NCBI RefSeq assembly: GCF_014280035.1
Contig: NZ_CP047957.1
Span: 930,001 to 994,000, forward strand
Source of the DNA: Synechococcus sp. A18-25c
GTDB lineage: Bacteria > Cyanobacteriota > Cyanobacteriia > PCC-6307 > Cyanobiaceae
DNA: 64,000 nucleotides
Reading direction: 5' to 3'
Position numbers and translations under genes: made by a program. Of the stretch, positions 1 to 64,000 are shown piece by piece (the first letter of the stretch is position 1; each line of letters begins with the position of its first letter). The notes below the pieces were generated by a model. The model had not been told where the DNA came from. It made no database searches and saw only the letters and a list, made by a program, of their open reading frames with translations.

Positions 1-184
1 TGGTCTGGGAGTCTGGTGTCGACAGCGTCGCCAGCGATTTCAGAGGTGTATCAGCTCCGTAGTACTCGACGCTGATGCGATCCAATAGGGATGCGTTAGC
101 TCGACCGGTGCGGATCGTGTTGAAGTTGCGCTGGGTGGCTTCCACCGACTTGCGCATGCTGGATTCGAGCTCGGGATGAGACAT
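1..184 (-). CDS. frr: Ribosome recycling factor (partial, 3' end outside window)
   Basis: Ribosome recycling factor splits post-termination ribosomes together with EF-G. Only the first 61 residues are visible; the gene runs off the left edge of the window. The visible part has the family's N-terminal helix and the RTGRAxxxLLDxIxVxYYG pattern (about residues 25-43). The start is the ATG at 184, eight bases after the pyrH stop at 193, so pyrH and frr form the usual bacterial pyrH-frr pair read on the minus strand. No other family fits this signature. Confidence 0.95.
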
Positions 185-192
185 GACGTTGA

Positions 193-900
193 TTAATTGC
201 TGATGCGTGAACCAATGGGTTCGCCCGCGACGGCTCGGCCAATGTTGCCGGCTTCAAACAGATTGAAGACCACGATTGGGATGTTGTTGTCTTTGCAGAG
301 GGCGATAGCCGTGCTGTCCATCACCGCCAATTCTCCGCTGAGCACCTGTTGGAACGTCAACTGCTCGTAGCGCACCGCATCAGCATGTTTTTCGGGGTCC
401 TTGTCGTATACCCCATCCACTTTCGTGGCTTTGAAGACGACATCAGCACTGATTTCGGCAGCGCGCAGGGCCGCCGTGGTGTCGGTGGTGAAGAAGGGGT
501 TGCCGCAGCCGGCCCCAAAGACCACAACCCTTCCTTTTTCCAGATGGCGAATGGCTTTCCTGCGGATGTAAGGCTCTGCCACCTCCTGCATGCCGATGGC
601 GGTCTGAACGCGGGTCGGCACACCTGCCTGTTCCAAGCCATCCTGCAGCGTGATGGCGTTCATGACAGTGGCCAGCATTCCGACGTAATCGGCCGTAGCA
701 CGATCCATGCCAGCCGCTGAACCTTTGAGGCCGCGAAAGATGTTGCCCCCGCCCACAACGATGGCCAGCTGAGTGCCACCCTCGATCACTTTGGCGACAT
801 CTGCAGCAATGGACTGAACAATGGCTGGGTCAATTCCGTAGCCCTGATCTCCCATCAGCGCTTCACCGCTGAGTTTCAGGAGTGCACGCGCGTAGGCCAT
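193..900 (-). CDS. pyrH: Uridylate (UMP) kinase
   Basis: Phosphorylates UMP to UDP in pyrimidine nucleotide synthesis; cytoplasmic hexamer of the amino-acid-kinase fold. The 235 residues match the family length. Visible motifs are KLSGEAL (9-15), [10 protein letters not shown] (48-57, nucleotide binding), [17 protein letters not shown] (131-147, phosphate and base binding), VDGVYDKDP (161-169) and [12 protein letters not shown] (194-205). It lies directly upstream of frr with an eight-base gap, a very common arrangement. Start is the ATG at 900. The gene to its right (from 1003) points the other way. Confidence 0.97.
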
Positions 901-1002
901 TCAGTCACCTGATCCCGCTGACAGTAGCAACCGGGATCGGACGGTCACAGCACTGGCGCGCCGCCGCCGTAGCCGCTTCCATGGAGCAACGATGTGAATG
1001 CG

Positions 1003-1188
1003 ATGTCTGAGGAAATCGGTGAGCGCAGTTCCGTGATGGCCCGCCTCACCTTGTCAGCTCTGGACAAGGCCAGTCAGGATCCGTCCTGTTGGCGCGATCC
1101 CGTGGTGCATCGCGCGTTGTTGGTGAGTGGGTTGTCGGTGTTGACCGCCGCTGCAGGGCTGCTTCGTCATGACCTCGAGCAGTCCTGA
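1003..1188 (+). CDS. Small hypothetical protein, one hydrophobic segment
   Basis: Unrecognised 61-residue protein starting MSEEIGERSSVMARL; an in-frame GTG at 994 would add three residues. The N-terminal half is polar. The C-terminal half has one moderately hydrophobic stretch (about 41-54, ALLVSGLSVLTAAAGLL) that could be a membrane anchor, followed by a short charged tail. It sits alone on the plus strand between divergent pyrH and convergent cobO. Codon use looks like that of its neighbours. I assign no function; being a real gene is likely but not certain. Confidence 0.55.
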   Translation: MSEEIGERSSVMARLTLSALDKASQDPSCWRDPVVHRALLVSGLSVLTAAAGLLRHDLEQS

Positions 1189-1215
1189 GCGCACGTCAGT
1201 GGGCCAGAGCTCCAT

Positions 1216-1881
1216 CTAGAACTCAATGCCTGCCTGGGCTTTCACGCCTTGTTCGCGGAAGGGATGGTGCACCAGGGTCATTTCGGTCACCAGATCAGCT
1301 GCTTCGATCAGGTCCTTCGGGGCGCCACGACCGGTCACTGCCACGTGGCAAAGCTCGGGGCGTTCTTGCAATCCAGCGATCACCGTGTCGGCCTCGATGT
1401 AACCCAGCTTCAGTGCCACGTTCAATTCATCGAGAAGCACCAGTTTCACCTGGCTGTCGCGCAGATAGCTCAGTGCGGTCTGCCAGGCCTCGCCGACCAG
1501 TTGTTGATCCCGCTGTCTGTTCTGGGTCTCCCAGGTGAAGCCCTCGCCCAGGGCATGCCAGACCACCTGATCTCCAAAGGCCTTGAGCGCCCGCGCTTCC
1601 CCCGGTTCCCAGCCGCCCTTGATGAACTGGATGATTGCCACCCGTTCGCCATGACCCAGGGTTCGCAGAACCAGACCTAAGCCGGCGGTTGTTTTGCCTT
1701 TTCCCTGGCCGGTGAACACCAGGATCAAACCCTTTTCCCTGTTGCGTTCCTCCACCCGCTGCCGCTGCACTTCCTGGCGACGCTCCATGCGTTTGCGGTA
1801 GCCGCTGTCATCGGCCTCAGGGGCAAGGTTGCCTCCCATGCCCAGGTCTGCGGCGGCCTGATCGAGGTTGCTATCGGTCAT
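1216..1881 (-). CDS. cobO: Cob(I)yrinic acid a,c-diamide adenosyltransferase
   Basis: Transfers the 5'-deoxyadenosyl group of ATP to the cobalt of corrinoids (CobO/CobA/BtuR family) in cobalamin synthesis. Of 221 residues, about the first 50 are a charged extension rich in Arg, Glu and Gln, followed by the family's modified P-loop GQGKGKTTAGLG (58-69) and a Walker-B-like VLLDELNVAL near 147-156. The gene overlaps the upstream methyltransferase by four bases (ATGA), so the two are probably co-transcribed. Marine Synechococcus make pseudocobalamin de novo, which fits. Read as monofunctional cobO. Confidence 0.92.
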   Translation of the reverse strand: MTDSNLDQAAADLGMGGNLAPEADDSGYRKRMERRQEVQRQRVEERNREKGLILVFTGQGKGKTTAGLGLVLRTLGHGERVAIIQFIKGGWEPGEARALKAFGDQVVWHALGEGFTWETQNRQRDQQLVGEAWQTALSYLRDSQVKLVLLDELNVALKLGYIEADTVIAGLQERPELCHVAVTGRGAPKDLIEAADLVTEMTLVHHPFREQGVKAQAGIEF

Positions 1882-2525
1882 GGGGTGATCGCTGCAGTGG
1901 GACGGGTTGCGGTAATGCGCTGCAGGGCGTTCCCCGCCAGCAGTTCCTGGTCGATGTCGGAGAAACCAAGCGTCTCCAGCTGACCTGGCAGGTCATCTTC
2001 AAGCATGGCCAACGCTGTGTCCGTTTCAAACAGGGCGCAGAACAGTTGCTGTGGCAGGCGCAGCCAGGGGCCGGCGGGATGCAGATCCACGAGCACCAGC
2101 CAGCCACCTGGGCGCAATAATTTCAGGCATTGCTTCAGCACCTGAGCCCGCTCAGCACGGGGAAATTCGTGCAAGGCCACACTCATCTGGATGGCATCAA
2201 AGCTGGCCTCCCTCAGCGGAGGCTCCTCCGCAAGCCCTTCGACCCGTTTGAGACCCGGATGGCGTTGCGCGGCTAACGCCAGCGCCAGAGGTGAAATGTC
2301 CAGTCCGGTCACCTGGAAACCTGCCTTGAGCCAGGGTGCCGCCGCTTCCCCGCTCCCGCAGCAGAGATCGAGCACATCGGCTTTGGGGGTCAGTCTGGGG
2401 TGGAGCGCGTCGAGTCCTAGAGCCCTTAGGCGCTCCACGCCTCCCACGCTGAGGGATGACACCGCGGTCACGCAGTCATAAATCCAGCGATATCGGTAGG
2501 CCAGCGGTCTCAAAAAGGATGTCAT
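1878..2525 (-). CDS. Class I SAM-dependent methyltransferase
   Basis: Rossmann-fold methyltransferase of 215 residues. Motif I is VLDLCCGSGEAA (51-62), followed by an acidic residue in TGLDIS (73-78), a DAIQMSVALHEFP segment and the post-motif LRPGGWLVLVDLHP. The substrate cannot be read from the sequence. The ATGA overlap with cobO links it to cobalamin enzymes, but its motifs resemble small-molecule (UbiE/Methyltransf_11) enzymes rather than tetrapyrrole methylases, so a corrinoid role is only a guess from position. Start is the ATG at 2525. About 90 bases separate it from the recombinase gene upstream. Confidence 0.85.
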   Translation of the reverse strand: MTSFLRPLAYRYRWIYDCVTAVSSLSVGGVERLRALGLDALHPRLTPKADVLDLCCGSGEAAAPWLKAGFQVTGLDISPLALALAAQRHPGLKRVEGLAEEPPLREASFDAIQMSVALHEFPRAERAQVLKQCLKLLRPGGWLVLVDLHPAGPWLRLPQQLFCALFETDTALAMLEDDLPGQLETLGFSDIDQELLAGNALQRITATRPTAAITP

Positions 2526-2615
2526 CAGAACCAGTGACAGCGCGGCTTGCTGCGTTCAACAACACACCCATCCTGGCGGCCACGGATGGGGCTCGCTTGG
2601 CCTCTTGGCTTGCCT

Positions 2616-3806
2616 CTAGGCCTGATGACGGGCCAGGGCTGTGTCTACTGCCTGTTGCTGATCCCGACGGGTAATCCAGTGGTGATAGGTGCGGGTGTGG
2701 ATCGCCACGGAGTGCCCCATCATCCGAGCTGACACCGTGTCAGGCAACCCAATATGGATCGTGCGGACGGCCCAGGCATGGCGGAGGTCATAGGGGGTGA
2801 GCGGCAGTTCGTAGCGCCGAAACTGCTCGCTCACACGGCGTCCCACCTGTTGAAGCGTGGTTCGGCGCAGATCCGTGCTGATGGATGGCAAGGCATCGGA
2901 GACGTTCCCCAGCCTCGTGAGATCGAATCGCTCCACCCACTCGGGGTGAAAAGGCCACACCTGATGTTCGCCGGTTTTGGTGGTCGGGAGCACGCGGATC
3001 ACCCGGTCTCCACCGGTGTCAAGGGCGCTGAGGTCGCAGAAAAACACCTCATGGTTGCGAAGGCCATAGGTCGCCATCAGTCCATACACCAGCCGCCAAC
3101 GCGGGTTCGGGATCCTCAGCAGTGATTCCAGAATCAGACTGTCGCTCGGAAGCTGACGAAATCGTGCGCGATGCAGGCCATAGCCCGCGGCTTCCGCGCG
3201 CCAGTCATCTGGCAGGTCGATATTGAGATGCTTGGCCAGGCTGGCCAAGGCTGTGCTGCACTGCTGACGACTGCGACTGCCGTCGGGATAGCTGTGCAGC
3301 GCTTTCATCAGCAGTTCGCTGGTGACTCCCTCTGACTCCTGAGTGGCCAGGCTTCTGAGCCTGCGCAGATAGGGGTTGTAAGCCCCTGCCCAGGTCGTGC
3401 GACTGCCGGAGGGGGAGCGTCGACGTCGCGGATCGGCGAAAAATGCCGCGCAGAACCCTTCGATCTGATCGTTCAACGGCGTTTCCCCACGACGATGCGA
3501 CGAGTCTGTCGTTGAGGTTTCGGCTGCTGCTGCGGCACTCCATTGCTCCCACCGGAACTGGTCGCGCTTCAACTGCCCGTCAATCACTCGGGCGATCTGT
3601 TCGACCTCCAGCAATCCTTGTGCGTTGGCTGCGACGCCCAGGCTCAGGCGCTGAACGGATCGTCGTTCAGGCGTCTGACGACCTGGCAGTGAACCGCGCA
3701 GGTTGAGACGCATTCCGCGCTGTTCAATCCTCAGCCCCACGCCTGATTCAGCCAGCGAAGCATTTGCGTTTCTTTTTGCTACTACGAACGCGTCGCTTTG
3801 TTCCAT
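2616..3806 (-). CDS. Tyrosine recombinase / phage integrase family protein
   Basis: Site-specific recombinase of 396 residues. The catalytic set is visible: Arg250 (YGLRNHE), Lys277 (TTKTGEH), Arg342 in YDLRHAW (Tyr339 replaces the first His of the usual HxxR box), His365 in MMGHS and nucleophile Tyr374 in TRTYHHW. All but the HxxR histidine are present, so the enzyme may be active. The first ~230 residues would hold the arm and core DNA-binding parts. No excisionase, phage gene, tRNA or duplicated att-like sequence is visible nearby, so it is a solitary gene and may be a resident rather than part of a mobile element. It is divergent from hemH across 71 bases. Confidence 0.85.
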
Positions 3807-3877
3807 CCTTTCGTTCAGGCCAGGCCCACCATGCCTTTGATGGGGGTTACTCTCAACCCCTGCAATCGGTTTCGGAC

Positions 3878-5053
3878 ATGTCTCGGGTCGGTGTCGTGCT
3901 CCTCAATCTGGGTGGGCCTGAGCGCATTCAGGATGTCGGTCCTTTTCTGTTCAATCTGTTCGCGGATCCGGAAATCATCCGCTTGCCGATCCCGGCGCTG
4001 CAGAAGCCGTTGGCCTGGTTGATTAGCACGCTGCGCAGCGGCAAATCCCAGGAGGCCTATCGCTCCATTGGCGGTGGATCACCCTTGCGGCGCATCACCG
4101 AACAGCAGGCCCGAGAATTGCAGAGCCTGCTTCGTCAACGGGGAATCGAGGCTACGAGCTATGTGGCAATGCGCTACTGGCATCCCTTCACCGAGTCCGC
4201 CGTTGCCGATATCAAGGCCGATGGCATGGATGAAGTGGTGGTGTTGCCTCTCTATCCCCACTTCTCCATCAGTACTAGTGGGTCCAGTTTCCGTGAGCTC
4301 CAGCGCTTGCGCCAAGGCGACAGTCGCTTCGAAAAGCTGCCGATCCGCTGCATTCGCAGCTGGTTCGATCACCCCGGTTACGTCCAGGCGATGGCTGAGT
4401 TGATTGCTGAGGAGGTTCGCAACAGCGACGACCCCACCCAGGCGCACGTGTTCTTCAGTGCGCACGGAGTTCCGAAGAGCTACGTGGAAGAGGCCGGGGA
4501 TCCTTACCAGCAGGAAATTGAGGCCTGCACGGGCCTGATCATGAAGAAGCTCGAGGAGCTGATGGGCCATGGCAACCCCCATACGCTCGCCTACCAGAGT
4601 CGAGTGGGGCCGGTGGAGTGGCTCAAGCCCTACACCGAGGAAGCACTGGAAGATCTCGGTAAAGCCAAGACCAACGATCTGGTGGTGGTGCCGATCAGTT
4701 TCGTCAGTGAGCACATCGAAACCCTCGAGGAAATCGACATCGAGTACCGCGAACTGGCCACCGAGGCTGGTGTTGTGAATTTCCGTCGGGTGCGTGCCCT
4801 CGACACCTATCCCGCCTTCATCGAAGGACTTGCTGATCTGGTGGAAACCAGTCTCAAGGGACCTGAGGTGAGCCTTGATGCCGCGGCTGAACTGCCCACC
4901 AAAGTGAAGCTCTATCCCCAGGAAAAGTGGGAATGGGGATGGAACAACAGCTCCGAAGTGTGGAATGGCCGTCTGGCCATGCTGGGTTTCTCCGCATTTT
5001 TGCTGGAGCTGATCAGTGGGCAGGGTCCCCTGCACGCACTTGGTCTGCTTTAA
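3878..5053 (+). CDS. hemH: Ferrochelatase with C-terminal chlorophyll-binding-like (HLIP/CAB) helix
   Basis: Inserts Fe2+ into protoporphyrin IX, the last step of protoheme synthesis. I start at the ATG at 3878 ([15 protein letters not shown]), the family's N-terminus; the open frame extends 38 codons further upstream but that stretch does not look conserved. Catalytic region: FFSAHGVP with the metal-binding His, and the [11 protein letters not shown] motif. The last ~43 of 391 residues (349-391) are a linker, [10 protein letters not shown], then a hydrophobic helix with the CAB motif [12 protein letters not shown], as in type II cyanobacterial and plastid ferrochelatases, where the tail binds pigment and links heme to chlorophyll supply. 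Confidence 0.96.
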
Positions 5054-5113
5054 ATCCCGTGACGACAGCGGATCGCCGCCTAACGTGGAGGGTCAGTTCT
5101 TCGTGACAACGCT

Positions 5114-6925
5114 GTGACGCTGACCTCCGCTCCAAAAGCCGATGCAGCGTCGAGTAGTGGTGACAGCCGGCGCATCACCGGGGCCCAGGCCTTGATGGAT
5201 GCACTGCGCCGTCATGGGGTGGACACGATCTTCGGCTACCCAGGTGGCGCCATCCTGCCGATTTATGACGCGTTGCACGTTGCCGAGAGCGAAGGCTGGC
5301 TGCGTCACTATCTGGTGCGTCACGAGCAAGGTGGGACGCACGCTGCTGACGCTTATGCCCGAGCTACGGGTCGTGTCGGCGTTTGTTTCGGAACATCTGG
5401 GCCCGGTGCCACCAATTTGGTGACGGGGATTGCCACCGCTCAGATGGATTCTGTGCCGATGGTGGTGATCACCGGACAGGTGCCGCGCACGGCCATCGGC
5501 ACCGATGCGTTTCAGGAAACTGACATTTTCGGCATCACCCTTCCGATTGTGAAGCACTCCTGGGTGGTGCGTAATCCTGCTGATCTCGCTTCGGTGGTCG
5601 CCCAGGCGTTTCATATCGCCGCTTCGGGTCGCCCAGGCCCGGTTCTGATCGACATCCCCAAAGATGTGGGCCAGGAAGAATTCGACTACGTGCCTGTTGA
5701 GCCCGGTTCGGTGGTGCCGGCAGGGTTCGCATCCACACCATCTCCCGATCCCCAGTCGATTGAGGCGGCCCTCGATCTGATTGCTGAAGCGGATCGTCCC
5801 CTGCTTTACGTCGGTGGTGGTGCCATCGCTGCGTCAGCTCACGACAGCATCCGCCTGTTGGCAGAGCGTTATCAGATCCCGGTCACCACCACCCTGATGG
5901 GTAAAGGGGCATTCGATGAGAACCATGCCTTGGCTCTAGGCATGCTGGGGATGCATGGCACGGCTTACGCCAACTTCGCTGTCACAGACTGCGACCTTCT
6001 CATTGCTGTCGGCGCTCGATTTGATGACCGGGTCACAGGCAAGCTCGACACCTTCGCCCCCCGGGCTCGGGTGATCCATTGCGAGATCGATCCCGCCGAA
6101 ATCGGCAAGAACCGTCGCCCTGATGTCGCCGTTCTTGGCGATGTGGGTGCCAGCTTGTCGGCCATGGTGGATCTCAGCCTGCGGCGTTCTCCCGAACCCC
6201 GCACGGCCAACTGGCTGGAACGCATCCGCGAGTGGAAGCATCGTTATCCGTTAACGACTCCACCTTCAGAGGGCGAGATCTACCCCCAGGAGGTGCTGCT
6301 GGCTGTCCGTGATCTGGCTCCCGGCGCCATCGCCACCACCGATGTGGGTCAGCATCAGATGTGGGCCGCCCAGTATTTGCGCAACGGGCCCCGCAGCTGG
6401 ATCAGTAGCGCCGGCCTGGGCACGATGGGATTTGGGGTGCCTGCGGCTCTCGGTGCCCAGGTGGCATGCCCCGATCGTCAGGTGGTCTGCATCGCTGGTG
6501 ATGCCAGCGTGCTGATGAACATCCAGGAACTAGGAACCTTGGCTCAATACCGCTTGCCAGTGAAGGTGGTCATCGTCAACAACCAGTGGCAGGGCATGGT
6601 GCGTCAGTGGCAGGAAAGCTTCTACGAGGAGCGCTACTCCGCTTCAGATATGAACAACGGGATGCCTGATTTCCAGGCTCTGGCCCAGGCCTTCGGGGTG
6701 GAGGGAATGACAATCGTTGATCGCGCGGATCTGCACAGCGGCCTGGCGAAAGCCTTCGCATCTCCCAATCCGACCGTGATTGATGTGCGCGTGCGCCGCG
6801 GAGAAAATTGCTACCCCATGGTTCCACCTGGCTGCAGCAATGCTCAGATGGTCGGACTGCCGACCCATCCTGAGTTGGCGTTTCAAGATCTTGGCTCCTC
6901 GTCGTCCAGCGCTGCTGCCCAGTGA
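5114..6925 (+). CDS. ilvB: Acetolactate synthase, large (catalytic) subunit
   Basis: Thiamine-diphosphate enzyme that condenses pyruvate to acetolactate (or with 2-oxobutyrate) at the entry to branched-chain amino acid synthesis. The 603 residues show the three-domain order: N-terminal Pyr domain with the catalytic Glu in RHEQGGTHAADAYAR, a central FAD-binding domain, and a C-terminal PP domain with GDASVLMN and VNNQWQGMVRQWQ (Mg/ThDP binding). Start taken at GTG 5114; the family's conserved region begins about 25 residues later (ITGAQALMDAL). Its stop overlaps the next gene's GTG start by four bases. The regulatory subunit gene is not in the window. Confidence 0.96.
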   Translation: MTLTSAPKADAASSSGDSRRITGAQALMDALRRHGVDTIFGYPGGAILPIYDALHVAESEGWLRHYLVRHEQGGTHAADAYARATGRVGVCFGTSGPGATNLVTGIATAQMDSVPMVVITGQVPRTAIGTDAFQETDIFGITLPIVKHSWVVRNPADLASVVAQAFHIAASGRPGPVLIDIPKDVGQEEFDYVPVEPGSVVPAGFASTPSPDPQSIEAALDLIAEADRPLLYVGGGAIAASAHDSIRLLAERYQIPVTTTLMGKGAFDENHALALGMLGMHGTAYANFAVTDCDLLIAVGARFDDRVTGKLDTFAPRARVIHCEIDPAEIGKNRRPDVAVLGDVGASLSAMVDLSLRRSPEPRTANWLERIREWKHRYPLTTPPSEGEIYPQEVLLAVRDLAPGAIATTDVGQHQMWAAQYLRNGPRSWISSAGLGTMGFGVPAALGAQVACPDRQVVCIAGDASVLMNIQELGTLAQYRLPVKVVIVNNQWQGMVRQWQESFYEERYSASDMNNGMPDFQALAQAFGVEGMTIVDRADLHSGLAKAFASPNPTVIDVRVRRGENCYPMVPPGCSNAQMVGLPTHPELAFQDLGSSSSSAAAQ

Positions 6926-7281
6926 AAATCCATCGGCTGTTGGGTCTGATCATTGGTCTGCTGCTGTTGCTGAGTCAACCGCTCGCATCCCATGCGGCCG
7001 AAGTGCTGCAGGTGCGTTCGGCCACATTGCTGCAGGTCGGTGACCGGAACCGTAATTACACCGTTCAATTGGCTTGTATTGATGTGGCTGTCGACGATCA
7101 GCAACGCGCTCAAGACTGGCTGCGCGCTGAACTCCCCCGCCGTCGTCGCGTCAACCTCCGCCCCAAGGGCTCCGCTGATGGAGTGCTCATAGCCAGGGTC
7201 ACGCCCCTAGGGGATGAACTGGATCTCGGAGCGGCCCTGATTCAGGAAGGTCTGGCTCAATCCACCTGTCTCGAAGGCTGA
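6922..7281 (+). CDS. Secreted thermonuclease-like (SNase fold) protein, short form
   Basis: 119-residue protein with a clear N-terminal signal peptide (hydrophobic about 6-20, likely cleavage after SHA/AEV near 26). The mature part resembles the first strands of staphylococcal-nuclease-like domains: VRSATLLQVGDRNRNYTVQLACIDV, then QDWLRAELPRRRRVNLRP and ALIQEGLAQ. It is shorter than active thermonucleases and I do not see the full catalytic Arg-Glu-Arg set, so nuclease activity is doubtful. Starts at a GTG that overlaps the ilvB stop by four bases, suggesting co-transcription, though no functional link to ilvB is evident. Confidence 0.7.
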   Translation: MKIHRLLGLIIGLLLLLSQPLASHAAEVLQVRSATLLQVGDRNRNYTVQLACIDVAVDDQQRAQDWLRAELPRRRRVNLRPKGSADGVLIARVTPLGDELDLGAALIQEGLAQSTCLEG

Positions 7282-7282
7282 G

Positions 7283-7504
7283 ATGGCGCGCAACCGCATT
7301 GCCTCCGGGGTGGTCATGGTGCCCTGCGTGCTGCTTGGATCAGCGTTTCTGAGCAGAGCTTTCTGGGCTGATGCCGCATCGGGCAACCGCTCACTGGCCT
7401 TGACGATTGGCGGCCTCTTGCTGTCCGCGGGATTGCTGGCCTTGGTGTTTCAAAGCGGTTCCACCGGTTCGGAGACAGAGACAGACGAGTCCGATCAGTC
7501 TTAA
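7283..7504 (+). CDS. Small two-helix membrane protein, unknown
   Basis: 73 residues with two likely membrane helices (about 9-26 VVMVPCVLLGSAFLSRAFW, and 36-56 ALTIGGLLLSAGLLALVF) and an acidic, Ser/Thr-rich tail (GSETETDESDQS). It begins one base after the stop of the secreted nuclease-like gene, so ilvB, the nuclease-like gene and this gene look like one transcript. No recognisable family; no function proposed. The 180 bases that follow hold nothing I can identify. Confidence 0.65.
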   Translation: MARNRIASGVVMVPCVLLGSAFLSRAFWADAASGNRSLALTIGGLLLSAGLLALVFQSGSTGSETETDESDQS

Positions 7505-7684
7505 GCGTTTTGGAGGGGGTTCCTGCGTCATGGTCCCCAACTTTGCGGCTGAATCCAGGGGCAGCAACGATGGGGGATCCGATTCCGCACACAGGATCGA
7601 TCCGTCAGATGTCATCCAACATCAACCCACCCGGCTGATGTCCGGTCGGTAAGGTTTCCACTGGGGTCTGATGGGAGACGGCTC

Positions 7685-9367
7685 GTGCTGCGCCTCAGCG
7701 AGCTAAGGGTTGATCTTGATCACACGGATGAGGATCTGGAGCAGGCTGTACTCCGATGTCTGCGAGTTCCCCGTGAGCGTCTGATCTCACAACATTTGGT
7801 GAAACGGAGCATTGATGCCCGTCGCCGCGATCGGATCCGCGTGATTTACAGCGTGGATGTGAACGTGCGCGGCGAGAAGGCGCTCCTGCGCCGCCGCGCG
7901 TCCGACCGTCGCATCCGCCTGGCGCCCGACGAGCGCTATCGCTTTGTGGCTCATGCGTCATCGCGTCAGAACGGTGAGGATCTGGCACGTCCTGTGGTGA
8001 TCGGTGCCGGTCCCTGCGGCTATTTCGCAGCGCTACTGCTGGCTCAGATGGGCTTTCGACCGCTGCTGCTGGAACGGGGTCAACCCGTCAAACAGCGCAG
8101 CCTCGACACGTTTGGCTTCTGGAGGCGCACGTCGGATTTCCAGCCTGAATCCAATGCCCAGTTCGGGGAAGGGGGCGCTGGCACCTTCTCTGACGGCAAG
8201 CTGTACAGCCAGGTCAGTGACCCTGTCCATTACGGACGGAAGGTGCTGGAGGAACTGGTGGAGTGCGGAGCCAATCGCGACATCCTTACCATGCATCGGC
8301 CTCACATCGGCACGTTCAAGCTGGCAACGGTCGTGCGAGGTTTGCGGAGCAAGATCGAAGCGTTGGGCGGGGAGGTGCGCTTCGGAGCGCGCGTCGACCG
8401 TTTGGTTCTGGAACCTTCAGGATTCGATCACGGCAAGCCATGGCGGATTCGGGCTCTGCAACTGGCCGATGGCAGTGAGCTTGCCTGCAGTCAGGTGGTG
8501 CTTGCCCCTGGGCATTCGGCTCGAGACACCTTCGCGATGCTGGAGGAAACGGGGGTGGCACTTGAACGGAAGCCATTTGCCATCGGCGTGCGCATCGAGC
8601 ATCCGCAGTCGTTGATCGATCGGGCCCGTTGGGGTGATAGTGCCGGCCATCCTCTTCTGGGAGCTGCTGAATACAAGCTGGTGCATCACGCCAGCAACGG
8701 CCGTTGCGTCTACAGCTTCTGCATGTGCCCCGGTGGCTTTGTGGTCGGTGCTACATCCGAGCCTGGCCGCGTGGTCACCAACGGCATGAGCCAGCACTCC
8801 CGCAATGAGCGCAATGCCAACAGCGGTTTGGTCATGCCGGTGTTGGATGCCGATCTGATCCCCCACGAACGATGGTCAGGTGATCCGTTAGCCGGTCTGA
8901 CGTTTCAACGGCAATTGGAATCCGCGGCGTTTCGGCTTGGGGGTGAGGATTACAGCGCACCGGTGCAGCGGCTCGAAGACTTCGTGGCAGCTCGGCCTTC
9001 AACACGTCTCGGCACCGTTGATCCTTCGTATCAGCCGGGGGTCACGCCAACCGATCTGGCTGATCTGCTGCCCGAAGCGATGGTGGAGGCCCTGCGCGAA
9101 GCGCTGCCCGCATTTGACACCAAGCTGTCCGGTTATGGCCATCCCGATGCCGTCTTGACGGGAGTAGAAACCCGAACCTCTTCTCCACTGCGCATCCCGC
9201 GGGATGCGCAGTTGGAGTCGCTCAATGTGTTCGGCCTCACCCCTGCCGGTGAAGGTGCCGGCTTTGCCGGCGGAATTCTGTCTGCTGCAATTGATGGCAT
9301 TCGGGCAGCCGAAGCAGTGGCCTTGCGTCTTCTCGCAACGACAGCTGCTGCATCAGCAGAAAGTTGA
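7685..9367 (+). CDS. FAD-dependent NAD(P)-type dehydrogenase
   Basis: 560-residue flavoprotein of the group often annotated as uncharacterised FAD-dependent dehydrogenase. The N-terminal ~100 residues form a small extra domain (LRLSELRVDLDHTDEDL onward). A dinucleotide-binding motif follows, VVIGAGPCGYFAALLLA (101-117), with the ribose-binding Glu in LLLERG. Then QFGEGGAGTFSDGKL and, at the C-terminus, GEGAGFAGGILSAAIDGIRAAE, the GD-like FAD-closing motif. Substrate unknown. Start taken at GTG 7685; upstream spacing gives no better choice. Its 3' end overlaps convergent pgeF by 15 bases. Confidence 0.85.
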   Translation: MLRLSELRVDLDHTDEDLEQAVLRCLRVPRERLISQHLVKRSIDARRRDRIRVIYSVDVNVRGEKALLRRRASDRRIRLAPDERYRFVAHASSRQNGEDLARPVVIGAGPCGYFAALLLAQMGFRPLLLERGQPVKQRSLDTFGFWRRTSDFQPESNAQFGEGGAGTFSDGKLYSQVSDPVHYGRKVLEELVECGANRDILTMHRPHIGTFKLATVVRGLRSKIEALGGEVRFGARVDRLVLEPSGFDHGKPWRIRALQLADGSELACSQVVLAPGHSARDTFAMLEETGVALERKPFAIGVRIEHPQSLIDRARWGDSAGHPLLGAAEYKLVHHASNGRCVYSFCMCPGGFVVGATSEPGRVVTNGMSQHSRNERNANSGLVMPVLDADLIPHERWSGDPLAGLTFQRQLESAAFRLGGEDYSAPVQRLEDFVAARPSTRLGTVDPSYQPGVTPTDLADLLPEAMVEALREALPAFDTKLSGYGHPDAVLTGVETRTSSPLRIPRDAQLESLNVFGLTPAGEGAGFAGGILSAAIDGIRAAEAVALRLLATTAAASAES

Positions 9368-10195
9368 CTCTGCAGCCTGGCCAACGATGCCGCTCCACTG
9401 CACGGCCTTGACCTGATCCCTGCGCCAGGAATGAAACAGGCTTGGTTCACTCAGCGTGCACAACGGACACATGGCGATCTTGCTGGCCTCCAAACCGGCA
9501 TGCTGAAGCTGAAGCCTGGCGGCTGCTCGGATGTCGAGGCGGCAGTGGCCGTCCTTGGAATCGGGCGTGACGACCTTCAGGGTTTCCAGGTCAGCGATCG
9601 TATGGCTGGTTCCGTCCAGTGAGGCGCCGACCTCAAGCGCCACGCTGTTGTTCACCTGGTAGTGCTCTCCACTGATGGCAGGTCCCAGGGCAACCAGGAG
9701 CGACTCGCGGCATGCCCCTCGTTGTTCAAGCCGCAGGATCGCTTCATCAAGGATTCGACGGGCGACTCCGCGCCAGCCGGCATGGCAGGCGGCGGCATGA
9801 CCGCTGACTGGATCCGCCAGAAGCACAGGAGTGCAGTCGGCTCCGCAGACCCACAGGCTTTGGCCGCCGCGATCACTCACCACACCGTCGGCATTCGGCC
9901 AGGGCGATCCGGTCGCCGACGAAGCCTCGATCACAACAGCGCCGTGCACCTGCTGGGGACGATGCACACTCACCCCCGCAGAGAGATAACCGGCCAGTTC
10001 GTCAGGTCCACGACCATGCCAGCGGCGCGTGAAGAATCCATGTTCAAAACCAGCCTCTTGCAGGTGATTGGCTTGCAAGTAATAGCCGCCGTAACAACCG
10101 ATCCAGCTCCAACCCTGCAAAGTGTTGAATCGGCTATCAGGTCGATCGAATGGATCGTCGCCCAAGTCGGCATGTGCCCCGTGCAGGGGACTCAT
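9353..10195 (-). CDS. pgeF: Laccase-domain / peptidoglycan editing factor (YfiH family)
   Basis: YfiH/PgeF proteins hydrolyse wrongly built muropeptide precursors; relatives (LACC1) act as purine nucleoside enzymes. The 280 residues contain HGFFTRRWHGRG, QVHGAVVIEA, the metal-site region GADCTPVLLAD followed by CHAGWRGVARRI, and CTLSEPSLFHSWRRD near the C-terminus, so the His/Cys metal set looks intact. The first ~45 residues are less conserved, so a later start is possible. It overlaps the Tab2-like gene by four bases (ATGA), third in a tight minus-strand trio with that gene and the S1-domain gene. Confidence 0.88.
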   Translation of the reverse strand: MSPLHGAHADLGDDPFDRPDSRFNTLQGWSWIGCYGGYYLQANHLQEAGFEHGFFTRRWHGRGPDELAGYLSAGVSVHRPQQVHGAVVIEASSATGSPWPNADGVVSDRGGQSLWVCGADCTPVLLADPVSGHAAACHAGWRGVARRILDEAILRLEQRGACRESLLVALGPAISGEHYQVNNSVALEVGASLDGTSHTIADLETLKVVTPDSKDGHCRLDIRAAARLQLQHAGLEASKIAMCPLCTLSEPSLFHSWRRDQVKAVQWSGIVGQAAESTFC

Positions 10196-11106
10196 GGTTC
10201 AGGTTGATCTCGCAACATCCAGAAGCCCTCAAACTTCTCGCTGTCTGGAGCGCTCTGGATGGCGATGAACTGCAGTCCCCGCACGTCCTGGCAGGACTGC
10301 TTCAGGGCCTCTGCGATCTGTCCGGCTTCCTGTGGAGCCAGATCACTCACCAGCCAGGAATCGTCCTGACCTGCGTCAAGGATCAGCTGACTGGCACTGA
10401 CGCGAAGCCGCACAGGCTCAAGACCGCCAAGCCACCCCGCCAAGGCAAGAGCCCTGGTGCGACTGAATAGTCGTAATCCGGGAACCTGCTGATTCAGATC
10501 CAGAGCCGCAGGCACCGGCAGCAATCCGTTGAACCCTAGGGGCCACTCTCCGGCTTCCTTCAAGCTTCCCAGGGGAAGACCAGCCCAGCTCCAGGCATCA
10601 CCACGCACCGCTTCAGGCAGGGGAAGCGGGGGTGTCACGACCGGAGATGGCGGTGGAGCCAGCGGTCCGGCCATGAATCCTTCCTCTTGCGGGTAAACCG
10701 TTTTTTCCCGCTCTTCAAGCCAGTCGAGCAGCGCGTAGGTCCGTCGGCTGGACACCATCTCCAGCTTCAATTCAGTGGCGGCTCGCTGCACCATTGTTCG
10801 CATGGCACTGCGCCAAGCTCGCAATCGTCGGGGTGCTTTCCATCCCTCCTTTTCAGCCTGAGCAATCGCTTCACGCAGAGCTGCGGCGAGCCAGGTGGAA
10901 TTCACCTCGTTTGCTGGACATCGCTTGGCGAATCGGAAGCAATCGCTGTGGCTGATGTCGGGGGTGCTGATGATCAATAGCTCCCAGCGTTTCTTGCCGT
11001 CGGCTTCCAGGATTGGCCTGGAATAAAAATCCAGTTCCCAGTCCGCTTCGCGTGCGGACCCGGATTTTGCACCGGTGTCACCGGCGGACTGCGGAGCTGT
11101 GATCAT
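10192..11106 (-). CDS. Tab2/Atab2-like RNA-binding protein
   Basis: 304 residues. The N-terminal block WELDFYSRPILEADGKKRWE, starting near residue 23, is the signature of the Tab2 family (DUF1092). In Chlamydomonas and Arabidopsis, Tab2/ATAB2 binds psaB mRNA 5' regions and promotes photosystem I/II translation; a related role is expected in cyanobacteria but unproven. A Pro-rich linker (about 147-163) separates two halves. It is joined by four-base ATGA overlaps to an S1-domain RNA-binding gene upstream and pgeF downstream. Two RNA-binding proteins made from one transcript suggests a shared role in translation. Confidence 0.85.
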   Translation of the reverse strand: MITAPQSAGDTGAKSGSAREADWELDFYSRPILEADGKKRWELLIISTPDISHSDCFRFAKRCPANEVNSTWLAAALREAIAQAEKEGWKAPRRLRAWRSAMRTMVQRAATELKLEMVSSRRTYALLDWLEEREKTVYPQEEGFMAGPLAPPPSPVVTPPLPLPEAVRGDAWSWAGLPLGSLKEAGEWPLGFNGLLPVPAALDLNQQVPGLRLFSRTRALALAGWLGGLEPVRLRVSASQLILDAGQDDSWLVSDLAPQEAGQIAEALKQSCQDVRGLQFIAIQSAPDSEKFEGFWMLRDQPEP

Positions 11107-12410
11107 CCAGCTGACTGTTCCTGCTGTCTGAGGACGTTACGGGCTCTATTAGCACGATCGGCTGCTTCAGCCATCACTGTGTCTTTCTCAACAATCAGCT
11201 CACCGGGTTGGTTCTCCAGAAGTGCTGTATTGAGTGCGATTCGACCCCGCCCTGGATCGAGTTCTGTGATCAGGGCCTTCACGGCATCGCCATGGTCAAA
11301 CACTTCGCGCAAGGAGCGCAGACTGCCGCCGGTGATGACCGATTGGTGCAGCAAGCCACTGATCCCACCGAGGTCGATGAACAACCCATAGGGCTTGATG
11401 GCAGCGACATGGCCTTCCACTAACTGACCAACTTCCAGCTCTGAAAAACGGGCGGCCGTGGCTGCTCGCTTCTCAGAGAGAACCAACTTGCGGGTTTCAG
11501 GATTGACCTCGAGGAAGGCCACTCCAAGGGTTTTGCCCACCAAGGCTTCATGATTCTCGCCTTCCTGGAGCTGGGAGCGGGGGATGAAGCCCCGCAGGCC
11601 CTCGAGATCGCAGGTGACACCCCCGCGGTTGAAGCCGGTCACCTTGACCTGGACCACCTTGCCTTCCTTCTCAAGTTCACGCACCTTGTCCCAGCTCTTG
11701 CGCAACGCCAGGGCACGACAGCTGATGGTGACCATGCCGTCAGCGTTCTGTTCGCGCGTCACCAGAACCTCAATTTCCAGACCCTTCGGAAACCGTTCCT
11801 TGAGGTTGGTGATCACGCCAAGGCCACACTCGTTCTTGGGCATGAAGCCCGGCGCCTTGCCGCCGATGTCGACATACACACCGTCGCTTTCCATGCCGAT
11901 CACGGTGCCGGTGACCACTTCCCCGGTGGTTCCCACCGGTTCATTGGCATCCAAAGCCGCCAGGAATGCATCCTCGTCGAAATCGAAGTCATCGACACTT
12001 CGGCTGACGGCGGCCGCCCCGGCCTTGGATGGGTTCGATTGACGGTTGGCATCGGCAGGGCCCAGCAGGTCCGCCATGGTCATGCCCGCCAGGTCATCAT
12101 CATCAGGGTTTCTGAAAGGTGCTCCAAGGGCCGGGGCTGCAGGGGATTGAGGTGCCCTTGGGGCTGATGGTGCCTTGGGTGTCCCAGCCTGGCCACCTTC
12201 CGCTGCGAGAGCGGCCTGTTCCAGCTCTTCTGCTCGCGCAGCGGCAGCATCAGCAGCTGCTCTGGCTTGTTCGGCTTCTTTGCGCAAACGCTCCTGTTCC
12301 TCACGCTTGCTGATGTGCATCACCTGCAGCGGTTTGCGGGGTGGTTGCGCGGAAGAAGCGGCACTTTTGCCACCATCCGGGCGGGAAATCTGACGTTCTG
12401 TTCCGGCCAT
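11103..12410 (-). CDS. S1 RNA-binding domain protein (second ribosomal S1-like)
   Basis: 435 residues from ATG 12410 (MAGTERQISRPDGG); the frame is open for 58 codons further upstream but that part lacks conservation-like features and would run under the divergent creatininase gene. Layout: basic N-terminus; a charged Ala/Glu/Arg coiled coil (about 31-70, KREEQERLRKEAEQARAAAD); a Pro/Ala linker; then three S1 OB-folds beginning near GTVIGMESDGVYVDIGG, VTGFNRGGVTCDLEG and GHVAAIKPYGLFIDLGG. Cyanobacteria carry a canonical rpsA plus this shorter paralogue (Rps1b/Nbp1 type), which binds single-stranded RNA. First gene of the S1-Tab2-pgeF trio. Confidence 0.88.
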   Translation of the reverse strand: MAGTERQISRPDGGKSAASSAQPPRKPLQVMHISKREEQERLRKEAEQARAAADAAAARAEELEQAALAAEGGQAGTPKAPSAPRAPQSPAAPALGAPFRNPDDDDLAGMTMADLLGPADANRQSNPSKAGAAAVSRSVDDFDFDEDAFLAALDANEPVGTTGEVVTGTVIGMESDGVYVDIGGKAPGFMPKNECGLGVITNLKERFPKGLEIEVLVTREQNADGMVTISCRALALRKSWDKVRELEKEGKVVQVKVTGFNRGGVTCDLEGLRGFIPRSQLQEGENHEALVGKTLGVAFLEVNPETRKLVLSEKRAATAARFSELEVGQLVEGHVAAIKPYGLFIDLGGISGLLHQSVITGGSLRSLREVFDHGDAVKALITELDPGRGRIALNTALLENQPGELIVEKDTVMAEAADRANRARNVLRQQEQSAG

Positions 12411-12461
12411 GGGACCCATCGTCCTTGGCCAGACAGTCTGACAGCAGGAGGTTGATTCAGG

Positions 12462-13295
12462 ATGCAGTCCGGTGAAGTTCAAACAGTCAAACGGCTGCAT
12501 TGCATGCCCTGGCCTGATGCGGCCAAGGCGCTTCAGTGCCCCGGTGCAACGTTGGTCTGGCCCTTTGGTGCCATGGAACAACATGGCCCCCAGTTGCCCC
12601 TGGCGACCGATGCGCTGTTCGCTGAGCGCATCCTTGATGCCGTTCTAAGGGAACTCTCGCAAGATCTGCCGATCTGGTCTCTGCCCCCACAAACCATTGG
12701 TTTTTCACCGGAACATCGAGGTTTTCCCGGCACCGTCAGCCTGAGCGCCGACCTTCTGATCGACCTGATCAAGGACGTGGGTGGTCAGCTGGCTGAACAG
12801 GGAGTGAAGCGATTGGTGCTGTTCAACGCCCATGGCGGACAAATTGGCCTGCTGCAGGCCGCGGCCCGTGAACTGGCGGCTCAATCACCGTCCATGGCCG
12901 TTCTGCCCTGCTTCATTTGGAGCGGTGTCTCCGGGCTCAGCGATTTGCTTCCCGACCATGAGTTGAGGCATGGCCTGCACGCAGGCCTGGCGGAAACCAG
13001 CTTGATGCTCGCGTTGGAACCCACGCTGGTGGGAAGTGAACGACCGGCAGACGGGGATCATTCCAGCGCTGGTTCCAGCTCTACGCCCCCCGAGGGCTGG
13101 AGTCTCGAAGGAGATTCGCCCATGGCTTGGTTCACGGCTGATCTCAGCGAGTCCGGTGTCGTGGGTGACAGCCGTGGTGCCGATTCCGCCCTGGGCCATC
13201 AGTTGCAGACGCAACTCATTCGGCACTGGAAGACCCTGTTCACCAGTCTTTTGGCGTCATCCTGGCCACCCCGCGCGGACCCACGACGTATCTGA
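12462..13295 (+). CDS. Creatininase-family amidohydrolase
   Basis: 277 residues. Metal ligands typical of the creatininase/MftE/ArfB fold are visible: Glu and His in GAMEQHGPQLPLATDA, the Asp following it, His in NAHGGQIG, and Glu in HAGLAETSLML. GFSPEHRGFPGTVSL matches the conserved substrate loop. Relatives cleave cyclic or linear C-N bonds; in pterin or riboflavin-type pathways some act on formamides. The substrate here is not evident. It is divergent from the S1 gene (51-base gap) and is followed by ado. An in-frame ATG at residue 15 is an alternative start. Confidence 0.88.
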   Translation: MQSGEVQTVKRLHCMPWPDAAKALQCPGATLVWPFGAMEQHGPQLPLATDALFAERILDAVLRELSQDLPIWSLPPQTIGFSPEHRGFPGTVSLSADLLIDLIKDVGGQLAEQGVKRLVLFNAHGGQIGLLQAAARELAAQSPSMAVLPCFIWSGVSGLSDLLPDHELRHGLHAGLAETSLMLALEPTLVGSERPADGDHSSAGSSSTPPEGWSLEGDSPMAWFTADLSESGVVGDSRGADSALGHQLQTQLIRHWKTLFTSLLASSWPPRADPRRI

Positions 13296-13369
13296 GGATC
13301 ATCAATCGGAACATCCATTGACGGTGGCACTGGTTACAGTCGCTTCCATTGACCGTTGTGGAAAGATCC

Positions 13370-14101
13370 ATGCCGACTCCCGTCAGCCCTGACGTCGCCG
13401 TCCTGGAGGAGCGGGATGAAGCAGCTCAACAGCTGCCCGATTTCACAACTGAGGCGTACAAGGACGCTTACAGCCGGATCAACGCGATCGTGATTGAGGG
13501 TGAGCAGGAGGCTCATGACAACTACATTTTGTTGGGCACCTTGATCCCCGATCAGGCTGATGAGCTGACGCGATTGGCTCGGATGGAGATGAAGCACATG
13601 AAAGGCTTCACGTCCTGCGGTCGCAACCTGGGTGTTGAGGCCGATCTTCCCTTCGCTAAGGAGTTCTTCGGCCCGCTGCATGGCAACTTCCAAGCCGCCT
13701 TCAAAGAGGGCAAGGTTGTGACCTGCCTGCTCATTCAGGCCCTGTTGATCGAAGCGTTTGCGATTTCCGCTTATCACATCTACATCCCTGTGGCAGATCC
13801 CTTTGCCCGCAAGATCACTGAGGGTGTGGTCAAAGACGAGTACACCCATCTGAACTACGGCCAGGAGTGGCTCAAAGCCAACTTTGAGGCCAGCAAGGAT
13901 GAGCTCATGGAGGCCAACAAGGCCAATCTCCCTTTGATTCGCTCCATGCTTGATCAGGTGGCTGAAGACGCCGCTGTTCTGCACATGGAAAAGGAAGATT
14001 TGATTGAAGATTTCCTTATCGCTTATCAGGAAGCTCTTGGTGAGATCGGCTTCACCGGCCGTGACATTGCCCGCATGGCCGCAGCCGCTCTTGCGGTCTG
14101 A
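13370..14101 (+). CDS. ado: Aldehyde deformylating oxygenase
   Basis: Ferritin-like di-iron enzyme that converts fatty aldehydes to alkanes/alkenes plus formate; second step of cyanobacterial hydrocarbon synthesis. From ATG 13370 the protein is 243 residues, the usual length; a TTG at 13349 would add seven. Iron ligands sit in [32 protein letters not shown] and DEYTHLNYG. The gene is followed by aar (acyl-ACP reductase) and accA, so substrate supply, reduction and deformylation are together. A GTTGTGGAAAG stretch precedes the start. Confidence 0.97.
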
Positions 14102-14153
14102 TCCGCCAGGCTTTTCAGTCCTGGATTCGCCGATCATGTCCGGTTTCTTCACA

Positions 14154-14177
14154 GGCACGTTTTGCAGGGCACGTGCC
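14154..14177. promoter_or_regulatory. Inverted repeat in the ado-aar gap
   Basis: Seven-base arms GGCACGT (14154-14160) and ACGTGCC (14171-14177) separated by ten bases, with a nested perfect palindrome GCACGTGC at 14169-14176. It lies in the 155-base gap between ado and aar, about 80 bases before the aar ATG. It could be an operator or an RNA hairpin; there is no T-run to make it a convincing terminator. Function is not shown by the sequence. Confidence 0.3.
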
Positions 14178-14256
14178 TTCGTGGGACCATGATCGATCAG
14201 CCCACCTTCGTGGTGAGTTCTTGTTCCATGCGTTCACATACGACCTTCGGCGGTAC

Positions 14257-15297
14257 ATGTTTGGTCTGATCGGACACTCCACAAGCTTTGAAGCGGCGAG
14301 GCGGAAGGCTTCAGAACTTGGGTTCGATCACATCGCCGACGGCGATCTTGACGTGTGGTGCAGCGCACCACCCCAGCTTGTCGAGCATGTCGAGGTGACA
14401 AGCGCCACGGGTAAAATCATCACCGGTGCTTACATCGATTCCTGCTTTGTGCCGGAGATGCTCAGCCGCTTCAAGACGGCGAGGCGCAAGGTGCTCAACG
14501 CCATGGAGCTGGCGCAGAAAAAGGGCATCAACATTACGGCTCTGGGCGGATTCACCTCCATCATTTTCGAGAATTTCAACCTGCTCCAGCACCAGCACGT
14601 GCGCAGAACAACCCTGGAGTGGGAGCGTTTCACCACGGGCAATACCCACACGGCCTGGGTGATCAGTCGTCAGGTTGAGAACAATGCTCCGCTGCTGGGA
14701 ATCGATCTGACGCAAGCCAAAGTGGCTGTTGTGGGTGCGACAGGTGACATCGGCAGTGCTGTTTGCCGCTGGCTCGCAAACCGCACCGGTGTGGGTGAGT
14801 TGCTGCTGGTCGCACGCCAACAGCAACCTCTCCAGGATCTCCAGGCCGAGCTCGGTGGCGGAAGAATCCTCACCTTGGATGAAGCCCTCCCTGAAGCCGA
14901 TGTGGTCGTCTGGGTGGCGAGCATGCCACGCACGCTTGAGATTGATTCCGCTTCACTGCGCAAACCCTGTCTGATGATCGACGGTGGCTATCCCAAGAAC
15001 CTGGACGCCAAGGTTGCCAGCGAAGGCGTTCATGTGCTGAAGGGAGGCATTGTCGAATTCGGCACTGACATCGGCTGGACGATGATGGAAATCGCCGAAA
15101 TGGAGAAACCTCAGCGGCAGATGTTTGCTTGCTTCGCTGAAGCCATGCTGCTCGAGTTCGAGGAGTGCCACACCAACTTCAGTTGGGGACGCAACAACAT
15201 CACGCTTGAGAAGATGGATTTCATTGGGGCGGCTTCCGTTCGCCACGGTTTCTCCACCCTCAATCTCCAAGGGCAGCCTCAGGCTGTCATTGCCTGA
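14257..15297 (+). CDS. aar: Long-chain acyl-[acyl-carrier-protein] reductase
   Basis: Reduces acyl-ACP to fatty aldehyde with NADPH; first step of alkane synthesis, feeding ADO. Start at ATG 14257 ([14 protein letters not shown]), the conserved N-terminus, giving 346 residues; the frame is open 28 codons further upstream (from 14173), but that extension does not look conserved. NADPH-binding [17 protein letters not shown] lies near the middle, and the thioester-forming Cys is in [16 protein letters not shown]. The gene follows ado by 155 bases and precedes accA by 20 bases. Loss of this pair is rare in cyanobacteria that lack the olefin-synthase route. Confidence 0.96.
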
Positions 15298-15317
15298 CCT
15301 TCGTTCCGCGTTCTCCC

Positions 15318-16307
15318 ATGGCCAGACGCCCGCTGCTTGATTTCGAGAAACCCCTGGTTGAGCTCGAACAGCAGATCGAGCAAATCCGTCAGCTGGCAAG
15401 GGATTCCGAGGTTGATGTGAGTCAGCAGCTGCTTCAACTTGAAACCCTTGCGGCACGCCGCCGGGATGAAATCTTCCAGTCGCTGACCCCAGCGCAGAAA
15501 ATTCAGGTGGCGCGCCACCCTCATCGTCCCAGCACACTGGATTTCATCCAGATGTTCTGTGACGACTGGGTTGAATTGCATGGTGACCGCCGAGGCAGTG
15601 ACGACCAGGCTCTGATCGGCGGGATTGGTCGTCTGGGAGACCGCTCCGTGCTGTTGATCGGCCACCAGAAGGGACGCGACACCAAGGAGAATGTGGCGCG
15701 TAATTTCGGGATGGCCACTCCCGGTGGCTACCGGAAGGCTCTGCGGCTCATGGAGCATGCGGATCGCTTCGGCCTTCCGATCCTCGCTTTCATCGATACG
15801 CCGGGTGCCTATGCGGGACTTCTGGCTGAGGAGCAGGGTCAGGGCGAGGCCATTGCCGTGAACCTGCGCGAAATGTTCCGACTGCGTGTGCCGATCATTG
15901 CCACGGTGATCGGTGAAGGCGGCTCGGGTGGAGCGCTGGGAATCGGTGTGGCTGATCGACTGCTGATGTTTGAGCACAGTGTCTACACCGTGGCCAGCCC
16001 GGAGGCCTGCGCATCGATTCTTTGGCGGGATGCCGCCAAAGCCTCCGATGCTGCGGCTGCCCTGAGGATCACCGGCAAGGATCTGCTCAGCCTTGGTGTC
16101 GTGGATGAAGTGTTGGAGGAGCCGGCCGGTGGTAACAACTGGGCCCCACTCGAGGCCGGTGAAACGCTGCGCATTGCTCTGAATCGTCATCTCGATCATC
16201 TGCTGTCACTCTCCGAAGACGAGCTGAAAGATCAGCGCTACCGGAAATTCCGAGCGATGGGCCGTTTTCTAGATGTGGCCTCGCCGGAAAGTAACTTCGC
16301 TGCCTAG
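15318..16307 (+). CDS. accA: Acetyl-CoA carboxylase carboxyltransferase, alpha subunit
   Basis: With AccD transfers the carboxyl group from biotin-AccB to acetyl-CoA, giving malonyl-CoA for fatty acid synthesis. The 329 residues match the family: N-terminal [21 protein letters not shown], then [15 protein letters not shown]-like and [11 protein letters not shown] blocks, and [26 protein letters not shown] and [12 protein letters not shown], which build the oxyanion and CoA sites. Begins 20 bases after aar. The ado-aar-accA order is common in marine Synechococcus. Confidence 0.97.
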
Positions 16308-16331
16308 TGTGCTTCGGTTTGCACCGATTTC

Positions 16332-17039
16332 TTGCCCTCAGTCCTGATCACTGGTGCATCACGTGGTATCGGTCATTCAGCAGCAAAAGCGTTCGCTGAC
16401 GCTGGCTGGGACTTACTTCTGGTGTCACGAAGTGAAGCTGCTCTTCAGTCGCTGGCGTCCGAGCTGAGATCGGGTGGATCACGCGTGATTCACCAATCCA
16501 TCGATTTCACGGATCCCTCTGCCATTGCACCTGGGATCGAGACATTGCTCAGTCAGGGCCTTCGTCCTTCGGTGTTGATCAATAACGCCGGTGCGGCCTG
16601 GACTGGGAACTTGCTGGAGATGCCTCTGGAGCGCTGGAACTGGCTCATGCAGCTCAACCTCACCAGTGTGTATCAGGTGTCTGCTGCCGTTGTTCCCTCG
16701 ATGCGACCTGCAGGTGGCTTGGTCATCAATGTGAGCAGTCATGCTGCTCGCAATGCCTTCCCCGGTTGGGGTGCTTACTGCACGGTGAAGGCTGCTTTGG
16801 CCAGTTTCACCCGTTGCTTAGCAGAGGAGGAGCGATCCAACGGAATCCGTGCTTGCACGCTCACGCTCGGGGCTGTGGACACGTCCCTCTGGGATTCACC
16901 CACGGTTGACAGCGATTTTGATCGGCGTGCGATGCTGCCCGTCAATCAGGCCGCTGCAGCACTTCTTCATCTTGCTCAACAACCTGCCACACAGGTCGTT
17001 GAGGACCTCACTCTCATGCCAGCCACCGGCGCCTTTTGA
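16332..17039 (+). CDS. Short-chain dehydrogenase/reductase (SDR)
   Basis: Classical SDR of 235 residues: TGASRGIG (7-14) for the cofactor, NNAG near residue 84, catalytic Ser in VINVSSHAARNA and YCTVK as the YxxxK pair. Substrate is not evident; proximity to accA and folE would allow a lipid or pterin role, but that is a guess. It starts at TTG 16332, the only start in frame upstream of the TGASRGIG motif that leaves the first beta strand intact (PSVLITG). Ends 12 bases before folE. Confidence 0.88.
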   Translation: MPSVLITGASRGIGHSAAKAFADAGWDLLLVSRSEAALQSLASELRSGGSRVIHQSIDFTDPSAIAPGIETLLSQGLRPSVLINNAGAAWTGNLLEMPLERWNWLMQLNLTSVYQVSAAVVPSMRPAGGLVINVSSHAARNAFPGWGAYCTVKAALASFTRCLAEEERSNGIRACTLTLGAVDTSLWDSPTVDSDFDRRAMLPVNQAAAALLHLAQQPATQVVEDLTLMPATGAF

Positions 17040-17051
17040 ATTCTGAAAGAG

Positions 17052-17834
17052 ATGACTTCCACACTCCCTACTTCCAGTAACGGCAACGGTGTTGCTCTCG
17101 GTACGTTGCGCGGCAGTTCCCCAAGCAAAAGTCAATTCCCGATCGCGGAGGCCAAGATCTCCGAGGTGATTCGTGAGCGGTTGCGCCAGCGTGGGGTGTC
17201 GTTTTTGGCTAACGACAACATCGCTGATCACTTGCTTCCTGGTGAGCTTGAAACACTCCAGGTGGAAGTGGCTGACCGTGTGCGCGACCTGTTGCACAGC
17301 CTGGTGATCGACACCGAAAACGATCACAACACAGCTGAAACTGCTGAGCGGGTCGCCAAGATGTACCTGCAGGAAGTGTTTAAAGGCCGGTATCACCAGC
17401 AACCCAAGGTCGCCAGTTTCCCCAATGTGAAGCAGCTGGATGAGATCTACACCGTTGGACCGATCACGGTGCGATCCGCTTGCTCCCACCATCTTGTGCC
17501 GATCATGGGCAATTGCTGGATCGGAATCAAACCCGGCGCCCGTGTGATCGGACTCTCCAAATTCACACGTGTGGCTGATTGGGTGTTCTCACGGCCCCAC
17601 ATCCAAGAGGAAGCTGTGATGATTCTTGCCGACGAGATCGAAAAGCTCTGCGAGCCCCAAGGTCTCGGCATCATCATCAAAGCTCAGCACTACTGCATGA
17701 AATGGCGTGGTGTGCAGGAGCCGCAAACCAGCATGGTGAACTCCGTTGTTCGTGGCGACTTCCGCCACGACCCAAGCCTCAAGCAGGAATTCTTTGAGTT
17801 GGTGCGTCAGCAGGAAGCTCTGCTCTGCACCTGA
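17052..17834 (+). CDS. folE: GTP cyclohydrolase I
   Basis: Converts GTP to 7,8-dihydroneopterin triphosphate at the start of folate/pterin synthesis. The C-terminal ~190 of 260 residues are the catalytic domain: zinc ligands in SACSHHLVPIMGN and HYCMKWRGV, GARVIGLSKF and the EETAERVAKMY-like helix (here AETAERVAKMYLQEVF). About 60 extra residues precede it (Ser/Gly-rich, then QFPIAEAKISEVIRERL), common in cyanobacterial FolE. Start ATG 17052. The next gene, trpF, is convergent. Confidence 0.95.
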   Translation: MTSTLPTSSNGNGVALGTLRGSSPSKSQFPIAEAKISEVIRERLRQRGVSFLANDNIADHLLPGELETLQVEVADRVRDLLHSLVIDTENDHNTAETAERVAKMYLQEVFKGRYHQQPKVASFPNVKQLDEIYTVGPITVRSACSHHLVPIMGNCWIGIKPGARVIGLSKFTRVADWVFSRPHIQEEAVMILADEIEKLCEPQGLGIIIKAQHYCMKWRGVQEPQTSMVNSVVRGDFRHDPSLKQEFFELVRQQEALLCT

Positions 17835-17873
17835 TCGTGTGCTGATTTGTTCCATCGATCAAACAGAACCCGA

Positions 17874-18557
17874 TCACGTTGATGAGGCTTGATAAGGCTC
17901 CACGGCCTGCACCAGCTCTTCTACCAAGCTGAGATTCTTGACGCCGGGGCGTTCTTCCAACCGGCTGGATGCATCCAGCCCGAAAGGGCGCACCTGCTCT
18001 AACAGGGTGGGCACCCACTCCCCACTGACACCCCCTGCGAGCCACCAGGGTGTTGCTTGATTGATGCGGTCATCGACCTGCTTCAGCCAGGCAGGGTCCA
18101 ACCGGTGTCCTGTTCCTCCCAGTTGGGACGGGCTCCAGGCATCCAACAACAGCGCGTCCACGCAATCGGAGTAAGTGTCAAGCCGGCTCAAATCCTGTGC
18201 ACCGCGCAGGCGCAGCGCTTTCCACCAGCCAATCTGCGGGAACCGTCGTCTGAGTTGCTCGCAGTACTGCGGTGATTCCTGCCCATGCAGCTGAATCACA
18301 GAGGGTTGGCCCTCTCCTGAAAGGGTGGATCCCAGCTCCTCTTCGCTGAGATCAGCCACTACCCAGACCCGCTGAACGGAGGGATGTTCTACAGCAAGGC
18401 GCTGAAAGATGGCCCGCCGTCGTTCTTCCCCGACAAATCGTGGTGTCCCTGCAACGCCGATCACACCGATGGCCTGCACACCCATGGCAGCGATCGCGCA
18501 GGCCTGATCGCTGTCGGTGAGACCGCAGATCTTGAGGGACAGGCCCTGGTCGACCAT
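17874..18557 (-). CDS. trpF: Phosphoribosylanthranilate isomerase
   Basis: Third step of tryptophan synthesis (TIM barrel). Motifs: LKICGLTDSDQA at the N-terminus, VIQLHGQE, LLDAWSPSQLGGTGHRLD (phosphate-binding) and WWLAGGVSGEWV near the C-terminus. I start at ATG 18557 (MVDQGLSLKICG, 227 residues); ATG 18611 would add 18 residues and would overlap the upstream part of the divergent protease gene, so the shorter form fits better. Dispersed trp genes are normal in cyanobacteria. Confidence 0.92.
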   Translation of the reverse strand: MVDQGLSLKICGLTDSDQACAIAAMGVQAIGVIGVAGTPRFVGEERRRAIFQRLAVEHPSVQRVWVVADLSEEELGSTLSGEGQPSVIQLHGQESPQYCEQLRRRFPQIGWWKALRLRGAQDLSRLDTYSDCVDALLLDAWSPSQLGGTGHRLDPAWLKQVDDRINQATPWWLAGGVSGEWVPTLLEQVRPFGLDASSRLEERPGVKNLSLVEELVQAVEPYQASST

Positions 18558-18628
18558 GAAGGGAAGGCAGTTGAGGGTCCTTTCTAGGATTGAGGCAACG
18601 AGACCGGCCACTCCTGCCGGAAAAACAC

Positions 18629-19900
18629 GTGGGTGATGGCTGGCAATTGATGCGTATCGGTGGGATCCCTCTCAGGGTTCACCCCAGCTGGTTCATCATC
18701 CTGGTGTTATTCACGATGGCGTTTCAGCAGCAGGTGGCCAGCACCATGCCGGACACCAGTGGCACGGTCTGGATCAGCTGGTTCATGGGTCTGGTCACCG
18801 CCTTGCTGCTGTTTGTTTCAGTGTTGCTCCATGAATTGGGCCATTCGCTGGTGGCCCTGCGTGAAGGGGTGAAGGTGCGCAGCATCACTCTTTTCCTGAT
18901 GGGGGGAGTGGCACGGGTGGAGCGTGAATGCTCCACAGCGATGGGGTCGTTGCGCGTCGCCGCTGCCGGGCCAGCGGTCAGCTTGATTCTGGGGCTGATC
19001 CTGCTGGCAGCCTCCCACCCCGGCAATCACGTCAGTCAGTTGCTGGGAAATCTGTTGACGCAGCTGGGCTGGCTCAATCTGGTGCTGGCCATCTTCAATC
19101 TGTTGCCAGGGTTGCCGCTGGATGGCGGCCTGATTCTTAAGTCCCTTGTCTGGCAATGGACCGGAAGTCAGCGCCGCGGCATTCAGGTAGCAACCGCGAG
19201 CGGACGTTTCCTGTCGCTGTTCGCGATCATGCTCGGCTTCTGGATTGTGCTGCGCGGCGGTGGTTTCTCAGGCTTCTGGTTGGTGCTCCTGGGCTGGTTC
19301 GGGATGGGCGCCTCGCGCAGTCAAACGCAGACCCTGGCTCTTCAACAGGTGCTCAAGCGCGAAACCGTTGGCCCTGCTACGGCGCGCCGTTTTCGTGTGG
19401 TGGAGGCCGGTCAGAGCTTGCGCAGCCTCAGCAAACTTCGTCTTGGAGCGACGGAAGACGGCGACCAAAGCCTTCCCGACTGGGTGCTGGTGTGTCGAGA
19501 AGGGCGTTGGATCGGTTTCATCACCGATCAACCGCTCAAGGATTTGCCAGTTCAGCAGTGGGACCGACAGACCGTCGCTGATCATCTCGAGCCCCTCGAC
19601 CGTCTGCCATCGATTCAGCAGTCAGCCCCCCTTTGGAAGGCGGTGATTGCACTGGAGTCCAGCGCGCAGGGCCGTCTGTTGGTTCTTGGTCCTGCAGGAC
19701 TCCCCAGCGGAACCCTCGATCGTTGTGATCTCGGAGAAGCCGTGCTCAAAGGTCTATCTGTGAAACTTCCCGATGGAATGCTGACCGCTGCCCGTCGCTC
19801 CAATACCTATCCCTTCGGCATGCCTCTTGCGCAAGTGGTCAAGAGCATGAAGTCTTCTGGGCTCTTGGAGGATCAAAGCCCAGATGCCCCCACCCGGTAG
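18629..19900 (+). CDS. Site-2 protease family (M50) membrane metalloprotease
   Basis: Intramembrane zinc protease. From GTG 18629 (VGDGWQLMRIGGIPLRVHPSW) it has 423 residues; a TTG at 18590 is an alternative. Several membrane helices carry HELGH (LLHELGHSLVALREG) and the second zinc-site motif NLLPGLPLDGG. After about residue 230 comes a soluble part resembling a CBS-domain pair (VVEAGQSLRSLSKLRLG; PDWVLVCREGRWIGFITDQPL), as in the SpoIVFB-like branch. Such proteases cleave membrane-bound anti-sigma factors or precursors; the target here is unknown. The 3' end overlaps the next, convergent gene by 28 bases. Confidence 0.9.
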   Translation: MGDGWQLMRIGGIPLRVHPSWFIILVLFTMAFQQQVASTMPDTSGTVWISWFMGLVTALLLFVSVLLHELGHSLVALREGVKVRSITLFLMGGVARVERECSTAMGSLRVAAAGPAVSLILGLILLAASHPGNHVSQLLGNLLTQLGWLNLVLAIFNLLPGLPLDGGLILKSLVWQWTGSQRRGIQVATASGRFLSLFAIMLGFWIVLRGGGFSGFWLVLLGWFGMGASRSQTQTLALQQVLKRETVGPATARRFRVVEAGQSLRSLSKLRLGATEDGDQSLPDWVLVCREGRWIGFITDQPLKDLPVQQWDRQTVADHLEPLDRLPSIQQSAPLWKAVIALESSAQGRLLVLGPAGLPSGTLDRCDLGEAVLKGLSVKLPDGMLTAARRSNTYPFGMPLAQVVKSMKSSGLLEDQSPDAPTR

Positions 19901-20598
19901 AGGGGAGCTCTGGTTTGGAGATCCACGCGCTCGGCGGCGCTGATCGGGAGGCTGATCCATTCCAAGCCAGGCCACGGCTTCTTGAAGGCCGTCATCAGTG
20001 CGTCTTCCACCGCCTGTGCAGAGGGGGGCTTGGGATGCCATTGCGGTGGTGGGCTCTTGAAGAGAGATCTCCAGAGGGTGACAGGCGGTGTCAGTGGGAT
20101 TTCCCCATGCTGAAGCAGGTGACCGTGCTGCCAAAACTGAGCGCTGCCGATCCGTTTGCTGCCGTCTTCATCCACAAGGTCGGCCAGGGTTGAGCGGGCA
20201 AAGCAGTTGAATCCGCCAGCGTCTTGAGGATGATCCCCCGATCTCAGGCTGACCCCGAGCTGTTGGAATCCACGCCGGATGCAATTGTTCAAAATTGCAT
20301 AGGCCTTTTTGCCTTGGCGAGGGGCCATGGGCCAGATCAAGGCATAGGTGAGTCCGCCGGCATGCAGCACAGCTCCGCCCCCACTTGGACGTCGAACCAG
20401 CACCACTTGCCCATCATTGGCGAGCTGATGCCAGCGGTCAGGAAGCTCACGAAGATGCCGGCCCAGGGAGAGCGTTGGGCGACGCCACTGATAAAACCGA
20501 ATGACTGGGGATCGTTGCTCTGACCTCCAGCACTCCTCCAGCAACAAGGCATCCAATGCCATCTGTTCGGCACCGTCGAGCGCAAGATTCGGCACCAT
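19873..20598 (-). CDS. Lipoate-protein ligase A / octanoyltransferase-type protein
   Basis: BPL/LPL-fold protein of 241 residues from ATG 20598 (MVPNLALDGAEQMALDALL). Motifs: RRPSGGGAVLHAGGLTYALI (lipoyl/biotinyl-AMP site), NCFARSTLADLV, and GSKRIGSAQFWQHGHLLQHG. The Lys before RIGSAQ suits ligase chemistry, while the Cys in NCFAR matches the position of the nucleophilic Cys in LipM octanoyltransferases, so either lipoate ligation or octanoyl transfer is possible. A further open stretch upstream of 20598 lies under the divergent transporter gene and is not conserved-looking. Confidence 0.82.
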   Translation of the reverse strand: MVPNLALDGAEQMALDALLLEECWRSEQRSPVIRFYQWRRPTLSLGRHLRELPDRWHQLANDGQVVLVRRPSGGGAVLHAGGLTYALIWPMAPRQGKKAYAILNNCIRRGFQQLGVSLRSGDHPQDAGGFNCFARSTLADLVDEDGSKRIGSAQFWQHGHLLQHGEIPLTPPVTLWRSLFKSPPPQWHPKPPSAQAVEDALMTAFKKPWPGLEWISLPISAAERVDLQTRAPLYRVGASGL

Positions 20599-20644
20599 GC
20601 GCCCGCTGTTCCGTTGTTCGGACCGGCAGGATGCAGGCTGCGTC

Positions 20645-21424
20645 ATGGCGGCGATGACTTTGACGGATGTGTTGCTGGTGGTGCCTCTGGGCCTCCTGGC
20701 AGGAGCCTTGGCAGGCCTCCTTGGCATTGGAGGCGGTTTGATCTTCGCGCCTTTGCTGCTCTGGATGGGCCTCAGTCCGCATCAGGCCCTCGCCACCAGC
20801 ACGTTCGCGATCGTGCCGACGGCACTGGGCGGCAGCTTCATCCACCTCCGCTCGAGGTCACTGCAGCTCAAGCCCGCTTTTGCCATCGGCCTGGCGGCCT
20901 TCCTGACTGCTTGGGTGTTCAGCCAGCTGGGACGCCTGGTGGCCGGCTGGCATCTGTTGACGCTGCAATCACTGCTTTACGTGGTGCTGGCGTTCACCAT
21001 TCGCGGTGATCGCGGCGACACTGAGAGACCTGACCAACAGCCGTTGCGCCTGGCCGGGCTGACCGCCGTGGGCGGCGTGGCCGGTCTTGCCGGCGGAATG
21101 CTGGGACTGGGAGGCGGGCTGTTGATGGTGCCGTTAATGGTGAGCGGGCTGTCGGTGCCAATTCGTCAGGCCATCCGGTTGAGCACGCTGGCGGTGGCCT
21201 GTTCCGCCACCGCTGCATCCCTTCAGTTCCTCCAGGAAGGCCGTGGTCAGTGGATGCTGGGGGTGCTGCTCGGAGCCGTCGCGGCTGTGGCGGCGCAATG
21301 GACGGCCTCAAAGCTCGACAGTGTGCGCGCTGGCACCTTGGCGTGGCTGCTCAGAGGGCTGGCGGCGCTGCTGGCCGTGGATAGTGGTCGCCGGGCCCTA
21401 GCGCTGGCCTTGCAGCAGGCATAA
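20645..21424 (+). CDS. TauE/SafE (sulfite exporter) family membrane protein
   Basis: 259 residues from ATG 20645 (MAAMTLTDVLLVVPLG). About seven or eight membrane helices in two homologous halves, each starting with the family's glycine-rich repeat: GLLAGALAGLLGIGGGLIFAP (near 15-35) and GGVAGLAGGMLGLGGGLLMVP (near 140-160). TauE/SafE proteins export sulfite, sulfoacetate or related organic anions; the substrate here is unknown. Divergent from the lipoate-type gene across 46 bases; convergent with the next transporter. Confidence 0.88.
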   Translation: MAAMTLTDVLLVVPLGLLAGALAGLLGIGGGLIFAPLLLWMGLSPHQALATSTFAIVPTALGGSFIHLRSRSLQLKPAFAIGLAAFLTAWVFSQLGRLVAGWHLLTLQSLLYVVLAFTIRGDRGDTERPDQQPLRLAGLTAVGGVAGLAGGMLGLGGGLLMVPLMVSGLSVPIRQAIRLSTLAVACSATAASLQFLQEGRGQWMLGVLLGAVAAVAAQWTASKLDSVRAGTLAWLLRGLAALLAVDSGRRALALALQQA

Positions 21425-21442
21425 CCGCTTGATTGCAAGCTC

Positions 21443-22432
21443 TCAGCCGGTGCTCCAGGCGATCAGTGGTTGGAGCCCAAGCGCAAACAGCACGCTGACC
21501 AGAACACCGACTGACGCTTTGCCAATGTCGTTGCCAATGATCTGGTGGAGCTCTCCTCCGTTCCGATTGGTGAACACCTCATCGAGGCTTTTTTCCTTGA
21601 AACGAAGGGCGACTTCTCGCCCGCCGATCAATCCCAGGAAGACCCAGGTGGTGCTGAGTGGAAAGCTGCTCAGGCCTGCTTTGATCAACAGGCACAATCC
21701 GAACGTGAAGTCGATCACGGTTGCCGAGCGCAAATCAGCCATGTTGGTTTTGCTGCTTAGCACCCCTTGAATCGGTCCGCCGCCGATGACCACCAGCAGG
21801 CACAGTCCGATGCAGAGAATCACGGAGCAGAGAACCATCGGCAGCATCCCCAGACTGCGCGGCAGATACACAAAGATGTTGGCCAGGTCCTGCACCATCC
21901 ACATGCTCCAGAGAAATCCTGTCGAGCACCACTGAAGCCCGTACCAGATCGCGTTGAATTCCTTGTGGTCGCGAGTCCGCCGGAATACCCAGCGCTCCAA
22001 CATCCACATCCCCAGCCACCAGACGGTCCAGCCAAGCCCGAACGCCAGGACATAGCCCGATAACGAACTCTGTAGCAATTTTCCGATGTTGTTCGGCACA
22101 AAGGATGTCAACACAAGGAAGGATGTGCTGACAGGGGCTCCCCAGGCTGTTAGTGCCAGCACAGCCAACGGTGGCAGGACGTACACCCAGGTGAAAGTTT
22201 CAGGGAGGGGAAAGTGCTCCAGGCGCCCCCAGGCGGGATCACCATTGTTCATGCTCCAGCCCAAGCCCAGAACCACAAGCGTGATGGTGCAGATGAAGCT
22301 CATCTGGATCCACCTGGGCGTCCGTGCTCGGTTGGACGAGATGTAGGTGCCCAGCGTCTGCAGAGAGTCATTCGCCACCACGGAGCAGGCGGCGAGGAGA
22401 AAACCCAGCACCATCCAGATGTTGACGTCCAT
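21443..22432 (-). CDS. Multi-pass membrane protein distantly like PiT phosphate transporters
   Basis: 329 residues from ATG 22432 (MDVNIWMVLGFLLAACS), with about nine or ten membrane helices. Near the N-terminus, SVVANDSLQTLGTYIS resembles the PiT signature GANDVANxxGT; near the C-terminus, IIGNDIGKASVGVLVSVLF repeats an ND(I/V)xKA element, as expected for the inverted repeat of PiT/PHO4 proteins. SSFPLSTTWVFLGL also matches PiT logic (PxSTTH). Overall it is divergent, so the substrate may not be phosphate. An ATG seven codons upstream is an alternative start. Confidence 0.65.
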   Translation of the reverse strand: MDVNIWMVLGFLLAACSVVANDSLQTLGTYISSNRARTPRWIQMSFICTITLVVLGLGWSMNNGDPAWGRLEHFPLPETFTWVYVLPPLAVLALTAWGAPVSTSFLVLTSFVPNNIGKLLQSSLSGYVLAFGLGWTVWWLGMWMLERWVFRRTRDHKEFNAIWYGLQWCSTGFLWSMWMVQDLANIFVYLPRSLGMLPMVLCSVILCIGLCLLVVIGGGPIQGVLSSKTNMADLRSATVIDFTFGLCLLIKAGLSSFPLSTTWVFLGLIGGREVALRFKEKSLDEVFTNRNGGELHQIIGNDIGKASVGVLVSVLFALGLQPLIAWSTG

Positions 22433-22526
22433 CAGTGCGACTACTGGCAACACCTGTTTAGAGAGAAATATTTTCTAAGGACTTGATTTGACCGACTTCA
22501 GTCGGGGTGGTTCGTTCCCTTACCCC

Positions 22527-23027
22527 TTACCGCGACTGATCCAGCAGCTCCCAGAAACCGGCATCCAACTCGAAGCCCAAACTTGCGGCCATCAGGCTCA
22601 GATTGCCCCGCTGCTGGCCAGCTTGGCCAGACCTTGCACCGAGATGATCCAACAGCATCAGGCGGTGGGTGATCCAGAGCTCCAGGGCCTGTGGGTCGAA
22701 GCGAATGCCTTCGCTGGCGCTGAAATCATGGGGAACCAGCATCGCCACGTGTTGCGCGAGGCTGCCGCTGGTGCGATCCAGAAGCAGGGGCAGCCAGGGA
22801 TGTTGCGCATCAGCCTTAAGCGCCCACAGCCTGGGTTCTGGGCATTCACTGAGTTCCCGGGGGTCTTCGGCAGGGCGCGGCCATGCATAGCGAATCTCTA
22901 ATGCGGCACCGGCCTGGAGCAGGGTTTCCAGTGGTTGTGTTATCCAGGGGTCGAGCGGTTTCAGATCCAGCGTCCGGATCGCCTCTGCGTCGATGGTGAC
23001 TCGGGGATCAGGACTCAGCGCTTGCAT
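22527..23027 (-). CDS. CRR6-like NDH-1 biogenesis factor
   Basis: 166 residues from ATG 23027. The pattern LEIRYAWPRPAEDPRELSE, LWALKADAQHPWLPLLLDR and VAMLVPHDFSASEGIRFDP matches the CRR6 family (DUF1817). In plants CRR6 is a stromal factor needed to assemble the NdhI-containing arm of chloroplast NDH; cyanobacterial CRR6 does the same for NDH-1. The frame is open a further 38 codons upstream, but this region underlies psaM on the other strand, so the shorter start is preferred. No membrane segment. Confidence 0.82.
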   Translation of the reverse strand: MQALSPDPRVTIDAEAIRTLDLKPLDPWITQPLETLLQAGAALEIRYAWPRPAEDPRELSECPEPRLWALKADAQHPWLPLLLDRTSGSLAQHVAMLVPHDFSASEGIRFDPQALELWITHRLMLLDHLGARSGQAGQQRGNLSLMAASLGFELDAGFWELLDQSR

Positions 23028-23106
23028 GGGGGTGTGACAGGCCTTTGCGAATGATGGCGTCCCGAGCGCTAAGCACGAAAGAATGCGTGTGTTTCGTGGA
23101 TCCGAC

Positions 23107-23211
23107 ATGGTCAGCTCAATCACCCAGACCGAAATTTTCATCGCTCTCGTGGTCGCTGCTCACGCCGGCGTTCTGGCCTTGCGTCTCTGCGTGAGCCTTT
23201 ACCGCGCCTGA
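23107..23211 (+). CDS. psaM: Photosystem I reaction centre subunit XII
   Basis: A 34-residue single-helix protein, MVSSITQTEIFIALVVAAHAG followed by LALRLCVSLYRA. The TQxxIALVVA start, central helix and RLxxxLY end match PsaM, a small subunit near the PSI trimer interface. The ATG at 23107 lies 79 bases from the divergent CRR6 start. Both neighbouring genes concern thylakoid complexes, but shared regulation is not shown. At 34 codons it is easily missed by length cut-offs. Confidence 0.8.
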   Translation: MVSSITQTEIFIALVVAAHAGVLALRLCVSLYRA

Positions 23212-23270
23212 GTGCATCGGGATGGAACAGGTCCTCTTGGCAGGTCCGGGTCCTCGCGTTACAAGCGGAC

Positions 23271-23612
23271 ATGCACAAAGCTGTTCCATCCGCGCCTGAC
23301 GCTGCCTCTTTGGCCGCTCTGCTTCAGCATCAGAACGATCGTCGGGAGCTGTTGTGCAGCACCCTCGCTCTCGCTGTGAAGGTGGGGTTGATCTTTTTGG
23401 GGTCTGTGAGCCTCGTGCGGCTTTCAGTGGCCTATCAAGAAAGGCTTGATCGCCATGGGGAGCTTGCTGCTGTGGTGGATGTTGAGGCCAATAAATTGCA
23501 GGGACTGCAGCATCGCTTTGACTCGCTATTCACTCTTGGAGGCGAGAAGCGGTTGATGGATGAGCAGGAGCAGTGGATTGCTCCCAATCGGTTGCGCGTG
23601 ATCTGGCGCTGA
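23271..23612 (+). CDS. Small membrane protein with coiled coil, unknown
   Basis: 113 residues. Layout: polar N-terminus with a QHQNDRRELLCSTL segment, one membrane helix (about 31-50, LALAVKVGLIFLGSVSLVRL), then a charged, likely coiled-coil region (YQERLDRHGELAAVVDVEANKLQGLQHRFDSLF) and a basic end. This topology recalls small cyanobacterial septum or thylakoid-associated proteins, but I recognise no family. It follows psaM by 59 bases on the same strand. Codon use is normal for the window, so I think it is real. Confidence 0.65.
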   Translation: MHKAVPSAPDAASLAALLQHQNDRRELLCSTLALAVKVGLIFLGSVSLVRLSVAYQERLDRHGELAAVVDVEANKLQGLQHRFDSLFTLGGEKRLMDEQEQWIAPNRLRVIWR

Positions 23613-23721
23613 AGCGAAAGCAGGGTCTCAACCTCTCACTCATCCCCCGGTGGGCAGTTGAAGTGGAATCGGCAACCCCCACAGCGTTTCCTTACCTAAA
23701 GGCCAAAGAGGTTGTGGAGGG

Positions 23722-23946
23722 TCAGGTGTTGGATGAAGCCTCTTCGTAGTTGAAGTCCTGCAGACCGTATTGGGCCATTCTCTTTCCAGATTTTGTGTCA
23801 AACAAAGAGACAACTAAGTCGGGCTCCTTCCAGTTTTTTTGGTTGATCAATCTGTTCAGTGCGTCCATTGCATCTTCAAGGTCGTCGTGGAGATCAACAT
23901 CGCGGAATGCTCCACCTTCTGATCCAACCGCAATTCTGTAACCCAT
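23722..23946 (-). CDS. Small soluble hypothetical protein
   Basis: 74 residues beginning MGYRIAVGSEGGAFRDVDL, acidic overall, ending YGLQDFNYEEASSNT. The layout (strand, helix DDLEDAMDALNRLIN, strand PDLVVSLFDTKSGKRMAQY) suggests a compact alpha/beta domain. No signal, no membrane helix, no family recognised. Base composition is a little lower in GC than the neighbours. It lies alone between two genes of different direction. Confidence 0.55.
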   Translation of the reverse strand: MGYRIAVGSEGGAFRDVDLHDDLEDAMDALNRLINQKNWKEPDLVVSLFDTKSGKRMAQYGLQDFNYEEASSNT

Positions 23947-24131
23947 GCATGTGTGTGATTTCGAGCATGGTACGGCGGCGGATCCCTGGCAACAGATTGA
24001 GGCTGTCTGAACAATTCATCGTTTGTAGCCAGCAATGAAGACACCCCTCGTTTTGAGGCGGGCAACTGCTGACATGGGGGTGGCAGATGCGTTCAGTAGC
24101 GATAAAGAGGGTTTGATGCTGCATCGATGGG

Positions 24132-24308
24132 ATGCTGATTCACACCGCACATGGTCAACCTGTTGGTGAATGGATTGACGACGGCAAGCACCCGCCCTTC
24201 AGGGCGCCAGGGTGTCCGTTGCAGGCGTTGAATTACGACGAGTCTCAGATGAAGGAAAGCGACGCTGAGACCAGAGCACAACGGGGATCATTGGTTTACG
24301 ACTGCTGA
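24132..24308 (+). CDS. Candidate small protein, unknown
   Basis: 58 codons starting MLIHTAHGQPVGEWIDDGK and ending RGSLVYDC, with a stop in the same frame just upstream (24114). The composition looks protein-like (PPFRAPGCPLQALNYDESQ in the middle), and the third codon positions are GC-biased as in known genes here. There is no clear Shine-Dalgarno. An opposite-strand frame covers part of it and cannot be excluded. No family recognised. The stop codon overlaps the first copy of a 19-bp tandem repeat. Confidence 0.4.
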   Translation: MLIHTAHGQPVGEWIDDGKHPPFRAPGCPLQALNYDESQMKESDAETRAQRGSLVYDC

Positions 24309-24339
24309 GCGTCTGTTCTTCTGCTGAGCGTCTGTTCTT
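24302..24339. repeat. 19-bp perfect tandem duplication
   Basis: CTGCTGAGCGTCTGTTCTT occurs twice back to back (24302-24320 and 24321-24339), with one further matching base. The first copy contains the stop codon of the small candidate gene at 24132-24308, so the duplication leaves that frame intact. A recent slippage event is the simplest explanation. No other tandem repeat of this length was seen between genes in the window. Confidence 0.85.
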
Positions 24340-24621
24340 CGATCTGGTCACCGAAGGATTCTTTGGTTGCGGTTCTGTGGGGAGACCGCTCAGCTTCTTT
24401 CTGCGCGTTGGCCACTCCAGGGGTTGGTTTGGTGGCCACTAGAAACCAAACGTTCCGAGCATCAGCTGCAGAAGGCCGAGGCCCAATAGGAAGGTGCTGG
24501 CCAGGAGGCCAAGATCTTTTCTCGAGGGAGCCACGGCTGCTCGCAACAACAAGGTGGAAAAACCTAAAGGAAATCTAAAGAAGCATTTGCGCGTCTCAAC
24601 CTCTCGTCACATCGGTCAATC
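24309..24621. other. Gene-poor stretch
   Basis: 313 bases without a confident gene. It contains the second half of the 19-bp tandem repeat and a 31-codon hydrophobic candidate frame on the minus strand (24439-24534, listed separately). There is no tRNA-like fold or strong terminator that I can see. Part of it may be the downstream region of the minus-strand secreted-protein gene that ends at 24622. Confidence 0.5.
24439..24534 (-). CDS. Candidate 31-residue single-helix membrane protein
   Basis: From GTG 24534 the frame reads APSRKDLGLLASTFLLG then LGLLQLMLGTFGF before a TAG. It has a short basic N-terminus and one hydrophobic helix of about 22 residues, the look of the tiny thylakoid-associated proteins of cyanobacteria. 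In-frame TTG codons further upstream are alternative starts. It lies 88 bases downstream of the secreted-protein gene on the same strand and could share its transcript. No family is recognised and no ribosome-binding site is clear, so this is a proposal only. Confidence 0.35.
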   Translation of the reverse strand: MAPSRKDLGLLASTFLLGLGLLQLMLGTFGF

Positions 24622-25146
24622 TCAGTTGCGGCTGTTCGACGCTGTTAACAGGATCAACCGAAGCAGGCCGGAGAGGCTGCTGCTGGTTCCGTTTTGGTGG
24701 TTGTAAACAAGGTCGCTGATCACCCAGCCGTTGTCCGATCGAATCAGGCGATAGGAGAGTTGCTGGGGTCTTTCTGATGCGCGTCCTCTGAGACCTGTCT
24801 GCACGGCCACGGATGCTGCGATCACGTCTGGAAAAAATCCATTCGCTGCGGGGTAGAGCTTGTGGCAGCCGATCACATCGGCCCCGAAGGTTGTCACTTG
24901 GGTTCCGCTGAACACCACGAAGTCGAGAAAGGCTCCATCCACCCGCGGGTCGAGATCCCAGGCACGGTCGAGTTGGTCGTAAAGCTCAGGCGTGAACGTT
25001 TGTTTCTGCAGTGTGAGGTCACCGCGATGTTGATCTGCCTGAGCAGCGAGGTGCCATCGGTACAGGTCATCGAGGCGATCCACCACCTGTTGGGGGCATG
25101 CCGCTCCAGCCGAGGTCAGGGCTGTCGCAAGGATCAGATTCAGCAC
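24622..25146 (-). CDS. Secreted DUF3828-like protein, unknown
   Basis: 174 residues. A short signal peptide (MLNLILATALTSAGAA, cleavage near 16) precedes a mature domain with LDDLYRWHLAAQ, FTPELYDQLDRAWDLDP, FLDFVVFSGTQVTTFGADVIG and LSYRLIRSDNGWVISDLVY. The last part resembles the C-terminal strand pair of NTF2-like/DUF3828 secreted proteins (…VxDGWRIxDI). No catalytic motif. It faces away from por, with 182 bases between their starts. The C-terminal ~20 residues are Ser/Leu-rich. Confidence 0.65.
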   Translation of the reverse strand: MLNLILATALTSAGAACPQQVVDRLDDLYRWHLAAQADQHRGDLTLQKQTFTPELYDQLDRAWDLDPRVDGAFLDFVVFSGTQVTTFGADVIGCHKLYPAANGFFPDVIAASVAVQTGLRGRASERPQQLSYRLIRSDNGWVISDLVYNHQNGTSSSLSGLLRLILLTASNSRN

Positions 25147-25307
25147 AGCAAATCAGCACGTTCTCCTCAGTGTGTGCTGTTTTCCCTGGACGCGGGTCTT
25201 GCTTCAAAGCCGTTTGGATGGCTCAGCCGGACTGTTGCGCTGACGGTCCAGCCCGCTGAGATTCGTGACCGAAGCATGCCGCTGGTTTCGGCTGGCGTTC
25301 AGACTGA

Positions 25308-26291
<984 letters not shown>

Positions 26292-26305
26292 GCCAGGCAT
26301 CACCA

Positions 26306-27196
<891 letters not shown>

Positions 27197-27348
27197 TCAG
27201 CACCCTTCTCCAATGGGTTTGGTTTCATTCAACAGCAGTTCATGGACTGATGCTCATTTACAACGAGAAATCAAAGATCTGCTCCCGCTGACATCAGAAT
27301 ATCCGTCCATTTTTAAATGGTAAAAATAAAAAAATTGAGTGCAAATGC
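27197..27348 (-). promoter_or_regulatory. AT-rich gap between chlB and chlL; likely chlL promoter region
   Basis: 152 bases with a strongly AT-rich core (27309-27336), unlike the GC-rich surroundings. It contains CCATTTTTAAATGG (27307-27320), a palindrome around a two-base centre, and on the minus strand a T-run directly after chlB preceded by a weak stem over the chlB stop (27336-27351). This could be a weak chlB terminator followed by a chlL promoter; a TATTCT hexamer near 27296-27301 (minus strand) could be a -10. I do not see a good -35. Confidence 0.35.
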
Positions 27349-28929
27349 TCATGCCTTGTAGTGGGCTTTGGCGTCATAGAGCGTTTCGCTACTGATCTCC
27401 AGATGGCCCTGCTCGCGTGCATAAGACTCTGTGTTGCGTCGCACTTTGCCGCGAACGAAAAATGGAATCTTGCGCAGCTCTGCTTCGCCATCCGCGGTCC
27501 AAGTCAGACCTGTGGACGCTGTGGCTTGATCCGCACTTGATGCTGTGGGCATTTCAGCGCTTGCGCCCGATCCTCCGCTGTGGCCGAGATGGCTCTGATG
27601 TCCATCCACAAACTCGAAGTCGTGGCGGAACATGCCGATCAGATGCTCCTCCAGACCCATCATCAAGGGGTGCACCCAGGCATCAAAGATCACGTTGGCC
27701 CCTTCCCATCCCATCTGAGGACTGGTGCGTGCGGGGACGTCTTGCACGTGCATCGGTGTGCTGATTACCGCGCAGGGAAGTCCTAGCCGTTTGGCGCTGT
27801 GGCGTTCCATTTGCGTTCCCAGCACCAGCTCCGGCGCTGTCTCCGCCATAGCGGCCTCCACCTCCAAATAGTCATCCGTGATCAGGGCCTCCAGGCCCAG
27901 TTGCTTCGCAGCAGCCCGTACCGCCCGTGCCATCTCACGGCTGTAGGTGCCAAGGCCGACCACCTCGAAGCCCAGCTCCTCTTGGCAGATGCGTGCGGCA
28001 GCTAGGGCGTGGGTGCCATCGCCAAAAATAAACACGCGTTTTCCGGTGAGATAAGTCGAATCCACTGATTCGGAGTACCAGGGCAAGCGTGAACGTCGAT
28101 AACCTTCGTCGGGTGCCGGCGGCTCCATCCCAAGCAGGGTGTGGAGCTCCACCAAAAAGGCGTGCGTGGCGCCAACGCCGATGGGGACCGTGCGCGTGAA
28201 CGGGGTGCCGAAATTCCGCTCCAGCCAGCTGCAACTGGATTCGGCAATTTCTGGGTACAGGCAAACGTTGAGATCCGCCTGAGGCAGGCGTTGGATGTCA
28301 TCCACACTGGCGCCAAGGGGAGCCACCACGCCGACATCCACGCCATGAAGAGTCAACAACCGCTGCACTTCGAGCACGTCATCGCGGCAGCGGAATCCAA
28401 GTAGCGAGGGTCCAAGCAGATTCACCCGCGGCCGCCGGCCCTCAGTTTTCCAGGCCTCTGTGTTGTGCTGCGGCTGATCCGGCACCTGTGGCTTCAGCAG
28501 GCTGCGGGTTAGTTGATACAGCGTTTCGGCTGCTCCCCAATTTTCTTTCTTGCTGTATGCAGGCAGTTCCAAAGGCACCACCGGCATTGTCAGGTCCATC
28601 CCCTTGGCCAAGGCACCGGGTTGGTCCTGAATCAGTTCAGCGGTGCAACTCTCTCCAACGAGCAGTGCTTCAGGTTGAAAGCGCTCGGCCGCTTCTCGCA
28701 CCGTTCGCTTCACCAGTTCGGCAGTGTCGCCTCCCAGATCCCTGGCCTGAAAGGTGGTGTAGGTGACCGGTGGGCGCTCCCCTCGCCGTTCGATCATCGT
28801 GAACAACAAGTCGGCATAGGTATCCCCTTGTGGTGCATGCAGCACGTAGTGCACGTCGCGCATGGATGCGGCGATGCGCATGGCCCCCACATGCGGCGGG
28901 CCTTCATAGGTCCAGAGCGTGAGTTGCAT
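27349..28929 (-). CDS. chlB: DPOR subunit B
   Basis: With ChlN forms the catalytic NB protein that reduces protochlorophyllide in the dark. The 526 residues begin [18 protein letters not shown]; Asp36 (HAPQGD) is at the position of the aspartate known to ligate the NB 4Fe-4S cluster in place of a Cys. The nitrogenase-type fold is followed by a Ser/Ala-rich linker and the conserved C-terminal region [18 protein letters not shown], which contributes to substrate binding. The start lies six bases after the chlN stop, so chlN-chlB are co-transcribed. Confidence 0.97.
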
Positions 28930-28935
28930 GGGATT

Positions 28936-30288
<1,353 letters not shown>

Positions 30289-30442
30289 TCACTGCGGTTC
30301 AGGTTGTTTCCGCTAACGCGCTTTCAGACAACGGTCCACCGGGGTGGACTGTCGAGCTGCACACCCAATCGAGGGTGATCGCCCAGCTGGCGACCACCGC
30401 TGTTCTACGCACATGGCATGCCAAGACAAACCCGCATTGGGC

Positions 30443-30850
30443 TCAGAGTCTGCGGCGGAAGCGATTCTCAACGAAGTGTGCGCTGGAGTGGCTTTCGGCC
30501 TCTTCCATGCGGGTCAGGCGCCAGACGTTGCGGCTCACGCGACGGGCCTGCAGGCCTCCGCGTTCAACGACTTCGCTGCCCGGGCGTGCCCCGAGCAGAT
30601 AGGTCACCTCTGATGTGGTGAGAGGGGCGCCGGTTTCGATAGCAAGCGACGTCAATTCCAATCTGTGGCGCAGTTGTCGCACCATGATGCTGGGACCGCT
30701 TTCCTCCGCTTCGATCCAGGGGAGTTCTCCCTGCCCTTCGCTGGCGAGTCGCTGCATGAGCCGATAGCTCACCAGGCCGAGGGCCTGCTCGGCATTGATC
30801 TCTGTCAAGAGTTGACCTGGCTCTTCAGCGGTTTGGCGTGTCGGAGCCAT
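30443..30850 (-). CDS. Conserved-looking hypothetical protein next to chlN
   Basis: 135 residues, soluble, unrecognised. It reads as helical: [37 protein letters not shown], and then [52 protein letters not shown] followed by a basic strand is reminiscent of a small winged-helix or SAM-like DNA-binding unit, but this is only an impression. It is on the chlN strand, 232 bases upstream of it, and divergent from csoS1D across 96 bases. The C-terminus is very basic (ENRFRRRL). Confidence 0.6.
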
Positions 30851-30946
30851 GGCTCAAAAGGCAGCTGGGCTGAAGGTATCGGCTGTGTCCAGCTGCGCAA
30901 GCGCCCATTCCCTGATTTCTGGAGAGCTTCGAGTAACATCCCCGCC

Positions 30947-31732
30947 ATGAATCGTTTCGCCGGCTTCGACGCCAGGGAGCGGCGGGTCGGCGGAAGCGCT
31001 CTCGTCACTGGAACGGAGGTCAATCCCTCCGCCAGTGGTGCAAGCTGCGTGGTCACCACCGATTCGGAGTCTTCACGCTTCACGCGGCGGAACAGCCATG
31101 TGCAGTCGATTGAACTGCGCACGCATGTCTTCATCGATTCACTGCAGCCACAACTCGCGGCCTATATGGGTTCCGTGAGCCAAGGTTTCCTTCCCATACC
31201 GGGAGATGCCTGCCTCTGGATGGAGGTGTCACCTGGTATGGCTGTGCACCGTGTCACAGATATTGCCCTCAAGGCCAGCAACGTGCGCCTCGGTCAGATG
31301 GTGGTGGAGCGGGCCTTCGGATCCATGGCCCTGTATCACCGCGATCAGAGCACGGTGCTCCATTCCGGAGATGTGGTGCTGGAGGCTATCGGCAGCTCCA
31401 TCGAGCAGCGCAGTCCCGCTGAAGTGAGCTGGACCGAAGTGATCCGAGCCATCACGCCCGACCATGCGGTGTTGATCAATCGTCAGAACCGCCGCGGTTC
31501 GATGATCGAAGCAGGGATGAGCATGTTCATTCTGGAAACTGAACCGGCCGGCTACGTGTTGATCGCCGCAAACGAAGCCGAAAAGGCATCGAACATCACC
31601 CTTGTGGACGTGAAGGCGGTGGGTGCTTTCGGTCGCCTCACCCTTGCCGGCCGGGAAGGTGATGTGGAGGAGGCGGCTGCAGCGGCCATGCGGGCCATCG
31701 ACATGGTGAATCGACGCTCCACCCAGCGTTGA
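30947..31732 (+). CDS. csoS1D: Carboxysome shell protein CsoS1D (tandem BMC pseudohexamer)
   Basis: Two BMC domains in one chain make a trimer that mimics a hexamer and stacks to form a gated pore for larger metabolites such as RuBP. Start at ATG 30947 ([16 protein letters not shown], 261 residues); the frame is open another 94 codons upstream, but that part underlies the opposite gene. An N-terminal unstructured stretch (about 1-50) precedes domain 1 ([21 protein letters not shown]) and domain 2 ([20 protein letters not shown]). It heads the carboxysome region but is separated from csoS1 by rdgB on the other strand. Confidence 0.93.
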
Positions 31733-31767
31733 GTTGAGCAAGTCGAGTTGAGCAATCAGTTCAAGCG

Positions 31768-32346
31768 TTAGTGCAGATGGAGACGTCGCCTTAGGCCCGG
31801 TGCAAGCGCTCGAGCAGCTTTGCCTCGACTACCGAGCTTGGTCAGCTGCGCTGTGTTCAGTTCTCCATAACTGCAACCGGCTTCTCGCACCCAGAACAGC
31901 GACTCGATGCCGCCTCCGGCATAAGCGGGCTCCTGAAGCAGCTCGCCCCAGCAGAACCCTTCGGCTTCCTCGTCGCACTCACCATCCGGTGAACAGAGCA
32001 CCATGGCACTGCGAAAACAGGCACTTCGATAGGGGATTCCCTGCATCGCCTCCGTCAAGCGCGACAGCTTCTCGGGATCTGATGCAGCAAATCGGGCAGT
32101 GAACAGACCCGGAGCTCCATCGAGGGCGTCCACTTCCAGACCCGAATCATCGGCGAGAGCCCAGCAGCCCGTGCGTTCGGCAGCCGCGCAGGCCTTCAGG
32201 CGTGCGTTCTCCAGGTAAGTGGATCCCGTCTCCTCGACCTCAAGATCCGGAGGTTGGCGTTGAACTTCGATGGCAATCGGCCCGAGCATCGATTCAATTT
32301 CAGCAACCTTGTGCGGATTGCCGCTGGCGATGATCAGGGTGCGCAA
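31768..32346 (-). CDS. rdgB: Non-canonical purine NTP pyrophosphatase (RdgB/HAM1)
   Basis: Hydrolyses dITP/ITP and XTP to monophosphates, keeping damaged purines out of nucleic acids. Motifs: IIASGNPHKVAEIESML at the N-terminus, LADDSGLEVDALDGAPGL in the middle, and YRSACFRSAMVLC; 192 residues, family length. It sits on the minus strand between csoS1D and csoS1, a placement kept in many marine picocyanobacteria. Its 5' end faces csoS1 across 290 bases, so both promoters lie in that gap. Confidence 0.94.
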   Translation of the reverse strand: MRTLIIASGNPHKVAEIESMLGPIAIEVQRQPPDLEVEETGSTYLENARLKACAAAERTGCWALADDSGLEVDALDGAPGLFTARFAASDPEKLSRLTEAMQGIPYRSACFRSAMVLCSPDGECDEEAEGFCWGELLQEPAYAGGGIESLFWVREAGCSYGELNTAQLTKLGSRGKAARALAPGLRRRLHLH

Positions 32347-32636
32347 GGCACGGCTCTGCGGAGGAGCACCATTGTGTGGGATGGGGCGACAGAGAGCCGT
32401 CGGGAAGCTTTACGGAATGTAAACGGGACCACCTTGTCGCCATCGTCAACCGTTTGTGCTGGCCTGCTCACATCCCTTGCCACAGTTCTCTGGATCAGTC
32501 CACGACAGGGTGATCAGCGTGGCTTATCAGGTTCACTACGGACAGTGATCCGGGAATTGCTCGCTAGCCCTTGACGCCATCCCCTGCGGCAAAGCAGTCT
32601 CACCCGCGAACATTCCACCCCTTTTCCCGGTAGGCA
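32347..32636 (+). promoter_or_regulatory. Divergent promoter region, rdgB / carboxysome operon
   Basis: 290 non-coding bases between the divergent starts of rdgB and csoS1, upstream of the whole csoS1-cbbLS-csoS2 block. It must hold the main carboxysome promoter unless transcription starts further away. A TTA-N7-TAA element lies inside it (listed separately). A TTGACG at about 32566 could be a -35, but no good -10 follows at the usual distance, so I do not place the start site. Confidence 0.45.
32409..32423. promoter_or_regulatory. Candidate LysR-type (CbbR/CmpR/RbcR-like) operator
   Basis: TTTACGGAATGTAAA is an inverted repeat (TTTAC/GTAAA, five-base spacer) that contains TTA-N7-TAA and the T-N11-A core of LysR-type regulators. 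CmpR and related cyanobacterial carbon regulators bind TTA-N7/8-TAA type sites. It is 214 bases upstream of csoS1 and 63 bases from the rdgB start. The match is short and could be chance; no regulator gene is in the window. Confidence 0.3.
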
Positions 32637-32948
32637 ATGGCTAACGAAACCATGGGCATCGCTCTCGGCATGATCGAGACACGCGGCCTCGTCCCCGCGA
32701 TCGAAGCAGCTGACGCCATGACCAAGGCTGCCGAAGTGCGCCTGATTGGTCGTGAGTTCGTCGGCGGCGGTTACGTCACCGTTCTGGTTCGCGGCGAGAC
32801 CGGTGCAGTGAACGCAGCTGTGCGTGCTGGCGCCGATGCCTGTGAGCGCGTGGGCGACGGCCTCGTTGCTGCACACATCATCGCCCGCCCCCACCGCGAA
32901 GTGGAGCCTGCACTGGGCAACGGCAACTTCCTTGGTCAGAAGGACTGA
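32637..32948 (+). CDS. csoS1: Major carboxysome shell hexamer protein CsoS1
   Basis: Single BMC-domain protein of 103 residues that tiles the shell facets. It reads GIALGMIETRGLVPAIEAAD at the start, with pore loop EFVGGGYVTV and C-terminal AAHIIARPHREVEPAL. Start ATG 32637. It opens the co-directional run csoS1-cbbL-cbbS-csoS2-csoSCA-csoS4A-csoS4B-csoS1E and lies 68 bases before cbbL. The second BMC gene, csoS1E, is nearly identical over this domain. Confidence 0.97.
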   Translation: MANETMGIALGMIETRGLVPAIEAADAMTKAAEVRLIGREFVGGGYVTVLVRGETGAVNAAVRAGADACERVGDGLVAAHIIARPHREVEPALGNGNFLGQKD

Positions 32949-33016
32949 GATCGGCTGAACCTCTGATTTGAGGTTGCAACGTCTCACCCCCTTCACCGAC
33001 TAAACGGAGTTTTCTC

Positions 33017-34432
33017 ATGAGCAAGAAGTACGACGCTGGGGTCAAGGAGTACAGGGATACCTACTGGACTCCTGATTACGTCCCCCTCGACACCGACCTG
33101 CTGGCCTGCTTCAAGTGCACCGGCCAGGAAGGTGTGCCCAAGGAAGAAGTCGCCGCTGCTGTGGCTGCTGAATCCTCCACCGGCACCTGGTCCACTGTGT
33201 GGTCCGAGCTCCTCACCGACCTCGACTTTTACAAAGGCCGTTGCTACCGCATCGAAGACGTCCCTGGTGACAAGGAGTCGTTCTATGCCTTCATCGCCTA
33301 CCCCCTCGACTTGTTCGAAGAGGGTTCCATCACCAACGTCCTGACCTCACTGGTCGGCAACGTGTTTGGTTTCAAGGCGCTGCGCCACCTCCGTCTGGAA
33401 GACATCCGCTTCCCGATGGCGTTCATCAAGAGCTGCTACGGCCCGCCGAACGGCATCCAGGTCGAGCGCGACCGCATGAACAAGTACGGCCGCCCTCTGC
33501 TGGGTTGCACCATCAAGCCGAAGCTCGGCCTGAGCGGTAAGAACTACGGCCGCGTTGTTTATGAGTGCCTGCGTGGCGGTCTGGACTTCACCAAGGACGA
33601 CGAGAACATCAACTCCCAGCCCTTCCAGCGTTGGCAGAACCGCTTCGAATTTGTTGCGGAAGCCATCAAGCTGTCCGAGCAGGAGACCGGCGAGCGCAAG
33701 GGTCACTACCTCAACGTGACCGCCAACACTCCCGAAGAGATGTATGAGCGCGCTGAGTTCGCCAAGGAACTCGGTATGCCAATCATCATGCACGACTTCA
33801 TCACTGGTGGCTTCACGGCCAACACCGGTCTGTCGAAGTGGTGCCGTAAGAACGGCATGTTGCTGCACATCCACCGCGCCATGCACGCGGTGATCGACCG
33901 TCACCCCAAGCACGGCATCCACTTCCGCGTTCTCGCCAAGTGTCTGCGTCTGTCCGGTGGTGATCAGCTGCACACCGGCACCGTGGTCGGAAAACTGGAA
34001 GGTGATCGTCAGACCACCCTTGGTTACATCGACCAGCTGCGCGAATCCTTCGTGCCCGAAGACCGCAGCCGCGGCAACTTCTTCGATCAGGACTGGGGTT
34101 CCATGCCTGGCGTGTTTGCCGTTGCTTCCGGCGGTATCCACGTGTGGCACATGCCTGCCCTGGTCACCATTTTCGGCGACGACTCCGTTCTTCAGTTCGG
34201 TGGTGGTACCCATGGTCACCCCTGGGGCTCCGCTGCAGGTGCTGCTGCCAACCGTGTGGCCCTCGAGGCTTGCGTCAAGGCACGCAACGCCGGCCGTCAT
34301 CTCGAGAAAGAGAGCCGCGACATCCTCACGGAAGCCGCGAAGCACAGCCCCGAGCTGGCCATCGCCCTCGAGACCTGGAAGGAAATCAAGTTCGAGTTCG
34401 ACACCGTCGACAAGCTCGACGTTCAGAACTGA
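33017..34432 (+). CDS. cbbL: Rubisco large subunit, form IA
   Basis: 471 residues. Active-site blocks: [15 protein letters not shown] (catalytic Lys), [16 protein letters not shown] (carbamylated Lys and Mg ligands), HIHRAMHAV, and loop 6 [12 protein letters not shown]. The N-terminus [15 protein letters not shown] and the lack of form IB features, together with csoS genes, place it in form IA (alpha-carboxysome). A CGGAG Shine-Dalgarno lies just before ATG 33017. Highly codon-biased, with mostly C-ending codons, as expected of a very abundant protein. Confidence 0.98.
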
Positions 34433-34491
34433 TCGTCTCAACGGCCGGTTGATGGAACCGGCCATCCCCTTCTCTTACACCCAGGATCCCC

Positions 34492-34833
34492 ATGCCTTTC
34501 CAGAGCACCGTGGGTGACTATCAAACAGTCGCCACCCTGGAGACCTTCGGCTTTCTCCCGCCGATGACCCAGGACGAGATCTACGACCAGATCGCCTACA
34601 TCATTGCCCAGGGTTGGAGCCCGCTTGTCGAGCACGTTCACCCCAGCAACTGCATGGCCACTTACTGGTCGTATTGGAAGCTCCCCTTCTTCGGTGAGAA
34701 GGATCTCAACGTTGTGGTGAGCGAGCTCGAGGCTTGCCATCGCGCTTATCCCGACCACCACGTGCGCATCGTTGGCTACGACGCTTACACCCAGAGCCAG
34801 GGTGCCTGCTTCGTGGTCTTCGAAGGCCGCTGA
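34492..34833 (+). CDS. cbbS: Rubisco small subunit, form IA
   Basis: 113 residues; caps the L8 core to give L8S8. Conserved ETFGFLPPMTQDEIYDQI, EHVHPSNCMATYWSYWKLP and VRIVGYDAYTQSQGACFVVFEG. Begins 59 bases after cbbL, ends 102 bases before the csoS2 start. Form I small subunits from carboxysomal operons lack the N-terminal presequence, as here. CsoS2 binds at the junction between large and small subunits. Confidence 0.98.
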   Translation: MPFQSTVGDYQTVATLETFGFLPPMTQDEIYDQIAYIIAQGWSPLVEHVHPSNCMATYWSYWKLPFFGEKDLNVVVSELEACHRAYPDHHVRIVGYDAYTQSQGACFVVFEGR

Positions 34834-34935
34834 TCTCCGGATCATTTGGTTCAGAGCCCTGATTCAGTTCAGGGCTCCAGTTTTTTCCGAAGGGACAGGT
34901 GTTCCTTCAATTCACGTCGAAATCCTCGGGCGGAC

Positions 34936-37299
34936 ATGGCAAGACTCTCCAGTCGCGAACTCGCACTTGAGCGCCGTAAGGCGCTGACCACTTCCGGTAA
35001 GAAAGCGTCTGTCGCCGCTCATGGCGGTGCCAATCGGGTGCGTACCGCCTCTGATGCCAGAGCGACCCGCACCAATGCGAATGCCGACCACTCCGATGTG
35101 TCCGTGCCAGCCGCTCCCGTCGCTGTTGCTCCGCGACGTTCGGCAACACTGAGCTCGTCGACCGCTCCTGTTCGTTCCCAGGTGAAGGCCCAGCGCCATC
35201 CAAGTCGTGACTTGGTGTTGGCTCGTCGTGAAGCCTTGTCACGTCGTGGCAAATCCGCTGATACCAGCAAAGACCGCAACCGTTCCGATGTTGCGAAGCA
35301 GTCGAATCCTGTCGCTGCATCTGCACCTCAGGAGACCAAATCCTGCGGCTGCGGCGGCAAGCGCGCTGCTGAGAAAACTGAGCTCTCCGCACCTCCCGCT
35401 GCCAAGGTTCAGTTGACTGCTCGGATCGAGCGCCGGTCGGCAATACCCAAGCGTCGGGCGATCGAGAACCCCAGCCGCGCTCTCGTGCTGGCGCGTCGTG
35501 AAGCGATGGCGAAGCATGGCAAGACCGCCGGCAAGCAACCCACCAGTGCTGCTGCCGTCGCCCGTCAGGCCAACCCCGATCTCACGAGTCGTGAGCTGGC
35601 ACAACAGGTGCGAGAGCTCCGCGCCAAAGCCGGCGCCCGCAACAAGCAGAGTGCTGGTGTGACCCGCCCTACCGGTCCTAACCGTCATGGTGCAAAGCAG
35701 GCAGCTGCTGCTGATGCCCACTGGAAAGTGGGTGAAAGCACCACCACTGGAGGCCAGACCGTGACCGGGACTCAGGCCAACCGCTCGGTGAAGACCACCG
35801 GCAATGAAGCCAGCACCTGTCGCTCCATCACCGGCACGGAATACCTGGGCGCCGAGGTGTTCCAGACCTTCTGCCAATCTGCTCCTGAGCCGACCACCCC
35901 GGCCAAGGTTCGCGTCACCGCGACAAGTCACGGCAACCGTGTCACGGGGAATGAAGTCGGCCGTTCCGGCAAGGTCACCGGTGATGAGCCCGGCACTTGC
36001 AAGACGGTGACCGGCACCGAATACATCTCCGCCAACCAAGCCGCTGCTTATTGCGGTGCCTCTCATCCTTCTCCCCGCAAGGTGGGTCACAGCCTCACCC
36101 TGCAGGGCCGACCTGTGAGCGGTGTGATGGTCGGTCGTTCCGCCAGCGTCACCGGCGATGAAGCCGGTGCTGCACGCAATCTCACCGGTGATCAGTACTT
36201 GGGTTCTGATCCCTTGCCCGAAGGACGACCTGCCGCCAAGGTGGGCCTCTCCGGAACCCTGTCTGGCACTGGTGTGACTGGCACGATGGTGGGCCGCTCG
36301 GCGCAGGTCACCGGTGACGAGTTCGGCTCCTGCCACCGCGTGACGGGCGATCAGTACGTCAGTGCTGAGCAGGTGAATGCTTTCTGTGGAAGCAAGCCCG
36401 AGCCAGAAGCCGCCAAAGTTGGCTTCAGCATCACCAATCGCAACCAGGTAGTGAGCGGCACCCGTACGGGTCGATCGGAGATTGTGACTGGCGATGAGCC
36501 TGGCAGCTGCCAGGCCGTGACCGGAACTCCTTATGCAGGTCTCGAGCAGGCCGGCCAACACTGCGGCACCCCCGCAGTCCAGGCCATCCTTGAGCGCACT
36601 CCCGTGCGTGCGGGCACGCCTTCTGCTGCCTTGACCGGCATCCAGCCCGGAGTGGGCGGTGTGATGACGGGTGATCAGCGCGGCGCTTGTGAAGCTGTGA
36701 CAGGGACCCCTTATGTCGGTGCTGACCAGCTCGCCGCCGCCTGTGGCGCTGATGCTCCTGCCGGCACCGACACCCATGGTGAATCCCCTGAAGGTGCACC
36801 CTGGACTCGTTTCAGCGTGGTGTCCCCTGCCCGTGCAGCCCAGCAGCAGCGTGAGGCTCGCTCCGGCGTGACCGGTACGTCCTACGAGCAAGGGAACCGG
36901 ATCACCGGCCCTTTTGACATGGCTGGCGGCAAGGTGACTGGCACGGAGCAATTCCGCTTCGACAACCGCGACTTTCAAAACCGTCAGCAGCGTCAGTTCC
37001 AGCCCACCGTGGCTGTGGTTAGCGAGCCCTCAGAGAAGCCCGCATCCCGGGTGACCGGAGAGGGATCCTCCACCAAGATCACAGGTGATGACTGGGATCG
37101 TGGTGAGCATGTCACGGGTACCGAGGGTGCTTCGGCTCGTCGTCGTAACCCCAGCCGCCCTGGCCCGATGAGCGCCATGTCTCCTTTCGAGCGCAAGCGC
37201 AACGAGGAAACTGAATGGCCTGTGAGCCGTGTGACCGGTTCCAGCGGCAACACTGAAAAGGGGTCCCTGATCACCGTCTCCGGTGGCGCAAGGGGTTGA
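34936..37299 (+). CDS. csoS2: Carboxysome scaffold protein CsoS2
   Basis: Intrinsically disordered scaffold of 787 residues that gathers Rubisco and ties it to the shell. Start ATG 34936 (MARLSSRELALERRKAL); 30 upstream in-frame codons are not conserved-looking. The N-region has three clear Rubisco-binding repeats (residues 7-22, ~91-106, ~181-196: SRxLxLxRRxAL..GK) and a weaker fourth (~219), plus CGCGGKR near 137. The middle holds six M-repeats (262-605). The C-region (from ~618) has VTG/ITG motifs and a conserved end (MSPFERKRNEETEW). A single frame covers all of it. Confidence 0.97.
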   Translation: MARLSSRELALERRKALTTSGKKASVAAHGGANRVRTASDARATRTNANADHSDVSVPAAPVAVAPRRSATLSSSTAPVRSQVKAQRHPSRDLVLARREALSRRGKSADTSKDRNRSDVAKQSNPVAASAPQETKSCGCGGKRAAEKTELSAPPAAKVQLTARIERRSAIPKRRAIENPSRALVLARREAMAKHGKTAGKQPTSAAAVARQANPDLTSRELAQQVRELRAKAGARNKQSAGVTRPTGPNRHGAKQAAAADAHWKVGESTTTGGQTVTGTQANRSVKTTGNEASTCRSITGTEYLGAEVFQTFCQSAPEPTTPAKVRVTATSHGNRVTGNEVGRSGKVTGDEPGTCKTVTGTEYISANQAAAYCGASHPSPRKVGHSLTLQGRPVSGVMVGRSASVTGDEAGAARNLTGDQYLGSDPLPEGRPAAKVGLSGTLSGTGVTGTMVGRSAQVTGDEFGSCHRVTGDQYVSAEQVNAFCGSKPEPEAAKVGFSITNRNQVVSGTRTGRSEIVTGDEPGSCQAVTGTPYAGLEQAGQHCGTPAVQAILERTPVRAGTPSAALTGIQPGVGGVMTGDQRGACEAVTGTPYVGADQLAAACGADAPAGTDTHGESPEGAPWTRFSVVSPARAAQQQREARSGVTGTSYEQGNRITGPFDMAGGKVTGTEQFRFDNRDFQNRQQRQFQPTVAVVSEPSEKPASRVTGEGSSTKITGDDWDRGEHVTGTEGASARRRNPSRPGPMSAMSPFERKRNEETEWPVSRVTGSSGNTEKGSLITVSGGARG
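35719..36749 (+). repeat. Six M-repeats within csoS2
   Basis: Six units of about 50 codons, each of the form KVGxSxTxxGxxVTGTxxGRS-xxVTGDExGxCxxVTGTxYxxxExxxxxCG. Five units carry a Cys pair (GTCxxVTG and ..xCG); the third unit (about 36079-36234) has neither Cys. The first unit is the most divergent and the sixth lacks the KVGxS start. The repeats bind the inside of the shell and are thought to be redox-sensitive through the Cys pairs. Confidence 0.88.
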
Positions 37300-37306
37300 T
37301 GCGCGC

Positions 37307-39073
37307 ATGGTTCGCTCCAAGCCTTCCCGTGGCGGGCGAGCTCTTGCCCCCACAGCCCCAACGAGGCGTCAGCTTCAATCCATGGTGACGCCAGCCGCGG
37401 ACCCCGATCAGGGATCTGCGGGGGAGTCCTTGACTTCCTCGAGTGAATCCACCACGCGTCTGTCCGCTCTGCAACGCAGGCAGGCTCTGACGGTCTCGGG
37501 CAAAGCTGCACGGCTTTCCAGTGGATCAGCGTCAGCTGGTCGTTTGCGCTCCAAGGCCGACCAACGTCGTCCAGTTGTGCATCAGCAACCTGGCTGGGTC
37601 AGACGTGGTGAGACCAAATCGCGTCCAGCGGTCAATCTCAGCCGAACGACTTTGCCCTGGTCGCAAGATCTTCACCCTCTGACGGACCAACAATCCAATC
37701 AGAGGCTTCAGGCCTATGAACTTGAGGTCAAAGGTCGTTTCGATCGCATCGTTCCGCTGCTGAAGCAGGTCTCTGCTCTTCAGCATGAGCCAGATTTTCT
37801 GACCCAGGCTCAGCGGCTTGCGCGGGCTGAGCTTGGTTTTGATCTGCCGGATCACATCCTTGAACTGTCCTGGGTTCGCCCCCTCGACATGCGAGCACTC
37901 TTCGCATGGTGCGTGTTTCAGTCGCATCAGCTCTTCAGTGAGCGTTTTTTCCAGGATGATCCTCTACAAGGGGCTTCAGGCAGCGCTGCGTCCAATGCCT
38001 TCAATGCGTTCCTATTGGAGTGTGGCTTTCATCTTCTGGATGTGACCCCCTGCGCCGATGGTCGCCTCGCCCACACCATTGTTTACGCCCTGCGCATTCC
38101 TTTCAGTGCGGTTCGGCGCCGGTCCCATGCCGGTGCGATGTTCGACATCGAGAACACCGTCAACCGCTGGGTCAAGACCGAACATCGTCGGTATCGCGAG
38201 CAGCATCCCAATGAAGCTCACGCGCCGACCCGTTATCTGAAAGTGGTCACTTACCACTTCAGCTCATTGGATCCCACCCACCAGGGTTGCGCTGCCCATG
38301 GCAGTGATGATGCTCTGGCCGCATCTTCAGGATTGCGTCGTCTTCACGATTTCCGCGAAGCCGTTGAGAACAGCTTCTGCTGTGGTGCTTCCGTCGATTT
38401 GCTGCTGATCGGACTCGACACGGACACCGACGCCATCCGCGTGCATGTTCCTGATGCAGAGGGTGAGATTCGCCTGGATCAATGGCTGTGCGCTTCAGCT
38501 CTCTATGAGAGCACCGCACCACTTACACGCCAACAGGCTCTCGAGGCGGTTGAAGCGGCCGTGAGAACGCATGCCTCGTCATCCCCAGATGACGGGATGG
38601 TGGCATTCATCACTCGCATGTTGATCAACAACATCTCCCAACAGGATTACGTGCGCTCCCTCCATCGCGGGCCCTACCCCGACGCTGGCCATGCCGAGCG
38701 TTTCATTGGTGTGGGCATTGGCTTCAAGGAGGTGCATCTGCGCAATCTCACGTATTTCGCTCACCTCGATACGGTCGAGCAGGGTGCTCCTGATTTGGAT
38801 GTGGGCGTGAAGATCTTTAAGGGTCTGAATGTCTCCAGGGATCTGCCAATTCCCGTGGTGGTTCGCTTCGACTATTCCGGTCGTGTTCCTGGTGCCCGGG
38901 AGCGAGCCATTGCTGATTGCCAACGCATCCAGCAAGCCATCAACGAGCGCTACGCATCGCTGGTGAAGGACGGTCTGCTTCACACCCTTCTCACCATCCG
39001 CGACCGCGACCAGCCCCTACCGGCGGTGGCGGTAGGTTCCACACTCGATCCCGTCCAGCAGGAGGCTCACTGA
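37307..39073 (+). CDS. csoSCA: Carboxysomal carbonic anhydrase CsoSCA (CsoS3, epsilon/beta-type)
   Basis: Dehydrates bicarbonate to CO2 next to Rubisco. From ATG 37307 (588 residues; AAGGGG lies upstream), zinc ligands read as Cys249 (in TPCADGRLAH, which also gives the Asp251-Arg253 dyad), His347 and Cys358 (LHDFREAVENSFCC). A GTG at 37283 is an alternative start. The N-terminal ~100 residues are disordered and basic and carry RLSALQRRQALTVSGK (51-66), closely like the CsoS2 N-repeats. The C-terminal half is the degenerate second CA-like domain. It begins seven bases after csoS2 ends. Confidence 0.96.
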   Translation: MVRSKPSRGGRALAPTAPTRRQLQSMVTPAADPDQGSAGESLTSSSESTTRLSALQRRQALTVSGKAARLSSGSASAGRLRSKADQRRPVVHQQPGWVRRGETKSRPAVNLSRTTLPWSQDLHPLTDQQSNQRLQAYELEVKGRFDRIVPLLKQVSALQHEPDFLTQAQRLARAELGFDLPDHILELSWVRPLDMRALFAWCVFQSHQLFSERFFQDDPLQGASGSAASNAFNAFLLECGFHLLDVTPCADGRLAHTIVYALRIPFSAVRRRSHAGAMFDIENTVNRWVKTEHRRYREQHPNEAHAPTRYLKVVTYHFSSLDPTHQGCAAHGSDDALAASSGLRRLHDFREAVENSFCCGASVDLLLIGLDTDTDAIRVHVPDAEGEIRLDQWLCASALYESTAPLTRQQALEAVEAAVRTHASSSPDDGMVAFITRMLINNISQQDYVRSLHRGPYPDAGHAERFIGVGIGFKEVHLRNLTYFAHLDTVEQGAPDLDVGVKIFKGLNVSRDLPIPVVVRFDYSGRVPGARERAIADCQRIQQAINERYASLVKDGLLHTLLTIRDRDQPLPAVAVGSTLDPVQQEAH

Positions 39074-39075
39074 CC

Positions 39076-39396
39076 ATGCTGATCGTCAAGGTCCTGAAGC
39101 CGCTCGTTTCTACGAACCGGATTCCCGATTTCGAACACAAGCATCTGCAGGTGGTGCAAGACGGCAGTGCCAAAAAGGTGGCTGTCGATGCCGTGGGCGC
39201 CAAACCCGGTGACTGGGTCATCTGTGTGAGCAGCTCCGCGGCCCGGGAGGCGGCTGGCAGTAAGTCATATCCCAGTGATCTGACCATTGTCGGCATCATT
39301 GACCATTGGGAACCCGATCCACCGAAACCCTCTCCCTCAGTGGCACCGTCGCCGGCCAAGTCCACCACGGAGCCCAAACAAGGAGATCCCTCCTAA
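39076..39396 (+). CDS. csoS4A: Carboxysome vertex pentamer protein CsoS4A
   Basis: EutN/CcmL-type BMV protein, 106 residues, that closes the shell vertices as pentamers. N-terminus MLIVKVLKPLVSTNRIPDFEHK; then AVDAVGAKPGDWVICVSSSAARE and IVGIIDHWEPD, the family core. The last ~25 residues are a Pro/Ser tail (PPKPSPSVAPSPAKSTTEPK), longer than usual. The ATG at 39076 lies two bases after the csoSCA stop, and its stop overlaps csoS4B's start (TAATG), so the two are translationally coupled. Confidence 0.95.
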   Translation: MLIVKVLKPLVSTNRIPDFEHKHLQVVQDGSAKKVAVDAVGAKPGDWVICVSSSAAREAAGSKSYPSDLTIVGIIDHWEPDPPKPSPSVAPSPAKSTTEPKQGDPS

Positions 39397-39647
39397 TGGA
39401 GATCATGCAGGTGATGGGAACGCTGGTCTGCACTTATCGGGTGGCCGGACTCGATCACATGCACCTGCGCATTCTCCAAAACAACAAAGGCAAAAAGCTT
39501 GTGGCTGTGGATCCCGTCGGTGCCCGTGAGGGCAACTGGGTGTTCACCGCTAGCGGTTCAGCCGCACGTCATGCCTGTCCCGATAACACCGTGCTCACTG
39601 ATCTCACGATCGGCGGGATCATCGATCATTGGATGCCGGATGGATAA
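39396..39647 (+). CDS. csoS4B: Carboxysome vertex pentamer protein CsoS4B
   Basis: Second BMV protein, 83 residues from ATG 39396: MEIMQVMGTLVCTYRVAGL, then KKLVAVDPVGAREGNWVFTASGSAAR and LTIGGIIDHWMPDG. Close relative of CsoS4A without its tail. Start overlaps the CsoS4A stop by one base. Two paralogous pentamers are the rule in alpha-carboxysome operons. Confidence 0.95.
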   Translation: MEIMQVMGTLVCTYRVAGLDHMHLRILQNNKGKKLVAVDPVGAREGNWVFTASGSAARHACPDNTVLTDLTIGGIIDHWMPDG

Positions 39648-39692
39648 CTGATCACCTCCAGCTTCACCGTTCCATCCCATTTTTCCCTGTTC

Positions 39693-40307
39693 ATGGCCAC
39701 TCCTGCTCCCCGTCGTCGCTCGTCTGCTTCCTCTTCGGCATCCGCTCGAGCGTCTCAGGCAGCCAAGACATCGTCGTCCAGCTCTGCCGCCAAGCCTGCT
39801 GCGAGCAAGGCAGATGCAGCGGCGTCTTCGGCCACCGTCGATGTGACGCCTGTGGCCAGCAGCAAATCCACGACGACGACCCGTCGCAGCACCACGGCAC
39901 GTGCCAGTGCCTCCCGTGCGTCGACCACCCGCAGCACCACGCGTAGCGCGTCTGGTGCGTCGGGATCGGGCGGTGCTTCCAAAGCTGTCGCCTCAGCTCC
40001 CCAGCCGTCAGTGCAGGGCATAGCCCTGGGCATGATCGAGACCCGCGGCATGGTCCCCGCCATCGAAGCCGCTGACGCGATGACAAAGGCGGCGGAAGTT
40101 CAGCTGATTAGCCGTGAGTATGTGGGCGGTGGTTACGTCACGGTGATGGTGCGTGGTGAAACCGGTGCTGTGAACGCTGCAGTGCGGGCTGGTGCCGATG
40201 CCTGTGAACGTGTCGGCGACGGTCTCGTGGCCGCCCATATCATTGCGCGCCCTCACCAAGAGGTTGAACCCGCCCTCGTCGCTACCAATGTGCGACGACG
40301 CAGCTGA
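39693..40307 (+). CDS. csoS1E: CsoS1E: BMC shell protein with long disordered N-terminal extension
   Basis: 204 residues. The C-terminal ~95 (from about residue 108, GIALGMIETRGMVPAIEAAD) are a BMC domain almost the same as CsoS1, including EYVGGGYVTV and AAHIIARPHQEVEPAL. The first ~107 residues are low-complexity Ala/Ser/Thr/Arg ([36 protein letters not shown]), basic and surely disordered. Known in some marine Synechococcus and Prochlorococcus as CsoS1E, with unclear function. The last shell gene; an 80-base gap separates it from ndhF4. Confidence 0.92.
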   Translation: MATPAPRRRSSASSSASARASQAAKTSSSSSAAKPAASKADAAASSATVDVTPVASSKSTTTTRRSTTARASASRASTTRSTTRSASGASGSGGASKAVASAPQPSVQGIALGMIETRGMVPAIEAADAMTKAAEVQLISREYVGGGYVTVMVRGETGAVNAAVRAGADACERVGDGLVAAHIIARPHQEVEPALVATNVRRRS

Positions 40308-40387
40308 TCGACACACTCTTAGGGGACCTTTTCAGATTAGATTCCCCGGCCAATACGCCCTACAACGACCCCTTCGGTCTCGTTGCT

Positions 40388-42232
40388 TTGACTTCAGCAC
40401 TTTCGCTGCCCCTTCAGACCGCCTGGCTGATCCCTTTGTATGGATTTGCTGGGATGCTCGTGTCCCTCCCCTGGGCATTCGGCTGGTTTCGGCGTGACGC
40501 CCATCGTCCTCCGGCCTATCTCAATATCCTGCTCACCCTGATCGCCGTCATCCACGGCAGTCTGGTGCTGAGGGATGTGATGGCGACGGGCCCTGCTGTG
40601 ATTGGCATGCCCTGGCTCACGGTGGGTGATCTCAATCTTGAGATCAGCTTCAGCCTCTCCCTGACCAACGTGTCAGCACTCGAGCTGATCACCGGGCTCA
40701 GCCTGCTTTCCCAGCTGTATTCCCTCGGCTACATGGACAAGGAATGGGCTTTGGCTCGTTTCTTTGCGTTGCTGGGTTTCTTTGAGGGAGCCATGTCGGG
40801 TGTGGTGTTGAGCGACTCGCTGTTCCAGAGCTACTTCCTGCTGGAAATGCTGACTCTGTCCACCTATCTGTTGGTGGGTTTCTGGTACGCCCAGCCTCTG
40901 GTAGTCACCGCCGCTCGGGATGCATTCCTCACCAAGCGCGTCGGTGATGTGATGTTGCTGATGAGTGTGGTGGCACTCACGGCCTGGTCAGGTGTGACCG
41001 GTTTTCAGGATCTCTATGCCTGGTCTGCGCGCGACACGCTCACGCCTCTCGCGGCCACACTGCTTGGCCTTGGCTTGATCGCTGGCCCCACCGGCAAGTG
41101 TGCTCAGTTCCCCATGCATCTCTGGCTTGATGAGGCCATGGAGGGTCCCAATCCGGCGTCGATTCTGCGCAACTCAGTGGTGGTGACCTGCGGCGCGATC
41201 GTGCTGCTGAAGGTGATGCCTCTGCTGCAACATGCTCCCGTCACGCTTGTGGTGCTCCAGGTGATTGGCGTGATCAGCGCGATCGGTGGTTCCCTTGTGT
41301 CGATTGCCCAGGTTGATATCAAGCGCACCCTCTCGTATTCCACAACGGCTTATCTCGGCTTGGTGTTCATCGCGATCTCTCTGCAGGTGCCCGTTCTTGC
41401 TCTGCTGTTGCTGTACGCCCACGCTGTCTCCAAAGCCCTGCTCTCCATGAGTGTGGGGGGTGTGATTGCCTCCACTAACTGCCAGGACATCACAGAACTT
41501 GGTGGCCTTGGCGGTCGGATGCCGGCCACAACCGGTTCCTTCCTCGTGGGAGGCGCCGGTCTGGTGGGCCTGCTGCCGCTCGGAGGCTTTCTCTGCTTCG
41601 CTCAGGCCGTGGAACTGGTGGGAGCCAGGGCAACAATCTTTGTTCCCGTTTTTCTGATCACCAACGCACTGACGGCTCTAAATCTCACCCGGGTGTTCCG
41701 CCAGGTGTTCCTCGGCCCCTCGCTGGCGAAGACCCGACGGGCTGCAGAGGTCAACTGGCAGATGGCCTTGCCCATGGTCGCGCTCACGGTGATCGTGCTG
41801 CTGACGCCTCTGCTTCTCATCCGGCTGGAATCCCTGGATGGTCTGCTCGCATTCCCTGCCTCCGCAGCTGCTCTCGTAGTCGCTAGCGGTACCTCTGGGC
41901 TGCTGGTTGGCGCCCTCATTCCCCTCAACAAGGCCTGGTCGCGCTCCCTGAACCCGATCCTCCGCTGGTTCCAGGATCTGCTGTCCAACGACTTCTACAC
42001 GGAGCGTTTTTACCGGGTCACGATCGTGAATGTCGTCGCAACGTTTTCCCGACTGGCTGGATGGTTTGATCGCAATGCCGTTGACGGGGTGCTGCACGGG
42101 CTTGCCCGCTTCTCCCTTTCCAGTTCAGAGGGTCTGAAACTGAGCATCAGTGGTCAGTCTCAGTCGTATGTGCTCACCGTGATCGCCGCCATTGTGCTGC
42201 TGCTCATGTCCCTGAGCTGGGTGCTGCAGTGA
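40388..42232 (+). CDS. ndhF4: NDH-1 subunit NdhF4 (CO2-uptake complex)
   Basis: Proton-pumping antiporter-like subunit, 614 residues with about 16 membrane helices; conserved Glu in LLEMLTLSTYLLVGFWYA-type helices and the KCAQFPMHLWLDEAMEGP loop. Called NdhF4 rather than the respiratory NdhF1 because it heads ndhF4-ndhD4-cupB, the constitutive low-affinity CO2-hydrating NDH-1MS' set. Starts at TTG 40388 (MTSALSLPLQTAWLI). It follows the carboxysome genes by 80 bases and may be co-transcribed, supplying bicarbonate to the shell. Confidence 0.92.
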   Translation: MTSALSLPLQTAWLIPLYGFAGMLVSLPWAFGWFRRDAHRPPAYLNILLTLIAVIHGSLVLRDVMATGPAVIGMPWLTVGDLNLEISFSLSLTNVSALELITGLSLLSQLYSLGYMDKEWALARFFALLGFFEGAMSGVVLSDSLFQSYFLLEMLTLSTYLLVGFWYAQPLVVTAARDAFLTKRVGDVMLLMSVVALTAWSGVTGFQDLYAWSARDTLTPLAATLLGLGLIAGPTGKCAQFPMHLWLDEAMEGPNPASILRNSVVVTCGAIVLLKVMPLLQHAPVTLVVLQVIGVISAIGGSLVSIAQVDIKRTLSYSTTAYLGLVFIAISLQVPVLALLLLYAHAVSKALLSMSVGGVIASTNCQDITELGGLGGRMPATTGSFLVGGAGLVGLLPLGGFLCFAQAVELVGARATIFVPVFLITNALTALNLTRVFRQVFLGPSLAKTRRAAEVNWQMALPMVALTVIVLLTPLLLIRLESLDGLLAFPASAAALVVASGTSGLLVGALIPLNKAWSRSLNPILRWFQDLLSNDFYTERFYRVTIVNVVATFSRLAGWFDRNAVDGVLHGLARFSLSSSEGLKLSISGQSQSYVLTVIAAIVLLLMSLSWVLQ

Positions 42233-42239
42233 GGTCATC

Positions 42240-43742
42240 ATGCTGACGATTCTTCTTCTCATCCCTTTCCTTGGAGCACTGCTGATCAGTGTTCTCCCCT
42301 CCGAAGGTAGCTCCGAGCGCGTCCGCACTTTGAGTGTGATCACGCTGGTGGCTCAATGCGTGCTGAGCTTCGCATTGCTGCTTCCTTTTAGTGCCGTCGA
42401 GCCAGGCATGCAGATGCTGGAGACACTGCCGTGGTTGCCCCAGGTCGGTCTTGAATTCAGCCTCGCTCTTGATGGGCTGTCGCTTCCCCTAGTGCTCATG
42501 AATGGGGTGCTCTGTCTGGTAGCCACCCTCGCTTCCCGCTCGATCAGCAATCGCCCCCGTCTTTATTTCGCTTTGCTGCTAGTGATCAGCGGAGCCGTGA
42601 ATGGAGCCTTCCTTGCCCAGAACCTGCTGCTCTTCTTCCTTTTCTACGAACTGGAGCTAATTCCCCTCTGGTTGCTGATCGCCATCTGGGGTGGTGCGAA
42701 CCGTGCCTATGCGTCCACCAAATTTCTGATCGTCACCGCCGTGTCCGGTGTGCTGATTCTGGGAGCCTTCCTGGGCATTGCTCTGGTAACCGGAACGGTT
42801 GATTTCGGCATCCGGCCGATTCTGAATGCCCAGATGGGGATGACGAGCCAGTTGGTGCTGATGGGGGCTCTCCTCATCGGCTTCGGCATCAAAATTCCAC
42901 TTTTTCCCTTCCACACTTGGCTTCCGGATGCGCACACCGAAGCCAGTACGCCTGTGTCGGTGCTTCTCGCCGGCGTTCTGCTCAAGCTGGGCACCTATGG
43001 ACTGCTGCGTTTCTGTTTGGGGCTTTTCCCTGAGGCCTGGTCCGTCGCTGCCCCGTGGTTGGCAGGCTGGGCGGCGGTTTCTGTGCTGTATGGCTCGCTT
43101 GCCGCCATCGCCCAGACCGACATGAAACGCATGGTGGCCTACAGCTCCGTGGGCCACATGGGATACGTGCTTCTGGCTGCGGCTGCGGCCACACCCCTTG
43201 GACTGATGGGTGCGTTGTTCCAGATGGTGAGTCACGGCCTCATTTCGGCCGTTCTTTTCCTTGCGGTTGGTGTGGTTTACGAGCGCACAGGAACCCGCGA
43301 TCTCAATGTGCTGAGGGGTCTTCTCAATCCTCAGCGCGGTCTGCCATTGACAGGAACACTGATGATCATCGGTGTGATGGCCAGTGCGGGCATTCCCGGC
43401 ATGGCCGGCTTCATTTCTGAGTTTCTGGTGTTCAAGGGCAGTTTCGAACTCTTCCCAGTGGCCACGCTTCTGTCCATGGTGGGATCAGGATTGACAGCCG
43501 TTTACTTCCTGCTGCTCGTGAACAGGGCCTTCTTCGGACGACTCGCGGTTGCACCGGGTGCGAATCCCAATCCATCCATTCTCACGCAGGTGTCCCTAGG
43601 GCAGCAGATGCCCGCGCTCACCATGTCCGTGTTGATCCTGATCTTGGGCGTTGCACCCAATCTTCTGGTGGGTCTGAGCCAGACGGCCACCACTCAGCTC
43701 AGTGAACTCGCCACACTGCTTCAACCCGGAGGGCTCACATGA
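42240..43742 (+). CDS. ndhD4: NDH-1 subunit NdhD4 (CO2-uptake complex)
   Basis: 500-residue antiporter-like subunit (Nqo13/NuoM type). Key residues: Glu in LFFLFYELELIPLWLLIAIWG (helix 5) and Lys/His in GIKIPLFPFHTWLPDAHTEA, then AYSSVGHMGYVLLAAAA. Seven bases after ndhF4 and overlapping cupB by four (ATGA). The NdhD4-NdhF4 pair with CupB defines the constitutive CO2-uptake NDH-1. Confidence 0.94.
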   Translation: MLTILLLIPFLGALLISVLPSEGSSERVRTLSVITLVAQCVLSFALLLPFSAVEPGMQMLETLPWLPQVGLEFSLALDGLSLPLVLMNGVLCLVATLASRSISNRPRLYFALLLVISGAVNGAFLAQNLLLFFLFYELELIPLWLLIAIWGGANRAYASTKFLIVTAVSGVLILGAFLGIALVTGTVDFGIRPILNAQMGMTSQLVLMGALLIGFGIKIPLFPFHTWLPDAHTEASTPVSVLLAGVLLKLGTYGLLRFCLGLFPEAWSVAAPWLAGWAAVSVLYGSLAAIAQTDMKRMVAYSSVGHMGYVLLAAAAATPLGLMGALFQMVSHGLISAVLFLAVGVVYERTGTRDLNVLRGLLNPQRGLPLTGTLMIIGVMASAGIPGMAGFISEFLVFKGSFELFPVATLLSMVGSGLTAVYFLLLVNRAFFGRLAVAPGANPNPSILTQVSLGQQMPALTMSVLILILGVAPNLLVGLSQTATTQLSELATLLQPGGLT

Positions 43743-44884
43743 CGACCACCGAACGACCCCAGGCTATCGACGTCAGCCTTCCTGATCAGGAGGAGTTGAT
43801 CCGACGTTTGCTGTCTGACAGCCCTTTGCTGGCCGATACATCTGACCACCTGCTCCAGGTGGTGAACGTGCTGGAGAGTTATGGCGTTGTTCTCGATGCC
43901 TACAGCAGAAATCTTGTTTATCAGGGCAAAACCCAGCTGCTGAACCCTTTCCCGGTGATGCGCTTCTTCCATGAAGGGTTTTCCTTCGGGCGTCTCTGGG
44001 AGCACCTCAAGGGTGATCGCATCAATTTCGAGTACGCCGAGTACTGCCAGAAGGCCATGTTCTGGCATGGCACCGGTGGTATGGATGCCTATTTCGATTC
44101 AGAGTCTTTTCAGGACGCCTGTCGTCGGGTGATTGCGCTTCGTTCCCGCAGAGACCCATTGCTGCGCCTCGTCAACACGGTTTATCCAGGTTTTGCACCT
44201 GAGGCGATCCGGTCGATGACCACCATTTATGCCCTCGGGCTGTTCTGGCGGGTGATGAGTGACATCTTCATCGATCTGGCGCGCCGCTACCGCATCGGCG
44301 AAGTTGCCTGTGTGCTGGATGTGGTGCATCACATCCGGGATGGCCTCGTGAAGGCAGCCGGGAGCCCGATTGAGTACGCAGTGGAGGTTGGCGGTGAGTC
44401 CGTCTGGCTGCTTCCTCCTGAAGCAGGTCTCACCTTCCTGGTGGATGTGGCTGTGCCCTACGTGGAGGCCGTGTTCTTCCGCGGCATGCCCTTCCTGGGA
44501 ACGGTGTCGTACAACGCCCAGGCTCGTCAGATCGCAGCTGATCAGAGTCAGTTCAAGTACGGAGCGCTGTACGCCGATCCCGTGCCAAGCATGGGTGCTG
44601 GCATCCCGCCGAGCCTTTGCATGTCGGATATGTTCAGGAATCTGCCCGAGGAACTCAGCCGTTGGTACGACACTCACGGTCGCAGCCAGGCGGATGCGCA
44701 TGTGCAGATCTGCGTCAGTTTCCAGAAGTCGATGTTCTGCGTTACAAATGCAGCAATCGCAGGCACGATGCCTCATCCCCTCACCACTGAAGATCCAGAA
44801 CAGCAGGCCGCCAACCACGCCTACGCCTCGAGCTGGTCAGAACGATTGATGGGATGTCAGCGCGTGGCTTTGTTGCCAGGCTGA
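43739..44884 (+). CDS. cupB: CO2 hydration protein CupB (ChpX)
   Basis: Peripheral subunit of NDH-1MS' that hydrates CO2 to bicarbonate at the cytoplasmic side, coupled to electron flow. 381 residues, no membrane helix. Conserved parts: VVLDAYSRNLVYQGKTQLLNPF, FHEGFSFGRLWEHLKGDRINFEYAEYCQKAMFWHGTGG (split here for length), and CVSFQKSMFCVTNAAIAG near the end. His and Cys in these blocks are candidates for a zinc site. Overlaps ndhD4 by four bases. Confidence 0.93.
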   Translation: MTTTERPQAIDVSLPDQEELIRRLLSDSPLLADTSDHLLQVVNVLESYGVVLDAYSRNLVYQGKTQLLNPFPVMRFFHEGFSFGRLWEHLKGDRINFEYAEYCQKAMFWHGTGGMDAYFDSESFQDACRRVIALRSRRDPLLRLVNTVYPGFAPEAIRSMTTIYALGLFWRVMSDIFIDLARRYRIGEVACVLDVVHHIRDGLVKAAGSPIEYAVEVGGESVWLLPPEAGLTFLVDVAVPYVEAVFFRGMPFLGTVSYNAQARQIAADQSQFKYGALYADPVPSMGAGIPPSLCMSDMFRNLPEELSRWYDTHGRSQADAHVQICVSFQKSMFCVTNAAIAGTMPHPLTTEDPEQQAANHAYASSWSERLMGCQRVALLPG

Positions 44885-44926
44885 ACGCGAAGCGCGAGGC
44901 ATTCGGAGTTGGTTCTCCGCGCGTTC
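44883..44926 (+). terminator. Hairpin at the cupB 3' end, possible terminator
   Basis: Outer arms GAACGCG (44883-44889) and CGCGTTC (44920-44926), inner stem CGGAG/CTCCG (44904-44908/44915-44919) with a six-base loop. It begins on the cupB stop codon and would end the ndhF4-ndhD4-cupB message. There is no T-run after it, so it may be a processing or stability element instead. Confidence 0.35.
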
Positions 44927-45225
44927 TGAATCAACGCTGATGTGGCTTCAAAGGGTCGGTGTCACAACTACCGAGTTTGTTGGAGTTTCCTTGGGAAGGG
45001 TTGAAGGTGGCTTGTCTCCCTTATGACAACAAATCCCAGCGAATTGGATGCATTGGATCCTTTCCGTGGAGAACCACCCTGGCTTTTCGTGTCCTCTCAC
45101 ATGATCATTAACGGGTCTGTTGCGCATTGGCGATTGCAGATTCCTGTCGTGAGATCCATCCCTTCAAGTTGATGAATGCTGATCCTGTGCTCATCTAAAG
45201 TTTCTGAATGAATTGAGATCAAGAC
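44885..45225. other. Non-coding gap between cupB and acRAF
   Basis: 341 bases without a confident gene, less GC-rich than the surroundings. It contains the hairpin at its left end and the region just upstream of acRAF, where a promoter for acRAF-cbbX is expected. A 49-codon frame at 45023-45172 (MTTNPSELDALDPFRGE...) exists, but I have no evidence that it is translated. Confidence 0.45.
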
Positions 45226-45477
45226 GTGGATCAGTGGCATGAACGCAAACGTCCTGTCTGTCTCGAGCGGCGCTACGAATTCGAGACCTATGACGCCACC
45301 CGGGATTTCTTGGACAAGCTTGGTGATCACAGCGAAACCACCCAGCGCTTCCCGGACATCAGCTTCGGCCGCACCTACGTGAATATCACCATCAGGCCTG
45401 ATGATGATGCCACTGACGCTTCGTTAAGTGAGGCAGATCGAGCATTGGCTTCCGAGATCGATGCACTCCTTGGTTGA
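45226..45477 (+). CDS. acRAF: pterin-dehydratase-like Rubisco assembly factor
   Basis: 83-residue protein of the pterin-4a-carbinolamine dehydratase fold. In alpha-carboxysome organisms this version lacks dehydratase activity and helps Rubisco assembly (acRAF). [19 protein letters not shown] and [17 protein letters not shown] are recognisable; the catalytic His-His of true PCDs (xxHHP) is not present (FPDISF at that position). Starts at GTG 45226. Its 3' end overlaps the cbbX start by 17 bases. The usual annotation is PCD-like, hence no gene symbol. Confidence 0.88.
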
Positions 45478-46369
45478 TCTGGACGCGGCGTATGCCACCT
45501 CTGGTGTTGGGGACGTCCTCGCTCAGCTCGATCGTGAATTGATCGGTTTAAAGCCAGTGAAAACGCGCATTCGTGAGATTGCTGCTCTGCTGCTGGTGGA
45601 CCAGGCCCGTCAACAGCTGGATCTCTCCAGCACGGCCCCGAGCCTACACATGTCATTCACTGGACATCCTGGAACTGGCAAAACCACTGTCGCCCAGAAG
45701 ATGTCGCAGATTTTGCATCGCCTCGGTTACCTCCGTAAGGGGCATGTGGTGACTGCCACACGGGATGACCTTGTGGGGCAGTACGTGGGCCATACCGCTC
45801 CGAAGACCAAGGACATGCTCAAGCGAGCGCAAGGGGGTGTGTTGTTCATTGATGAGGCGTATTACCTCTATAAGCCTTCGAATGAACGGGATTATGGGGC
45901 AGAGGCAATTGAGATTCTTCTCCAGGAAATGGAGCGAAGCCGTCAAGATCTTGTGGTGATCTTTGCTGGTTATAAAGATCGAATGATGGATTTTTATCGG
46001 TCAAATCCAGGTCTTTCATCACGTGTGGCCCACCACATTGATTTTCCTGATTACAGCGAAGTCGAGCTGATGGCGATTGCTCAGTTATTGCTTAAGCAGC
46101 AGGACTATCAGTTCAGCGATGAAGCCATGTTGGCCTTCCAGGGTTACATCAGTCGGCGTAAGACATTGCCCTTTTTCGCTAATGCCCGTTCGATTCGGAA
46201 TGCGATTGAGCGTCTCCGGCTTCGTCACGCCAACCGTCTATTTTCCACGAGAACACAACTGCTTGACCGTGACGCTCTGAGCACCATCGAGGCCTCGGAT
46301 GTTCGATCGAGTCGTGTGTTTCAAGGGGTTGTGGAGGGTGCGGATCCCGCTGAGCCCCTCACCACTTGA
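45461..46369 (+). CDS. cbbX: CbbX-type Rubisco activase (AAA+)
   Basis: 302 residues from ATG 45461 ([15 protein letters not shown]). Remodels inhibited Rubisco by pulling on the large-subunit C-terminus. [19 protein letters not shown], Walker [33 protein letters not shown] (pore loop region), Walker [14 protein letters not shown] and the sensor-2/Arg finger region [19 protein letters not shown]. It overlaps acRAF, so the two are co-translated; both serve the same enzyme. Red-type CbbX is uncommon in beta-cyanobacteria but found in marine alpha-carboxysome strains. Confidence 0.95.
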
Positions 46370-46390
46370 CCGGCGTGGTGCCGTTGATTC

Positions 46391-46618
46391 CTATTTGTCG
46401 CTGGGCTGCTCCAGATCCCGACGGATCAAAGCCATGAGATAAGAAGGTGCCTTGTAACGACCGGGAAGGCAACGGTTCAGCGTTTCCAGGTGTCCCCAGC
46501 ACACGGTCTTTTCGATCTCTTTGACCGCACGTCCCTCCTTAAGGAGTCGTCGTAATGCCTTGCAATACAACGGGTAACCGGCTTCCAGTTCACCGATGGT
46601 CAGCTTCGCCTGGGGCAT
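46391..46618 (-). CDS. Small hypothetical protein, possibly DUF3136
   Basis: 75 residues: MPQAKLTIGELEAGYPLYCK, then ALRRLLKEGRAVKEIEKTV and CWGHLETLNRCLPGRYKAPS. Helical with a basic surface; the Lys/Arg and Cys/His pattern may suit nucleic acid binding or a CxxH metal site, but this is not clear. I believe it belongs to DUF3136, a family of marine cyanobacteria; that name is from memory. It is convergent with cbbX (21-base gap). Confidence 0.65.
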   Translation of the reverse strand: MPQAKLTIGELEAGYPLYCKALRRLLKEGRAVKEIEKTVCWGHLETLNRCLPGRYKAPSYLMALIRRDLEQPSDK

Positions 46619-46708
46619 GGAAGTCGGTCAGCACATACCTCAACTTATGCAACCGTGAGGTCGCCAATGCTCCGGGGGTTACAAATCCACTCCAGAGCAT
46701 CAATGTCT

Positions 46709-47107
46709 TCAGCCGAGCCAGGCGATGCAGTCGATCTCAACCTTGGATCCTTTCGGCAGGGCGGCCACCTGAACGCAGGCGCGAGCTGGACTGATACCTT
46801 CGCCAAACATCTCGGCGTAAATCGCATTCACGGCCTGGAAGTCGGCGAGGTCCACCAGGTAAACCGTGGTCCTCACAACTTTGGATGCATCGGTGCCGGC
46901 CGCACTCAGCACGGCCTTGAGATTGCGAAGCACTTGTCGGGTTTCGGCTTCCACATCGCCATGACCAACCATTTCTCCACTGGCTGGGTCCAGGGGAATC
47001 TGACCCGAGCAATACAGCCAGCCACCCGCCTGTACGGCCTGGTTGTAAGGCCCCACCGGAGCCGGGGCATCCGTAGTGGTGACGGCCTGATGGACGATGG
47101 TGGTCAT
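46709..47107 (-). CDS. ridA: RidA family 2-iminobutanoate/2-iminopropanoate deaminase
   Basis: Removes reactive enamine/imine intermediates made by PLP enzymes. 132 residues, YjgF fold: APVGPYNQAVQAGGWLYCSGQIPLDPASG, VVRTTVYLVDLADF and the arginine in SPARACVQVAALPKGSKVEID. The start at ATG 47107 fits the family. Divergent from the ABC ATPase gene across 43 bases. Confidence 0.95.
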   Translation of the reverse strand: MTTIVHQAVTTTDAPAPVGPYNQAVQAGGWLYCSGQIPLDPASGEMVGHGDVEAETRQVLRNLKAVLSAAGTDASKVVRTTVYLVDLADFQAVNAIYAEMFGEGISPARACVQVAALPKGSKVEIDCIAWLG

Positions 47108-47150
47108 GTGGTGGGCTCACAATGAGGCTGCATTTTCGCTTTCCGTGTTG

Positions 47151-48245
47151 ATGGAGGCCTGTCCAGTCGAAATCGAGGGCCTCTGGCACAGCTACAGCGC
47201 CTCTGGCGCTGACTGGACGCTGCAAGGGATCGATCTCCGCCTGCAACGCGGCGAACTCGTGGGATTACTGGGACCCTCCGGTTGTGGAAAGACCACCCTG
47301 CTACGACTGATTGCCGGGTTTGAGCAGCCCAGCCGAGGTTCTGTCCGTCTGCATGGGCAGGTCGTGGCCAATCCCCAACGGTCGCTGGCGCCAGAACGGC
47401 GTGGTGTGGGCATGGTGTTTCAGGACTATGCGTTGTTCCCGCACCTCAACGCCTGGCAGAACACCTGTTTTGGGTTGCGGCCCGGTCAGGACACCTCACG
47501 GGCGTCGTGGTTGCTGGAGCTTCTGGGACTGAAGCAGTTCAAATCGCGGTATCCCCATGAGCTCTCCGGCGGGCAGCGTCAGCGGCTTGCTCTGGCCAGG
47601 GCGCTTGCGCCATCGCCTTCAGTGGTCCTTCTGGACGAGCCCTTCTCCAATCTCGATGTGGAGGTGCGTCTGCGCTTGCGCAGTGAACTGCCGGCCGTGC
47701 TCAGTGCTTGCGGGGCAAGTGGTGTGCTGGTGACCCATGACCCCGAGGAGGCCATGGCGATTTGCAGCCGTGTGGCGGTGTTGCGGGATGGGCACCTTCA
47801 CCAGTGCGCCAGCCCACGCGAGTTGTTCGATTCGCCTGCCACACCCTTTGTGGGAAGTTTTGTGCTGCAGCGCAATGTGTTGCCCGTCTGGGTGGATGCC
47901 GCAGAGGGTTGCCTCCGTTGCCCCTTGGGAGATCTGGAAAGGCCCCGGGATCTCGATGGGGCTTCACTTCCCGAGGAGGCAACGGTGCTTGTGGCTCCTG
48001 AATCGATCTCGCTGCAGGAAGACTCCAGCGGGGAAGCCTGCGTGATGGGCAGAGAGTTCCTGGGTCACAGCTGGCTTTACCGGGTGCAAACCGGCGACCG
48101 ACAACTGCGTCTTCTCCGCCCACTTGCGGAGGATTACGCGCGTGGTCAACAGTGCCGTTTGCAGCTTAAACCTGGGTCCTCGGTTCTGCTTCATCCCCAG
48201 CGCTTGGCCCTGCTGACTCGCGCCAGCTCAACAGTGGAGGGGTGA
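47151..48245 (+). CDS. futC: ABC transporter ATPase, ferric iron type (FutC/FbpC-like)
   Basis: 364 residues from ATG 47151 (MEACPVEIEGLWHSYS). NBD: Walker A LLGPSGCGKTTLLR, Q-loop VFQDYALFPHL, signature ELSGGQRQRLALARAL, Walker B VVLLDEPFSNLD, H-loop VTHDPEEAM. The C-terminal ~120 residues are a TOBE-type regulatory domain (LVAPESISLQ). This layout fits FbpC/FutC iron or polyamine/spermidine importers. No permease or binding-protein gene is adjacent; cyanobacterial fut genes are usually scattered, so futC is the best guess, not proof. Confidence 0.8.
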   Translation: MEACPVEIEGLWHSYSASGADWTLQGIDLRLQRGELVGLLGPSGCGKTTLLRLIAGFEQPSRGSVRLHGQVVANPQRSLAPERRGVGMVFQDYALFPHLNAWQNTCFGLRPGQDTSRASWLLELLGLKQFKSRYPHELSGGQRQRLALARALAPSPSVVLLDEPFSNLDVEVRLRLRSELPAVLSACGASGVLVTHDPEEAMAICSRVAVLRDGHLHQCASPRELFDSPATPFVGSFVLQRNVLPVWVDAAEGCLRCPLGDLERPRDLDGASLPEEATVLVAPESISLQEDSSGEACVMGREFLGHSWLYRVQTGDRQLRLLRPLAEDYARGQQCRLQLKPGSSVLLHPQRLALLTRASSTVEG

Positions 48246-49010
48246 TCAGCCGCGCCAGCTGTCCTTGTGGGATCGCAGCTCAGCCAGTTCTTCTGCAGAA
48301 CCAGCCTGAAGGAACAGGTTGGTGTCGCGTTCCCTGTCCATCGTGCTGGGCAGCGTCAGTTCACCTCGGCTGCGCTGATCTGTGACCGCTGCAAGCCGTT
48401 TGGCAATGGCCTCGTTGCCAGGCCTGAGGGCGTGAGCCCAGCGCAGGTTCCCCTCCGTGTATTCGTGGGCGCAGTGCACCCGGGTGCTCCCTGGAAGCCT
48501 GTCGAGACGACCCAGAGCCAAATGCATGTCCTCGGCTGATCCTTCGAACAGCCGTCCGCAACCACCCGCGAACAGCGTGTCCCCGCAGAACAGCGCCGGC
48601 GTTGGATCTGAAGGTGAAGCCCCCTCGGGGAGCACGAAGGCCAGGTGGGCACGGGTGTGGGCCTTCACGTCGATCACCTGCACGGGTTGCCCCAGCAGAT
48701 TCAGCAGCATCCCCGCCTTCACGGACATGGTCTGAAAGGGAATCCTCTCCAGGTCAGCCGCAGCGGCGACCACGCTCGCTTGAGGCCAGTGCTCGAGTAG
48801 CTCCGGCGTGCCGCCGATGTGATCAGCGTGATGGTGGGTCTGAAGAATGGCCTCCAAAGACAGGTCGCGATGGCGAAGCCAATTGATCACGGGTTTTGCG
48901 ATGGCAGGGTCGACGACCACGGCCTTCCGGTTTTGGACCCAGATCCAGATCACGTTGTCTTGGAGGACCGGCAGAGGGAAGATCCCGTCGCTCTGAACGG
49001 ATTGGCCCAT
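48246..49010 (-). CDS. gloB: Hydroxyacylglutathione hydrolase (glyoxalase II)
   Basis: Metallo-beta-lactamase fold enzyme that hydrolyses S-lactoylglutathione in methylglyoxal detoxification. Metal motif [13 protein letters not shown]; then [32 protein letters not shown] start at ATG 49010 ([18 protein letters not shown], 254 residues); ATG 49037 would overlap nothing on its strand but would run to within three bases of the divergent hisG start, so the shorter form is preferred. Its last coding base adjoins the convergent ABC ATPase gene. Confidence 0.93.
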
Positions 49011-49039
49011 CGTTAAAGTTTCGAACGATGCAGGCATCC

Positions 49040-49693
49040 ATGATCACCGTTGCACTGGCCAAGGGAGCGCTGCTATGCGACTCCGTGGACCGTTTCAAAG
49101 CAGCGGGGCTGGATTTTTCAGCGGTGCTGGACCCTGATAACCGTCAGTTGATGGTTCCATCCGTTTGCGGTCGAGCCAGGGCTCTGTTGGTTCGCAACGG
49201 TGACGTGCCTGTCTATGTCGCTTACGGCCAGGCGCAGCTCGGCGTGGTCGGTTACGACGTGCTGCGGGAGCATCAGATGCCTGTCGCTCACTTAGCCGAT
49301 CTCGGGTTTGGCGGTTGCCGCATGTCCGTGGCTGTGAAATCCAGCAGCGGTTATCAGCGCGTAACGGATCTGCCCCCTCATTGCCGCGTGGCCAGCAAGT
49401 TCACCCGTTGTGCCAGGCAGTATTTCGACTCCATTGATCTCCCTGTCGAGCTGGTGCACCTGTCGGGCTCGGTTGAGTTAGGTCCGATCACCGGCATCGC
49501 CGAAGCGATTGTGGATCTGGTGGCTACCGGTCGCACCCTCAAAGACAATGGTCTCGTCGCGATTGAGGATCTCTTCCACACCACTGCGCGGTTGGTGGGG
49601 CATCCCCTGTCTTTGCGCCTCGATCAGGGAGAGCTTCAGCAGATCATCACGGCCATGGATGCGCCAAGGTCCACTCCGGTGGGCGCAGCCTGA
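49040..49693 (+). CDS. hisG: ATP phosphoribosyltransferase, short form (HisG-S)
   Basis: First step of histidine synthesis; 217 residues, the short type that needs HisZ for regulation. [43 protein letters not shown], and the PRPP loop [25 protein letters not shown] 49028 would add four residues (MQAS). The stop overlaps the next start by one base (TGATG). HisZ is not in the window. Confidence 0.93.
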
Positions 49694-51522
49694 TGGCCGG
49701 TTCGGATCTCAAACGCATCCGCCGTCTGGGTCGCTATCTCGGGCAGGACCGTCGTCGATTGCTGCTGACCCTGACGCTGTTGGTCCCCCAGGCTTTTTCC
49801 GTTGCTGTCCAGCCGCTGCTCATCGGTCAGGCCATCTCGATTCTTCGCACCGGGACCGGTGCCACCAACGAAGCCGTGCTGCCGCTCCTCCAGCCGCTCG
49901 ACAGCACGCTGGCCTTGAGACTGATCGTCGCTGCAATGCTGATCGCAGTGCTGCTGCGTTTCGCCCTTCAGAGGGTTCAGCTCTCCAACAATCAGTACCT
50001 GGGTCAGCGACTCACGGCCAGGATCCGCCGGGACCTGTTCTCCCACGCGATGGATCTTTCGCTCAGGTATCACGACCGCATGCCTGTTGGAAAGCTGCTG
50101 ACGCGTCTCACCAGCGATGTGGATGCTTTGGCTGAGGTCTTCGCCAGCGGAGCTGTTGGTGTGCTCACCGACCTGGTCACGCTCACGGTGATCGCCGTCA
50201 CCATGCTTCTGGTCGAGTGGCGGTTGGGATTGCTGCTTCTGGTGTCACAGGTGCCTGTGACCCTGGTGATCCTCTGGTTACAACGGCGGTATCGCAAGGC
50301 CAATTACCGGGTCCGCGAGGAGTTGTCTCAGCTCAATGCTGACTTTCAGGAAAACCTGCAGGGTTTGGATGTCGTCCAGATGTTCCGGCGTGAGGTTTTC
50401 AATGGTGAGCGCTTCAACCGAACGGGTCGTGCTTATCGGGAAGCGGTCACTGGAACGATCCTGTTCGACAGCAGCATTTCTGCCTTCCTGGAATGGGTGG
50501 CGCTCGGAGCCGTTGCTGTGGTGCTGGCTCTTGGGGGATGGATGGTGACCGCCGGCGCGATGGGTCTTGGAACACTCACCACCTTCATCCTTTATTCACA
50601 GCGTCTGTTTGACCCTCTGCGCCAGATGGCTGAGCGCTTCACACAGATTCAGGGCGGACTGACCGCTGTGGAGCGGATCGGAGAACTGCTGGAGGAACCA
50701 CTGGAGATCCGTGATCTCTCTGGTGATGTCGCCTCGGACGCCCCCGATGGCATATCCAGGCCCTTGCAGGTGATGCCCTCAACCCGTGGTGAAGTGATTT
50801 TTGAAGGTGTGCATTTTGCCTATCGCCCTGATGAGCCAATCCTTCAGGACCTCAGCTTCCGCATCGCACCCGGAGAGCATGTGGCCTTGGTCGGCCCCAC
50901 CGGTTCCGGCAAGACCACTGTCATTCGTTTGCTGTGTCGCCTGTATGAGCCCCAACAGGGACGAATCCTGCTGGATGGTCGTGACATTCGCACTCTGCCG
51001 CTTGCCGAGCTGCGCCGTCAGTTGGGTGTGGTTCTTCAGGACACCTTCTTATTCAGTGGCACTGTTGCTGACAATCTCCGTTTGGACCGTGAGATCGATG
51101 ATCGGCGGCTGCGTGAGATCTGCAGGGATCTGGGCTTAAGCGACCTGCTCGATCGCTTGCCTCAGGGGCTAGAGACGGAACTGCGGGAACGGGGTGGCAA
51201 CCTCAGCTCCGGTGAGCGTCAGCTTCTGGCTGTGGCAAGGGTCGCGATCCGCAACCCCAATGTTCTGGTCATGGATGAGGCCACAGCCTTCATGGACCCG
51301 TCCACCGAAGCCACCCTGCAGCGGGATCTCGATCGGCTGCTCGAGCGGCGCACGGCTGTGGTGATTGCCCACCGCCTGGCCACGGTGGAAGCGGCTGATC
51401 GGATTCTGGTGCTGCGTCGTGGTCGCCTGATCGAGCAGGGCACCCATCGTCAGCTTCGTGCCCAGGGCGGTCTCTATGCCGAACTGGCCGAACTTCAGGA
51501 GCGGGGATTGGCGCGGCTCTGA
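49693..51522 (+). CDS. ABC exporter, fused membrane and ATPase domains
   Basis: 609-residue half-transporter (MsbA/LmrA type). Residues ~1-320: six-helix TMD; from ~365: NBD with Walker A ALVGPTGSGKTTVIRLL, Q-loop VVLQDTFLFSGTVADNL, signature NLSSGERQLLAVARV and Walker B NVLVMDEATAFMD, H-loop VIAHRL. Substrate unknown; lipids, peptides and drugs are all possible. It starts one base into the hisG stop. The 3' end overlaps the convergent hydrolase gene by 28 bases. An unusual Ala/Thr/Phe-Met after the Walker B (ATAFMDPSTE) replaces the standard TSALD. Confidence 0.92.
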   Translation: MAGSDLKRIRRLGRYLGQDRRRLLLTLTLLVPQAFSVAVQPLLIGQAISILRTGTGATNEAVLPLLQPLDSTLALRLIVAAMLIAVLLRFALQRVQLSNNQYLGQRLTARIRRDLFSHAMDLSLRYHDRMPVGKLLTRLTSDVDALAEVFASGAVGVLTDLVTLTVIAVTMLLVEWRLGLLLLVSQVPVTLVILWLQRRYRKANYRVREELSQLNADFQENLQGLDVVQMFRREVFNGERFNRTGRAYREAVTGTILFDSSISAFLEWVALGAVAVVLALGGWMVTAGAMGLGTLTTFILYSQRLFDPLRQMAERFTQIQGGLTAVERIGELLEEPLEIRDLSGDVASDAPDGISRPLQVMPSTRGEVIFEGVHFAYRPDEPILQDLSFRIAPGEHVALVGPTGSGKTTVIRLLCRLYEPQQGRILLDGRDIRTLPLAELRRQLGVVLQDTFLFSGTVADNLRLDREIDDRRLREICRDLGLSDLLDRLPQGLETELRERGGNLSSGERQLLAVARVAIRNPNVLVMDEATAFMDPSTEATLQRDLDRLLERRTAVVIAHRLATVEAADRILVLRRGRLIEQGTHRQLRAQGGLYAELAELQERGLARL

Positions 51523-52250
51523 TCGGCCATCCATTCGAATAGCACTCTCCTGAGCTGGTCCGGTTGCTCTCGCATCACCAAGTGGCCGCAGGAGCTGATC
51601 TCCCGGTAATCGTGGTTTGGGCTGTAAGCCGCCAAATGCCGGACATAGCCGGGTTCCATGACCTGATCCTTGTCACCGCTGATCCAGAGATTGTTAACGC
51701 CAAGCTCGGCCACTAGACCAGGCAGTTCGCGTACCGCACCGCGGCAGGTGCTGTTCACGAGCAGGCCTCGGGCGGCCCGATGTTCCGCCTTGAATGGACC
51801 CAGAGAACCAATCGGCGCCGGCCATCGGCCCAAGCCATCAGGACGCAGCTGAAGGATCAGATTGCCAAGGCTGCGCAGTCGACGAAACGGTCTTGGTTGA
51901 TAAATGCCACCTCCAGCTGCCAGCTGCACTACCCCGCAGAGATTCGACCGTTGTTGACGGCGCAATTCCGCTTCGGCATGCAGCACCACACTGCCGCCGA
52001 GGGAATGCCCCATCAGCACGAATGGACGTCCCTGCGCTCTGTGGATCGATGCTTCAGCCAGCCAGCGTCCATAGCTCGCCAGGTTCGGCAGCAAGCCAGA
52101 GGGCCTGGGTGCATCGCCGAATCCGGGCAGGTCCGGGCACCAAAGCTCAATCTCCGGATGCTGCCGAGCCCAGCCTGCGGCGAACGGTGCCCAGACATGC
52201 CTGCTGAGAAGCCAGCCGTGGACAGCGATCAACAGGTAGTCGGCAGTCAT
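51495..52250 (-). CDS. Alpha/beta hydrolase
   Basis: 251 residues. Nucleophile elbow LMGHSLGGSVVLHAE; oxyanion loop VHGWLLSRHVW near the N-terminus; late His in SSCGHLVMREQPDQL, with Asp in WISGDKDQVM. So a complete Ser-Asp-His triad is plausible. The substrate is unknown. Its 5' end is 67 bases from the divergent GNAT gene. Confidence 0.88.
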   Translation of the reverse strand: MTADYLLIAVHGWLLSRHVWAPFAAGWARQHPEIELWCPDLPGFGDAPRPSGLLPNLASYGRWLAEASIHRAQGRPFVLMGHSLGGSVVLHAEAELRRQQRSNLCGVVQLAAGGGIYQPRPFRRLRSLGNLILQLRPDGLGRWPAPIGSLGPFKAEHRAARGLLVNSTCRGAVRELPGLVAELGVNNLWISGDKDQVMEPGYVRHLAAYSPNHDYREISSCGHLVMREQPDQLRRVLFEWMADQSRANPRS

Positions 52251-52317
52251 CGCGCTCGATCAGGCCATTCCACCTTGCCGCTCTTTTGACCTTCGGTGCG
52301 CCAGGATCGACCTGAAA

Positions 52318-52833
52318 TTGCCCCGTCCGGTGACCGACCACTCCTCCCTGACTCCAGAGATCCTGCAGGCGATGTACGGCGATCAGGCGAAGCTGTGTGC
52401 GTCACCCAGCGACCAATTGACGTTGGTGTTCAGCCAGCACCGCCCCTTTGATCTGGTGGAGCTCGAGCAGCTGTTGGAGGCGGTGGGATGGAGCCGTCGC
52501 CCTGTGCGGCGCGTGCGCAAGGCCTTGGACCACAGCCTGCTGAGGGTTGGCCTGTGGAGGCATGATCTAAGGGTTCCCCGCTTGGTGGGCTTTGCCCGCT
52601 GCACCGGTGATGGTGTGCTGGAGGCCACGATCTGGGATGTGGCTGTTCATCCGCTGTATCAAGGCTCTGGACTCGGCAGCCAGCTGATGGACTACATCTT
52701 GGACGCCTTGCGCGTGCTTGGCACCGAGCGGGCCACGCTGTTCGCGGATCCTGGTGTCTTGCCGTTCTACAAGCGTCTGGGATGGGATTTGGAACCCGGT
52801 GGTCACCGCTGCGGCTTCTGGTACGCCAACTGA
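52318..52833 (+). CDS. GNAT-family N-acetyltransferase
   Basis: 171 residues. Acetyl-CoA site AVHPLYQGSGLGSQLMDYIL (motif A: Q/RxxGxG/A) and downstream FADPGVLPFYKRLGW (motif B). Start at TTG 52318 (MPRPVTDHSSLTPEIL); GTG 52330 is possible. Substrate unknown. Convergent with the glycosyltransferase gene, with a 31-base overlap of 3' ends. Confidence 0.87.
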   Translation: MPRPVTDHSSLTPEILQAMYGDQAKLCASPSDQLTLVFSQHRPFDLVELEQLLEAVGWSRRPVRRVRKALDHSLLRVGLWRHDLRVPRLVGFARCTGDGVLEATIWDVAVHPLYQGSGLGSQLMDYILDALRVLGTERATLFADPGVLPFYKRLGWDLEPGGHRCGFWYAN

Positions 52834-53540
52834 TCAACGCCGTAGCGACGCGCCAGTTGCTCTGCTGGCTCCCCTCGCTTCCAGCTCCGGCGCAGCATGG
52901 CGTTGCTCCAACTGCGCCGAAGCACACCATCCCCATCCCAGCGCCGCCCATCGGTGGTCAGCGGCAGGCCAATTCGGCGCAAGCGTGTGATGGCGCTCAA
53001 GCGCTCCACCAAATCGAGATCTTCCATGAGCGGCAGCTCCTTGAAACCACCGCAGCGTTCATACAGGCTGCGGTGAATCAGCAATCCCTGATCGCCGTAG
53101 GGGCGTTGCAGCCAGCGGCTGCGCAGGTGCACGAGCTGCTCCAGCAACCGACGTGCCCATGTGCTCGGCTCGATGCACAGATCGAAATACCAACCGGAGC
53201 CTTGAGCATCCTCTGACGGCAGCAGATGGATGACTGAGTCTTGCCAGTTGGGTGCTAGCCGACTGTCGGCATGGAGGAACAGCAGCCAATCCCCTCGGGC
53301 TTCGTCGGCCGCGAGCGCCAGTTGACGTCCCCGGCCAGGGGGATGCACGCTGACGACGCGCCCTCCGGCCAGCTCCGCGATCTGTGGGCTGGCATCGATG
53401 CTGCCACCATCACTAATCAGAATTTCGAGTGGGAACGAACTCTGCTGCAGGTCTGCCAGCAAGAGCGGCAATCGCGCTGCCTCATTGAGACAGAGCACGA
53501 TCACGCTCAGTGGAGGCTGATTCCTCGTCATTGCAGCCAA
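52803..53540 (-). CDS. Family 2 glycosyltransferase (TIGR04283-like)
   Basis: 245 residues. GT-A fold: SVIVLCLNEAARLPLLLADL at the N-terminus, DGGSIDASPQIAE, LLFLHADSRLA (DxD-like HADSR), then RPYGDQGLLIHRSLYERCGGF and LMEDLDLVERL. These match the TIGR04283 family that is linked to arsenosugar synthesis. The gene overlaps by 13 bases the TIGR04282-type gene, with which it usually travels. No arsM or arsS is visible here, so the link to arsenic is by family only. Confidence 0.85.
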   Translation of the reverse strand: MAAMTRNQPPLSVIVLCLNEAARLPLLLADLQQSSFPLEILISDGGSIDASPQIAELAGGRVVSVHPPGRGRQLALAADEARGDWLLFLHADSRLAPNWQDSVIHLLPSEDAQGSGWYFDLCIEPSTWARRLLEQLVHLRSRWLQRPYGDQGLLIHRSLYERCGGFKELPLMEDLDLVERLSAITRLRRIGLPLTTDGRRWDGDGVLRRSWSNAMLRRSWKRGEPAEQLARRYGVDQLAYQKPQR

Positions 53541-54154
53541 GCTGTTAAGTCGTTCAGCTGGTCGATGTCATTGCGTGCAACGAGCTCTGCCGGCTCCACG
53601 CCGTGACGCCGAGCGCGTTCGCGGGTGACATGACACACCCGGTCGGTCCCCCATGGCATGGAGTGGAAGGGCCAGCGGGGTGCACCAGGGCCTGAGCCAT
53701 CCAGGCCGAGCAGCCAGTAGCCCCCATCTTGAGACGGGCCCAGCACCACAGGTGCTTGTTTCAGCGCTTCGATGGCTTGCGCGAGATCCCGTTCTTCTAG
53801 ATCGGGCAGATCCGTCCCGATCAGGATCACGGGTGAGCCGGGGTGCACAGTCTTGGCCCTGAGCACCTCCCTACGCATGCGATTTCCGAGGCCTCCGTGT
53901 CCTTGGCCGATCACCCTGGCCTGGGGCAACGATGCCAGCCAACGTTGGCGTGCTCGGGGGCCCGCTCCGCTGACAGCAACGTGGAGATGGAGCCGATGCT
54001 GCGCGGCCACGTTCTGCGCAACGGTCAGAGTGTGAGCAATCAGCCGTGACTGAATGCGTGCAGCTGGTGATGCGCCCAGGGTTTGCGCCAGCCGCCGTTT
54101 GCAGCGACCGCTGGCAGGCCAGCGGGTCATCACCACCAGCACCGGCTGGGTCAT
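53528..54154 (-). CDS. TIGR04282-type glycosyltransferase
   Basis: 208 residues. PVLVVMTRWPASGRCKRRLA (nucleotidyl/glycosyl-transferase-like Gly/Arg/Lys loop), VILIGTDLPDLEERDLAQAI (DxD-type TDLPDL), APVVLGPSQDGGYWLLGL. Pairs with the TIGR04283-like gene through a 13-base overlap. In other bacteria this pair occurs with arsenosugar biosynthesis; here it lies upstream of an HtrA gene on the same strand. Confidence 0.85.
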   Translation of the reverse strand: MTQPVLVVMTRWPASGRCKRRLAQTLGASPAARIQSRLIAHTLTVAQNVAAQHRLHLHVAVSGAGPRARQRWLASLPQARVIGQGHGGLGNRMRREVLRAKTVHPGSPVILIGTDLPDLEERDLAQAIEALKQAPVVLGPSQDGGYWLLGLDGSGPGAPRWPFHSMPWGTDRVCHVTRERARRHGVEPAELVARNDIDQLNDLTAWLQ

Positions 54155-54173
54155 TGGATCGATTGAGCGCGCA

Positions 54174-55328
54174 TTACTGCTGACGTGGAAGCTCTTCAGG
54201 TGTCACTGTGAGCTCCACCGTCTCGCCGTCTCGTTCGACCACGATCGGCATCGGTTGTCCGACGCGTCCGCGGTCGACCGCCAGCTGGACCTGGGAGGGG
54301 TCCTGAACCTCGGTGCCGTTGACAATGCGAATCAGATCGCAGGCTTTGATTCCTCCACGGGAGGCTGGGCTGTTGTTGACCACCTCGATCACGAGCGCAC
54401 CGTTCAGTTCGGGGACCTGGCAGAAGTCGCTGGTGGCGTTGATCTCCTTGGCAAGCTGGGGAGTGAGACCCTGGAGGCGAACGCCGATGAAGGGGTGGGA
54501 CGCCTGGCCTGTGCTGATGATCTGCTGGGCGATGCGTTTGGCCAGATTGATCGGGATCGCAAAGCTGAGGCCGGCTCCCGGCGCCTGACGGATTGCAGTG
54601 TTGATGCCAATCACCTGACCGGCATCATTGATCAATGGACCGCCGCTGTTGCCGGGATTCACGGCCGCATCGGTCTGAATGTAAGGAACACGTTGACCTT
54701 CTCCAACGGCATTGGTGCGGTCCACGGCGCTGATGATCCCCGCCGTCACGGTGTTGTTCAGGCCGAGTGGATTGCCGATGGCAATGGCCCACTCTCCGGG
54801 TTTGAGATCGCTGGAATTTCCGAGCGGAGCAACCGGCAGCTTGTCGGCCACCACGCGAACCACGGCCACATCGGTCAGCGGATCACCACCCAGCACGTTT
54901 CCGCGGAAGCTACGGCCATCCGGGAGTGTCACGGAAACCTGATCGGCCCCTTCCACTACGTGAGCATTGGTGAAGATCAATCCGTCGGAGCGGGTGATGA
55001 ACCCCGACCCTTGGCCGGCTTGTTGCTGGACTGGCGGACGTCCTCCAAACAGCTTGCCCAGCGGGTTGACCACACGCTTAATGGTGTCGATCCGAACCAC
55101 AGCGGGGCCGACCCGATCCACGGCCTGAACGATCACGTTCTTGCCGGGTTGCAACGGTGCTGAACGCGGTCCATCACTGACTTCCGGCAGAGGGTCAGTG
55201 GACTGAGGCTTGTCCAGCCCGACCCGTTCGCGCCAGGAGGTTCCGCAGCCGCTCAGGCTTGTGCCGATGAGGCCGATTCCCAGAAGCAGTGGAATCCTCT
55301 GCAGAAAGCGCTGGGTGGCGGGAGCCAT
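54174..55328 (-). CDS. HtrA/Deg-type serine protease, predicted lipoprotein
   Basis: 384 residues. N-terminal signal with lipobox LSGC (Cys28), so probably anchored to a membrane on the periplasmic side. Trypsin-like triad: His in FTNAHVVEGA, Asp in GDPLTDVAVVRV and Ser in NPGNSGGPLIND. One PDZ domain after ~270 (PFIGVRLQGLTPQLAKEI). Resembles HhoA/HhoB/HtrA of cyanobacteria, which degrade damaged envelope proteins. It is divergent from dnaA. Confidence 0.93.
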   Translation of the reverse strand: MAPATQRFLQRIPLLLGIGLIGTSLSGCGTSWRERVGLDKPQSTDPLPEVSDGPRSAPLQPGKNVIVQAVDRVGPAVVRIDTIKRVVNPLGKLFGGRPPVQQQAGQGSGFITRSDGLIFTNAHVVEGADQVSVTLPDGRSFRGNVLGGDPLTDVAVVRVVADKLPVAPLGNSSDLKPGEWAIAIGNPLGLNNTVTAGIISAVDRTNAVGEGQRVPYIQTDAAVNPGNSGGPLINDAGQVIGINTAIRQAPGAGLSFAIPINLAKRIAQQIISTGQASHPFIGVRLQGLTPQLAKEINATSDFCQVPELNGALVIEVVNNSPASRGGIKACDLIRIVNGTEVQDPSQVQLAVDRGRVGQPMPIVVERDGETVELTVTPEELPRQQ

Positions 55329-55417
55329 GGACGTCGGTGGCTTTAACAGGGTCTCATTAAAGACTGACCGATCGGCCAGAGGTGCGTAGATTCAGCCTCC
55401 TTGATTCAGTCGACGCA

Positions 55418-56815
55418 GTGCTGACGGGCAGTGAGCTTTGGAGTCATGTTCAGCAGACCCTTCAGAGCAACCTCAGCAAGCCGACCTTCGAAACCTGGAT
55501 TCGACCGGCTCAATGCAGCGGATTCCGGGATGGAACGCTGACGCTTCTTGCTCCCAATAGCTTTGCCAGCAACTGGTTGCGCAAGAACTACGCCAGCACG
55601 ATTGCTGAAGTGGCCGGTGAGATTGTTGGCCAGCCGGTGGAGGTGTCGGTTCAGGCCCGCGATGCGGATGAGCCGCAGACCGCGGCAGGTGCCGGCAATG
55701 CGTCCACTGCTGTGGTCTCAGATCCCACACCCGTGGCGGCACAACCTCCTGTGGCTGCTCCCAAGGCTTCGGCGCCGAGGCGGCTGCCTGGCCTCAACAT
55801 GCGCTACGTGTTCAATCGTTTTGTGGTCGGGCCCAACAGCCGCATGGCGCATGCGGCCGCCCTTGCCGTCGCCGAAGCCCCTGGCCGCGAGTTCAATCCG
55901 CTGTTCATCTGCGGTGGTGTGGGTCTTGGCAAGACCCACCTGATGCAAGCCATCGGCCACTACCGCCTTGAGATCGACCCCGAGGCCAAGGTGTTTTACG
56001 TTTCCACCGAAACATTCACCAATGACCTGATCGTGGCCATCCGCAAGGACGGCATGCAGGCTTTTCGGGATCGCTACCGAGCCGCAGATCTGATCCTTGT
56101 GGATGACATCCAGTTCATCGAGGGTAAGGAATACACCCAGGAGGAGTTCTTTCACACCTTCAATGCCCTGCATGAGGCTGGTCGCCAAATCGTGATCGCC
56201 AGCGACCGTCCGCCCAGTCAGATTCCACGACTTCAGGAGCGCCTGATCTCGCGCTTCTCGATGGGATTGATCGCTGACATCCAGGCGCCTGATCTGGAGA
56301 CCCGCATGGCGATCCTGCAGAAAAAAGCTGAGCAGGAACGGGTCTCGCTTCCCCGAGACCTGATTCAGTACATCTCCGGTCGCTTCACCTCCAACATCCG
56401 TGAACTCGAGGGTGCTCTGACCCGCGCGGTGGCCTTCTCCTCGATCACCGGCATGCCCATGACGGTCGAGTCGGTGGCACCGATGCTGGACCCCAGCGGT
56501 CAGGGTGTGGAAGTCACGCCTGAGCAGGTGATCGACAAGGTGTCCGAAGTGTTCGGGGTGTCGGCGGATGAAATGCGGAGCAGCAGCCGTCGCCGTGCGG
56601 TCAGCCAGGCTCGTCAGGTGGGTATGTTTCTCATGCGTCAGGGCACTGGGCTGAGTTTGCCTCGCATCGGTGAAACCTTCGGAGGGAAGGATCACACCAC
56701 CGTGATGTATGCCATCGACCAGGTGGAGAAAAAACTTGCCAGCGACCCCCAGGTGGCAAGTCAGGTTCAGCGTGTGCGTGACCTGCTCCAGATCGACTCC
56801 AGGCGCAAGCGCTAA
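55418..56815 (+). CDS. dnaA: Chromosomal replication initiator DnaA
   Basis: 465 residues from GTG 55418 ([19 protein letters not shown]); GTG 55382 is an alternative. Domain I (~1-90) with the [13 protein letters not shown] motif, an Ala/Pro linker (~90-130), AAA+ domain with [32 protein letters not shown], and domain IV with the DnaA signature [20 protein letters not shown] and [12 protein letters not shown]. No clear DnaA boxes are seen next to the gene. dnaN is absent, as in most cyanobacteria. Confidence 0.96.
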
Positions 56816-56842
56816 GCAGGATCGGTTACGTCTGCCTCTGTC

Positions 56843-57370
56843 TCAGAACACCGCCTGGAAAATGTCCATCTGCACCACACCCACGACCTGACTCACTGGA
56901 TTTGGCCCGGCTGGCGTGGCAGAAAGCGAAAAGGTGTAGATGTCTGCGGGTGGGTTGGTTCCTGCCTTGAAGGCGACTGTGATGGTTTCTCCAGGCGCGA
57001 CTGGCGTGTTGAACTGCACATCGATCGTGCGCGCACCTTCGCTGAACGCTGCAGTTACTGGCACGGATCGGCCCTCCTGCCGAGGGGTACCGATGAAAGC
57101 AGTGACAGGAACGGCGCCGTTGTAGAAGGCAGGTTCAACGCCCCGGATCTGTTCCAGGTGCAGCTGGCCCAAGTCAGCGCTAGCGCCCTCAGGCATTTCA
57201 AGGGTCAGGTAGTACACAGCACAGCAGTCGAACGCGTACCAGCGAAAGTTCGTGAGTTTGGCTTGTGTTGGCACGGCCACGAAGCTGGTTTGACCCTTGA
57301 GTTCCAGTGTCTGGCCACTCGGCGGAAGTAGCAGGAGGGCCGCTGCGAGGCCAGCCGTCAAATGGAGCAT
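56843..57370 (-). CDS. DUF2808 secreted protein (copy 1)
   Basis: 175 residues. A signal peptide (LTAGLAAALLLLPPSG, cleavage near 20) then the DUF2808 pattern: LKGQTSFVAVPTQAKL, RWYAFDCCAVYYLTLEMP, EQIRGVEPAFYNGAVPVTAF, TITVAFKAGTNPPADIYTFS, and QVVGVVQMDIFQ. Function unknown; probably a beta-sandwich in the periplasm or cell surface. Copy 2 at 58110-58688 is about half identical by eye. It starts 22 bases after the ParB-like gene stop, on the same strand. Confidence 0.82.
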   Translation of the reverse strand: MLHLTAGLAAALLLLPPSGQTLELKGQTSFVAVPTQAKLTNFRWYAFDCCAVYYLTLEMPEGASADLGQLHLEQIRGVEPAFYNGAVPVTAFIGTPRQEGRSVPVTAAFSEGARTIDVQFNTPVAPGETITVAFKAGTNPPADIYTFSLSATPAGPNPVSQVVGVVQMDIFQAVF

Positions 57371-57392
57371 TGGCTGATAGAGGTGGGATGGC

Positions 57393-57977
57393 TCAGGACT
57401 TGCCGGTCCAACCGGCTAAGTGTCGAGCTGCTGATGATTGGCAGAGGCGTCGGGCTGCTGGCAGCGCCGGATCGAGTTGCGCTGAGCTGAACGGAGGTAG
57501 AGGGCGGGTCCGAAGCCAGCTGCCCCAGCGGAATTCGTGATAAGGGATCAGGGGTTGTGGCTTGATCAGTCGTTCTTTCTTGAGCTTCCAAACCAGGCTT
57601 CGGTAGGGATCATCCTGCAGGTCAAGAAGAGAGGTCGGCAGGGCTGATGGGGCCCATGGTCCCTTGCCACGTTCATCGTGGAGATAAAGCCAACCTCGTT
57701 GCTGAAGCGCTTCCAGAGCATCATTTCGATTGACACTGTCGAGCTCAGCGATCACATAGCCATAGCTGGAGACATCGGTATCCATCTCCAGCAGGGCCCG
57801 CAGACGGTGATGACGATCCACCATCCAGAGCTGGCCGTCTCTGTTGCGCACCAGAGGCACCGGTTTCCTGCGCAGGTAGTTGAGCCGTTCACTTTGGCTG
57901 TCTTGGCCGAAGTCGCGCTGACGGCTCCACACTTCGGCAAGTCCAACGCACATCTGGGTTGGCTGCAGCGCACGCAC
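57393..57977 (-). CDS. ParB-like nuclease-domain protein
   Basis: 194 residues from GTG 57977 (MRALQPTQMCVGLAEVWS). VDRHHRLRALLEMDTDV is the ParB/Srx-type motif; YLRRKPVPLVRNRDGQLWMV precedes it. Such proteins (ParBc_2) are not partition proteins; ATPase or nuclease roles have been suggested for the fold. The frame is open for 32 more codons upstream (to a TAG at 58074-58076) and reads protein-like there (HFDRIPDHDGEHDLFEVKV), but contains no ATG, GTG or TTG. The real start may be CTG/ATT, or the 5' end is damaged. Confidence 0.75.
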   Translation of the reverse strand: MRALQPTQMCVGLAEVWSRQRDFGQDSQSERLNYLRRKPVPLVRNRDGQLWMVDRHHRLRALLEMDTDVSSYGYVIAELDSVNRNDALEALQQRGWLYLHDERGKGPWAPSALPTSLLDLQDDPYRSLVWKLKKERLIKPQPLIPYHEFRWGSWLRTRPLPPFSSAQLDPALPAARRLCQSSAARHLAGWTGKS

Positions 57978-58109
57978 CTTGACCTCAAACAGATCGTGCT
58001 CGCCGTCGTGATCAGGAATCCGGTCGAAATGGGGCAGGTGCAGGGTGAAGTCCGCAACGTTGCTGTCTTCACCCTATGCCGATCTCAACGGTTCTTCACT
58101 GTCGGATCT

Positions 58110-58688
58110 TCAGCGTCGGAAGGGTTGCAGGATGTCCATCTGGAGCACGCCGACTAGCTGAGGGATTGGATCGGGGCCTGCGGGAATGGCCGAGAGGGAA
58201 AAGGTGTAGAGATCTGCAGGCGGATTGGTGCCCAACTGAAAAGCCACGGTGACGGTGTTGCCTGGTGGCACCGCTTGTGGGAAGCGCACCACCACATTGC
58301 GGGCCCTGTCGCTGAATTCGGCGTTGGCGGCAATTGCTTCCCCTTCCCGTCGTGGTGTTCCTAAAAACGCTCTGACCGGAACGGCGCCCCGCCGAAAGGC
58401 TGGTTGCACGCCACGAATCTGATCAAGGTTGATGGCGCCGAGCCCCGCTTCGGCACCAGCAGGGAACTCGAGCACCACGTAAATCACGGCTTTGCCCTGG
58501 AAGGCGTACCACTGGTAGTTCACGAGTTTTGCCTTGGTGGGCACGGCCACGAAGCTGGTCTGACCGTTGAGGTCAACCGATCGAACCGGAGCCAGTGAGC
58601 TCAGCAAGGCAACTGTGAGGGATGTGGCGATGGCTGCGGCTTTCGCAATGCTTTTGGAAGTGCTCTTGGCGAAGGTGCTCAGACGCAT
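58110..58688 (-). CDS. DUF2808 secreted protein (copy 2)
   Basis: 192 residues. A longer signal region (residues 1-37, ending SLAPVRS) precedes the same domain as copy 1: LNGQTSFVAVPTKAKL, WYAFQGKAVIYVVLEFP, LDQIRGVQPAFRRGAVPVRAF, TVTVAFQLGTNPPADLYTFS, QLVGVLQMDILQ. This copy lacks the Cys-Cys pair seen in copy 1. A local duplication is likely. Upstream lies gor on the other strand, with 102 bases between the two starts. Confidence 0.82.
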   Translation of the reverse strand: MRLSTFAKSTSKSIAKAAAIATSLTVALLSSLAPVRSVDLNGQTSFVAVPTKAKLVNYQWYAFQGKAVIYVVLEFPAGAEAGLGAINLDQIRGVQPAFRRGAVPVRAFLGTPRREGEAIAANAEFSDRARNVVVRFPQAVPPGNTVTVAFQLGTNPPADLYTFSLSAIPAGPDPIPQLVGVLQMDILQPFRR

Positions 58689-58790
58689 GGCGTTCGTGGG
58701 TTCCCGTTGATTCTGGTCGAATCGGCGGTTGGTTCAGGCATGCACGGATCCCGAGATCCATCGCATAGCCCTCAGAATGAGATGTGATTA

Positions 58791-60164
58791 ATGGGCATTC
58801 CGGTGGAGCAGTCGTTTGATCTTGTGGTGATCGGTGCTGGCTCCGGTGGTCTGGCGGCAGCTAAGCGGGCAGCGCGTTACGGCGCCAAGGTGGCCATCGT
58901 GGAAGGGGATCGTGTGGGTGGAACCTGCGTGATTCGCGGCTGTGTGCCCAAGAAGCTGCTGGTTTATGGATCCAAGATGGTGGAGCATCTCGAAAATGCT
59001 CCCAGCTACGGCATTCATCCTTCAGCGCTGACGATCGACTCGTCCCAGTTGCTCGCCAATGTGCGCACCGAGGTGGATCGTCTCAATGCGCTGCATATCG
59101 ACTTCCTGGAGAAGGCCGGCGTGACCCTGATTCGAGGCTGGGGCCGCTTCGAGGATGCTCACCACATTGTGGTGTCGCCGACTCCAGCAGGCGAGCCTGA
59201 GCATCGGCTCCGTGCTGAACGGGTGATGATTGGCGTTGGCGGTCGCCCCCATCGCCTTGACATCCCTGGCGCTCAGCTGGCTTGGGTGAGTGATGACATG
59301 TTCCAGCTGGAGCGCTTTCCCGAACAGGTGGTGGTGGTCGGCGCCGGTTTCATCGCCTGTGAATTCGCTGGAATCCTCCGTGGGCTGGGTGTTCAAGTGA
59401 CTCAGCTCGTGCGGCGAGATCACCTTCTCCATGGTTTTGACAGTGAGCTGTCGTCGGCGGTGCAGGAGGGCATGCTTGAGCAAGGCATCGACCTGCATTT
59501 CTCCACCAGTCCTGTCGCCATTGAAGGTGTGCCTGGGGATCTTGTGGTGCTAACGCAAACCGGGGAACGGCTGTCCTGCGGTGGTGTTCTGTTGGCCACA
59601 GGTCGACGACCGTTTCTGCACGGACTTAACCTCCAGGCGGCAGGCATCACTGTTGAAGGGCATCGGCTACAGGTGGATGTTGATCAGCGCACCAACGTCT
59701 CCCATGTTTTCGCCGTTGGCGATGTGACGGACCGCATTTGTCTTACACCCGTTGCGATTGACGAAGGTCGTGCTTTTGCAGACAGCATTTATGGCCAGCG
59801 GCCGCGGCAGGTCAATCATGATCTGGTGGCGAGCGCCGTGTTCTGTCAGCCAGAACTGGCCACGGTGGGTCTTTCGGAGGATGAGGCGGTGGCCCGCTTT
59901 GGAGCGTCGGGGGTGGTGATCCATCGCGCCCGTTTCCGCTCGATGGAACAGGCTTTGCCCAAGCGTGGTCCGCGCTGTCTGCTCAAACTTGTGCTCGAAG
60001 CGGGTACGGAGAAGGTGCTTGGTTGCCATATGGTTGGCGACCATGCAGCCGAGATCATTCAGATGGCTGCAATTGCCGTTGGCATGGGAGCCACCAAGGC
60101 TGATTTTGATCGCACCATGGCTTTGCATCCCACCGTGTCAGAGGAGTTCGTGACGATGGCCTGA
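58791..60164 (+). CDS. gor: Glutathione-disulfide reductase
   Basis: 457-residue flavoprotein that keeps glutathione reduced with NADPH. FAD site VVIGAGSGGLAAAKRAA (13-29), redox disulfide GGTCVIRGCVPKKLLVY, NAD(P) site VVVGAGFIACEFAGIL, FAVGDVTDR, and C-terminal LHPTVSEEFVTM with the catalytic His-Glu pair. Start ATG 58791. Convergent with the GMC gene (eight-base gap). Confidence 0.95.
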   Translation: MGIPVEQSFDLVVIGAGSGGLAAAKRAARYGAKVAIVEGDRVGGTCVIRGCVPKKLLVYGSKMVEHLENAPSYGIHPSALTIDSSQLLANVRTEVDRLNALHIDFLEKAGVTLIRGWGRFEDAHHIVVSPTPAGEPEHRLRAERVMIGVGGRPHRLDIPGAQLAWVSDDMFQLERFPEQVVVVGAGFIACEFAGILRGLGVQVTQLVRRDHLLHGFDSELSSAVQEGMLEQGIDLHFSTSPVAIEGVPGDLVVLTQTGERLSCGGVLLATGRRPFLHGLNLQAAGITVEGHRLQVDVDQRTNVSHVFAVGDVTDRICLTPVAIDEGRAFADSIYGQRPRQVNHDLVASAVFCQPELATVGLSEDEAVARFGASGVVIHRARFRSMEQALPKRGPRCLLKLVLEAGTEKVLGCHMVGDHAAEIIQMAAIAVGMGATKADFDRTMALHPTVSEEFVTMA

Positions 60165-60172
60165 TAGCCAGA

Positions 60173-61693
60173 TCAGCCTCGAATTCTGCGATCCAGGGTG
60201 TCGGCAAGACGCAGGGCCAGAGCAATGGTGGTGAGGCCGGGCCCGACACTTGGGCAACTGGCAAACACGCTGGTGTCGGCAATGTAGAGGTTGTCGATGT
60301 CGTGGCACTTGCCGTCAGCATCCACGACGGAGGTGGCGGCATCGTTGCCCATGCGGCAAGTGCCGCAGGCAAAGCCGACCACACTCAAAGGGGCTTCTCC
60401 TCGGGGATGGACAGGTTCAGCTGTCACGACTCGCGTCAGTGGATCGGCTTCGACCGCTTTGAGGGTGTCAATCCAGCGGTAGACAAGACGATCGTGAGCT
60501 TCGCGGTTGTTGTGGATGTAATTGATGCGGACCTGATTGTTGTTCAACCAAATGCGGTTTTCTGAATCAGGCAACACCTCGGTCATGGCCCACCACGCCA
60601 CGGACTTTGACGCCAGACGTTCCAACCCTGCATCGGGAATCAACTTGCTCACCAAGGAAAGCACCGGCGGCGATTCTGCGAACAGCGCATCTTGAAGCAC
60701 GCCGCCGGCGGCCTGGATGTGGCCTAGAGGGAAACTGACATTCTTGTCGCCCCAGTAGTAGTCGTTAATCCCAAGAGATCTTGCGTAGCGGCCGCTGTTG
60801 GCTTCAGATGCTTTTTGCAGGATGGAAGTGAGCTGAAGATTCATCAGATTGCGGCCCACCTGCTCAGAGCGATTGGCGAGCCCCCCTGAATGGCGCTCGT
60901 TGCTGGAGCGAAGCAGGATCGCTGGGGTGTTGATGGCGCCTGCCGCTAGCACGACCAGATCCCCTGAAAACAGCCAGGACTCCCCGTCCACATCGGCTTC
61001 TACCCCCTTCACCTCCCGGCCCGACGGATTCACATGCAGCCGTTGAACATTGGCGTGGGTGCGCACCTGCAGATTGTTGGTGTCGGCGTTGTCGATTCCA
61101 TAGAGCTGGGCGTCGCCGCTGGGGTCGTCCTGATTGTCGGACCAGCTGATCGGCAGGTCATAGGGTTGACAACCCTGACGCTTCAACCCCTCGCGTAACG
61201 GCTCAAGGAACGGCGTTAAGGGACGTGGTAGGTGCTCGAATGCCTTGGTGCGTGGTGGCTCTGTGGGATCGACACCGACCTTGCCATGCACGTGGTATAG
61301 CGCTTCGGCCTTGTCGTAGTAAGGCGCCAGATCGCTGTAATGAATGGGCCATGCGGGAGAAATACCTTGCTGCAGTTGCACCTCGCCGAACTCCCGTTCC
61401 CGCATTCGCTCCAGAACCGCACCCCAGATTTTGGTGTTGCCCCCTAATGCGTAGGCGGTTTGCGGTGCGATCGGGTCACCGTCAGGTCCAAACCAGTGCT
61501 CATCCTTGGGGTGGTAGCGATCCTTTCGCAGCAGGTCGACATCCGCGACGTTTTGGTCGCTGAGAGGCATGGCCTCACCACGTTCGAGCAAAAGAACATG
61601 TCGTCCCGCACGACTCAGAGCACCCGCGAGGGTGCCTCCCCCGGCACCGCTGCCGATAACGATGATGTCGTAGTGGCGATCGTCGATGATCAT
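60173..61693 (-). CDS. GMC-family FAD oxidoreductase
   Basis: 506 residues. FAD site DIIVIGSGAGGGTLAGALSR, GGNTKIWGAVLERM, VVLAAGAINTPAILLRSSNE, and the C-terminal CGTCRMGND with NLYIADTSVFASCPSVGPGLT (active-site His position in GPGLTTIALAL). This is the bacterial sugar or alcohol dehydrogenase branch (choline/glucose-type). Substrate and partner unknown. It is followed by ctaE-ctaD on the same strand with a 39-base gap. Confidence 0.88.
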   Translation of the reverse strand: MIIDDRHYDIIVIGSGAGGGTLAGALSRAGRHVLLLERGEAMPLSDQNVADVDLLRKDRYHPKDEHWFGPDGDPIAPQTAYALGGNTKIWGAVLERMREREFGEVQLQQGISPAWPIHYSDLAPYYDKAEALYHVHGKVGVDPTEPPRTKAFEHLPRPLTPFLEPLREGLKRQGCQPYDLPISWSDNQDDPSGDAQLYGIDNADTNNLQVRTHANVQRLHVNPSGREVKGVEADVDGESWLFSGDLVVLAAGAINTPAILLRSSNERHSGGLANRSEQVGRNLMNLQLTSILQKASEANSGRYARSLGINDYYWGDKNVSFPLGHIQAAGGVLQDALFAESPPVLSLVSKLIPDAGLERLASKSVAWWAMTEVLPDSENRIWLNNNQVRINYIHNNREAHDRLVYRWIDTLKAVEADPLTRVVTAEPVHPRGEAPLSVVGFACGTCRMGNDAATSVVDADGKCHDIDNLYIADTSVFASCPSVGPGLTTIALALRLADTLDRRIRG

Positions 61694-61732
61694 GGCTGGA
61701 TGTTTGGGTGTGAATCGGCCGTTGCAGGTTGA

Positions 61733-62338
61733 TCAGGTGGTGCGTTGCCAGACGTAGATCAATACGTAGAGGATGATCCAGATCACATCCACGAAATGCC
61801 AGAACAGGCTGACGGCTGTGACACCCATTTCCCCCTTGGCGTAATTGTTGGGACGGAAGGATCTCGCCAGCATCAGACCCATGAGCAGGATGCCGGTAAT
61901 GACATGAAGTCCATGAAATCCCGTCAATAAGTAGAACGTGCCGCCAAAAACACCGCTGTTGAGATGGAAGGGAAGCTCCGACCATTCGACGTACTGCCCG
62001 TACACGAAATAGGCACCCATGGCCATCGTGAGAAGCCATAGGGCACGGAATCCCCAGAGGTTGTCCTTGTGCAGGTAGCGTTCAGCGAAATAGGCGACGA
62101 AGCTGGAACTGACCAGGATGACGGTGTTGATGAAAGGGAGCTTTGTCTCTAGACCCTCAACACCCTCCGGAAGCCACTCGGGGCTGGTGAGTTTGAGCAG
62201 CGAAAAGCCCACAAAGAAAGCCAGAAAGATGATGCTTTCTGAGCAGAGAAAAATAATGAACCCGGTGAGGTTGTGGCCGTCGTGCTTGATGTGCCCCGGT
62301 TGATGATTGAGAGAAAGATCTGGATTGGCGCTGGTCAT
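61733..62338 (-). CDS. ctaE: Cytochrome c oxidase subunit III
   Basis: 201 residues from ATG 62338 (MTSANPDLSLNHQPGH). Five or so membrane helices with LTGFIIFLCSESIIFLAFF, INTVILVSSSFVAYFAERYL and the FHGLHVITGILLMGLML and WHFVDVIWIILYVLIYVWQ motifs of CtaE. Respiratory terminal oxidase. The start is four bases after the ctaD stop. An upstream open stretch (to 62422) lies inside the ctaD coding region. Confidence 0.95.
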   Translation of the reverse strand: MTSANPDLSLNHQPGHIKHDGHNLTGFIIFLCSESIIFLAFFVGFSLLKLTSPEWLPEGVEGLETKLPFINTVILVSSSFVAYFAERYLHKDNLWGFRALWLLTMAMGAYFVYGQYVEWSELPFHLNSGVFGGTFYLLTGFHGLHVITGILLMGLMLARSFRPNNYAKGEMGVTAVSLFWHFVDVIWIILYVLIYVWQRTT

Positions 62339-62342
62339 CGAT

Positions 62343-64000
62343 TTAGGCCTCCATGGATCGGCGGATGTAGAACTCTTCGTCCTCAACGAGGGGGCGCCCC
62401 AGTCCGTAGCCATAGGGCTCACTCATGACCGTGGGCACGTCATCTTCAAAATTTTCGGCAGGGGGTGGAGAAGGCAGTAGCCATTCCAGTCCGATCGCAT
62501 TCCATGGGTTGGCGGACGCTTTGGCGCCCCGTGACCAGGAGCTGACAAGGTTGAGGATGAATGGAATGGAAGCCACACCGAGCATGAAAGCCCCGATGCT
62601 GGCAATCACATTCCAGATGGCAAATTCCGGGTCATAGGAGGCCACACGGCGGGGCATGCCGTAAAGGCCGGCCCAATGAAGAGGGAGCCAATTGAGTGTT
62701 GCCCCGATGAATGTGAGAGCGAAATGCACCTTGCCGAGACCTTCGTAATACATGCGCCCGGTGAACTTCGGGAACCAGTGGTAGATGCCGGCGAAGATCC
62801 CGAAACCGATCGTGTTGAAGATGATGTAGTGAAAATGAGCCACCACGAAATAGGTGTTGCCGACGTGAATATCAATCGGAACGGTGCCAAGCATGACGCC
62901 GGTAATGCCGCCGAAGATGAAATTCACCAGTCCTCCCAAGACAAACAACATTGGAGTGGTGAGGCGGATCTTGCCTCCCCAAAGAGTGCCTAGCCAGGCG
63001 AACACCTTCACGCCTGTGGGTACGGCGATCAGCATGGTGGTGACCATGAACAAATTGCGCATCCACTGGGGTGTTCCTGTGTAAAACATGTGGTGAACCC
63101 ACACGATCAGACCGAGGAACGTGATGATGAACGAGGCCAGAGCTACGAACTTGTAGCCGAAAAGTGGTTTGCGTGAATACACCGTGATGAGTTCGGAAAA
63201 GATGCCGAACACCGGCAGCACCATGACGTACACCGCTGGGTGCGAGTAAAACCAGAAGAAATGTTGATAGAGAACCGGATCGCCTCCGCCTTCAGGTCGA
63301 AAGAAACTGGTGCCGAAGCTGAGGTCAAAGAGGAGCATGATGGCGCCGCCTGTTAAGGCAGGCAGGCCAATGAGCTGGAGGGTCTGTGCCGCCCAGGCAG
63401 TCCAGATGTACACAGGCATCTTGAAGAAACCCATGCCGGGAGCACGCATCCGCAGGATCGTGGTGACAAAGTTGATCGCGCCCATGATCGAGGAAATGCC
63501 GGAAAGCGCTACAGCGAGGATCCACAGAAATTCCCCGTTGATCAGATGCCCAAGCGGGTTCTGAATGCTGACCGGTGGATACGACCACCAACCGGATGAC
63601 GCAGGACCGCCCGGCACGAAAAAGCTGCTCAGCAACACCAGGGCAAACACAGGCACCAACCAGAAGGCGGCGGCATTCACCTTGGGGAAGGCCATGTCGG
63701 GTGCCCCGATCATGGTCGGAATCAACAGGTTGTTGAATCCATTGAGGACCGGAAAAAGAAATAGGAACAGCATCACTGTCCCGTGCATCGTGTAAAGACC
63801 GTTGTAAACACTCGGGTCAACTAGATCGGATGGAGGTGTGATCAGCTCTCCGCGCATCACCATGGCCAGCAGACCTCCCACGAGCAGGAAGAACAGCGAC
63901 AAGCCGATGTATTGGATACCGATCACCTTGGCGTCGGTGTTGAAACTGAAAAAGCGTTTCCAGTTGTCGGGTGCCCCTGGAACAGGATGGGGAGCCTTGA
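62343..64000 (-). CDS. ctaD: Cytochrome c oxidase subunit I (partial, 5' end outside window)
   Basis: Heme-copper oxidase core. About 552 codons are visible; the frame stays open to the right edge, reading KAPHPVPGAPDNWKRFFSFN before the first in-frame start seen inside the window (63926), so the true start lies outside. Ligands: low-spin heme His in LYTMHGTVMLFLF and HFHYIIFNTIG, CuB His in FWFYSHPAVYVMVLP (His-Tyr crosslink) and VWVHHMFYTG. About 12 membrane helices. Ends with an Asp/Glu-rich tail (ENFEDDVPTV). Followed by ctaE. Confidence 0.96.
   Translation of the reverse strand, partial: KAPHPVPGAPDNWKRFFSFNTDAKVIGIQYIGLSLFFLLVGGLLAMVMRGELITPPSDLVDPSVYNGLYTMHGTVMLFLFLFPVLNGFNNLLIPTMIGAPDMAFPKVNAAAFWLVPVFALVLLSSFFVPGGPASSGWWSYPPVSIQNPLGHLINGEFLWILAVALSGISSIMGAINFVTTILRMRAPGMGFFKMPVYIWTAWAAQTLQLIGLPALTGGAIMLLFDLSFGTSFFRPEGGGDPVLYQHFFWFYSHPAVYVMVLPVFGIFSELITVYSRKPLFGYKFVALASFIITFLGLIVWVHHMFYTGTPQWMRNLFMVTTMLIAVPTGVKVFAWLGTLWGGKIRLTTPMLFVLGGLVNFIFGGITGVMLGTVPIDIHVGNTYFVVAHFHYIIFNTIGFGIFAGIYHWFPKFTGRMYYEGLGKVHFALTFIGATLNWLPLHWAGLYGMPRRVASYDPEFAIWNVIASIGAFMLGVASIPFILNLVSSWSRGAKASANPWNAIGLEWLLPSPPPAENFEDDVPTVMSEPYGYGLGRPLVEDEEFYIRRSMEA

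Follow-up and report, generated by a model that had tools for sequence, protein, structure and literature searches.

The 64,000-nucleotide stretch of the genome of Synechococcus sp. A18-25c analyzed in this study (hereafter the window; the genome is a single contig of 2,511,360 bases) contains a cso operon on the + strand, in which cbbL, cbbS, csoS2 and csoSCA follow each other in this order. cbbL (33017-34432) codes for the large subunit of a form IA Rubisco, and cbbS (34492-34833) for the small subunit. The scaffold protein coded by csoS2 (34936-37299) has 787 aa and carries three strong N-repeats of the kind described earlier (Cai et al., 2015, PMC4499774; Oltrogge et al., 2020, as reported by papers citing it): N1 at residues 7-22 (RELALERRKALTTSGK, 34954-35001), N2 (RDLVLARREALSRRGK, 35206-35253), and N3 (RALVLARREAMAKHGK, 35476-35523). 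N1 is followed by a box at residues 33-42, NRVRTASDAR (35032-35061). The last gene, csoSCA (37307-39073), codes for a carboxysomal carbonic anhydrase of 588 aa, which has the N, catalytic, and C domains of this family (Pfam CsoSCA_N, _cat, _C; TIGR02701) and consists of a tail (residues 1-122) and a folded part starting at about residue 123.

Along the CsoSCA tail we identified the stretch PTAPTRR at residues 15-21 (37349-37369), which matches the element PTAPx[R/K]R of Blikstad et al. (2023), a CsoS2-type N-repeat at residues 51-66 (RLSALQRRQALTVSGK, 37457-37504), a box at residues 78-88, GRLRSKADQRR (37538-37570; hereafter the RVR box), corresponding to what follows N1 in CsoS2, and the conserved element QQPGWVRR at residues 93-100 (37583-37606), all on the + strand. 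The initial annotation had placed the repeat at 37442-37519, an interval that does include the motif, with five extra codons on each side. Its comparison of CsoSCA 51-66 with CsoS2 7-22 used the right sequences, and a count by eye gives the same 11 identical residues out of 16; the spacing of the key elements, R-x5-RR-x6-GK (RxxxxxRRxxxxxxGK), is also shared by all three strong repeats of CsoS2, as it had stated. CsoSCA carries a single copy in the tail of an enzyme, whereas CsoS2 has three in a scaffold; both share the 16-residue pattern, the ending ALTT[SA]GK in most copies, and a similar RVR box downstream, the likeness being greatest with N1. They differ at the second residue: according to Cai et al. 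(2015, PMC4499774), an acidic residue directly follows the first basic one in all CsoS2 repeats but one, whereas in CsoSCA this position is usually occupied by S, Q, A, K, or G, with E or D in only 5/64 pattern-bearing tails and L52 in the window. We did not take this as excluding an N-repeat, because that work describes a usual trait with one exception.

The repeat in CsoSCA 51-66 is real and beyond chance. When this tail was shuffled, the strict pattern arose in 17 of 20,000 cases, and none of 20,000 reached the tail's score against an N-repeat PSSM (17.7 bits; maximum 14.9), although this copy has the third lowest PSSM score of the 64 pattern-bearing tails. When CsoS2 and the CsoSCA tail of this genome were aligned locally, the score was equalled by 2/200 shuffles. 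A profile covering all classes of CsoS2 repeats (A3, CsoS2 rows only, searched in 10 whole genomes) was less sensitive: it found the CsoSCA copy in two of four carriers (G216 and G239, E 0.005 and 0.008) and missed it in the other two (G000 and G289), and the copy of the genome under study was not among the matches listed at E <= 1. An HMM was therefore built from N1 alone, using 58 other genomes and excluding the one under study. Among the 1277 ORFs of the window (stop-to-stop, at least 30 aa), this HMM ranks CsoSCA second after CsoS2 itself, with an E of 4.2e-6, the next ORF having an E of 0.28. Together with the profile-profile alignments to N1 described below for the whole group, this indicates homology to CsoS2 repeats; the N-repeat signal for the CsoSCA group is strong, and the window copy is among its weaker members. 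An AlphaFold model of CsoSCA, based on an alignment of 36 sequences (the window protein plus 35 of 40 prepared homologues, five being omitted for doubtful starts or length), places a helix at residues 49-63 over the motif, at low confidence (pLDDT 56 for block 51-60, below 50 for 59-119), which lends weak support to a helical motif.

Concerning the distribution of the repeat, we drew 400 genomes from the family, 356 of which have the CsoSCA C-terminal domain, and examined the tails of 171: 28/29 from the genus of this strain (g1, own genome included), 32/33 from a second Synechococcus-type genus (g5), and 82 plus 29 from other genera. Among genomes left uncounted, two are cut by contig ends (G338, G008), one has a fragment (G317), and one has no frame with the signature sought (G104); two others (G023, G063) have visible tails that lack the pattern. 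The pattern is present in 57/60 genomes of the two Synechococcus-type genera (26/28 in g1, 31/32 in g5) and in 0/111 genomes of the other genera (0/82 and 0/29, the latter mainly g18 and g56). The initial annotation would have been contradicted by an absence from close relatives, which is not what the same-genus genomes show; in Prochlorococcus, where it had also suggested looking, the pattern occurs in 0/28 records with this name. Of the named Synechococcus loci, all seven whose tail could be read possess it, although at least two named records (L005, L029) represent strains that our genome sample also contains. The named record L034 has no tail. The N1 HMM recovers, at E <= 0.01, all 64 pattern-bearing tails (57 genomes and seven named records) and none of the 113 pattern-free ones. 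The best of the latter, with an E of 0.19, belongs to one of three genomes in which the repeat is deleted (G162; see below).

Records named Prochlorococcus and similar genera have short tails without the repeat. The holders form two clades in a folded-domain tree of 121 rows, where the short-tailed Prochlorococcus-like clade arises from the same unresolved node; in a 62-row tree, all holders and the three deletants fall on one side of a single branch, with a support of 52. One gain followed by losses is the simplest reading when set against two gains. We also considered whether other genera possess degenerate N-repeats at the same place, such as SKVLRQRELANAAR in g10 and LRGTRARAAMQ in g31 and g59, but homology to the repeat was unsupported: the best 16-mers of pattern-free tails score at most -2.5, against at least 13.8 for true copies, and the N1 HMM gives no match to these tails at E <= 10 except that of G162. 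Such basic elements are present at the repeat's place in g10 (e.g. L042 and L062) and, as LRGTRARAAMQ or similar, in g31 (L052 and L060) and g59 (L133 and L137); they may represent docking elements of those genera.

The repeat of CsoSCA is under purifying selection. Across 55 sequences, the repeat has a pN/pS of 0.24, as compared to 0.90 in the linker at residues 25-48; the values for the PTAP element, PGWVRR, and the RVR box are 0.15, 0.22, and 0.44, respectively. This calculation omits five of the 60 g1/g5 tails, three because the motif is absent (G162, G169, G181) and two that carry it but are odd or contain an unread residue (G267, G314). The constancy of R51, R57, R58, G65, and K66 is no proof by itself, since the search pattern demands these residues, but A60 and L61, which it does not demand, are also invariant among the copies. 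Moreover, of the 60 tails, 57 carry the copy intact and three have it deleted, and none shows a decayed one. One deletion (G162, locus L231) removes the 16-mer region only and keeps the RVR box, while the other two (G169, locus L172; G181, locus L173) remove both; PTAPTRRQLQ is kept in all three. In the folded-domain tree, G162 lies beside G147 and G112, and G169 and G181 lie among g1 holders; these positions identify the deletions as losses, in at least two events. As the repeat has been deleted in 3/60 genomes, it is dispensable and not the sole docking element: useful, yet not indispensable. The element QQPGWVRR is conserved in the g1 and g5 tails, and the deletants keep PAWVRR, PAWIRR, and QPGWVRR at this place.

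We then asked from which CsoS2 repeat the CsoSCA copy is derived. The nearest class is N1 for all 57 CsoSCA 16-mers. In same-genome alignments, the best local match begins at N1 in 31/33 cases, with a score unreached by any of 200 shuffles in 26/33. When the CsoSCA profile was aligned with 45-residue CsoS2 modules by hhalign, N1 gave an E of 1.3e-15 over 38 columns, against 3.1e-6 for N2 and 4.7e-6 for N3. The likeness thus extends past the 16-mer to a box of the form [GN]R[VIL]R[TS]..D, and for this reason we read it as descent by copying. Taken alone, the stretch after GK is modestly similar to N1 (probability 61%, with 2/200 column shuffles as high). Recent gene conversion from csoS2 was rejected, as identical codons between the CsoSCA copy and N1 (115) are no more numerous than expected from codon usage (132); the absence of excess codon identity also implies that the duplication, if any, is old. 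The initial annotation proposed that CsoSCA docks on Rubisco through mimicry of the scaffold: docking would still be the best reading, while the 38-column match suggests that mimicry is probably better termed a copy of N1.

Two other accounts of the motif's origin and retention can be set against this evidence. Selection may have rebuilt the 16 residues in CsoSCA with no descent from csoS2. Short linear motifs often arise anew, and such convergence would agree with the lack of excess codon identity and with the modest similarity of the part after GK by itself; it is less easily reconciled with copies that are all of the N1 type, with no mixture of classes, and with a profile match that reaches the RVR box, and we regard it as unlikely, at about the level of a serious minority view. 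That the repeat is a non-functional remnant would fit its deletion in three genomes that retain csoSCA, but the constraint on the repeat relative to the adjacent linker makes this highly improbable.

The Rubisco side of the putative interaction is also conserved. The equivalents of Halothiobacillus neapolitanus CbbL D99, S345, F346, and G362, and of CbbS D94 and Y96, are all kept in 57/60 cyanobacterial operons, and these 57 have an aromatic residue at CbbL position 72 (56 F, one Y). Overall, the position matching H. neapolitanus Y72 is F in 59/60 operons and Y only in G051, in agreement with the Y or F reported among form IA Rubiscos (PMC10154267). In the window, F71 of CbbL (33227-33229) aligns with this binding-site Y72, and Y99 of CbbS (34786-34788) aligns with Y96. 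As judged from the alignments, the aromatic ring that stacks on the CsoS2 arginine is kept, while the hydroxyl that is bonded by R23 of H. neapolitanus CsoSCA is absent. A phenylalanine at this position weakly favours the CsoS2 manner of binding, and only weakly, because in H. neapolitanus R23A hardly altered affinity, whereas Y72A cost tenfold (Blikstad et al., 2023, PMC10614612). In native Cyanobium carboxysomes, density at this Rubisco site matched a helical CsoS2 N-peptide (PMC9314367).

We therefore propose, with a probability of about three in four, that residues 51-66 and the RVR box represent an old copy of the N1 module of csoS2 that would dock CsoSCA on Rubisco as CsoS2 does. The module would have entered the disordered tail coded by the neighbouring gene at an early date, in an ancestor of both sampled genera. 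Residues 51-66 would most likely form a short helix lying across the CbbL-CbbL interface/CbbL-CbbS groove, where CbbL F71 and CbbS Y99 would hold one of its arginines in a stack between them, like the CsoS2 repeat in H. neapolitanus. Such docking would tether the anhydrase to Rubisco and draw CsoSCA into the Rubisco-CsoS2 condensate, its repeat competing for a small fraction of the sites with CsoS2, which is more abundant, and working beside the older PTAPxRR, for up to 12 docking motifs per CsoSCA hexamer. We infer these steps (helix on Rubisco, binding, competition, dual docking, and recruitment) from sequence. More tentative, at slightly less than even odds, is the fuller version in which the whole N1 module (helix, GK, and RVR box) was captured, binding Rubisco just as CsoS2 does and competing with it site by site in a two-motif tail with PTAPxRR (again up to 12 motifs per hexamer), the RVR box being an unrecognised second half of N1, in CsoS2 as well.

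Binding of the repeat to CsoSCA itself, to CsoS2, or to a shell protein instead of Rubisco, or a role as a basic tether with no fixed site, may be considered, given that shell proteins are further partners of CsoSCA in H. neapolitanus (PMC12646314) and that disordered CsoSCA tails aggregate (PMC11086599). This seems quite improbable, as the similar CsoS2 repeats are the Rubisco-binding part of that protein (PMC11365436) and no decayed copy exists among the 60 genomes. A closer competitor, whose chances we put a little short of even and which overlaps our preferred explanation, being compatible with Rubisco binding by the repeat as well, is that PTAPxRR is the working docking element of cyanobacteria and the N-repeat an accessory adding valency. 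PTAPx[R/K]R was proposed as a possible cyanobacterial Rubisco motif, with a figure of 87% (Blikstad et al., 2023, PMC10614612), and a PTAP-type element (loose pattern) is present in 168/177 tails, named records included, against 57/171 genomes for the repeat. Its constraint is at least equal, the three repeat-free genomes keep it, and the csoSCA tail of G267 (L244) has RNGRPQAPSRRQLRQNQDRS twice, before and after the N-repeat, that is, a second PTAP-type copy. In addition, CsoSCA of Cyanobium PCC 7001 binds the Rubisco of that strain (PMC10154267), and the start of its folded part (8THM) resembles that in g31 (L064), where the repeat is absent; for this reason PTAPxRR probably also acts in docking. 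What this account leaves unexplained is purifying selection on the repeat itself and its intact state in 57/60 genomes.

The core of this finding has already been published: Blikstad et al. (2023, PMC10614612) noted RxxxxxRRxxxxxxGK in CsoSCA of the genus Prochlorococcus ("a handful" of sequences), "suggesting an evolutionary relationship", which answers the question raised by the initial annotation of whether the cyanobacterial form had been described. Pattern and protein are the same as here, but the label Prochlorococcus disagrees with its absence from the 28 records named so, and a handful of sequences there compares with 57/60 genomes of two Synechococcus-type genera in our sample. The same work shows that the N-terminus of Halothiobacillus CsoSCA binds Rubisco, as the initial annotation had stated, and that it does so at the CsoS2 site via a different motif. 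The H. neapolitanus peptide (P22-A30) and the present repeat both lie in a disordered N-terminal tail and have Rubisco as target with an overlapping site, binding being predicted in our case; they differ in that the former has the motif PRLDLIEQA and another binding mode, in which R23 forms a hydrogen bond with the CbbL Y72 hydroxyl, and reading of the tail of the window protein shows no PRLDLIEQA element. In the further open-licence PMC literature that we covered, preprints excluded, we found no mention of the motif in CsoSCA, including in passages of PMC11086599, PMC12646314, PMC12918739, PMC4499774, PMC9388693, PMC13159521, PMC9314367, PMC11365436, PMC13370225, PMC9164163, PMC10154267, and PMC13249358. 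Within the literature covered, we likewise met no account of a broad occurrence across both Synechococcus-type genera, of an origin from N1, of the RVR box, or of natural deletions.

There is as yet no settled account of how cyanobacterial alpha-carboxysomes take up carbonic anhydrase, and the motif of the solved anhydrase-Rubisco peptide complex of H. neapolitanus was found by its authors only in the closest homologue (Blikstad et al., 2023, PMC10614612). The scaffold-type repeat conserved in the tail of the enzyme offers a concrete and testable candidate docking site in marine Synechococcus, for which the three natural deletion variants provide ready controls. It also suggests that a docking module can pass from scaffold to client within one operon and, if the repeat binds, it may serve as a portable tag to put enzymes into alpha-carboxysome condensates.

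Finally, we searched 14 genomes for N-repeats in further proteins with a profile (A2) of 18 rows, three of which are CsoSCA. Strong matches lie in the csoS2 and csoSCA frames, and 11 weaker places (best E 0.002, in G089; the rest 0.09 to 0.9) were taken as chance. The one in G089 (contig C1, 1652983-1653015) is a short match to positions 8-18 of the profile within a frame of 107 aa that is not part of the cso operon, and is probably fortuitous too. Within CsoS2, the number of N-repeats by a relaxed pattern is four in L207 (G025), two in L210 (G071) and L211 (G095), and three in the other operons listed.
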